Origin: Nitrospirota bacterium
GTDB taxonomy: Bacteria > Nitrospirota > Nitrospiria > JACQBW01
Assembly (NCBI GenBank): GCA_016178585.1
Contig: JACOTA010000060.1
Coordinates: 1 to 33,123 of the forward strand
DNA length: 33,123 bases
Direction of reading: 5' to 3'
Shown here: positions 1-33,123 of the stretch, piece after piece
Position numbering within the stretch: the stretch's first letter is position 1
Layout of the letters: every line of letters begins with the position of its first letter
Made by a program: the position numbers and the translations under genes
The notes under the pieces: generated by a model
Databases searched by the model: none
The model's input: the letters and a program-made list of their open reading frames with translations, nothing else
What the model was told of the DNA's origin: nothing

Positions 1-243
1 CGATTCTTTTGCCAGGGCTTCGACGATATCCTGCGAAGTAACGGAACCAAAAAGCTTGTCCCCTTCTCCCACCTGAACCGTCAAATGAAGCGTCAACGAC
101 TGAATTTTTTCACTCAGATCCCCGGCCTCCTTTTTAATTTTGTTCAACTTGACGTCAATCACACGTTTTTCATGATCTAACGCTTTTGTATTTTTATCGG
201 TTGCCAGAACGGCCTTTTTTCTGGGAATCAAAAAATTACGCGC
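1..243 (-). pseudogene. rplI: Ribosomal protein L9, fragment lacking its N-terminus
   Basis: Reverse-strand translation gives ARNFLIP followed by a lysine-rich helix and then KLFGSVTSQDIVEALAKE, which are the central and C-terminal signatures of ribosomal protein L9. L9 binds 23S rRNA with its N-terminal domain. That domain (about 20-25 residues ending in GYARNFLIP) is absent: upstream of the Ala codon at 241-243 the frame reads RFDLFF and meets a stop at 286-288 without ATG, GTG or TTG. The other two frames do not restore the missing part. The 3' end runs off the window. It is either a decayed or partial copy, or the result of an assembly join at about base 243. Identity is secure; pseudogene status is inferred. 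Confidence 0.8.
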
Positions 244-414
244 AAAAAAGAGGTCAAATCTTTTGTTGTATATTACTTTAATCTGCTATGTTGGGATGGG
301 CCTGCCATTGGGTATCGGAGAAACTAAAGTTGGATGGTGGATTTCGGAAGCAGGTCGAAGGAATTGACCCCTTTTTTGACCTTTAATATCCATTCTGTCA
401 AGGCAACCGAGGAA
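244..414. other. Intergenic stretch, no gene seen
   Basis: This is the AT-rich stretch between the broken L9 fragment and the first MITE copy. No open frame with a ribosome binding site or recognisable protein was found on either strand. The motif GGTCAAA occurs in opposite orientations near 250 and 375, but no extended structure is convincing. Confidence 0.5.
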
Positions 415-550
415 CCCGAGAACAGAAATAGGAAGTTGTCATTGCGAGCGAAGCGAAGCAATCTCGCCATCTTGAACCGAGATCGCCACGCACCCTATGG
501 GTGCTCGCGATGACAGGAAAAACAAAGAGTTTCAAATCCTATCTCCTGGG
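415..550. mobile_element. MITE-like element, copy 1
   Basis: The element begins CCCGAGAACAG and ends ATCTCCTGGG, imperfect inverted ends of the family seen best at 21122-21264. The interior carries TTGTCATTGCGAGCG and its partner GCTCGCGATGACA, forming an inner hairpin. GAGGAA directly precedes the left end (409-414) and recurs one base after the right end (552-557), a likely remnant of target duplication. There is no coding capacity. Confidence 0.75.
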
Positions 551-632
551 AGAGGAAAAAGGGATTGCTCCCGTTTTTTAAAAAGAGTATACTTTCTTTT
601 TTTTAAAAAACTCTTAAAGTAAAGGATTGAAA

Positions 633-956
633 TTGCCTGCGTCTCCTTTATCTCAAAAACAAGAAAAAAAGTCGGATGATCTTCAACTTCAAGACAGGGT
701 TAACCAACTCGAAACGCTCCTTTTTGGCTTACAGGAAGAGCTTCAAAAGTCAAAAGAGGCGATCTCCGCTCTCCATTCGCAACTCATTAAGTTATATCAA
801 AAAAGTTTTACGACCTGCGTTCAATGCCATACCGAATTCGATCTTTTAACGCACCATTACAGTATCGGTCTGTATGATAATCTCGTCTTTGTAAAATGTC
901 CGACGTGTCAAAAGAACATGGCGATTGACCGAATTGACGGGTTAAAACGTGAATAG
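633..956 (+). CDS. Small zinc-ribbon protein with coiled coil
   Basis: Protein of about 107 residues of unknown function. A charged helix near residues 20-50, rich in Glu, Gln and Leu, looks like a coiled coil. It is followed by CVQC and, about 28 residues later, CPTC, a four-cysteine zinc-ribbon arrangement. The start is taken as TTG at 633 because AAAGGA at 621-626 then sits 6 bases upstream; the TTG at 627 touches that site and is less likely. The stop TAG at 954-956 overlaps the GTG start of the next gene (949), suggesting translational coupling. The CxxC pairs resemble the zinc ribbon at the start of the PCP_red protein at 9260-9952, but no PCP_red unit is present. It could bind Zn or Fe, or act as a small adaptor. 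Confidence 0.6.
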   Translation: MPASPLSQKQEKKSDDLQLQDRVNQLETLLFGLQEELQKSKEAISALHSQLIKLYQKSFTTCVQCHTEFDLLTHHYSIGLYDNLVFVKCPTCQKNMAIDRIDGLKRE

Positions 957-1422
957 TTACCCGGCGAGCGGAAACGAGCGAAAGGGGGAAGCTTCATCCG
1001 GCTCCGCCGGTGAAGGGAACGACGCGAGCCCCTATGAAAAGACGACCCCGGAAAACCTTTTTAAAGGTTTGGTTTGGAACCTGTATAGAGAACATATCAA
1101 AAGTTTTTCCCATGCCGCGGTCAAAGGGGAAACCTCCGCAGAAGAAATGAAAAAGACTTTCGTGTCGATCCTTCCGGATTGTCTGGTTAAAATTTTAGGG
1201 CAAGAAAAGGTTGGTATGATTGTCCAGTTTCATCATCTCGACAGTTATCCGGCGGCAGAACTCGTCGATATCGTCCAGATTCAAGACTTTTTACAAAAAA
1301 AATACGGCGGCGGAAAATTTAAAATCAACCTTTACCACAAGATGAATTTCATGTCGACCAAAAACTATGAGACGCCAGGACCTTTTATTTGGAAGTCGAT
1401 GATCAAAGAAGATTTGATGTGA
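949..1422 (+). CDS. Unknown protein; N-terminus encoded by a dispersed repeat
   Basis: 157 residues read from a GTG at 949 that overlaps the stop of the previous gene. I do not recognise a family. From about residue 30 onward it looks like a globular soluble protein with FHHLDSYPAAELVDIVQIQDF and a lysine- and tyrosine-rich end. Residues 2-29 (rich in Ser, Gly, Glu) come from a palindromic repeat that also occurs, in reverse, in the non-coding gap at 25034-25145. The original start may therefore have been replaced or extended when the repeat inserted. The next Met in frame is near residue 67, inside the conserved-looking part, so the repeat-derived start may really be used. It sits between a zinc-ribbon protein and a cytochrome c. 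Confidence 0.5.
   Translation: MNSYPASGNERKGEASSGSAGEGNDASPYEKTTPENLFKGLVWNLYREHIKSFSHAAVKGETSAEEMKKTFVSILPDCLVKILGQEKVGMIVQFHHLDSYPAAELVDIVQIQDFLQKKYGGGKFKINLYHKMNFMSTKNYETPGPFIWKSMIKEDLM
951..1033 (-). repeat. Palindromic repeat, TATTCAGGGG/GGCTCGCG group, inside a gene
   Basis: The reverse complement reads ATAGGGGCTCGCGTCG, then TTCACCGGC, a GCCGGATGAAGCTT core and a TCGCTCG segment. It matches 25034 onward nearly base for base over some 75 bases. Here it forms the first codons of the gene starting at 949. Confidence 0.8.
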
Positions 1423-1450
1423 AAAACCTGATGAAATTTTTCTGCGTGAG

Positions 1451-1540
1451 AGCTCTTGTAACAGGCTTTGCCTGGACAAGAGCTGGGGTTCGGGGGCATC
1501 GGAGGATTTCACGAAGTGAAACCACACGGGCCCCTGAATA
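1451..1540 (-). repeat. Palindromic repeat beginning TATTCAGGGG, copy A
   Basis: On the minus strand it starts TATTCAGGGGCCC, continues GGTTTCACTTCGTGAAATCC and GATGCCCCCGAACCCC, and ends in a strong hairpin with arms AGCTCTTGT and ACAAGAGCT around CAGGC/GCCTG. The same modules lie at 14703-14785 and, in part, at 27619-27775. It fills most of the gap before the cytochrome gene and stops 7 bases before its start codon. Confidence 0.8.
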
Positions 1541-1546
1541 CGATCG

Positions 1547-2059
1547 GTGAAAAAAACGGTTTTTCAACTCGTCATCATATTTCTCGTCATGTATGGGGTT
1601 CTTTATGTTTTTATTCAGTTAGGTCCCCAGGAAGCGGAAACAAAAGGAAAAGAAAGAGATATTGAAATCCCCCGCGCTCCGGAGGAGAGTAAAGGGGTAA
1701 AAAACCCTCTGCCCAATACCCCGGAAATCATCGCAAAAGGACGCGATATTTATCATGGGAAGGGTACCTGTTTCGTCTGTCACGGAAATACGGGAAAGGG
1801 AGACGGACCCTCTGGAGTCGAGCTGAATCCCCGTCCCAGGAATTTCACGAATCCCCGGTTTCAGGAAATACGCACCGACGGGGAACTTTTCTGGGTCATT
1901 CGAAATGGGAGCCCTGGAACACGGATGTTTTCGTATTCTCCGGCGGTCATTGACGAAGAGGACTCCTGGGCGGTCATTCATTACCTCCGGACCCTTCCGC
2001 TGGAAGCCCAAAAGGAAGCCGCTCAAAAACCGGCGGGATCAGATAACCCCTTAAAATAG
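1547..2059 (+). CDS. Membrane-anchored mono-haem cytochrome c
   Basis: 170-residue class I cytochrome c, probably facing the periplasm and carrying electrons between membrane complexes. An uncleaved N-terminal helix (residues about 5-24) anchors it. The haem site is CFVCH near residue 77, followed by GNTGKGDG, and the likely sixth ligand is the Met of TRMFSY near residue 126. The fold matches Cytochrome_CBB3-type domains, like the c domains at 12945-14654, with which it shares the 'GDGP...PRPRNF' pattern. The start is GTG at 1547; the region before it is repeat DNA, so no good ribosome site is visible. A terminator overlaps the stop codon, making it the last gene of the small upstream cluster. 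Confidence 0.9.
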   Translation: MKKTVFQLVIIFLVMYGVLYVFIQLGPQEAETKGKERDIEIPRAPEESKGVKNPLPNTPEIIAKGRDIYHGKGTCFVCHGNTGKGDGPSGVELNPRPRNFTNPRFQEIRTDGELFWVIRNGSPGTRMFSYSPAVIDEEDSWAVIHYLRTLPLEAQKEAAQKPAGSDNPLK

Positions 2060-2070
2060 GGGTGTTTTTT
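2046..2070 (+). terminator. Rho-independent terminator
   Basis: ACCCCT and AGGGGT form a 6-bp stem with a TAAAAT loop, followed by GTTTTTT. It overlaps the TAG stop (2057-2059) of the cytochrome c gene. A TATAAT at 2086-2091 just downstream could be the -10 box for the next gene, but no good -35 is visible. Confidence 0.75.
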
Positions 2071-2189
2071 ATTCGAGCAGTGTTATATAATTTCGCTGTT
2101 TTACCTGAAAATATTCGGTTTTGAAATTTTAAAGTTTAGTTCTTCAATTTTAGATAGGAAATTCCTGCAAGTGATAAGGAGAAAAGACC

Positions 2190-4229
2190 ATGTATAAATC
2201 AATTTACGTCGCGGTAGACAATTCAGACTATTCCAATAAGGCAGCCGAAATCGCCGTCGATTTCGCCAAACATTTTGGGTCGACCGTCATCGGGTCGCAC
2301 GCGTATGCCGCAAAGATGCATGACAAAAGATTTAAACAAATGGAAGCCGGCCTCCCTGAAGAATATCACGATGAAAAAGAGCTGGAAAAACAGCGAAGGA
2401 TTCATGACTCCCTGATCACCCGGGGACTGGAAATTATTACCGATTCCTACCTTGATATCATTCACGGAAAATGCAAAAACGCCAACATCGCGTTTGAAGC
2501 CCGCTCTCTTGAAGGACGAAATTTTCAAGTTCTTGCCCAGGATATTAACGAAAACAAATATGACCTTGTGGTGATGGGTGCTTTGGGCGTAGGAGCTGTT
2601 CGTGAAAGTTTGATTGGAGGCGTGACCGAACGGGTCGTTCGAAGGGTCCGGTATTCTGACATTTTTATTGTAAAAGACCTCAACCCGATTGAAGGGGCTA
2701 AAAAAATATTTGTTTGCCTCGACGGAAGCCATCAAGCGTTTGGAGGTTTGAAAACAGCGGTTGAACTGGGAAAAGCCCTTGGAATGGAGGTTGAGGCGCT
2801 TGCCGCATTTGATCCCTATTTCCATTACGCCGCCTTTAACAGTATTGCCGGCGTTCTTTCAGAAGAAGCCGGAAAAGTCTTCCGGTTTAAAGAACAGGAA
2901 AAGCTTCATGAAGAGGTCATCGACAGCGGTCTGGCCAAAATCTATCAGGCGCATCTTGATATCGGAAAGCAGATCGCCGAAGAAGACGGAATGAAAATAA
3001 AGACGACCCTGCTCGATGGCAAGGCCTTTGAAAGAATCCTGCAGTACTGCCGGAAAGAAAAACCATGGCTGGTCATCATGGGAAGAATCGGCGTTCACTC
3101 CGATGACACGATGGATATCGGCAGCAATTCTGAAAACCTCCTCAGAATGATCTCTTCCAACGTGTTGATTTCAAACCGGACCTTCGTTCCCCCTATCGAC
3201 ACGATGGCGGAATATACGATTGCCTGGACAGACGAAGCGAAACGGAGAATGGAAAGAGTTCCTGTCTTCGCCCGGGGCGTGGCCAAAACAGCCATTTACC
3301 GGTATGCGGTTGAAAAAGGGCATACGATTATTTCGAATGAAGTCGTCGATTCCGCGATGGGGCATTTGTTGCCCGAATCGTCCATCAGGGCGATGAAGCG
3401 GCTTGGTGAAGCGCTTGAAGAGAAAAAAATCGACCGGGATAAAATGCAGGGAAGTGATGAGGTGATTCAGGACCTGATGGGTGGGAGCGCTCAAATGATG
3501 GGCCTCCTGGGAACGACCGTTGCCGCCGGGACCGGAGCCTCTGGAACATTAACCTACGACCAGCGACGTGATTTGCCTTATTTTATGTGCGGCGGCTGCG
3601 GATATATCGCCAAGGGCGACCAACCGGTAAAATGCCCGATTTGCGCCGCGGAAGGAACGGAATTCGGAATGATCGATAAATCGATTATTCAGGAAGCCGC
3701 AAAAGCGGAAGGAAACATCGAGGTTGAATTGGCCTACGATGACGTTCAGATTGAATGGACTTCTGAAGGCAAAACCCGTTTAAGACAGGTTCCTTCAGGA
3801 TATTTGAGAAGAAGAGCAAAGGCCATCATCGAAAAATCAGCGCGTAAAAGAGGAATTCGGACGATTACCACCGATTTTGCCTCCGAGGTGATTACCCAAT
3901 ATGCCGAGGAAAAAGACAACTGGAAGGATGAAATCATGGGAATTAAGTCTGCTGATTCAAAAGAAAATACTTCGGGTTCTTCGTGGGATGAACAGGCCCG
4001 TCAGCGGTTGGAGAGGGTTCCCGCAGGGTATATGCGGGATTCCACGCAAATTACCGTTGAGGAATATGCCGCTTCAATCGGTGTTCAGCTGATTACCCTG
4101 GAAGTCGCCAATGACGGAATTGAAAAAGCCAAAAAGATCATGGAAGAATCGATGAAAAATCCGGAAGCTTTGCAGGCAATCATGAATAAGCTGGCGGAAG
4201 CGAAGAAAAAAGAGTCTTTGGCCAAATAA
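2190..4229 (+). CDS. Tandem universal stress protein fused to rubredoxin-like knuckle and three PCP_red domains
   Basis: 679-residue soluble protein. Residues 1-165 and 168-330 are two UspA folds. The second keeps the full ATP-binding pattern G-x2-G-x9-GS (GRIG...IGS); the first has GALG...IGG, lacking Ser/Thr. A PCP_red unit follows at about 341-395 (IAWTDEAKRRMERVP). A four-cysteine knuckle CGGCGY...CPIC at about 466-485 resembles rubredoxin or rubrerythrin. Two more PCP_red units lie at about 521-572 and 598-655. PCP_red is the C-terminal domain of ChlB/BchB; here no reductase is attached. The start ATG is preceded by AAGGAG. A plausible but unproven role is an ATP-sensing scaffold that handles a tetrapyrrole or metal cofactor. 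It stands alone between a terminator and a palindromic element. Confidence 0.85.
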   Translation: MYKSIYVAVDNSDYSNKAAEIAVDFAKHFGSTVIGSHAYAAKMHDKRFKQMEAGLPEEYHDEKELEKQRRIHDSLITRGLEIITDSYLDIIHGKCKNANIAFEARSLEGRNFQVLAQDINENKYDLVVMGALGVGAVRESLIGGVTERVVRRVRYSDIFIVKDLNPIEGAKKIFVCLDGSHQAFGGLKTAVELGKALGMEVEALAAFDPYFHYAAFNSIAGVLSEEAGKVFRFKEQEKLHEEVIDSGLAKIYQAHLDIGKQIAEEDGMKIKTTLLDGKAFERILQYCRKEKPWLVIMGRIGVHSDDTMDIGSNSENLLRMISSNVLISNRTFVPPIDTMAEYTIAWTDEAKRRMERVPVFARGVAKTAIYRYAVEKGHTIISNEVVDSAMGHLLPESSIRAMKRLGEALEEKKIDRDKMQGSDEVIQDLMGGSAQMMGLLGTTVAAGTGASGTLTYDQRRDLPYFMCGGCGYIAKGDQPVKCPICAAEGTEFGMIDKSIIQEAAKAEGNIEVELAYDDVQIEWTSEGKTRLRQVPSGYLRRRAKAIIEKSARKRGIRTITTDFASEVITQYAEEKDNWKDEIMGIKSADSKENTSGSSWDEQARQRLERVPAGYMRDSTQITVEEYAASIGVQLITLEVANDGIEKAKKIMEESMKNPEALQAIMNKLAEAKKKESLAK

Positions 4230-4257
4230 ACAAACATTGGTTACGGTATTAGCCTAT

Positions 4258-4375
4258 GATCAGGGGGACGTAACCTGCCTGTTCGCGCTCCGAAGTTTAC
4301 CGCTTATTTTAACGGACATTTTGGAAAGGTAACCAAACTTCGAAGAGGTCGCTGTCAGGTCACATCCCCCTGATC
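4258..4375. repeat. 118-bp near-complete palindrome (MITE-like)
   Basis: The left end GATCAGGGGGACGTAACCTG and the right end CAGGTCACATCCCCCTGATC are inverted copies with two mismatches. The inner arms CCGAAGTTTACC and GGTAACCAAACTTCG continue the pairing, so almost the whole element can fold into one hairpin. No target duplication is evident. It fills the space before the radical SAM gene. Confidence 0.75.
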
Positions 4376-4383
4376 TCGAATGG

Positions 4384-5706
4384 TTGTCAAAAAAAACCGA
4401 TGAGGAAATGATGGTAGAAGCCACCCTAAAAAAAGAGTTTAAACCGTTTTTAATCGCGTGGAATTTAACCAAACGATGCAATTTAAAATGTGAGCATTGC
4501 TATTTGTCAGCCGGTGAAAGAGACGCCGGCGCCATTGACGAACTCAAAACCGAGGAGTGCTTTAAAACTATTGATGAGATGGTTCAGGTCAACCCCGCCT
4601 CGATCCTGGTCTTAACCGGGGGCGAACCTCTTCTCAGAAAAGATCTCCCGCAACTTGCCCGCTATGCCTCCGAAAAAGGGATGATGGTCGTCGTCGGAAC
4701 GAACGGCACCCTTCTAACCGATGAAAAAGTCCGGGATCTCAAACAGAACGGCGTGATGGGGGTTTCAATCAGCGTCGACTCCCTGAACCGCGACAATCAT
4801 GATACGTTTCGCCGGCTTCCGGGAGCTTTGGAAGGGGCTTTACAGGGAATTGAAGCCTGTAATCGCAACGGACTTCAGTTTCAAGTCCATACCACCGCAA
4901 GCAGTATGAATTACCAGGAAATTCCGACCATCATGGATTACGCTTACGAAAAGGGGGCTAAAGTCTATAACCTCTTTTTTCTGGTCTGTACCGGCCGGGG
5001 TGAAGAAATGTCCGATATCACGCCTTCTCAATACGAAACGGTTTTAGAATATCTGGTCGACGTTCAAAAAAAATACCCTGGAATGCTGGTCCGCTCCCGC
5101 TGTGCACCCCATTTTAAAAGGATTGCGTATGAAAAAAATCCGGTTTCGCCCGTTACTAAAGCACAGGGGTATGAGGGCGGCGGGTGTCTCGCGGGGACGC
5201 ATTATTGCCGGATTACGCCGGAAGGAAACGTCACCCCCTGTCCTTTTATGCCGATTTCGGTCGGAAATTTAAGAAACAACTCGTTTGACGACATCTGGAA
5301 GACTTCTTCCCTTTTTTCGGATCTTCGCTCCCCTGTGCTGAAAGGAAAATGCGGTGATTGTGAGTACAGCGAGTTGTGCGGCGGCTGCCGGGCCCGTCCA
5401 TTTGCCTCACACGGCGATTATCTGGATGAAGATCTCTGGTGTCAATATACCCCAAAAGGAGGGGTTAAAATCATGCCTCAGCCGCCTCAGAAAGAGCTGA
5501 ACCTGATTTGGGATGACCGTTCCCATGCTCGCCTGAACCGTCTTCCCTATTTCCTTCAGAAAATGATTAAAGGAAGGGTGGAGGTTTATGTCAGAGACAA
5601 AGGGGGAAACATCGTGACCCTGGAAGATATGGAAGCGTTAAGACAGAAAACGTTTGGAAATTCAAAACCGGTATTTGACGCCGGTCAATTTAAAGGACTG
5701 GAATAA
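4384..5706 (+). CDS. Radical SAM/SPASM protein with C-terminal PCP_red domain
   Basis: 440 residues. The radical SAM cluster motif is CNLKCEHC (Cys 32, 36, 39), followed by the LTGGEPLLR strand. A SPASM-type auxiliary Fe-S region with CLAG...C...CPF...CGDC...CGGC spans about 265-360, and a PCP_red unit lies at about 373-425 (IWDDRSHARLNRLP). The core is like haem-biosynthesis radical SAM enzymes (AhbD, NirJ) and peptide-modifying SPASM enzymes; substrate cannot be told from sequence. The PCP_red tail links it to the PCP_red proteins nearby and favours a tetrapyrrole-related role, which is inference. The start TTG at 4384 has a poor ribosome site; ATG at 4411, with GAGG five bases upstream, is a good alternative. 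Confidence 0.85.
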   Translation: MSKKTDEEMMVEATLKKEFKPFLIAWNLTKRCNLKCEHCYLSAGERDAGAIDELKTEECFKTIDEMVQVNPASILVLTGGEPLLRKDLPQLARYASEKGMMVVVGTNGTLLTDEKVRDLKQNGVMGVSISVDSLNRDNHDTFRRLPGALEGALQGIEACNRNGLQFQVHTTASSMNYQEIPTIMDYAYEKGAKVYNLFFLVCTGRGEEMSDITPSQYETVLEYLVDVQKKYPGMLVRSRCAPHFKRIAYEKNPVSPVTKAQGYEGGGCLAGTHYCRITPEGNVTPCPFMPISVGNLRNNSFDDIWKTSSLFSDLRSPVLKGKCGDCEYSELCGGCRARPFASHGDYLDEDLWCQYTPKGGVKIMPQPPQKELNLIWDDRSHARLNRLPYFLQKMIKGRVEVYVRDKGGNIVTLEDMEALRQKTFGNSKPVFDAGQFKGLE

Positions 5707-5720
5707 AAGGAAAATGTTTC

Positions 5721-6167
5721 ATGAACGCACTTAAAGTGATCAATTTCTGGATCCATTTATTCTCCGGGTTTAGTTATATCGGCGGAGGAATATTTTTTTC
5801 TCTTTTTCTCTCCCCCATCGCCAAAAACTATATCAATAACAGCCAATTTCAACTCTTCCTTGAAGACCTTCACGATCGGTTTCAAAAAATTTCCGGACTA
5901 TTTATCACGCTTCTCCTCCTGACCGGGGGATTTAATATCCACTTTAGCCGTTTGGCCAGGGGAGAGTTTTCGAGCATTTATTTTGTCGCCCTTTCATTTA
6001 AGATCCTGTTCTTCGGCATTCTCCTGACCCACTACCTTCTCATCCTTAAGATGATTCTGGGCAAGGAACAAAAGACAGGCTTAAAATCAATTCCGTTTCA
6101 ACAAACAACCTTTGTTCTGGGTTTGTTAATCTTATTGATGGCCGCTTTTTTAAAGTACTTGCCTTAA
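5721..6167 (+). CDS. Four-helix membrane protein, CopD-like
   Basis: 148 residues with four hydrophobic helices (about 7-28, 53-72, 84-106, 126-146). The opening WIHLFSGFSYIGGGIFFSL and the RFQKISGLFITLLLLTGG segment resemble CopD-type membrane domains, which carry conserved His residues and are linked to copper or haem. His 12, His 51 and His 103 could be ligands. The gene starts 14 bases after the radical SAM gene with AAGGAAA upstream, so the two are likely co-transcribed. Assignment to CopD is by motif only; an uncharacterised integral membrane protein is the safe call. Confidence 0.55.
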   Translation: MNALKVINFWIHLFSGFSYIGGGIFFSLFLSPIAKNYINNSQFQLFLEDLHDRFQKISGLFITLLLLTGGFNIHFSRLARGEFSSIYFVALSFKILFFGILLTHYLLILKMILGKEQKTGLKSIPFQQTTFVLGLLILLMAAFLKYLP

Positions 6168-6218
6168 ATCGATTTCCTTGATTAAGAAATTCTCCATTCA
6201 ACGCGGGATAAATCTGGA

Positions 6219-6428
6219 ATGTCTTTAAAAACCTTCCTTTTGGGAATCGGATTTGGTCTCGCTTTTTGGATTGGCGCTTCGGCGGTTGAGGCTTTTGTCT
6301 TCAATCAGGATAATTTTTTCACGCTGATCTTCTCACCGGATCAGAATGAATTCGCCATCCGGATCTGGATCATCGTCCTCATCTTTATCGTTTTGACCGG
6401 CAGTTCAAAATCCCAATCGCCGGATTAG
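6219..6428 (+). CDS. Small two-helix membrane protein
   Basis: 69 residues with one helix at about 5-26 (FLLGIGFGLAFWIGASAVEAF) and another at about 47-61, separated by a polar loop. No family recognised. It follows the CopD-like gene by about 50 bases on the same strand. Its last four bases overlap the end of the converging lipoprotein gene. Ribosome site is weak, so expression is less certain than for its neighbours. Confidence 0.5.
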   Translation: MSLKTFLLGIGFGLAFWIGASAVEAFVFNQDNFFTLIFSPDQNEFAIRIWIIVLIFIVLTGSSKSQSPD

Positions 6429-7582
6429 GATGGGGGAACGGATTTAACAGGCTGAATGGCCTGTCCGAAAAAGATGCTCACCGAACTGTCGCCGTTATTG
6501 GCTATCGCAAAATCAGTAAAACCATCATGGTTAAAATCACCTTTTACCATGGCAAAAGGCCCCCGTTTGGTTTGATACCGGGCCGGGGGTTCCTTAAAAG
6601 CGCCGTCCCCGTTTCCAAACAAGACCATCAACGTACTGCTGGCATTATTAATAAAGGCGATATCGGTTAAATGGTCTCCGTTAAAATCACCGGAAACAAT
6701 GGAAATGGGTTCTGAGTCGCCGCTCATCGTCACGCCATTCTTAAAAGTCCCGTCTCCATTTCCTAAGAAAACCGAGACGTTATGGTGAATGGGATCAACG
6801 GTAATTAAATCGGCCTTTCCGTCGCCGTTTAAGTCTGTCTGAGTCAGGGAAATCGGTCTGAAATTTCTTTCCGTGTGGCGGTAGCCGACGGTAAAATTAC
6901 CCTGCCCATCTCCCAACAAAATCTCAATACCGTTTTTCACAGGGCCATTGTTCGTAATGGCAAGGTCCAGGTGACGGTCATTGTTAAAATCTCCCACCAC
7001 TAACGCTGTCGGGGTATCATCCGCTTCAAACGTTTTATGAAATTTGAAAGTTCCGGCGCCATTTCCCAGATAGACCACCACATGATCAAACCGGGACAAC
7101 ACCACCAAATCAGTCTTGCCGTCCTGATTGAAATCGGCGCTCTCTACAAACAAGGGGGAACGTTGCTCCAGCGTAATTTTTTCCCCTTCAACAAAGGACC
7201 CATCTCCCTTTCCCAGTAAAATCGTCAAATCATCGGTTTCATTGTTTACAATTGCAAGATCGGGGATTTTGTCGCCGTTAAAATCGCCCGCCGCTATGCC
7301 CCGCGGCTTTTTTCCCACCGGAACCATGAGATGGTCTTTAAACGTTCCATCTTTGTTCCCAAGCAACACAGAAATATTATGACTATTACTGTTGGAGGTA
7401 ATTAAATCAGTTGCGCCGTCGTTATTTAAGTCCGCCGCCGCAATAAAGATCGGATTTAATCCGACGTGATAGTTATTATCCGGCCTAAAGGACTCCTGGA
7501 ATGGAGAAAGATCAGTTGTTTTGTTTGTTGTGCATCCGGAAATCAGAAGGGCAATAAAAAGATAGTGTATGCGCAGAAACAT
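6425..7582 (-). CDS. FG-GAP/VCBS repeat lipoprotein, seven-bladed propeller
   Basis: 385 residues from ATG at 7582. A TTG 15 bases upstream is possible but has no better ribosome site. Signal peptide MFLRIHYLFIALLISGC ends in a lipobox (LISGC), so the mature protein is lipid-anchored. Seven FG-GAP/VCBS units follow, each with a DxNxDGxxD-type calcium loop (DLNNDGATD, DFNGDKIPD, DFNQDGKTD, DFNNDRHLD, DLNGDGKAD, DFNGDHLTD, DFNHDGFTD), the count expected for one closed beta-propeller. Likely an outer-membrane or periplasmic binding or scaffold protein. It lies 47 bases downstream of the 4 x PCP_red gene on the same strand and may be the last gene of that operon. Confidence 0.85.
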   Translation of the reverse strand: MFLRIHYLFIALLISGCTTNKTTDLSPFQESFRPDNNYHVGLNPIFIAAADLNNDGATDLITSNSNSHNISVLLGNKDGTFKDHLMVPVGKKPRGIAAGDFNGDKIPDLAIVNNETDDLTILLGKGDGSFVEGEKITLEQRSPLFVESADFNQDGKTDLVVLSRFDHVVVYLGNGAGTFKFHKTFEADDTPTALVVGDFNNDRHLDLAITNNGPVKNGIEILLGDGQGNFTVGYRHTERNFRPISLTQTDLNGDGKADLITVDPIHHNVSVFLGNGDGTFKNGVTMSGDSEPISIVSGDFNGDHLTDIAFINNASSTLMVLFGNGDGAFKEPPARYQTKRGPFAMVKGDFNHDGFTDFAIANNGDSSVSIFFGQAIQPVKSVPPS

Positions 7583-7628
7583 TTTTTTGGAATCCAAATT
7601 TTTATTGGCCAGGAGAAGGAAGGAGGCG

Positions 7629-8558
7629 TTAAAGGAGTTTCTTTTCGTCCCCTTGCAAATACCTTTTCATTTTTTCCATCATCTCACGGTCCAACAAACC
7701 GACCTCTCCCCTTTTATCCATAAATTCTTTGATTTCACCGAGGCGGACCGCAGCTTCTGGATTATCTTTTAAACGTTTAGTCTTGACCAGAGCATCTTCA
7801 AAGGCATCAAACGTTAAGGTATTATAGCCATACTGGCGAATGCGGATAACGGCTTTCATCATCGCTTCATTTCTGTAACGGGTTAACATTTCAGAAGTCA
7901 CCTGATCGGCTTTGGCTCGCCGTGCGCGTCTTTCCGCCGCCTTTTTAATCCCGCTTCTGACAAAATCAGGCGAGGTTTGAAGACGTTTCCAAGCCTCAGG
8001 AGACCACTTCACTTCTTCATGGGTCTCATTCCATACCAAAAGAAGGACCTCCTCGGTTATTTCCTCAACCCCTTTTCCCCTGGCCAGTTCCTCCGCGTCT
8101 TCTTTTAGCATTTGCGACACGAATTCAACAGCCATGGGCGGGGTTTCTTTAATTTTCTCCTGAAGGAGTTTGATCGCCCCATCCGTCCATTTCATCGAGG
8201 ATGGAGCGGCGTCGATCTTTAATCCCAACCCCTCGATTTTAGAAAAGAGATCCGAATTAACTTCGAGATGCCCCCCTTCTCTGGCAATTTCTTCGGCAAT
8301 CCGCTGAGTCATCGGCCGCAAAAATTCAGGCACGGTATCGAGCCTCTCTCTGGCCTTTTTGGTCCAGAAAATACCGCCCGGTTGGGCGGGCATTTCGACC
8401 CCCGCCATTCCCTCATTTTTCCACCGGGACAAATGTTCCGGTGTGATTTCGGTCAATCCCTCGGCCTCTGCTTTTTTTTCGGCCAGTTTTTTGACCATTC
8501 CCCTCAGAAAAAAAGGGGCTAATTCAATTTTTTTTAACGCTTCTGCTGTCCAGTTCAT
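7629..8558 (-). CDS. Four tandem PCP_red domains
   Basis: 309 residues with no other domain recognised. Four PCP_red units begin at Trp 3, 65, 124 and 185, each following the pattern W-[ST]-x2-[AG]-x(4)-L-x(3)-P-x-F-[VLM]-[RE] and then a basic helix and an '(I/V)T' strand-turn (for example WTKKARERLDTVPEFLRP and WSPEAWKRLQTSPDFVRS). The third unit is more divergent. The C-terminal 75 residues are helical and charged without a known motif. Start codon is 8 bases from the end of the diiron-protein gene. PCP_red was first seen at the C-terminus of ChlB; no BchN/ChlN/BchB partner occurs in the window, so photosynthetic pigment synthesis is unlikely. Function unknown; probably a cytoplasmic binding protein. 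Confidence 0.85.
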   Translation of the reverse strand: MNWTAEALKKIELAPFFLRGMVKKLAEKKAEAEGLTEITPEHLSRWKNEGMAGVEMPAQPGGIFWTKKARERLDTVPEFLRPMTQRIAEEIAREGGHLEVNSDLFSKIEGLGLKIDAAPSSMKWTDGAIKLLQEKIKETPPMAVEFVSQMLKEDAEELARGKGVEEITEEVLLLVWNETHEEVKWSPEAWKRLQTSPDFVRSGIKKAAERRARRAKADQVTSEMLTRYRNEAMMKAVIRIRQYGYNTLTFDAFEDALVKTKRLKDNPEAAVRLGEIKEFMDKRGEVGLLDREMMEKMKRYLQGDEKKLL

Positions 8559-8565
8559 GGTTTTT

Positions 8566-9252
8566 TTAAGTTAAGACCGGCGTGAATATTGTTTTTTCCA
8601 GGCCGCTCCAGAAAATACGGCGCGCTTCCAGCGATTTCATCGCCCCTTCCCTGATCAACTTCCGATCTTCATCCGTATTAAAATGGGAGATCAACTCGTT
8701 GAAGATTTCAGCGTGGTACTGATCCTGAATAATATGAAATGTGAAATATTCATACTCCTCTTCTTTAAGAGAGGTGTTCTTTTCAATCCCTTTGACCAGG
8801 CAAGTAAACATGGGAGGAATTGAAAATTCATGGCCCGGACCAATTGCGCCGAGAGCGATTCTAAAATCGTCATCCCGGGTCATCTCTTTATGCATCTCGA
8901 CAAAACTTTCGGTTTCAGGAAGGTGCGCAACTCTCCCCCAGTCGTTATCTTCCAGGCCAAGGCTCTTGAGAAAATTCCGATAAAGAGCAGGATGGCTCCT
9001 GAAAATCGTATGCTGACCGAATTCATCATGATAGACATGCCGAAATAGCGCTGAAACGGAGGGATCGGGAATCCTCGGCTGGAGATTGGTCATATAATTG
9101 AGAAAAATCTTGACCAGTTGATAATGTTGAAGTCCAAAGGCTCTGATCTGGTCCAGCGTCAGAGGGAGAGTTGAAAACTTCTTCAAAAAGGGGTGATTGA
9201 CCGCCTCATGCTGTTCAATCTCGTTCTGTAAATCTTCTATAAAGGTATTCAT
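8566..9252 (-). CDS. Haem-oxygenase-like diiron oxidase (CADD/TenA-like)
   Basis: 228-residue, all-helical protein of the HDO/iron-containing redox enzyme group. Visible metal ligand candidates are Glu77 and His87 in HDEFGQHTIFRSH, Glu142 in GPGHEFSIPP, and His173, Asp177, His180 in HIIQDQYH. The H-x3-D-x2-H spacing matches that known for Chlamydia CADD (p-aminobenzoate synthesis), and similar cofactors occur in BesC and UndA. PqqC and TenA share the fold but lack this ligand set. AAGGAA precedes the ATG. It is packed between two PCP_red genes with gaps of 7 bases, so it likely acts in the same pathway. Substrate unknown; oxidative work on an amino acid, a pABA-like precursor or a tetrapyrrole are options. 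Confidence 0.8.
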   Translation of the reverse strand: MNTFIEDLQNEIEQHEAVNHPFLKKFSTLPLTLDQIRAFGLQHYQLVKIFLNYMTNLQPRIPDPSVSALFRHVYHDEFGQHTIFRSHPALYRNFLKSLGLEDNDWGRVAHLPETESFVEMHKEMTRDDDFRIALGAIGPGHEFSIPPMFTCLVKGIEKNTSLKEEEYEYFTFHIIQDQYHAEIFNELISHFNTDEDRKLIREGAMKSLEARRIFWSGLEKTIFTPVLT

Positions 9253-9259
9253 GGTTTCC

Positions 9260-9952
9260 TTACGACGGCATGAATTGACTGAACCGGTTTTTCACTTCGT
9301 CGATCAGTTCTTCGGAGATTTTGCTTACCCCTTTTTCCATCGCCATCCGTTCGATCTCTTTCTTGGCCAGAGGACGGACGAAGACCGGGATATTTTCAAG
9401 TTTCTCCGTTGCGCCGGGAGTCCATTCAAAACCAGCCTGATCATTTTTGGATTCGTCAATCACCGTCGGAGTAACCACCTGATACCCCCTTTTTTGAGCA
9501 AATGTTTCTATTCCGTTTTTCACCATCGGCCGGACAAATTCTGGAATTTTTTCCATTCTTTCCAGGGCTTCAGGGGACCAGGTGACTTTAGACACAACCC
9601 CCTCTTTCATTCCGGCTAACATGGACGAAAACGGACATTTTCCAGCCTCGGCTTGAACAGCATCGGCTATTGAAGCCGTTGACGCCGCCGGAGTGGAAAC
9701 GGCCTTCACCGGCTCGCTCACGGAATCTTTCAAGGTTCCCCGCGTCAGCTCAAAAGGTTCCGGATCGGTTGTTCTCCCTCCCAGCTTAACCCCCAGCGCG
9801 CTGACCATTTGAGTTTCTCCAGGATTGGTCACCATGGCAACGCGACTACCGCATTTCGGACATTCAAACATGACACCCAATGAATCGTCACCCGGTTTTT
9901 CAACTTTTTGAAACAACATAAAAGATTCACATTTCATGCATACAAATTTCAT
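9260..9952 (-). CDS. Zinc ribbon plus two PCP_red domains
   Basis: 230 residues. Cys 5, 8, 31 and 34 form a CMKC...CPKC zinc ribbon. A flexible, Ala/Ser/Thr/Pro-rich linker follows (about 45-105), then two PCP_red units starting at Trp125 (WSPEALERMEKIPEFVRP) and Trp177 (WTPGATEKLENIPVFVRP). A single CPF at 106-108 in the linker could be an extra ligand. A strong AAGGGGA ribosome site overlaps the end of the Mrp-type gene, whose stop lies one base away from this ATG. The ribbon/PCP_red design echoes the rubredoxin-like knuckle in the stress-protein fusion at 2190-4229. Probably a cytoplasmic metal- or cofactor-binding partner of the diiron protein; no catalytic residues are recognisable. Confidence 0.85.
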   Translation of the reverse strand: MKFVCMKCESFMLFQKVEKPGDDSLGVMFECPKCGSRVAMVTNPGETQMVSALGVKLGGRTTDPEPFELTRGTLKDSVSEPVKAVSTPAASTASIADAVQAEAGKCPFSSMLAGMKEGVVSKVTWSPEALERMEKIPEFVRPMVKNGIETFAQKRGYQVVTPTVIDESKNDQAGFEWTPGATEKLENIPVFVRPLAKKEIERMAMEKGVSKISEELIDEVKNRFSQFMPS

Positions 9953-9953
9953 T

Positions 9954-10868
9954 TTATTCCCCTTTTTTAAATTTAATCCTTAACCGATCTACAATCTCCT
10001 GGGCTATTTGCTTAAACTTTTTCACGGTATATTCAGATTCATCGGATAATGGCATGCCATGATCGCAGGCGTAGCTCATTTTCCGGCTAAAAGGAATTTT
10101 CCCGAGAAGAGGCACGTCTAATTCTTCACAGAGTTGGTCGGAACTCCCGTCGAACAATTCACTTTCGGTCTGACATTCCGGGCACAAGAACCCGCTCATA
10201 TTTTCAATAAGCCCGATGACTTTAATCCCCACATCTCTCGTATATACAATGGATTTCCTGACAACGTCCCCGGTCACTTCTGAAGGGGTCGTGACCACCA
10301 CGGCGCCATCTAATTCAGGAATATATTTGGCCATTGCGGGAGGTTTATCGGCCGCCGCGCCCGGAGGGAGATCGGCAAGAAGAAGATCCAGCTCTCCCCA
10401 GATGATATCACCCAGGAATTCCCGAATCACGTTCATTTCCACCATTCCAAGCCAAACGGGAGAAAGGTCCATAGACCCCTTCCATTGAACCGGACTGTCT
10501 TTTTTTAAAAAGAAGTCCATGGATGCGACCTTAATTCCGTAGGGACCCGCAGGCGGCAGGGCCCCCTCCGGCGTCAGGATGAATGTATCCCCTTTCATCC
10601 CCAGCATCTTGGGAACGCAGGGTCCGTTGAGATCGACATCTAAAACACCGACTTTTAAACCCATACGCGCGAAGGCAACGGCAAGGTTAACGGTGGTCAT
10701 GCTTTTGCCAACACCGCCTTTCCCGCTTAAGACTACAATTTTTCTCTTGATTCTTCCCATTCGGGTTTTGACCGTCAGGGATTGGTCAATCAACTGCTTC
10801 ATCACCTGAGCGTCATCAGGGTATTGAAGTTTGCTCAATATGCTTTTCAGGCTTTTCGTTTGTTCCAT
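9954..10868 (-). CDS. mrp: Mrp/NBP35-type P-loop ATPase, Fe-S cluster carrier
   Basis: 304 residues. The deviant Walker A SGKGGVGKS lies at about 48-56, the switch motif DVDLNGPCVPKMLG follows, and CPEC sits near residue 225, the pair of cysteines that holds a bridging [4Fe-4S] cluster in ApbC/Mrp/Nbp35 dimers. These proteins load Fe-S clusters into apo-enzymes using ATP. Some relatives lack the first helical domain; this one is short and does too. AGGAAA precedes the ATG. As first gene of a tightly spaced run with the PCP_red and diiron genes, it may mature the Fe or Fe-S centres of those proteins. The radical SAM enzyme across the strand switch is another likely client. Confidence 0.88.
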   Translation of the reverse strand: MEQTKSLKSILSKLQYPDDAQVMKQLIDQSLTVKTRMGRIKRKIVVLSGKGGVGKSMTTVNLAVAFARMGLKVGVLDVDLNGPCVPKMLGMKGDTFILTPEGALPPAGPYGIKVASMDFFLKKDSPVQWKGSMDLSPVWLGMVEMNVIREFLGDIIWGELDLLLADLPPGAAADKPPAMAKYIPELDGAVVVTTPSEVTGDVVRKSIVYTRDVGIKVIGLIENMSGFLCPECQTESELFDGSSDQLCEELDVPLLGKIPFSRKMSYACDHGMPLSDESEYTVKKFKQIAQEIVDRLRIKFKKGE

Positions 10869-10941
10869 TGAAATTTCCTATTAGAAAAGGTAAATATGCC
10901 TTACTTTTCAACAAATTTCAAGACCTATTTCTGGATTCTGC

Positions 10942-11661
10942 TCAAGGAACATGAGGCCATAGGACGTACAACATGAGATAGGTTGCCGTGCTGGTAAATA
11001 GAGCAAACAGATAGAGCGTCATCGTAAATGTTCCAACGACCCGATGACGCTTTGCGCCATCAGGAAGGAGGTATTGGGCGACTCCCTCGAACAGGATTAA
11101 TAAAAATCCACCCCCTACACAAAGAGAAAACCACGCAATGAACAATCCGAGAGTAGGCGGCCTAAATAAAATTCGGACCAAAAAAAGAATGCCTGCGAGA
11201 AGAACTGATACGATCACGGTATAAATCGAAAACTTTTTCAGGGTTAATTTAGGGGAGCCCTCAACGAGAACTCTGTTTCTCCCTTTTTTTGAAGAGACCC
11301 GGAATCCCAGTAGAATCATATAGACCGCCAGAATAATCCCGATCGTAACGACCGAGATGTGAATATTTAAGACAGGCAAGAAAACCCATTTATAAATCGT
11401 TGTCCCCCCTCCAAAACCCTCTTTTCCTTCAAACGCAACGGCTCCTAATTCTCTTGCCAAATAATAAATCACAAAATAGGCTAACATGGCGACCATGGCG
11501 ACCAAAGTCAGCGTATGATGGGCCTGCCCTTTTGTTTTTTTAGCCTGATACCACCCGACCATAAAAAGAAAAGTAAAACCAATAGCCAAAAGATAACTGA
11601 GGTCAGCCCCAAACGTGCCATAAGGGGCCAGAAAACCCGGCTTACCAAGAAACGCGGTCAT
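10942..11661 (-). CDS. DUF420-like multi-helix membrane protein
   Basis: 239 residues with about six membrane helices. Conserved-looking His residues occur in QAHHTLTL, LNIHISV and AKRHRVVGTFTMTLYLFALFTSTATY; this last block is the DUF420/YozB signature, and members are tied to cytochrome oxidase assembly. The N-terminal helix PYGTFGADLSYLLAIGFTF is also typical. AGGAGAGA precedes the ATG. It is located between the thioredoxin-like gene and the PCP_red operon, which fits a role in haem-copper or bd-like oxidase maturation, but this is inference. Confidence 0.65.
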   Translation of the reverse strand: MTAFLGKPGFLAPYGTFGADLSYLLAIGFTFLFMVGWYQAKKTKGQAHHTLTLVAMVAMLAYFVIYYLARELGAVAFEGKEGFGGGTTIYKWVFLPVLNIHISVVTIGIILAVYMILLGFRVSSKKGRNRVLVEGSPKLTLKKFSIYTVIVSVLLAGILFLVRILFRPPTLGLFIAWFSLCVGGGFLLILFEGVAQYLLPDGAKRHRVVGTFTMTLYLFALFTSTATYLMLYVLWPHVP

Positions 11662-11681
11662 GATCTCTCTCCTATTTGATG

Positions 11682-11748
11682 TGTCATCCTGAGAAAAAAA
11701 AAGGATCTACAGGCAAGATTCTTCGGCGATGCCTCAGTCAGAATGACA
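11682..11748. repeat. Small palindromic repeat, TGTCAT...ATGACA type
   Basis: TGTCATCCTGAG at the left and CTCAGTCAGAATGACA at the right form inverted ends around AAGGATCT and AGATTCTTCGG. This is the other widespread palindrome of the 'GTCATTCTGAG' kind; it lies in the gap upstream of the DUF420-like gene. Confidence 0.65.
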
Positions 11749-11765
11749 GAAAACGATGTTAAATA

Positions 11766-12827
11766 CTAACCAAAAGTGAACGTATAACTTTCCAGGTCAG
11801 GATCGGCTATTTTAAGAATTAACAGGTGTTTCCCATAACCCGCCTGGTTATTGACAATTCGATAAAGCTTTTTATCCGAAATAAAGACTCTACTTTTTCC
11901 GGCGGAATCAATGACGATGTCCTTTCCCATTTGGTCTGGCGTTAAATCATGGCGGTCTAACTGGACTTCCACCCAGATTCCCTTACGATCAGTTCCCGCG
12001 ACCCAATTGACAGATTTTGCTTCATATTTTATTAAAATTTCTCCGGGGGTTGAATCGTGATGAACCGCATACTCCTCGCTGACAGCCCAATGCCCGACGA
12101 GATAATAGGCATGCTCTTCTAAATGCGGCGGGAGGGCATACGCTGTATTTTTACCCGCCAAGATTCCCAGGGGATTTCCGAGAAAACCGCCGTGAAATGC
12201 GCCAAAAAATATTTCCGGAGACTTGATTTTTTGAAAATTAACCTTCTCCCCTTCAACCGGGGTTAAAGGTCCATCAAGCGTTACACCGGTTTCAGCCAGA
12301 AGCTCGCGTATTTTTTCCTCCGAGTCTTCATAATGTCCTTCGCCAATGACCTCAAACCGGATACTCCCATCGGAACCGACAAAGAATTTATGCGGCCAAT
12401 AGTGATTTGCAAAGGCATCCCATGTCTTATGGTCACTATCTAAAGCAACAGGGTATTTAATTTGAAGCTCGTTTACCGCCGACTGCACTCTCGATAACTC
12501 TTTTTCAAATAAAAATTCAGGGCTATGGACTCCGATAATGACCAGCCCTTTATCCTTATACTTTTCATACCACCGGTTTAAATAGGGAATGGTTCTTAGA
12601 CAATTAATGCAACTGTAAGTCCAAAAATCGACAATGACGACTTTTCCTCTTAGTTGGGCTAATGTTAAGGGAGGAGAATTAAACCAGCCTGAAATTCCCG
12701 AAATTTCCGGGATGATCTTGTTTTTCGAGGATTCCCCGTCGAGCTGCAGGAGGAGTAAAGGCGCAACAGCTACAAAAAGAATAATAAGGAGAGGATAGGT
12801 CATCCATTTCTTATTTTTCCAATCCAT
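11766..12827 (-). CDS. Membrane-anchored thioredoxin-like protein (DipZ/TlpA type)
   Basis: 353 residues. One N-terminal helix (about 10-28) anchors it with the rest in the periplasm. An AhpC/TSA-Redoxin-type thioredoxin domain spans about 48-190 with the active-site pair Cys73-Cys76 in FWTYSCINCLRTIPYL, which is the DipZ C-terminal signature. Residues 215-350 form a second, beta-rich domain like that of DipZ family proteins, but the CcdA-like membrane part of DipZ is missing. Likely role: reducing disulphides in apocytochromes c or in the oxidase. It sits directly downstream of the cytochrome cluster, after a strong terminator. No clear ribosome site is seen near the ATG. Confidence 0.8.
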   Translation of the reverse strand: MDWKNKKWMTYPLLIILFVAVAPLLLLQLDGESSKNKIIPEISGISGWFNSPPLTLAQLRGKVVIVDFWTYSCINCLRTIPYLNRWYEKYKDKGLVIIGVHSPEFLFEKELSRVQSAVNELQIKYPVALDSDHKTWDAFANHYWPHKFFVGSDGSIRFEVIGEGHYEDSEEKIRELLAETGVTLDGPLTPVEGEKVNFQKIKSPEIFFGAFHGGFLGNPLGILAGKNTAYALPPHLEEHAYYLVGHWAVSEEYAVHHDSTPGEILIKYEAKSVNWVAGTDRKGIWVEVQLDRHDLTPDQMGKDIVIDSAGKSRVFISDKKLYRIVNNQAGYGKHLLILKIADPDLESYTFTFG

Positions 12828-12862
12828 GCTTTAAATCCGAAAGACGGGTTGGTTTAAGTGGA

Positions 12863-12899
12863 AAGAAAAAAATAACGGGAGGGGTGTTCCCCTCCCGTT
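12863..12899 (-). terminator. Rho-independent terminator of the cytochrome cluster
   Basis: An 11-bp GC-rich stem (AACGGGAGGGG with CCCCTCCCGTT, loop TGTT) is followed on the minus strand by ATTTTTTTCTTT. It lies 46 bases after the stop of the 569-residue cytochrome gene. Confidence 0.9.
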
Positions 12900-12944
12900 T
12901 AAGCGTCTAAAAAAGTCAAACAGAATCTAATCGTAAAATCTTTT

Positions 12945-14654
12945 CTATTTTTTCTTTTTTTCGAATTTCCGACGGAGCCAAAATTCAAAACCAATGACGA
13001 CCAGCACCACAACCGGCGGGATAACATAAACGTTGTTCGGTACCGGCGGTTTCAGGATCGTATAATACCAGGTCGAGATAGAGGTTTTTGCACCCTTATC
13101 ACCGTTATTCCCATCCCAGATATAAAAGGAAGTTGGAATATATTGACCCAAAGTAAATTGGACTTCGTTATCTTTGTCGTTCGTGAGCCGGTCACGTTTT
13201 AAGATGACTTTCCAACGCCCGTCTTTATATTCCGAGGCAACGATCTTTACATTTTTTCCATCTCTGGGTGTTAACGGATTAGAAATTCCTTTTCCTGTAT
13301 ACTCGTTAATACCGCCCGCAGCATTCCATTTCCATAGATCAACAGGGTTCTTCTCATCTCCGAAAATAAACCTTGGTTTTTCGGGTGCAGCAAGCTGTTC
13401 CCACTTTGCCGGAAACTGGATTCCAATTGAATCATTATAGACAGACCAGCCATCCTGGCCCTTAACGGCAACAGGCTCACCCCCTGGAGGAACTTCCTTA
13501 ACATCGGCCGGCTGAAGTTCGTAATTTCCTGATTCTGGTTGAGCAACACTCTTATTTCGATCATCCCACTCAAAATAATAGGCTATTTCCTTATCATTAT
13601 AAAGGGATTTAACCCAAACCTCATCAACCAGACGGACAAAATTCCTCGGCTTTTCCGTAATTTGCCCTGCTAAACCAACATAGGTAGATTCTGCCGAGAC
13701 CCATTTTGGGTCATTCGTGTCAGACGGTATTTCACCTTTGTTGTAACCCGATTTAACCACAAATTGCAAGACTGGTTTCGCGGTCAAAGGGTCAATTTTC
13801 TTTGGCGGGCAAAGTGAAATAACGAAGTTTGCCACATTCCATCTATCTTCAGGAGATAAAACGTCCGCAAAGCTTGGCATCGGCGTACCGTTTAAGCCTG
13901 TCGACACTTCTCTGAAAATATTTTTTGGGTTGTACGGATCCTCGCGGTTACCTCTGAAATTCCAACATTTACGAAGATCGGCAGGAAGGATCGGGAATCC
14001 CCATTCATCTTTCTGGGTTTTGTTCCCATCGCCTCTTCCATCATTACCATGGCATTCTACGCACTTTCCTTTGGTCATGTAAACCAGTTTGCCCTTTTCG
14101 ATGCTTTCCTTTGAGGTCGCAACCTGTTTTCCAAATTCAATTTTATGAAATTCCTCGGTCTCCTTATCGAGAAAATTTCTGTCTTTCACAAGTTCGGTTC
14201 GGACGAACCGCACAACCTGCATACGTTCTTTGTCGCTTAAGATCCCTGCCCATGAAGGCATGGCTGACCCAGGTAGACCGTGTGTAACGGTCAAGAAAAG
14301 ATCCTCTTCTGTCGGAAGTTCACCCGAAGCCGTATGTCTTATTTTAAATGTCCCCGCGTTAAAATTTCTAGGCCTCGGCCAAAGGCGGTCAGCCGCGGGT
14401 CCGTCTCCCGCGCCGGTTGGCCCATGACACCAAACGCATTTTCTAAAATAAATATTCTTGCCCGACTCTAAATCTTCCGGGCTCGCTTTATCAGGCCTTC
14501 CAGGCGAAACTGAAACTTTCTCGGCGCCCGCTTTCTTCTCCTCCGCTGACCCTAACACGATGAAAAACAGGGAAAAGAAGGAAAAAGCAGCCAAACCGGC
14601 CAGGCTTAAGAGAAATGGTTTGCTTTTAATCCGATACCAGATGTCTTTTTTCAT
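12945..14654 (-). CDS. Di-haem cytochrome c with ethylbenzene-dehydrogenase-type haem-binding domain
   Basis: 569 residues. N-terminal signal anchor (about 12-35). Two cytochrome c domains carry CVWCH at 73-77 and CVECH near 200, each with a downstream Met in a GSAMPSW or GTPMPSF turn as sixth ligand. Residues about 285-530 match the b-haem-binding gamma-subunit domain of ethylbenzene dehydrogenase and NxrC-like proteins; the 'EKNPVDLWKWNA' block is its hallmark. A C-terminal helix (about 545-562) ends in RRKFEKKKK, so the protein is fixed to the membrane at both ends. GGGAGA precedes the ATG. It probably relays electrons from the periplasm to or from the bd-like oxidase in the same cluster. 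Fusion of the c and b domains in one chain is unusual; both are well supported. Confidence 0.9.
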   Translation of the reverse strand: MKKDIWYRIKSKPFLLSLAGLAAFSFFSLFFIVLGSAEEKKAGAEKVSVSPGRPDKASPEDLESGKNIYFRKCVWCHGPTGAGDGPAADRLWPRPRNFNAGTFKIRHTASGELPTEEDLFLTVTHGLPGSAMPSWAGILSDKERMQVVRFVRTELVKDRNFLDKETEEFHKIEFGKQVATSKESIEKGKLVYMTKGKCVECHGNDGRGDGNKTQKDEWGFPILPADLRKCWNFRGNREDPYNPKNIFREVSTGLNGTPMPSFADVLSPEDRWNVANFVISLCPPKKIDPLTAKPVLQFVVKSGYNKGEIPSDTNDPKWVSAESTYVGLAGQITEKPRNFVRLVDEVWVKSLYNDKEIAYYFEWDDRNKSVAQPESGNYELQPADVKEVPPGGEPVAVKGQDGWSVYNDSIGIQFPAKWEQLAAPEKPRFIFGDEKNPVDLWKWNAAGGINEYTGKGISNPLTPRDGKNVKIVASEYKDGRWKVILKRDRLTNDKDNEVQFTLGQYIPTSFYIWDGNNGDKGAKTSISTWYYTILKPPVPNNVYVIPPVVVLVVIGFEFWLRRKFEKKKK

Positions 14655-14702
14655 TGATTGTGTTCTCCCTTAAATACCACTTCTATGCTTACATATCCTT
14701 GA

Positions 14703-14785
14703 GGGCCCGTCCGGTTTCACTTCGTGAAATCCTCCAATGCCCCCAAACCCCGCGCTCGCCCAGGCAAAGCCTGTTCCTCGCTTAC
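14703..14785 (+). repeat. Palindromic repeat, copy B
   Basis: GGGCCCGT, then GGTTTCACTTCGTGAAATCC, then AATGCCCCCAAACCCC and a CAGGCAAAGCCTG hairpin. It is the reverse-oriented partner of 1451-1540 and fills the gap between two cytochrome genes, so it is likely transcribed in the operon and could act as an intercistronic RNA hairpin. Confidence 0.85.
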
Positions 14786-14789
14786 AATA

Positions 14790-15710
14790 TTAATCCCATG
14801 TCCTTGGATAATAACCGGTATGCCAGTATTCGAATTCAATCACCTTCCACATTTCATCGGTGGTCAAATGTTTTTCCCAGGGAGGCATTGCAGAGGCCCA
14901 TGGGAAACCTTCTCTTGGCAGACCAATTCCCCCTTTTGCCACACGCCAGAAAACAAAGGTTTCCTGCAATTGCGCGATGGTGCCGGGATCGGTAAAGTTA
15001 GCCGGAATCGGGTTAAAGGCAAAAGCAAACATTCCCCGGGCATCCAGGTTATCGCCATGGCAAAAATGACAATTCTGGAAAAATATTTCGCCGCCTTCCC
15101 TGACATATTTCATGTAGGGGGGAGCTTTTTCATCAAAAGGATTGGCCTTTAAATATTTGTTTTCGATTCCTTCGGAATATTTACCCTGTTCATCAACTCT
15201 GAAAGGACTTTTAGCTTCTTGTAAAACCATATTTGAACCATGGACCTGGATAGCGCCAGGAGGGGCGGGATGCACGGTTCGTAATTCAATCGGTTCCTGA
15301 AAATTTGGTTTTATAAAATTATAGGCTCCGATTCCAGCAAGAACCGGAAAAACACCAAACGTGATCATTCGAACAGTTTTAAACCCGGGAGTCCGTGCCT
15401 CCAGGGTTTTGATAATCGGATCTTGAAACTCGTTCCAGGAGGAGTCTGTGCTCGAAAGCAGCAAGAAAACCACAAGGCAGATTAAACCCATATAGGTATA
15501 CAGCAAAGCTGATGGAATGGGCGGAAAGATTACAAATTTGAAAATGAAGTAAGCTGCCAGAACAAATAAAATGCCCTGGAAAAACCGCGAAACTCCTCTT
15601 CCAAAGGTTTTTTTCAAGAAATAGTTCCCTGCTAAAAACAAAATCAGAGTCAAAATTTCTATCAATATTAACTCTATGGGCATTGCGCCTGGTATCCACA
15701 ATCCTTTCAC
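14790..15710 (-). CDS. Membrane protein with C-terminal mono-haem cytochrome c domain
   Basis: 306 residues. Three to four hydrophobic helices (about 11-28, 40-58, 62-85, 115-135) precede a periplasmic cytochrome c domain with CHFCH near residue 213 and a Met in ASAMPPW as sixth ligand. The segment 'LPREGFPWASAMPPWEKHLTTDEMWKVIEFE' is typical of class I c domains next to oxidases. The start is GTG at 15710 with GAGGGGG upstream. It is cotranscribed with its neighbours, separated by a repeat on one side. A likely job is passing electrons between a membrane quinol/b-haem site and the soluble or di-haem cytochrome, though no haem b ligands are obvious. Confidence 0.85.
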   Translation of the reverse strand: MKGLWIPGAMPIELILIEILTLILFLAGNYFLKKTFGRGVSRFFQGILFVLAAYFIFKFVIFPPIPSALLYTYMGLICLVVFLLLSSTDSSWNEFQDPIIKTLEARTPGFKTVRMITFGVFPVLAGIGAYNFIKPNFQEPIELRTVHPAPPGAIQVHGSNMVLQEAKSPFRVDEQGKYSEGIENKYLKANPFDEKAPPYMKYVREGGEIFFQNCHFCHGDNLDARGMFAFAFNPIPANFTDPGTIAQLQETFVFWRVAKGGIGLPREGFPWASAMPPWEKHLTTDEMWKVIEFEYWHTGYYPRTWD

Positions 15711-15786
15711 CGCATTTCCCCCTCTTTATTTTGGATGTTCATTTTATGAATAACCTGAAAATTTGATTAATTTAAATCGTGAATCT

Positions 15787-16950
15787 TTATCCCCCTGGCG
15801 GAGGCGCCATACCATCTTTCTTTGCCACACCCGCATCAATGGATAATAAAAAATCAGCCAGATTCGAGATCGCCTCATAAGTCATTTTTTTCGAAAAATC
15901 TTTTGGCATCGGCGATTCCGTTGGAGTTGCCTTTGGCGCAAAACCTGGAACGATAAACGCGTTTGGATTGACAATCGATTCCATAATATACTCTTTAGGG
16001 GATGCCGCGTGCGCCGCTCCGGCTTTCACCCGTGCCAGATACTCTGGCGAGGATATCCGTTTTTTAGCATTTGTTCCTTCAATCAGCATCGGGCCAACGG
16101 TGCCAAAACGCGCTGCCGTTGTCGGAATCTTATGACAGGCGACACACCCCATTTTCATAATGATATCCTGCGGTTTTTCCGCGCCGGTTAAAATAACCGG
16201 ACCTTTCGGAGCACCGCCGGCGGACGCTTCAGCAGAGGCAGGCTTTGGCCGGTCAGACTCGGGAATGAATTTTTCATATGCCGCCCTGATCTCTTTTGGG
16301 GTAGGCGGGGTTTCCCCTTCGCGAACATAGAGCCACGTATCCACGGCAATTTGTTCATCAATGGATAGACCAATCGGCGCCTTGTGGATGGTCGGCATCG
16401 GGCTTTCTTTATCGTTTGAACCCTTCACCCCAAATCCGGGGACCACAAAACAGGCGGGACAGGAATGTGATTCAGCAATATATTCTTCGGCTGTCGCGGC
16501 TCTTCCGCACCCTGAACAGGATTCTTTAACACTGGTAACCTGGGTTTTATAGATAGGGCTTTTGATAGTCGCTTCCGCTCTCTTTGCAATACCGGATAAA
16601 TTCGGAGCCCTTTCGCTTAATGCTCCGGCCTTAAAACCGTGACAGAGAGGACATTGCCCCTTACCCGCGCCTGTCATTGTTCCAGGATCGTCGAAAATGA
16701 TTTTTGCGCCCATTTCCGCGAGTTTATCGGAAGACATGGCATCGACATTACCCAGGGACGCGGATGTTTCAGGCGGAACTTCCCCTCTCGTCTGAGGAAG
16801 CCAGTTTGCGTAACTTGCAAAACCGCCCGTCACCAGCATAAAGAATCCCATTGTTAAGATCAGGGATTGCGCTCCTTTTAATTTAGAAGAGATGGCCATT
16901 AAAAATAACGCTATCCCCAACATACTTAAAGCTAAAGTTAACTTATCCAC
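15787..16950 (-). CDS. Di-haem cytochrome c with extra four-cysteine site
   Basis: 387 residues. Two N-terminal helices (about 4-22, 28-48). Haem motifs are CPLCH at 100-104 and CVACH at 269-273; Met185 and a Met near 353, both in ESPMP, are the probable sixth ligands. The two halves are related: 'EYIxES...F(V/I)VPGF...TESPMP' recurs. The first half uniquely holds two CxxC pairs, Cys145/148 (CSGCGR) and Cys164/167 (CPACF), with no following His. That arrangement looks like a Zn or Fe site built into the cytochrome. A PASAEASAGG stretch (about 237-246) between the halves is low complexity. The start is GTG with AAGGAG. It follows the bd-like oxidase after a hairpin and belongs to the same block. 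Confidence 0.85.
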   Translation of the reverse strand: MDKLTLALSMLGIALFLMAISSKLKGAQSLILTMGFFMLVTGGFASYANWLPQTRGEVPPETSASLGNVDAMSSDKLAEMGAKIIFDDPGTMTGAGKGQCPLCHGFKAGALSERAPNLSGIAKRAEATIKSPIYKTQVTSVKESCSGCGRAATAEEYIAESHSCPACFVVPGFGVKGSNDKESPMPTIHKAPIGLSIDEQIAVDTWLYVREGETPPTPKEIRAAYEKFIPESDRPKPASAEASAGGAPKGPVILTGAEKPQDIIMKMGCVACHKIPTTAARFGTVGPMLIEGTNAKKRISSPEYLARVKAGAAHAASPKEYIMESIVNPNAFIVPGFAPKATPTESPMPKDFSKKMTYEAISNLADFLLSIDAGVAKKDGMAPPPGG

Positions 16951-17031
16951 TTAGTTCTCCTTATTTCTGATAATTCTTCGATCTGCTTACAATAAGGCAT
17001 AAAAATAACGGTGTAACGCCCGCTGAAACAA

Positions 17032-17063
17032 AATGGCCTTTTTACAGATGTAAAAAGGCCATT
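17032..17063 (-). terminator. Hairpin after the bd-like oxidase gene
   Basis: Arms AATGGCCTTTTTA and TAAAAAGGCCATT form a perfect 13-bp stem with a six-base loop, seven bases past the oxidase stop. The T run on the minus strand is short (TTTTGTTT), so it may partly terminate or protect the upstream mRNA rather than end it fully. Confidence 0.65.
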
Positions 17064-17069
17064 CATTTT

Positions 17070-19004
17070 TTACTCAGAGGCTCCTGCGATAGCATGTCCG
17101 CCGGTGGTTTTAACTTTAACCGCCGGAGAGTCTTCCATCGAAGGAACATCCCTGTGGCCGGCAGAAAGTTCTGCTAACCAGAAGACAAAAAGTGAAAAAA
17201 TCCAAAAAATAACCACGTTCACCGACATCACGTTAGACGCAAAGCCAATCGGGTGGGTAAACGCCCAAGGCGAGTTGTCCCGCATAATTTCCATGGCATG
17301 CCAGAACAAACGGACTGAAGAGCGGATATACCCCATTAAGGCCATCAACCAGGTAAATGAAACCCCTAAAGCGAACATGGCAAATTGAGAACGGTTGGAA
17401 ATGGTTCCCCATAAGATAGGGCCGGTCGATTTAGCCCCTTTTAGCATCGCCAGGTTCAGGGCCGTTCCCGCAAATAAACAGGTCAATGTCCCGGCCACCT
17501 GGGGAACCGAGAGCCCGACCCTGACGTTTGCAGGGATGTAATATCCATAAATGGCAAGCCACCAGTTATTGAAGAGCGCCACGCCAAACATACTGAATAA
17601 AAGGGCATTTCCGAGGTTAGCCCATTTCACCGTGATAATTTTATTTGCTCTTTGATAAATAATAAAAGCAAAAATGGTGATCATCAGCATGGTGTTCACG
17701 GCGCCATTTTTCGCGGACATGACGCCAAAGTTACCCACCACCGGATGTTGTTGTCCCCCGATCGCCTTTAACTCCGAAGCCTTCATGACCAGAGTGTGAG
17801 GGGTTAACCAGACCAGAAAAGCGACAGTCATTCCGAAGAAAACATACTTAATAACACGGTCATACCGCTCTGCGCCTTTCATTCTCTGCATCCCGTTGAA
17901 AAGGTAGTAAACCACCGCAAAGAACAAGGCGCCGATTAAGACAGCCTGAAGAATAAAGAGCCAGGCCAACAAACCGCCCATCAGGGTAATTCCCATCTGT
18001 TGACGATAAGCATAAACCTCTCTCATCAGCCAATAACCGGCGAAAGGAAGGGGAATAAGGGAACCGACCGCGAAGAACATGGCAATATACCCCATCCAGT
18101 CATAATAAGCCTTTTGCTCTTTTGTTTTGGCGGAAAGAAATTTATACGCCGAATAGGCGGCGACGATTCCACCTCCAAACACCATGTTCCCGATAATTCT
18201 ATGGATGTTAATCGGATTCCAGAGCGCGCTATGGAGCAAGTGGGCATAATTACCAAGAAATTGTCCCTTTTCATCAACGCCGGAAGGGGCCATCATGAAA
18301 GCAAGCCAGGAATTTGCCAGCATCATCAAAGTCGTTCCAAACACGTTTAACAAAATTCCCAATGTGGCATGGACCCATTTCAAAAAACCCTCTTCCATGC
18401 TATGCCATCCATAATAGTAAATATAAAGGGTTCCGCTTTCTGCCAGGAAGAGGAGCGCATAGATGTGCATGAAGGGCCTGAACAGGGAGGCAACATAACC
18501 AAAAACACCCGGATAGAGTGTAATAAAGCCGAAAATTAAGAGCCCCCCTAAAATGGCGGTCACGGAATAGGCCGTTAAACTGATCTTGATAAAATCGTAG
18601 GCTAATTGGTCATATCGTTTACTGGCCACCGGATCTTTCACGAGAAGAGCGACAAGCTCAATGACCATACAAAAGATGGGAACCGCCAGAACAAAACTCC
18701 CAAAGAAAAGATGCTGTTGGGCCACGGTCCAGATCAGAAGACGGCTTTCACCGAACACACCGGGCAACTTCGTGCTCGGATAATCCTGCGCGGTTAAATG
18801 GGGCGCCGGAGGACCAGAGACTGGACCATCGGTTTTATAATAAACGTCTTTTCCTGTAGGAGGAGGACCTGCCGGGGCAGCGGCATCTTCAGCAACTGCC
18901 GTCGTGGATTGAAGGAGTGGGAGAACAAAAGAAAAAATTGAAAGGAACATCATCCCTAAAAGCGCGAGGGACACATATTTTTTTGATTTTTTTAGGGTCT
19001 TCAT
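17070..19004 (-). CDS. bd-like oxidase subunit I (CydA-related)
   Basis: 644 residues from ATG at 19004, chosen because GGAG lies six bases upstream; ATG at 19016 has none. A signal-like helix (residues about 10-35) and a Pro/Ala-rich stretch precede a CydA-type core: QQHLFFGSF with the first haem-ligand His, LFLAESGTLY with the conserved Glu, and HRIIGN with a second His. Some fourteen helices are predicted, more than the usual nine of CydA, and the quinol Q-loop is short. No CydB gene lies nearby. The closest known group is the 'bd-like' oxidases of Nitrospira and relatives, thought to act as terminal oxidase, but their activity is unproven. Flanked by two small membrane peptides upstream and cytochromes c downstream. 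Confidence 0.88.
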   Translation of the reverse strand: MKTLKKSKKYVSLALLGMMFLSIFSFVLPLLQSTTAVAEDAAAPAGPPPTGKDVYYKTDGPVSGPPAPHLTAQDYPSTKLPGVFGESRLLIWTVAQQHLFFGSFVLAVPIFCMVIELVALLVKDPVASKRYDQLAYDFIKISLTAYSVTAILGGLLIFGFITLYPGVFGYVASLFRPFMHIYALLFLAESGTLYIYYYGWHSMEEGFLKWVHATLGILLNVFGTTLMMLANSWLAFMMAPSGVDEKGQFLGNYAHLLHSALWNPINIHRIIGNMVFGGGIVAAYSAYKFLSAKTKEQKAYYDWMGYIAMFFAVGSLIPLPFAGYWLMREVYAYRQQMGITLMGGLLAWLFILQAVLIGALFFAVVYYLFNGMQRMKGAERYDRVIKYVFFGMTVAFLVWLTPHTLVMKASELKAIGGQQHPVVGNFGVMSAKNGAVNTMLMITIFAFIIYQRANKIITVKWANLGNALLFSMFGVALFNNWWLAIYGYYIPANVRVGLSVPQVAGTLTCLFAGTALNLAMLKGAKSTGPILWGTISNRSQFAMFALGVSFTWLMALMGYIRSSVRLFWHAMEIMRDNSPWAFTHPIGFASNVMSVNVVIFWIFSLFVFWLAELSAGHRDVPSMEDSPAVKVKTTGGHAIAGASE

Positions 19005-19075
19005 ATTGGACTCCATTGAAATTTTAAGTTCTTCTAACGTCCTGAATCCTTGCGTCGATTACCAAAAATAACGAT

Positions 19076-19204
19076 TTAAAATACGCTTCTTATGAATTCA
19101 AAATATTTCAATCCCTGGATACCCATGAGGAACCAATCTAAAAATTGGAAATAACAGAACCAACCCGCGATTCCAATAAGAACACCCACAGCGATATTAT
19201 TCAT
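19076..19204 (-). CDS. 42-residue membrane peptide before bd-like oxidase
   Basis: Translates to MNNIAVGVLIGIAGWFCYFQ, then FLDWFLMGIQGLKYFEFIRS and VF, ending at TAA. One hydrophobic helix covers residues about 4-20; the rest is amphipathic with aromatic residues. GGGGGAT lies six bases before the ATG. It lies 71 bases upstream of the oxidase gene, the same place small CydX-type subunits take near other bd oxidases (CydX itself follows cydAB). No family recognised. Confidence 0.65.
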   Translation of the reverse strand: MNNIAVGVLIGIAGWFCYFQFLDWFLMGIQGLKYFEFIRSVF

Positions 19205-19270
19205 AAAAATCCCCCGTAAATTAAAATTAAAAAATAGGGTATAAACCCCCATTTACTTTAAAAGTAGAAC

Positions 19271-19363
19271 TTATATGTTTCCCAACCAGAAAATAAATAA
19301 GATAGAAATAATTCCTACCGCTATATAAAGAATCGGACCGGCTTGTTTCGGCATTTTGTCCAT
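19271..19363 (-). CDS. 30-residue membrane peptide before bd-like oxidase
   Basis: Translates to MDKMPKQAGPILYIAVGIIS followed by ILFIFWLGNI. One membrane helix fills residues about 11-28. The ribosome site CGAGGGA is well placed. First gene after a good promoter (19488-19516), with 66 bases to the 42-residue peptide. Size and topology resemble CydX or CcoQ-like accessory subunits; the sequence matches neither closely, so a new small oxidase subunit is proposed. Confidence 0.65.
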   Translation of the reverse strand: MDKMPKQAGPILYIAVGIISILFIFWLGNI

Positions 19364-19403
19364 GTTTCCCTCGTTTTGTTTATATCAATTTCAATATTTA
19401 GGA

Positions 19404-19417
19404 CTCTAAATTTAGAG
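19404..19417 (-). promoter_or_regulatory. Perfect 14-bp palindrome in the oxidase leader
   Basis: CTCTAAATTTAGAG is a perfect palindrome in the untranslated leader between the promoter and the first small peptide gene. Position fits a repressor operator or an mRNA element; no regulator is known. Confidence 0.45.
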
Positions 19418-19487
19418 CTGCTTGGAAGCTATGAATATGATTTTTTCCAGCACGAAAACTCGCACGAAAAATAATCTATGGGAGGGC

Positions 19488-19516
19488 AATGTACTACACT
19501 CTTTTTTAGTTGTCAA
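19488..19516 (-). promoter_or_regulatory. Sigma-70-type promoter for the oxidase operon
   Basis: On the minus strand TTGACA (19511-19516), a 17-base spacer and TACATT (19488-19493, 4 of 6 consensus bases) make a good match. The -35 box overlaps the TGA stop of the SUMF1 gene just upstream. The predicted leader to the first small gene is about 120 bases. Confidence 0.65.
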
Positions 19517-20424
19517 GCACTTTTCGCACATCTAAATCCGATTGTTACATCCCGGTATTCAGGAAGCATTTTAAACCGGATCGTGGCCTCTCCCCTAAGA
19601 ATAGAATCGTTCCAGGACCCGCCCCGAATCACTTTAGATTGACCTGTTTCCGGTCCGGAAGGATTTAAGTTTAACAACGTTTTATACGCATTTTGGTCAT
19701 ACCAGTCATTAACCCATTCCATCACGTTTCCAGCCATATCATAAACACCAAGAGGGCTTTTATCCATTTTAAAACTCCCGACGGGGGCGGTATAAAAATA
19801 GCCGTCTTTATCCCCCGCGAAATTAGCATTGAGCAAATTTTCTTCGTTTCCCCAAGGCCATTTTTGCTGATTCACACCCTTTGCGGCTTTTTCCCATTCG
19901 GCCTCAGTGGGAAGCCTTTTCTTTTTCCATAAGCAATAATCTTTCGCATCTTCCCAGGAAACCCCGACAACGGGATTGTAAGGATTCATCAAAAGAGGCA
20001 GTCCCTCTGAACCGACTGCCAGATATCCGGCTAACCGCGGTTTTCGATGTCCGGTTTTAGCGACAAACTCATAGTATTGCGCAAATGTCGTTTCATATTT
20101 ATCAATAGCGTAGACCTGTAAAAAAACCTTCCGGCCAGGGCGGACGGAAAAATCTCCTGAAGAATCGCCCAGCGTAAAATAACCCGCAGGAATAGCGACC
20201 ATCGTCTCATATTCCTCATTTATTTTTACAACTTTAATATTGGCTTCTGCTTTTGCAAAACCTTCCGTTGTCTTTTTAATTTTTTCAGAGAGGGGGGTGA
20301 AAGGTTCGTCCTGCGGCCTGGAGGCCGGGGTGGCGGTCTTGCTGCCCCGTTTGATAGCCACCTGGATAACCACCACAAAAACCAGCATGATGGAAAAGAA
20401 AATATAAACGAGGTATTTGTTCAA
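19513..20424 (-). CDS. Membrane-anchored SUMF1-fold protein, no FGE cysteines
   Basis: 303 residues: an N-terminal helix (5-24), a charged linker, then a SUMF1/FGE-like domain (about 70-300) with GYFTLGD, YEFVAKTGH, GVSWEDAKDYCLWKKKRLPTEAEWE, NVMEWVNDWY and RGGSWND. The motif that in true formylglycine-generating enzymes carries the two catalytic copper-binding cysteines (GGSW...C...C) has none here; the Cys present is FRCA near the end. It is therefore unlikely to make formylglycine, and is more like the ligand-binding SUMF1 proteins found beside respiratory genes. The start is TTG at 20424 with no strong ribosome site. It sits with a sister copy at 21670-22563 and three small membrane proteins. 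Confidence 0.85.
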   Translation of the reverse strand: MNKYLVYIFFSIMLVFVVVIQVAIKRGSKTATPASRPQDEPFTPLSEKIKKTTEGFAKAEANIKVVKINEEYETMVAIPAGYFTLGDSSGDFSVRPGRKVFLQVYAIDKYETTFAQYYEFVAKTGHRKPRLAGYLAVGSEGLPLLMNPYNPVVGVSWEDAKDYCLWKKKRLPTEAEWEKAAKGVNQQKWPWGNEENLLNANFAGDKDGYFYTAPVGSFKMDKSPLGVYDMAGNVMEWVNDWYDQNAYKTLLNLNPSGPETGQSKVIRGGSWNDSILRGEATIRFKMLPEYRDVTIGFRCAKSA

Positions 20425-20437
20425 AATAGAGGCCTAA

Positions 20438-20632
20438 TTAATAAGCTTTTGAATCGCTTTTTGCCATCGTCCCCGTCCCGGTTTCTATTGCATCCGATGT
20501 GTTCTTGAGCCGTGAACGATCCGGGTTTTTTTGAGCATTTTTCCGTTCGACCATCTGACCCGCAAATAAACCGGCTAAAAACACCGCAGATGCGTAAAAT
20601 GTGACATAAAAGGCGTACAAAAAATGTTTCAT
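20438..20632 (-). CDS. Small membrane protein, G-x3-G-Q-x2-ER family, copy 1
   Basis: 64 residues. One helix at about 7-25 runs into FLAGLFAGQMVERKN, then a polar tail without known motif. GGAGAG precedes the ATG by 7 bases. The segment F-L-x-G-x3-G-Q-x2-E-R recurs in the next two genes upstream, which shows these three are related or share a contact site. It lies between the first SUMF1 gene and its relatives; function unknown. Confidence 0.65.
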   Translation of the reverse strand: MKHFLYAFYVTFYASAVFLAGLFAGQMVERKNAQKNPDRSRLKNTSDAIETGTGTMAKSDSKAY

Positions 20633-20659
20633 AAAAGACTCTCCGTTTGGGTTCCCTAT

Positions 20660-20902
20660 CTAAAAAGGGTTTGTTTTGACTTCCGTCCCCGCTTTCGTAA
20701 GGGCCGATTTTTTCATTTTAGCCAACTGATTCAACCAGCGGCGCTCCAGCCTCTGACCATATTGCATGCCAAGCAAAAAAAAAGTTGAAGTAAATAAAAT
20801 CATATATCGGACATAAAGCTTTCCCAGGTACTGATCAATGATTATCACCGCCAGGGATATGATGATAAAGAAAATAATATAAAATTTAGTTTTAAAGCCC
20901 AT
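20660..20902 (-). CDS. Small two-helix membrane protein, same motif, copy 2
   Basis: 80 residues with helices at about 6-24 and 31-48, the second ending in FLLGMQYGQRLERRW, the motif shared with its two neighbours. The C-terminal tail is basic. Its ATG overlaps the stop of the upstream gene by one base (TAATG), so translation is coupled. No family recognised. Confidence 0.65.
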   Translation of the reverse strand: MGFKTKFYIIFFIIISLAVIIIDQYLGKLYVRYMILFTSTFFLLGMQYGQRLERRWLNQLAKMKKSALTKAGTEVKTNPF

Positions 20903-21054
20903 TAGTTTTCCCGGGAACTTCCATTTAGCAATGCAATCCGGGCCCGCTCCTTTTTCCTTCCCGTCCGGAATCCCATGATAAAAAAGAAGGAGGTCATGGC
21001 AATCACGGATAATGGATATAATAAATAATGCCCCACCAATGAATAGTATCCCAT
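20902..21054 (-). CDS. Small membrane protein, same motif, copy 3
   Basis: 50 residues from ATG at 21054, chosen because AAGGA lies seven bases upstream; a longer reading from 21108 lacks a ribosome site. A helix at about 10-28 ends in FIMGFRTGRKKERAR, the shared G-x3-G-[QR]-x2-ER pattern. First gene of the run toward the SUMF1 gene. Confidence 0.6.
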   Translation of the reverse strand: MGYYSLVGHYLLYPLSVIAMTSFFFIMGFRTGRKKERARIALLNGSSREN

Positions 21055-21121
21055 GCAGATCCTTTTCTTAAAAAAAATATTATAGTGAAATTTTGAGGCG
21101 AACGTCAAGGTCTGAATTTAT

Positions 21122-21264
21122 CCCAAGAACATAGCGATAGAAAGTTGTCATTGCGAGCGAAGCGAAGCAATCTCGCCATCGTGAACCGAGATCGCCACGC
21201 ACCCTGCGGGCGCTCGCGATGACAGGCAAAACAAGGAGTTACAAATCCTATCGCTGTTCTTGGG
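21122..21264. mobile_element. MITE-like element, copy 2 (best preserved ends)
   Basis: 143 bp. The left end CCCAAGAACATAGCGATAG and the right end CCTATCGCTGTTCTTGGG are inverted repeats of about 18 bp with one extra base. The inner arms TGTCATTGCGAGC and GCTCGCGATGACA form a second hairpin. TTTAT flanks it on both sides (21117-21121 and 21265-21269), a 5-bp target duplication. No gene inside. Confidence 0.85.
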
Positions 21265-21336
21265 TTTATCGCGATTGACTGAATGATCTGCTCTAAGAAT
21301 AACCTGCCTGCCGTCCGTTTTTATGGGTTTTCTTAA

Positions 21337-21473
21337 CCCAAGAACAGAGTTAGAAAGCTGTCATTGCGAACAAAGTGAAGCAATCTCAAGACTTTACGAT
21401 AAGATTGCCACGCACCCTTCGGTGCTCGCAATGACATGATTAATAAGTGGGTGCGAAGTCTATCGCTGGTCTT
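21337..21473. mobile_element. MITE-like element, copy 3 (right end lost)
   Basis: Starts CCCAAGAACAGAGTTAG and matches copy 4 (27393-27562) almost base for base up to CTATCGCTGGTCTT, then diverges, so the last segment with the right terminal repeat is missing. Confidence 0.75.
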
Positions 21474-21546
21474 TTTAGAGAACCTTAAGCGCCGGTTTCA
21501 GGATCTGATTTTCAGGTTCTTAATAAAAAAGAGGTTGGGTAATTCT

Positions 21547-21675
21547 ATGGAAACTGAAGTTAAAGAAAAGAAGGCTAGAAATAAAGCCATTTTCGATTAT
21601 ATTATTTTGTTGGGAATGGTGGTGAACATCATTTTTGCCGTTTTCATGGTTCTCTATTATTTCAATCTTTTATAA
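21547..21675 (+). CDS. Small single-helix membrane protein
   Basis: 42 residues starting at ATG 21547 (METEVKEKKARNKAIFDYII...). A charged N-terminus precedes one membrane helix (about 17-40). The reading frame is open further upstream, into the MITE copy, but ATG here with GAGG roughly 15 bases upstream is the better start, although the ribosome site is weak. The end overlaps the converging SUMF1 gene by six bases. The helix does not carry the G-x3-G-ER motif of the three proteins on the other strand. Confidence 0.45.
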   Translation: METEVKEKKARNKAIFDYIILLGMVVNIIFAVFMVLYYFNLL

Positions 21676-22563
21676 ATCCTTTGCGCACCGAAACCCGATC
21701 ACAGCGCTGGTCTGATGGGGCGCCGCCTGAAATCTTTTCGCCGTCCTGACGTTCATTGATCCATCATCCCAGCTTCCCCCCCGGTATCCCTTAAACTTGC
21801 CCTTTTCAGGCCCCCTGGGATTTTGAAACGGCCCGGACAGGTAATAATTTCCATCATACCAGTCTTCAACCCACTCCCCGATATTCCCGGCCATATCATA
21901 AAGGCCGTAGGGACTCCTCCCTTTTTCAAACTTTCCCGGAGGCGCGGTATATTTAAACCCATCCTCTTCCCCCTGAACATTTGCCGCTTTGTCCACCCAT
22001 TCGTTTCCCCACGGCCATTTCAAGCCCCGCTCGCCACGGGCGGCCTTTTCCCATTCCGCTTCAGTGGGGAGCCTTTTGCCCGCCCATTGACAATAGTTAC
22101 GGGCTTCGGTCCACGAAACCCCGTTAACAGGCTGATCATCCTTTGTAATCAAAGCGGGATTGTCCATAAAAACCGGAACGACCGGTTTTGCATCCGACAC
22201 AATGGCTTTTAAATAATTTTTATACTGGCCATGAGTAACCTCGTAAAGATCCATATAGAATGAGTTCAAAAAAATCGTTCTTTGGGGACTTTCATCGGGA
22301 TCACTCTCCACGGGAGGACTTCCCATAACAAAGGTTCCTTCTGATACAAGAACCATGGGCGCCCCATCTACAACCCCATTGATTATTTTTAATCCCGCAA
22401 AACGCATGGGGTCACGAACCTCCACGACTTCCTCTTTTTTAACCACGAAAGCTTTTTTCTCGTTTTGATACCCTTTGATTCCCTCCCACACCAGCGTCAC
22501 AATCATTAGAATGAATGCAACCAGGGCAGAAAAAATCCCGTAATAGAGTGCGTCTTTTTTCAT
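21670..22563 (-). CDS. Second membrane-anchored SUMF1-fold protein
   Basis: 297 residues: a helix at 7-28, a short linker, then a SUMF1 domain (about 65-295) with EGTFVMGSPP, YEVTHGQYKNY, GVSWTEARNYCQWAGKRLPTEAEWEKAARG, NIGEWVEDWYDGNYY and RGGSWDDG. As in the copy at 19513-20424, the region after GGSW lacks the FGE catalytic cysteines. It is a paralogue of that gene, though the two differ at many positions, so the split is not recent. It begins just past a strong terminator, so it probably has its own promoter. Shared surroundings suggest a partner role to the small membrane proteins. Confidence 0.85.
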   Translation of the reverse strand: MKKDALYYGIFSALVAFILMIVTLVWEGIKGYQNEKKAFVVKKEEVVEVRDPMRFAGLKIINGVVDGAPMVLVSEGTFVMGSPPVESDPDESPQRTIFLNSFYMDLYEVTHGQYKNYLKAIVSDAKPVVPVFMDNPALITKDDQPVNGVSWTEARNYCQWAGKRLPTEAEWEKAARGERGLKWPWGNEWVDKAANVQGEEDGFKYTAPPGKFEKGRSPYGLYDMAGNIGEWVEDWYDGNYYLSGPFQNPRGPEKGKFKGYRGGSWDDGSMNVRTAKRFQAAPHQTSAVIGFRCAKDL

Positions 22564-22574
22564 ATCTTGATTTC

Positions 22575-22612
22575 GAAAAAAAAACAGGCTGAGATTTTGT
22601 CTCAGCCTGTTT
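22575..22612 (-). terminator. Strong rho-independent terminator
   Basis: A 12-bp stem (AACAGGCTGAGA with TCTCAGCCTGTT) lies on the minus strand after the cupredoxin-like gene and is followed there by a run of nine T. Confidence 0.92.
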
Positions 22613-22632
22613 AAGATTCCTTAAATGAAACC

Positions 22633-23445
22633 CTACTTTGCGGCAAACGAAAAGTTCGCTGAAGCTTTTCCTCCCGCCGCGACAGTCACATGCGCTTCCT
22701 GCAACCCTAACGTCGGATGCCAGGCATGAATTTCATATTCCCCGGGAGGAATTCCATCAATGGTGAAAGTCCCGTCTTCGCCGACAATGGCGTAATAGGG
22801 GTTGGCCACCGGAAAGTAATAGGAATTCATATAGTTGTGCTGGTCGCATTGCAGATGAAAAGTGCTTTCCGGTTTTCTCTGAATTACGGGCTTATTAATG
22901 GTTTGACCTTTATCCGGAAGAGGAAGGTTAAATATCGTCGAATTGCTCGAACCCTTCTCTTCATATAAATGAGGATTATGAAGAACCCCCGTTGCGGCTT
23001 TAGGATCGGAAGGATCGGCATCCAGGTTTTTCACGCGGAATTCAGCTTTTTTCACCACAACCCCCACAAACTGAGAAGGACCGCCTTGAACCAAAAACCG
23101 GCAGGTATCCGCCGTGGTATCTGTTCCGGCAAATTTAAAGGGCTTCCCTTTTTCAATCTTTTCGATGGCAACGACGACGTCTTTTAGTCCGCCGTCTTTC
23201 CCGACACTGACTTCATGAAGGAGTCGATGTCCTTTTCCATCCGTGTCCACCTTGCCGCAGAATTTTGGCTGAGGAAATTTTTCAAGATCAAATGTCTTGG
23301 GAGCAGGAACCGCCCCTTTAAACGACACTTTTCCACTCACCGCTCCTCCATTCGCAACTGGAGCCTCTTCGTACCCGAATACCGGCGCCCCGGCAAACAG
23401 GAATGCAATTGCGGTTAAAACAATCCCTTTTCCAAAACCACGCAT
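22633..23445 (-). CDS. Secreted cupredoxin-like / carboxypeptidase-regulatory-like protein
   Basis: 270 residues from ATG at 23445; AAAGGAG sits five bases before it, so the TTG 15 bases upstream is not the start. A signal peptide ends near residue 24. The body has a beta-sandwich, and the segment FHLQCDQHNYMNSYY gives a C-x2-H-x2-M set typical of the type 1-copper-like 'methylamine utilization' secreted proteins, followed by DGTFTIDGIPPGEYEIHAWHPTLG, the carboxypeptidase-regulatory-like fold. Likely a periplasmic copper or cofactor-binding protein; catalysis is not indicated. It has its own terminator and stands apart from hemY by about 180 bases. Confidence 0.75.
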   Translation of the reverse strand: MRGFGKGIVLTAIAFLFAGAPVFGYEEAPVANGGAVSGKVSFKGAVPAPKTFDLEKFPQPKFCGKVDTDGKGHRLLHEVSVGKDGGLKDVVVAIEKIEKGKPFKFAGTDTTADTCRFLVQGGPSQFVGVVVKKAEFRVKNLDADPSDPKAATGVLHNPHLYEEKGSSNSTIFNLPLPDKGQTINKPVIQRKPESTFHLQCDQHNYMNSYYFPVANPYYAIVGEDGTFTIDGIPPGEYEIHAWHPTLGLQEAHVTVAAGGKASANFSFAAK

Positions 23446-23621
23446 ACAATCTCCTTTCAAAGATGATTGAGGATAATCACTTCCTCAAAGTTTATTTTTA
23501 TCTGTTAAATCTAAATGTTATTGATTTGAATCCCAAAAATATTTATGGAGCATACCCCCTTTAAAAATAGTGTTGGAGTATAGGTTAAACTCAAAACCTT
23601 GTCAAGGCTTATTTCAATTTT

Positions 23622-25004
23622 TCAATTTTGGCATTTCATCTTCAACGCAATCGATTTTCCTAATTTCAGCCCCTGTGAAAGACAGTCCCAGACAGACACT
23701 CCCTTTAAATAATTGCCGGCAAGATAAAGTCCGGGAATCTGGCTGAGCTCTTTTTCAATCGCTTCAAGTTTTAAATGATGAGACAAGTCATACTGCGGGA
23801 TTGCACGTGGATGTCGAGTAACATTCACAAATTCCGGTCGATTTTTTACGCCAACCAGGGTTTTTAATTCATTCAGAGTCAGATTAACCAGCTCATCGTC
23901 TCTCTTCTGTAACATATGGCTGTTTCTCACCCCTCCCAGAAAACAGGTTAGAATCGTCTTTCCTTCAGGAGCTCTCCCCGGGTAGAGATTCGAATTGACT
24001 CTAAACCCAAGAAGGCTGAAATTCTCCTTCTTGGGTATTAAACACCCCGAACCTTGAAAAGGTTTCGTCAGGTTCGATTTTGGAAAACCAAAGTTAATAA
24101 TGATCACCGGAGCATAGAGAATGGATTCAAGTTGCTTTGAAAGGCCAGGCGACAAATGGTTCGCGAGCTTGGCGGACTCATACGCCGGAGCGGCCAGAAC
24201 AACCGAATCCGCTTCAATTTGCCTGGTCATCCCTTTGCCTTTGTGGTTTGCTGTCAGAACAAACTTTCTTCTTTCAGAGGCTTTTTTGGAAAGCGACGTG
24301 ATGTCGGTTTCATTCTCAAACCCTTCCCCGATTATTTTAGCCAGGGTTTGGGTTAAACTTCCCATCCCGTTTTTAAATGAAAAGAGATCGATTCGTTTAT
24401 CCCGTTTTTCCTCCTTTCTCTTCTTTACAAAACCTTTTAAAAGGCTTCCGTATCTTTCTTCAAGAAGGCATAACCTTGAAAAAGTAGCCTCCATTGAAAG
24501 CGTTTCCGGATCGCCGGCATAAATTCCTTCTATCATCGGGTCAACGACATAATTGAGGAATTCTTTTCCAAACCGCCTTTGGACAAATTGAGAGATGCTT
24601 TCGTTTTTTTTAAAGGGAAGCGGAGAAATAAAAGGCTCTGCCACGACTCTCATCTTTCCTGTAAAGCTTAACAGGGGGGTAAAAATAAATTCTTTCGGGG
24701 TGCGCGGAAGCGGTACCATCGTCCCATTTTTCAAAATATATCGGGATTTAGACTCTTGTGATTGGAAAATCTTTTCCTGGTCGAGGCCGAGCTCGTGACA
24801 AAAGCCATCCAGCTGGGCGTTTATATTTAAAAGGGAATTAGGTCCCAATTCAATTAAATAGCCTCCTTTATTTTCGCTTCGGATAAATCCGCCGGCCGCC
24901 CTTTCCTTTTCAAAAAGGGAAACATCGACACCTTCTTTCTTTAGAGAATAGGCTATGGAAAGTCCGGTGATCCCGCCGCCAACAACAACCGCTTTACCGT
25001 TCAT
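23622..25004 (-). CDS. hemY: Protoporphyrinogen/coproporphyrinogen oxidase
   Basis: 460 residues, the usual HemY/HemG-type length. It opens with the FAD fold VVVGGGITGLSIAYSLKKEG, followed by ERAAGGFIRSE and the SLLLNINAQ-type loop, and ends YLAGNYLKGVSVWDCLSQGLKLG, the C-terminal FAD-contact signature. The enzyme removes six electrons from the porphyrinogen during haem synthesis. It may act at coproporphyrinogen III, as in Gram-positive-type routes, or at protoporphyrinogen IX; sequence alone does not decide. It lies 143 bases downstream of the ABC exporter with a repeat between. Haem for the many cytochromes in this window makes the location sensible. Confidence 0.9.
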   Translation of the reverse strand: MNGKAVVVGGGITGLSIAYSLKKEGVDVSLFEKERAAGGFIRSENKGGYLIELGPNSLLNINAQLDGFCHELGLDQEKIFQSQESKSRYILKNGTMVPLPRTPKEFIFTPLLSFTGKMRVVAEPFISPLPFKKNESISQFVQRRFGKEFLNYVVDPMIEGIYAGDPETLSMEATFSRLCLLEERYGSLLKGFVKKRKEEKRDKRIDLFSFKNGMGSLTQTLAKIIGEGFENETDITSLSKKASERRKFVLTANHKGKGMTRQIEADSVVLAAPAYESAKLANHLSPGLSKQLESILYAPVIIINFGFPKSNLTKPFQGSGCLIPKKENFSLLGFRVNSNLYPGRAPEGKTILTCFLGGVRNSHMLQKRDDELVNLTLNELKTLVGVKNRPEFVNVTRHPRAIPQYDLSHHLKLEAIEKELSQIPGLYLAGNYLKGVSVWDCLSQGLKLGKSIALKMKCQN

Positions 25005-25033
25005 TGCTTTTTATACCTATCATATTTATTCAG

Positions 25034-25145
25034 GGGATCTTTAATAGGGGCTCGCGTCGCCCCCTTCACCGGCAAAGCCGGATGAAGCTTTCCCCTCTCG
25101 CTCGCTTTGCTCACTGGGTTCCCCACTGGCAAAGCCAGTTGCGTC
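25034..25145 (+). repeat. Palindromic repeat, TATTCAGGGG/GGCTCGCG copy
   Basis: ATAGGGGCTCGCGTCGCCCCC, then TTCACCGGC, a GCCGGATGAAGCTT core and TCGCTCG. It closes with a hairpin CTGGCAAAGCCAG. TTATTCAGGGG precedes it. Its reverse complement is the start of the gene at 949-1422. Confidence 0.85.
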
Positions 25146-25147
25146 AC

Positions 25148-26914
25148 TTATTTTTCCACGGAAACGTCCAATCCGGAAAGTTTCACGTTATAAAGCCTGT
25201 AATAAAGACCTTGCTTTTTCATCAGCTCCTCGTGATTTCCAGATTCGACGATAGATCCTTTTTCCATCACCAGGATAAGATGAGCAGACTGAATCGTCGA
25301 TAGGCGATGTGCGATTACAAAGGTGGTTCGATCGGCCATAAAATGGTCCAGGGCATCCTGGATCAGCGTTTCGGATTCGTTATCCAGAGAGGACGTCGCT
25401 TCGTCTAAAATCAAAATTCTCGGGTTTTTTAAGATGGCCCGGGCAATCGCAATTCGCTGCCTCTGACCGCCGGAAAGGTTAACTCCTTTTTCTCCCACGA
25501 TCGTTTCATATTTCATGGGGAAGGTCTGAACAAATTCATCCACATGGGCCGCTCTGGCGGCTTCGGTCATCTCCTCTTCCGTCGCGTCAAGCCTTCCGTA
25601 AAGGATATTTTCACGAATGGTCCCGCCAAAAAGAAAAGTTTCTTGCGGAACTAAACCCACCTGGGAATAAAGCTCCTTAAGCCTGACGGTTCCGATATCC
25701 CGTCCATCGATCTCAATCGTTCCGGAGATCGGATCATAGAATCGATGTAAAAGATTGACCAGAGTAGTTTTGCCGGCGCCGCTCGGACCGACTAAAGCAA
25801 CAATTTGTCCGCTGCTTACCGAAAAACTGACGTCTTTCAGGATTTCCCGACCGGGGTCATACCAGAAATTGACATGGTTGAATTTAACATCCCCCTGGAT
25901 GACACCCATCGAAAGGGCCTCTTTATTTTCCGTTACCATCGGGTTTAAATCCAAAAGCTCAAAAACCCGTTCGGTCGCCCCTTGAATCTCCTTCAACTGA
26001 GAAAAAATTCTGGCAAAAGCCGAAAAAGGGAGCATCAAAATCCCGCCATACAGAACAAAGGCGATTAAATCGCCCGGCGTCATTTTACCCTGGATGATCT
26101 CCAGACTCCCATACCAGAGGACCATGGCCGCGGCGGTCAAGGTTAAAAAAGTGATCATGGGAACGAAGAGCGCCATGACCTTCGATTTTTGCATGGACAA
26201 GTCAAAAACCCGGTTAATCTGCCGGGTAAATCGCTTACCCTCGTCCTCTTCTCTGACAAAGGATTTTACAATTCGAATTCCCGAAATCACCTCTTCCAAC
26301 AGGGTGCTGTTATCCGCCAGATGATCCTGAAGATCATTGGAAAGTTTTTTCAGCCTCCTTCCAAACAGTTTTGCCACGACAACCAAAAAAGGAATAAGAG
26401 CAAGAATCATCAAACAGAGGCGCCAGTTCATGTAAAACAAGATTCCAAGGCCGCCAAAAAGAGTGACAAAATGCTTCGCCAGATCCGATGGAATATTCGT
26501 GGCGATCTTTTGAATGACGGTTACATCATTCGTTAATCGGGAAATAATTTCGCCCGTCCGTCGTTTGGCAAAAAAATCAAGAGAAAGACTTTCTAAATGG
26601 CAAAAAAGCTTGATTTTAAAATCGGTGACCAGTTTCTGACCCACCCAGGCAATGGTGTAACTCTGAATCATCGAAAAAAGACTCTGAATCAAAAACAAGA
26701 GAAGGAGGGTCCAGACGATTACAGTAACGGCCGAAAAATCATGATGCACCATTACTTTATCGACCAGAATCCTTACGTTCCATAGAACACCAAGGTTAAT
26801 CAGAGCAACCAGAGCGAATAAAAACGCGGCAAAAGAGATGACTTTAGAATAGGGGGCTAAAAAACCAAGAAGCCGTTTAATTTCTCCCCGGTTTTTTAAT
26901 TTATTTCTTTCCAT
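25148..26914 (-). CDS. MsbA-type ABC exporter, half-transporter
   Basis: 588 residues: six membrane helices in the first about 320 residues, then an ATPase domain with Walker A GPSGAGKTT near 375, signature LSGGQRQR near 477, and Walker B ILILDEATSSLD near 500. This is the lipid A/lipid flippase-drug exporter architecture (MsbA, LmrA, BmrA); the substrate is not clear. GAGAAGG precedes the ATG. It lies upstream of hemY on the same strand, so a porphyrin or lipid substrate is conceivable, but not supported by sequence. Confidence 0.9.
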   Translation of the reverse strand: MERNKLKNRGEIKRLLGFLAPYSKVISFAAFLFALVALINLGVLWNVRILVDKVMVHHDFSAVTVIVWTLLLLFLIQSLFSMIQSYTIAWVGQKLVTDFKIKLFCHLESLSLDFFAKRRTGEIISRLTNDVTVIQKIATNIPSDLAKHFVTLFGGLGILFYMNWRLCLMILALIPFLVVVAKLFGRRLKKLSNDLQDHLADNSTLLEEVISGIRIVKSFVREEDEGKRFTRQINRVFDLSMQKSKVMALFVPMITFLTLTAAAMVLWYGSLEIIQGKMTPGDLIAFVLYGGILMLPFSAFARIFSQLKEIQGATERVFELLDLNPMVTENKEALSMGVIQGDVKFNHVNFWYDPGREILKDVSFSVSSGQIVALVGPSGAGKTTLVNLLHRFYDPISGTIEIDGRDIGTVRLKELYSQVGLVPQETFLFGGTIRENILYGRLDATEEEMTEAARAAHVDEFVQTFPMKYETIVGEKGVNLSGGQRQRIAIARAILKNPRILILDEATSSLDNESETLIQDALDHFMADRTTFVIAHRLSTIQSAHLILVMEKGSIVESGNHEELMKKQGLYYRLYNVKLSGLDVSVEK

Positions 26915-26947
26915 TTAATTTTAACCTTCTCCGATTTAACCGTTAAT

Positions 26948-26976
26948 TATTAACCAATAGGCCTATTTAAAGTCAA
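26948..26976 (-). promoter_or_regulatory. Possible promoter with 12-bp palindrome, ABC exporter
   Basis: TTGACT (minus strand, 26971-26976) lies about 18 bases from TAATAA/TTAATA. AATAGGCCTATT (26956-26967), a perfect palindrome, occupies the spacer and could be an operator. The -10 match is modest. Confidence 0.4.
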
Positions 26977-27392
26977 TAAAAATCACCACCCAATTGTAAT
27001 CGTTCAGTCAACGGTCCTCAAGCGCCTGGAACGCCATTCCTTCCGACGCCGATGAATTTATCCTCATCTCTAGATGATGACATTAAGGTTTGGATAAGCA
27101 AAATTCATCGAAGTCTCCATCCATGGCATACCAGGCACTTTCGTCAATGCCCACCCTTCACTGAAGGGTTACACCCCATGAGTTATAACCGGTCGAAGAA
27201 ATGATTGATTTTCCACACATCCACAGATTTCTGTGGATAAACTGTTTATAAGGCGGAATAAAACTTTTCCACCTCTCCGTTTCAGCATTCGCTGGCAAAT
27301 TGCCTAAATAACGGTCTGTAAAAGATATAAAAATTCAACCGGTTATACCATAATTATTCCGTCTGGCCAATTATTCATGGGCAATAAATGAG
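26977..27392. other. Gene-poor region with nested inverted repeats and a DnaA-like box
   Basis: No convincing gene. CCGATGAATTTATCC and GGATAAGCAAAATTCATCG bracket an inner TCATC/GATGA hairpin at 27050-27110. ATGAGTTATAACCGGTCGAA (from 27178) and TTCAACCGGTTATACCAT (ending about 27351) form a second inverted pair. Between them lie TTTTCCACA (27209), the hairpin CCACAGATTTCTGTGG (27221-27236) and an exact DnaA box TTATCCACA on the minus strand (27232-27240). Confidence 0.5.
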
Positions 27393-27562
27393 CCCAAGAA
27401 CAGAGTTAGAAAGCTGTCATTGCGAACAAAGTGAAGCAATCTCAAGACTTTACGATAAGATTGCCACGCACCCTTCGGTGCTCGCAATGACATGATTAAT
27501 AAGTGGGTGCGAAGTCTATCGCTGGTCTTGGAGGAGTTGCAAATCCTATCTCTGTTCCTGGG
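27393..27562. mobile_element. MITE-like element, copy 4 (longest)
   Basis: Starts CCCAAGAACAG and ends ATCTCTGTTCCTGGG. ATGAG lies directly before (27388-27392) and directly after (27563-27567), a 5-bp target duplication. The body matches copy 3 up to CTATCGCTGGTCTT, then adds about 33 bases holding the right terminal repeat. Confidence 0.85.
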
Positions 27563-27575
27563 ATGAGGGTTCCTG

Positions 27576-27604
27576 TTGACAGACCTGCTTCTATTTTCTA
27601 ATAT
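27576..27604 (+). promoter_or_regulatory. Sigma-70 promoter for mtnA
   Basis: TTGACA (27576-27581), a 17-base spacer and TAATAT (27599-27604) match consensus well. The resulting leader of about 170 bases contains most of a palindromic repeat, which could affect expression. Confidence 0.7.
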
Positions 27605-27618
27605 AAGGCCTCAACCTA

Positions 27619-27775
27619 TATTATTCAGGGGCCTTCGCAACGGAGCTAATGTTTTTAAAAATCTAGTCTCATGTCCGCTGTGAAAACGCTCCCAAAGCCA
27701 GCTCGGAGGCTCAATGCCCCCGAACCCCAGCACCAGCACAGGCAAAGCCTGATGCTGGCACTCTTTTTGGAGACC
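27619..27775 (+). repeat. Palindromic repeat, copy C
   Basis: TATTCAGGGGCC begins it, and GGAGGCTCAATGCCCCCGAACCCC ... CAGGCAAAGCCTG ... GCTGGCACTC closes it; about 60 bases in the middle differ from copies A and B. It lies in the mtnA leader. Confidence 0.7.
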
Positions 27776-27783
27776 TGTGTTAA

Positions 27784-28818
27784 ATGATACCCACCATTGA
27801 ATGGAAAAACGGAATGGTCCGAATGCTGGACCAATCCCTCCTCCCCAACAAGGTCGTTTATATCGACTGCAAAACCTACCAAAGAGTAGCTCAAGGAATA
27901 AAAGCGTTAAAAATTAGAGGGGCCCCGGCCATTGGGATCGCGGCGGCAATGGGAATCGCTCTGGCGGCGCAATCGATTAAAGCCAAAAATATTTTTGAAT
28001 TAAAGAAAAAACTGGAGCCCGTTTACGAAATATTTGGAAAAACCAGACCTACCGCGGTCAATCTCTTCTGGGCCATCGGGCGGATGAAAACGTTTCTCGA
28101 AGAGACTGAGGATTTGCCCGTTGATCATATCAAAAAACTGTTAATCAAAGCCTCCCAAAAAATCCTCGAAGAAGATATTAAAACGAATCAGACGATCGGT
28201 CTTCACGGAAACAAGGTGATTCAAAAGAAGGATGCCATCTTAACCCACTGCAACGCCGGCTCTTTGGCCACAGGAGGTTATGGTACCGCCCTCGGGGTCA
28301 TCAGGGCTGCCCATTTTTCGGACAAGAATATCCGGGTTTTTGCAGATGAAACCCGCCCTGTTTTGCAAGGAGGACGGCTCACCGCCTGGGAATTGATGGA
28401 AGATAAGATAGACGTAACCCTCATTACCGATAGCATGGCGGGCTACCTCATGAGCCGGGGTGAAATTAACGTTTGTATCGTCGGAGCTGATCGAATCGCC
28501 AGAAACGGCGATACCGCCAATAAAATAGGAACCTATTCAGTGGCTGTATTGGCCAAAAACCATGGCATTCCTTTTTATGTCGCCGCGCCCCTATCGACGA
28601 TTGATTTCAGTCTCAGGACAGGGAAAGAAATTCCGATCGAAGAGCGACACCCCTCCGAGGTGACGTCGGTTTTTGGAAAAGTCCAAATTGCTCCCAAAAG
28701 GGTAAAAGTTTTTAATCCCGCCTTCGATGTAACCCCTGCCAGGTACATTACCGGAATTATTACCGAAAAAGGAATTTTCAAACCCAAAGACTTAAAAAGT
28801 CTCGCAAAACGCTTTTAA
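27784..28818 (+). CDS. mtnA: S-methyl-5-thioribose-1-phosphate isomerase
   Basis: 344 residues, the usual size. It isomerises 5-methylthioribose-1-phosphate to the ribulose form in methionine salvage. Signatures are LKIRGAPAIGIAAAMGIALA, HCNAGSLATGGYGTALG with the catalytic Cys, and GADRIARNGDTANKIGTYSVAVLAKNHGIPFYVAAP with the catalytic Asp. GGAGA lies about 10 bases upstream of the ATG. A consensus promoter and a repeat precede it. It converges with the giant surface protein gene, with only 11 bases between them and no evident terminator. Confidence 0.95.
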   Translation: MIPTIEWKNGMVRMLDQSLLPNKVVYIDCKTYQRVAQGIKALKIRGAPAIGIAAAMGIALAAQSIKAKNIFELKKKLEPVYEIFGKTRPTAVNLFWAIGRMKTFLEETEDLPVDHIKKLLIKASQKILEEDIKTNQTIGLHGNKVIQKKDAILTHCNAGSLATGGYGTALGVIRAAHFSDKNIRVFADETRPVLQGGRLTAWELMEDKIDVTLITDSMAGYLMSRGEINVCIVGADRIARNGDTANKIGTYSVAVLAKNHGIPFYVAAPLSTIDFSLRTGKEIPIEERHPSEVTSVFGKVQIAPKRVKVFNPAFDVTPARYITGIITEKGIFKPKDLKSLAKRF

Positions 28819-28829
28819 ACCACCCAAGA

Positions 28830-31800
28830 TCACTTTACGGTCGTTGTTCCACCGTTGGGGCGCGATAAGTTTGTTGCAAGATCCATTGCCTGAATAACGT
28901 AGCCATAGGTCCCTGACCGCACTAAAACCCCATTGCCATTTTTACCATCCCAGATAACGGAACTTGCCGCCCCCCCGGCGGGACAGGAGACTCCCGATTT
29001 CGTGATTGTCCTTACCAGAGTGCCGGAAGAATTAAATATCTGAACCGTTACGTTACAAGTGACCGATAAATTGTCCGAAACGGTAAAGCGGATCGTCGTC
29101 GATTGCCCTCTACTAGGTTTAAAGGGATCGGGGCTATCCGATACCCCGCTTATTACCGGCCGGGTGGTGTCCAAAATGATACTGTCGGAGAAACTTCCAG
29201 AAAGGTTCCCCGCCACATCGGTATACCGAACGTAGACTGTCTTGGTCCCATCCCCGGAAGGCAAGGTCCAGGCCTTGCTCATCGCAAAGAGTTCCGGGAC
29301 TGTGAAGGTTACATTGTCGTTACTAAACTGCATCTGGGCACATCCGCTTAGGGTATCGGCGCAGCCCAGTGTCAGGCTGACCGAGGGGGTGTTCGTCCAA
29401 GCGGCGTTCCCGTTGATGACGATTGTTCCGGAAGGGAGAGCCGTATCAAGGTTTACGGCTGGGGAGGTGAAGGTTTTGCTGTTCCCCGCCACATCCGTCA
29501 CGGTTACGTTTTGAGTCAGCCCCGTTCCATCTACAGTAAAGGAGAGCGGGCTGGGAACGCTGGTGCTGGCCACTCCGGAGAGGTTGTCAGCCGTTGTAAA
29601 GGTAATCGTTATGTTGGTATTGTTCCACCCCGCGGAGTTCGGCGCCGGGCTAACCGGCCCAAAGGTGAGGGTTGGCTGGGTCTTGTCGATATTGACCGTG
29701 TGGCTTGCGCTCGCGGGATTGCCCGCCGCATCGGTGCAGGTCATGGTCACGACTTGACCGGCGACTTCGGCCGTCACCGTCACGGATGCTGGCACGCAGG
29801 TGGCCGCTGACACAGTATCAGTAGCCGTAAAGGTAACCGTTACATCGGCGTTGTTCCAACCATTTCCGTTGGGCAACGGGCTTTGCGTCGCGGTGATCGT
29901 CGGGGGAGTGGTATCGCGCACTGTCACCACAACGGTATCCATACTCGTCAGACCACCTGGATCGGTAACCGTAAGCGTTATCGTATTCAGCCCCAGTGGA
30001 ATGGTGACTGTTGGAGTCGCTCCAGATGCTGTTCCAAATGGCCCCGTCCAGACATAAGTCAGGACATCTCCATCCGGATCGCTGGAGCCGGTTCCATTCA
30101 AGGTCACCAAGGCCCCCGCCGGAGAGGTGGCTTCCACCGTCTGATCCGGCCCGGCATTCGCGATGGGCGGGGCATTGACCCGGAGGGTTGTACTACCGCT
30201 AATACCTCCGGAGGTCGCTGTGATCGTGGTGTTGCCTGGGATGACGGCGGTAGCCAGCCCATTTGCGTCAATCGTTGCTGCAGTCGGATTGCTGCTGCTC
30301 CAGGTCACTTCACCCGAGGGGGTGTAGACCTCGGCCGTGGCAGTGCCTCCCCCCGCGGCCAAGACCTTTCCGTTCGGCAGGAGGGTCGCCGTGTGTCCAG
30401 ACCTTGCCGTCCCCATAGCCCCCGTGGAACTGAAAGTCCCGGTCGCCGGATCATACAGCTCTGCCGTGGCAAGATAAGTCTGTGGGTAATCACAACAATA
30501 ACCCTGACTGGGACTCTGTCCACCGGCCACCAGCACCTTTCCGTTGGTCAGGAGGGTCGCCGTGTGAAGAAGCCGCCCAGTCCCCATCGACCCCGTGGCG
30601 GTAAAAACTCCCGTGGCCGGATCATACACCTCGGCCGTAACGGTACCAATGTCCTGTGGATACATTCCCCCCGTGACCAGAACTTTCCCGTTGGCGAGCA
30701 GAGTCGCTGCATGATAATAATATCGGACTGACGTCATTGATCCCGTGTAGGTAAATATCCCTGTGGCCGGATCATACAGCTCCGCACCGATGCCGTTACC
30801 CGTTCCTCCTGTGATCAAGACCTTCCCATTGGGCAGAAGGGTTGCTGTGGGAAAAAATCGTCCCGCGTTCATCGACCCCGTAGGGGTAAAGGTCCCCGTC
30901 GCCGGATCATATACCTCCGCTGTAGCATCGAAACCTATGCCGAGCGATCCCCCTGCGACTAAGACCGTTCCATTAGGCAGGAGAACCGCTGCGTGACCAA
31001 AACGGGCCCTCCCCATCGACCCCGTGGGGGTAAAAGTCCCCGTGGCTGGATCATACAGCTCTGCAGGGTTGCCCCCCGCGATCAAGACCTTCCCATTGGG
31101 CAGGAGAGTCGCTGTATGTCCAGATCTTGCTGTCCCAATTGACCCCGTGGGGGTAAAGACTCCGGTGCCCGGATCGTACAACTCCGCAGTAGATCCTCCC
31201 GCGACCAAGACCTTACCATTGGGCAAGAGGGTCGCTGTCTGTCCAAACCACCCCCTTACCGTCCCCATCGATCCGGTGGGAGCCCAGCTGCCGTCGCCAG
31301 CGGTCAATATCCGTGTAGACCCATCGCTGAAGGTTCCAGTGGCCGTGAACTGTTGAATCTGGCCTACGTTAATCGTGAAATTGGCCGGGGTCACATCAAT
31401 GGACACTAAGGACACTAAAAAGGTTGCGGTACAACTCTTGTTGGCAGTCATCACCACAGAGCCAGTGGTGCATTCCGCCGCATCCGGCCCGCTCCACCCG
31501 GCAAAGGTCGATCCGGTATTCGCGGTCGCTGAGACCAGGGCGGTCTGATTATAGGTATACGTTCCCGCCCCGCTCACCGTCCCTGAACCTGTTCCGGCCG
31601 TTGTCAAAGTCAGGATATAGGTATTGAGAGTAAACGTGGCTGTACAACTCTTGTTGGAAGTCATCACCACCGAGCCGGTGGTGCATTCCGCCGCGTCCGG
31701 CCCAGTCCACCCGGTAAAGGTTGATCCGGTGTTCGCGGTCGCTGAGACCAAGGCGGTCTGATTATAGCTATACGTTCCCGCACCGCTCACCGTCCCCGAA

Positions 31801-33123
31801 CCTGTTCCGGCCATTGTTAGAGTAAGGGTATTGGTATTGAAAGCTGAAAGAGAAAAGATGTAATAACTGCCGGCTCCAATCTTGCCCACAACATGACTAC
31901 TCTCGATCATAACCAGGGGAAAGTCGAAGGTCATGGTTGGAGCTCCAACGATGATCTCCAGCTTACCGTCACCATTGATGTCTCCAAGGTTGTCGACCGA
32001 GTTGCCGAAAAGTCGGAAATTAACTGGATCGGGGTTTTCGATCTTTTGAAGGAGTGTTCCCGTCCTTCCTGAGTAGACGTAAACCCGTCCTACGTCCGTC
32101 GTAAGCGAACCGCTGGACGACAAAGACACGAGCGGAGCACCGATCAGCAGTTCGGGCACTCTATCACCGTCAAGATCTGGCAGTTTGGTCACTGGACCGC
32201 ACCCGCAGTTATTACCGCCAAAGAAGTCTTCAGGATTTTCCCCGTCCAGCCGATAGAGGAGGGTTCCGGTCCGGCCTGAGAAGACATACACACTTCCCGC
32301 ATCAAGTTTCCCATTCGGGTTTGCCGCCGGCGCCGCCACTACCAAGTCACCAACCCCGTCACCGTCCAAATCCCCGATCGAATCGACACCTCCGCAGCAA
32401 CCACCAAAAAGATCGTTCGGATGTTCACCGTTCAATCGATACAACAGCGGAAATTGGTGAGTGATGGGATCGATCTTCCCGGAGTAGATGAACACACTCC
32501 CGGCATTATTCATTCCGTTCGGTCGTGCAGAGGGCGCCCCGACCATAAAATCCGGCACACCATCACCATTGACATCTCCCGCCTCCGAGACGGCGTCGCC
32601 GAACTCATTAGTTCCGAAAACACTGTTTGGATAAGGATTCGGACCATCTGGATCGTCGATCCGCGCGATCAGAGCGCCGGTCGCCCCATCGACAATCTTG
32701 ACGTAACCAATGCCCGTCGTACTATTATCCGGCGCACCAATTAACAATTCCGGAATTCCATCGCCGTTGAGATCTCCAATGCTTGCCAGGCACCAACCCA
32801 GATTATCTCCAGACGCATCGCCATCCACTCGATAGATCACATGCCCATCCGCACCCGAAATCGCGTAGGCGCTTCCGGGGCCATCAAACCCATAGGAGGT
32901 GGTTCCTGAAAACGGCGCGCTGACCAACAGATCAGACTTTCCATCACGGTCAAGGTCTCCGGCTTCGACCATATACCAGCCGAAGATCGACTGTTCCGTG
33001 CCATTGGGGTTCGAAATCGTTCGAATTAATGATCCAGTTCGTCCTGAATAGATGTAAACAGCCCCAGCGCCAGTCGCCGTTGGGTAGATCGTCCCGGTCT
33101 GCGGGGCGCCAACCGCGATATCT
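28830..33123 (-). CDS. Giant secreted FG-GAP/Kelch/Ig-like repeat protein, partial
   Basis: The frame stays open to the window end, so the N-terminus (signal peptide) is missing; the visible part is about 1430 residues. Order seen: at least seven FG-GAP units with DxDxDG-type calcium loops (a propeller); two 69-residue InlB-B-type repeats ([13 protein letters not shown]...CTTGSVVMT); the first half of a Big_2 Ig-like domain; seven Kelch-like units ([28 protein letters not shown]); the second half of Big_2 ([17 protein letters not shown]); a PKD/REJ-like unit ([26 protein letters not shown]); Ig-like 'TDVAGN' repeats; and a FlgD-like C-terminal unit ([20 protein letters not shown]). Such proteins are usually exported and adhesive or scaffolding. 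The middle of the gene is clearly richer in G+C than its neighbours. Confidence 0.9.
30320..31300 (-). repeat. Seven tandem Kelch-like units
   Basis: DNA units of about 120-150 bases encode [ST]x-TG-[SA]-M...[10 protein letters not shown](V/I)AGG...YDPATG-[TV]-F. Unit lengths vary with loop insertions, so they are not freshly duplicated. Confidence 0.85.
31420..31834 (-). repeat. Two tandem 207-bp InlB-B-type repeats
   Basis: The two units (about 31420-31626 and 31627-31834) are almost identical in DNA as well as protein, unlike the older Kelch units, which points to recent duplication or gene conversion. Confidence 0.85.

Follow-up and report, generated by a model that had tools for sequence, protein, structure and literature searches.

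Three families of small membrane proteins linked to a bd-like terminal oxidase: candidate accessory subunits

The oxidase gene and its cassette

The window, by which we mean the whole stretch of DNA analysed, comprises 33,123 nt of contig JACOTA010000060.1 of a Nitrospirota bacterium (GCA_016178585.1, positions 1 to 33,123, forward strand). A bd-like oxidase gene of the OR-N type lies on its minus strand (17070..19016), and the product matches the CydA profile PF01654 with an E-value of 5e-12 over profile positions 2-240. Translation may start at the ATG at 19016 or at the ATG at 19004, the latter having the better Shine-Dalgarno sequence. The AlphaFold model of the oxidase (pLDDT 81, pTM 0.80) contains about 14 membrane helices. 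A Foldseek search with this model revealed that the best PDB matches are all CydA/AppC, with an E-value of 2.7e-6 and a probability of 1.00, indicating that the predicted fold is CydA-like. In addition, many His, Glu and Met columns are invariant in the oxidase alignment, which was not mapped residue by residue onto the heme ligands.

Three cytochrome genes follow on the same strand in an order conserved in relatives: a c-type cytochrome immediately after the oxidase (15787..16950, PF00034), a membrane c-type cytochrome with a cbb3-III-like domain (14790..15710, PF13442), and a c-type cytochrome with an EB_dh domain (12945..14654, PF13442 and PF09459), the positional counterpart of Nitrospira alt_NxrC_1. 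The order of oxidase, two cytochromes c and alt_NxrC_1 is that of bd-like_2, the proposed complex IV of N. moscoviensis (PMC6606698). Since the gene order in the window matches this published cluster, we label the oxidase as the OR-N2/NIDE0901 (bd-like_2) type. The assignment rests on gene order and on a tree of the fetched homologues, without comparison to reference OR-N sequences; fold and distribution also agree with those of the published bd-like_2 enzyme. The bd-like oxidases have been described as lacking the Q-loop (PMC3578206).

The genome to which the window belongs (96% complete) contains one CydA homologue, and searches of it for CydB (PF02322) and for a recognisable heme-copper subunit I (COX1) were negative. 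The two other members of its family likewise gave one CydA-type match each. Among bd and heme-copper types, the oxidase is the only recognisable terminal oxidase of this genome; alternative oxidase was outside the search. Published models pair OR-N2 with the OR-N1 protein CydA' to give CydAA' in Nitrospirales and Nitrospinota (PMC12342949, PMC10839748). In contrast, as the present genome has no second CydA, such an OR-N1/OR-N2 heterodimer cannot form here from known parts.

ORF1 and ORF2 upstream of the oxidase gene

Two small ORFs precede the oxidase gene on the minus strand. ORF1 (19271..19363, from ATG at 19363 to TAA at 19271) encodes 30 residues, MDKMPKQAGPILYIAVGIISILFIFWLGNI, and ORF2 (19076..19204, from ATG at 19204 to TAA at 19076) encodes 42 residues, MNNIAVGVLIGIAGWFCYFQFLDWFLMGIQGLKYFEFIRSVF. 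Both products are predicted single-helix membrane proteins, each with a single hydrophobic stretch of Kyte-Doolittle 19-mer value 2.3 (ORF1) or about 2.0 (ORF2 frame). Shine-Dalgarno-like sequences are found at cgaggg-aaac-ATG (GAGGG) for ORF1 and cggggg-attttt-ATG (GGGGGA) for ORF2. An earlier note on this DNA had described two such ORFs, each with a ribosome site and one membrane helix, lying in order just before a bd-like oxidase gene; the coordinates, the ribosome sites and the hydrophobic stretches were confirmed, and the oxidase gene is indeed the next one.

The ORF1 family carries the motif (A)GP.(L/I)(F/Y)...ffyWF, which in the alignment takes the form (A)GP.lF....v...fF.WF with the G and W invariant. 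The ORF2 family carries F..lD...M..QGL, of which F, D and G were invariant in the first alignment. Comparison of the window with its two family members yields dN of 0.16-0.23 for ORF1 and 0.17-0.20 for ORF2, with dS about 1 or saturated in both cases. Homologues of both ORFs precede this oxidase, in unchanged order, in Nitrospirota, Pseudomonadota (Gallionella- and Ferrigenium-type, Rhodospirillales and Thiothrix), Myxococcota and Thermodesulfobacteriota, and same-position homologues were found in dozens of genomes of several phyla. The earlier note had called for a search of these ORFs in relatives, and the frames proved to be intact, under purifying selection and tightly linked to the oxidase gene. 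Judged by substitution pattern and conserved position, ORF1 and ORF2 are genuine protein-coding genes under purifying selection. Short hydrophobic ORFs in AT-rich DNA are frequent by chance, and both frames might merely be open by accident in an AT-rich stretch between genes. However, dN lies far below dS and homologues occupy the same place in dozens of genomes, so that ORF1 and ORF2 are far more than chance. With multi-phylum conservation and genome-wide linkage (see below), this possibility has already been refuted and retains practically no weight.

In the Nitrospiraceae-type ORF1 (loci L015-L030 and L032), a conserved terminal QCPC (CxC) is predicted to be periplasmic, possibly forming a metal site or a disulfide. 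It is absent in the lineage of the window.

The two ORFs had also been placed behind a good promoter at the head of the oxidase operon. A sigma-70-like candidate, TTGACA-N17-TACATT (19488..19516, minus strand, 10 of 12 matches), is present ahead of ORF1, but promoter-like sites are no commoner in the region than in shuffled sequences (8 versus 6.1 ± 3.0). The ORFs do precede the oxidase gene; the start of the transcription unit is nonetheless unsettled, because the same-strand upstream gene ends at 19513, within the promoter candidate, leaving the head of the operon unproven. Between ORF1 and ORF2 lies a weak terminator-like hairpin (19254-19232), the terminator scan being not above shuffles. 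Such a hairpin, together with small hydrophobic ORFs ahead of an operon, might point to regulatory leader peptides or small toxins (e.g. type I) located upstream of the oxidase by chance. Yet amino-acid motifs that persist across phyla at saturated synonymous sites are not a trait of leaders or toxins, the ORFs occur in one copy per genome at one locus, and Rfam gave no match, which makes this explanation very improbable. The lack of an Rfam match also led us to reject a riboswitch or any other RNA element here.

ORF3, a third member of the set

The earlier note had overlooked a third conserved peptide, ORF3, and the restriction of the trio to one oxidase subfamily with its absence from paralogues. 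ORF3 lies on the plus strand of the window (21547..21675) and encodes a predicted single-helix membrane protein of 42 residues, METEVKEKKARNKAIFDYIILLGMVVNIIFAVFMVLYYFNLL. Its 3' end overlaps the 3' end of an FGE-sulfatase-like gene on the minus strand (21670..22563). The family motif is D.(I/V)(I/V)..GM.(V/I)N.......YY, and dN between the window and its relatives is about 0.1 with saturated dS.

Members of the ORF3 family are present in most of the oxidase loci. In Gallionella-type loci and in other Nitrospirota classes the genes are collinear on one strand in the order ORF3-ORF1-ORF2-oxidase, and most Nitrospiria, Rhodospirillales and Myxococcota have ORF3 just upstream on the opposite strand. 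ORF3 and ORF1 are separated by an FGE-like gene and small membrane ORFs in the window and in its nearer relatives. Based on this shared neighbourhood and conservation, ORF3 is taken to belong with ORF1 and ORF2 as one set.

Of 67 loci, 32 have a TANNNT hexamer 4-10 nt ahead of the ORF3 start, compared with 3 of 78 for ORF1 and 1 of 82 for ORF2. Its presence in Pseudomonadota loci (e.g. L040, L045 and L052) suggests a leaderless ORF3 mRNA there. One proteobacterial contig (L088) carries a different bd-like oxidase (42% identity) and, about 5 kb past it, an ORF3 homologue.

Linkage to the oxidase across genomes

Sixty oxidase-gene loci were taken from a bacterial genome collection, and 58 related whole genomes were searched in six frames. 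Matches to ORF1, ORF2 and ORF3 were obtained in 36, 42 and 42 of these genomes, respectively, with exactly one match in every positive genome. In all positives but one, ORF1 and ORF2 share the strand of the oxidase match and precede it by 252-456 nt and 48-295 nt, respectively; in the exception (G001), another contig carries both at its end. ORF3 resides on the oxidase contig in 36 of its 42 genomes, 477-3347 nt upstream and on the opposite strand in 35 of the 36; in the remaining six it is on other contigs, mostly but not always near contig ends. The first HMM round was negative for ORF1 and ORF2 in five Nitrospirota families. The upstream regions there hold divergent versions, and most absences in the 58-genome search therefore reflect detection limits. 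Examples from apparently negative genomes include an ORF1 reading MDQQQGVKLGKVIFLVTLIFCSWAIWYISAPPPGFGH, an ORF2 ending in YYYFLDWVMMGPMQNLPFPYK and an ORF3 containing ...PLFDLFIIVGLIFNGLMIIFFLLYWLELI.

With a wider alignment, 296 Nitrospirota genomes were searched for ORF2, revealing it in 115, a strong oxidase match in 118 and both in 113. In the two genomes with ORF2 only, ORF1 lies beside ORF2; one has an adjoining OR-N gene at 50% identity (G117), and in the other the contig ends there (G101). Among the five with the oxidase only, two have merely paralogue-like scores (G235 and G290), one has a partial match (G011), one has a match that begins at contig base 33 (G045), and one is unresolved (G277). 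In the genomes searched, each small-ORF family is thus represented by a single gene per positive genome, which with few exceptions lies at the oxidase locus.

Restriction to one oxidase subfamily

A script detected ORF2 for 88 of the 90 subfamily oxidase genes having at least 450 nt upstream. One miss is an artefact of start annotation, the oxidase frame starting too far upstream (L056), and the other is a true exception (L014). Four oxidase loci (L038, L070, L075 and L079) yielded no ORF1. Upstream of the 25 paralogous oxidase genes examined (29-52% identity), which were assigned from their neighbourhoods to bd-like_1, bd-like_3 and bd-like_4, neither ORF1 nor ORF2 was detected (0 of 25). On the oxidase protein tree, the presence of the trio requires 3 changes when L014 is scored as lacking it, and 2 changes versus 22.4 in shuffles when L014 is scored as positive. 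The simplest reading is one gain and two losses of the trio. As placed on this tree, the trio marks one oxidase subfamily.

The true exceptions are additional oxidase copies, which lack the cytochrome genes as well as the trio; those in L134, L137, L138 and L139 show 61-66% identity. Beside the L137 copy lie molybdopterin and FeS genes of the kind expected in an alternative complex III cluster, a setting that resembles the published account of an OR-N oxidase adjoining such a cluster (PMC12342949). The loci without ORF1 and the extra copies without the trio imply that the oxidase fold can do without these proteins in at least some settings.

Comparison with known small oxidase subunits

We compared 86 members of the three families with Pfam and NCBIfam at E <= 1, and the family profiles with all PDB chains at E <= 10. 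No match to the CydX, CoxIIa or FixQ families and nothing significant was obtained from Pfam and NCBIfam, and no oxidase small subunit was retrieved from PDB. One of 30 ORF1 members showed a weak, non-significant FixP_N match (E 0.012). Membership in CydX, CoxIIa or CcoQ was therefore rejected, nothing significant having appeared in Pfam, NCBIfam or PDB, and a likeness of ORF1 to ba3-IIa (K..G......FWLG) noticed by eye was unsupported by the family searches. Two criteria for the functional class of single-helix accessory oxidase subunits that sequence can address, fewer than 60 aa with one transmembrane helix and conserved linkage to an oxidase gene, are fulfilled, the median lengths being 37, 38 and 34 aa for ORF1, ORF2 and ORF3. 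Positive charges prevail on the N-side in 64 of 77 ORF1 and 65 of 67 ORF3 sequences, the remainder being ties; ORF1 and ORF3 are accordingly predicted to have the N-terminus inside, ORF2 being less clear.

Similar to the trio, CydX, AppX and CydS are single-helix proteins of about 30-40 aa encoded with a CydA-type oxidase, and CydX/CydS are needed for assembly and stability (PMC8951039). However, they have no detectable sequence match here, where three families are encoded upstream of the oxidase gene. CydX is reported from only a subset of the qOR1 quinol oxidases, and in E. coli bd-I it makes up the dimer interface (PMC13189123). Its family goes with canonical quinol-oxidising CydA and CydB, whereas the window oxidase is of the OR-N type in a genome lacking CydB. 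A second single-helix subunit of E. coli bd-I, CydH/CydY (YnhF), is located on CydA and is reported to block an oxygen entry route (PMC8951039); it shares the single helix packed on CydA, but is encoded away from the cyd operon and has no sequence match to the trio. Subunit IIa of ba3 (CbaD/CoxIIa) is a single helix of 34-41 aa whose gene lies just upstream of an oxidase subunit gene and long remained unannotated (PMC3128077). It resembles the trio in size, gene position and having been missed in annotation, but is part of a heme-copper oxidase, is thought to replace a lost subunit II helix, and its CoxIIa family is unmatched. CcoQ/FixQ of cbb3 is likewise a small single-helix accessory subunit, but of a heme-copper oxidase, and FixQ is unmatched. 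Small subunits are not mentioned in the portions of the literature on bd-like oxidases available to us, and an earlier mention is not excluded. With that reservation, the proposed role is of a known kind, and what appears to be new is the trio of families and its association with OR-N oxidases.

Proposed role of ORF1-ORF3

ORF1-ORF3 are conserved coding genes that occur singly in each positive genome, accompany one oxidase subfamily and are missing next to its paralogues. As real genes kept beside the oxidase in many phyla, they probably encode unrecognised oxidase subunits. We propose, with good though incomplete confidence, that they are single-helix accessory subunits of the OR-N bd-like terminal oxidase with a CydX-like role, belonging to new sequence families. 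The earlier note had likewise suggested small subunits comparable in role to CydX/CcoQ and unlike them in sequence, a suggestion now supported by the conserved frames, the oxidase linkage and the absence of family matches, with physical association inferred. Translation, binding to the oxidase, and stabilisation or any other function are also inferences, in the absence of biochemical, proteomic or ribosome-profiling evidence.

In the proposed mechanism, three unrelated families would take the role that CydX, CydS and CydH have in cytochrome bd and IIa has in ba3. ORF1 and ORF3, and less clearly ORF2, would insert with a cytoplasmic N-terminus, and their helices might pack against the CydA-like protein of roughly 14 helices. 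In an oxidase without CydB and, in the genome of the window, without a second CydA, the small helices may stabilise the heme-binding core. They could also close lateral openings and fill the surfaces covered by CydB and CydX-type subunits in canonical enzymes, and might keep the oxidase aligned with the c-type cytochromes feeding it. A further, more tentative proposal, which we hold to be somewhat short of even, is that the oxidase of Nitrospira and numerous other bacteria consists of a single CydA-like protein with ORF1-ORF3 as its invariant partners in place of CydB (and, in lineages like the present one, also of CydA'), the OR-N1 paralogue being a later, lineage-specific duplicate that lost the trio.

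Several points weigh against a subunit role: conserved adjacency is also compatible with assembly factors or regulators, some oxidase loci lack ORF1 or the whole trio, and ORF3 is separately transcribed in most Nitrospiria and on a contig other than that of the oxidase in 6 of 42 genomes. The trio might thus be transient assembly factors or chaperones, acting for example in heme insertion or maturation and remaining outside the finished enzyme. Some small membrane proteins do act in oxidase assembly, the requirement for CydX including assembly itself (PMC8951039); the loss of ORF1 from a few loci and the frequent separate transcription unit of ORF3 would also fit. However, three one-per-genome families tied to one subfamily look more like a structural fit, and the paralogues would need the same maturation, yet lack the trio. 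We therefore regard assembly factors as improbable.

The trio might instead couple the oxidase to its neighbours (the c-type cytochromes and EB_dh/alt-NxrC) or mediate oligomerisation rather than stabilise the core. Such a role would overlap with the subunit proposal, of which it is a variant. The Nitrospirota cassette runs on into two cytochromes and the EB_dh cytochrome, the extra oxidase copies without those cytochromes are also without the trio, and the dimer interface formed by CydX in E. coli bd-I (PMC13189123) offers a precedent for oligomerisation. The paralogues bd-like_3 and bd-like_4, however, have the same kinds of downstream cytochromes and no small ORFs. Coupling or oligomerisation as the main role is unlikely, though less so than transient assembly factors.

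The proposal that ORF1-ORF3 are accessory subunits bears on an open question, namely which subunits compose the bd-like terminal oxidase thought to be used by Nitrospira. Nitrospira are the most widespread nitrite oxidisers. In the parts of the published descriptions available to us, their bd-like oxidase comprises one or two CydA-like proteins. Accompanying the oxidase across phyla, the three small proteins provide concrete candidate partners of the Nitrospira-type enzyme. In addition, that the present genome has just one CydA homologue, with neither CydB nor a heme-copper oxidase recognisable, suggests that OR-N1 and OR-N2 do not pair universally. As the trio illustrates, respiratory proteins of fewer than 50 aa can escape both gene callers and family databases.

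Other features of the cassette

The upstream neighbour of ORF1 on the minus strand is an FGE-sulfatase-like (SUMF1-domain) gene (19513..20424, PF03781, E 1e-51), whose product has an N-terminal hydrophobic segment and which is conserved in the cassette. The gene that overlaps ORF3 (21670..22563) is the second FGE-sulfatase-like gene of the cassette (PF03781, E 1e-55). The pair of SUMF1-domain genes is conserved in the oxidase cassette of Nitrospirota, and its presence at an oxidase locus is unexplained. Three further small membrane ORFs are arranged in a row on the minus strand between ORF3 and the first FGE-like gene (20438-20632, 20660-20902 and about 20902-21054). The first two gave no match in Pfam and have homologues in four relatives (G002, G006, G007 and G012). 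Between these small ORFs and ORF3, inspection by eye revealed two similar intergenic stretches (about 21140-21235 and 21357-21436), which start with tgtcattgcga, end with atgacag or atgacat, and resemble an interspersed repeat.
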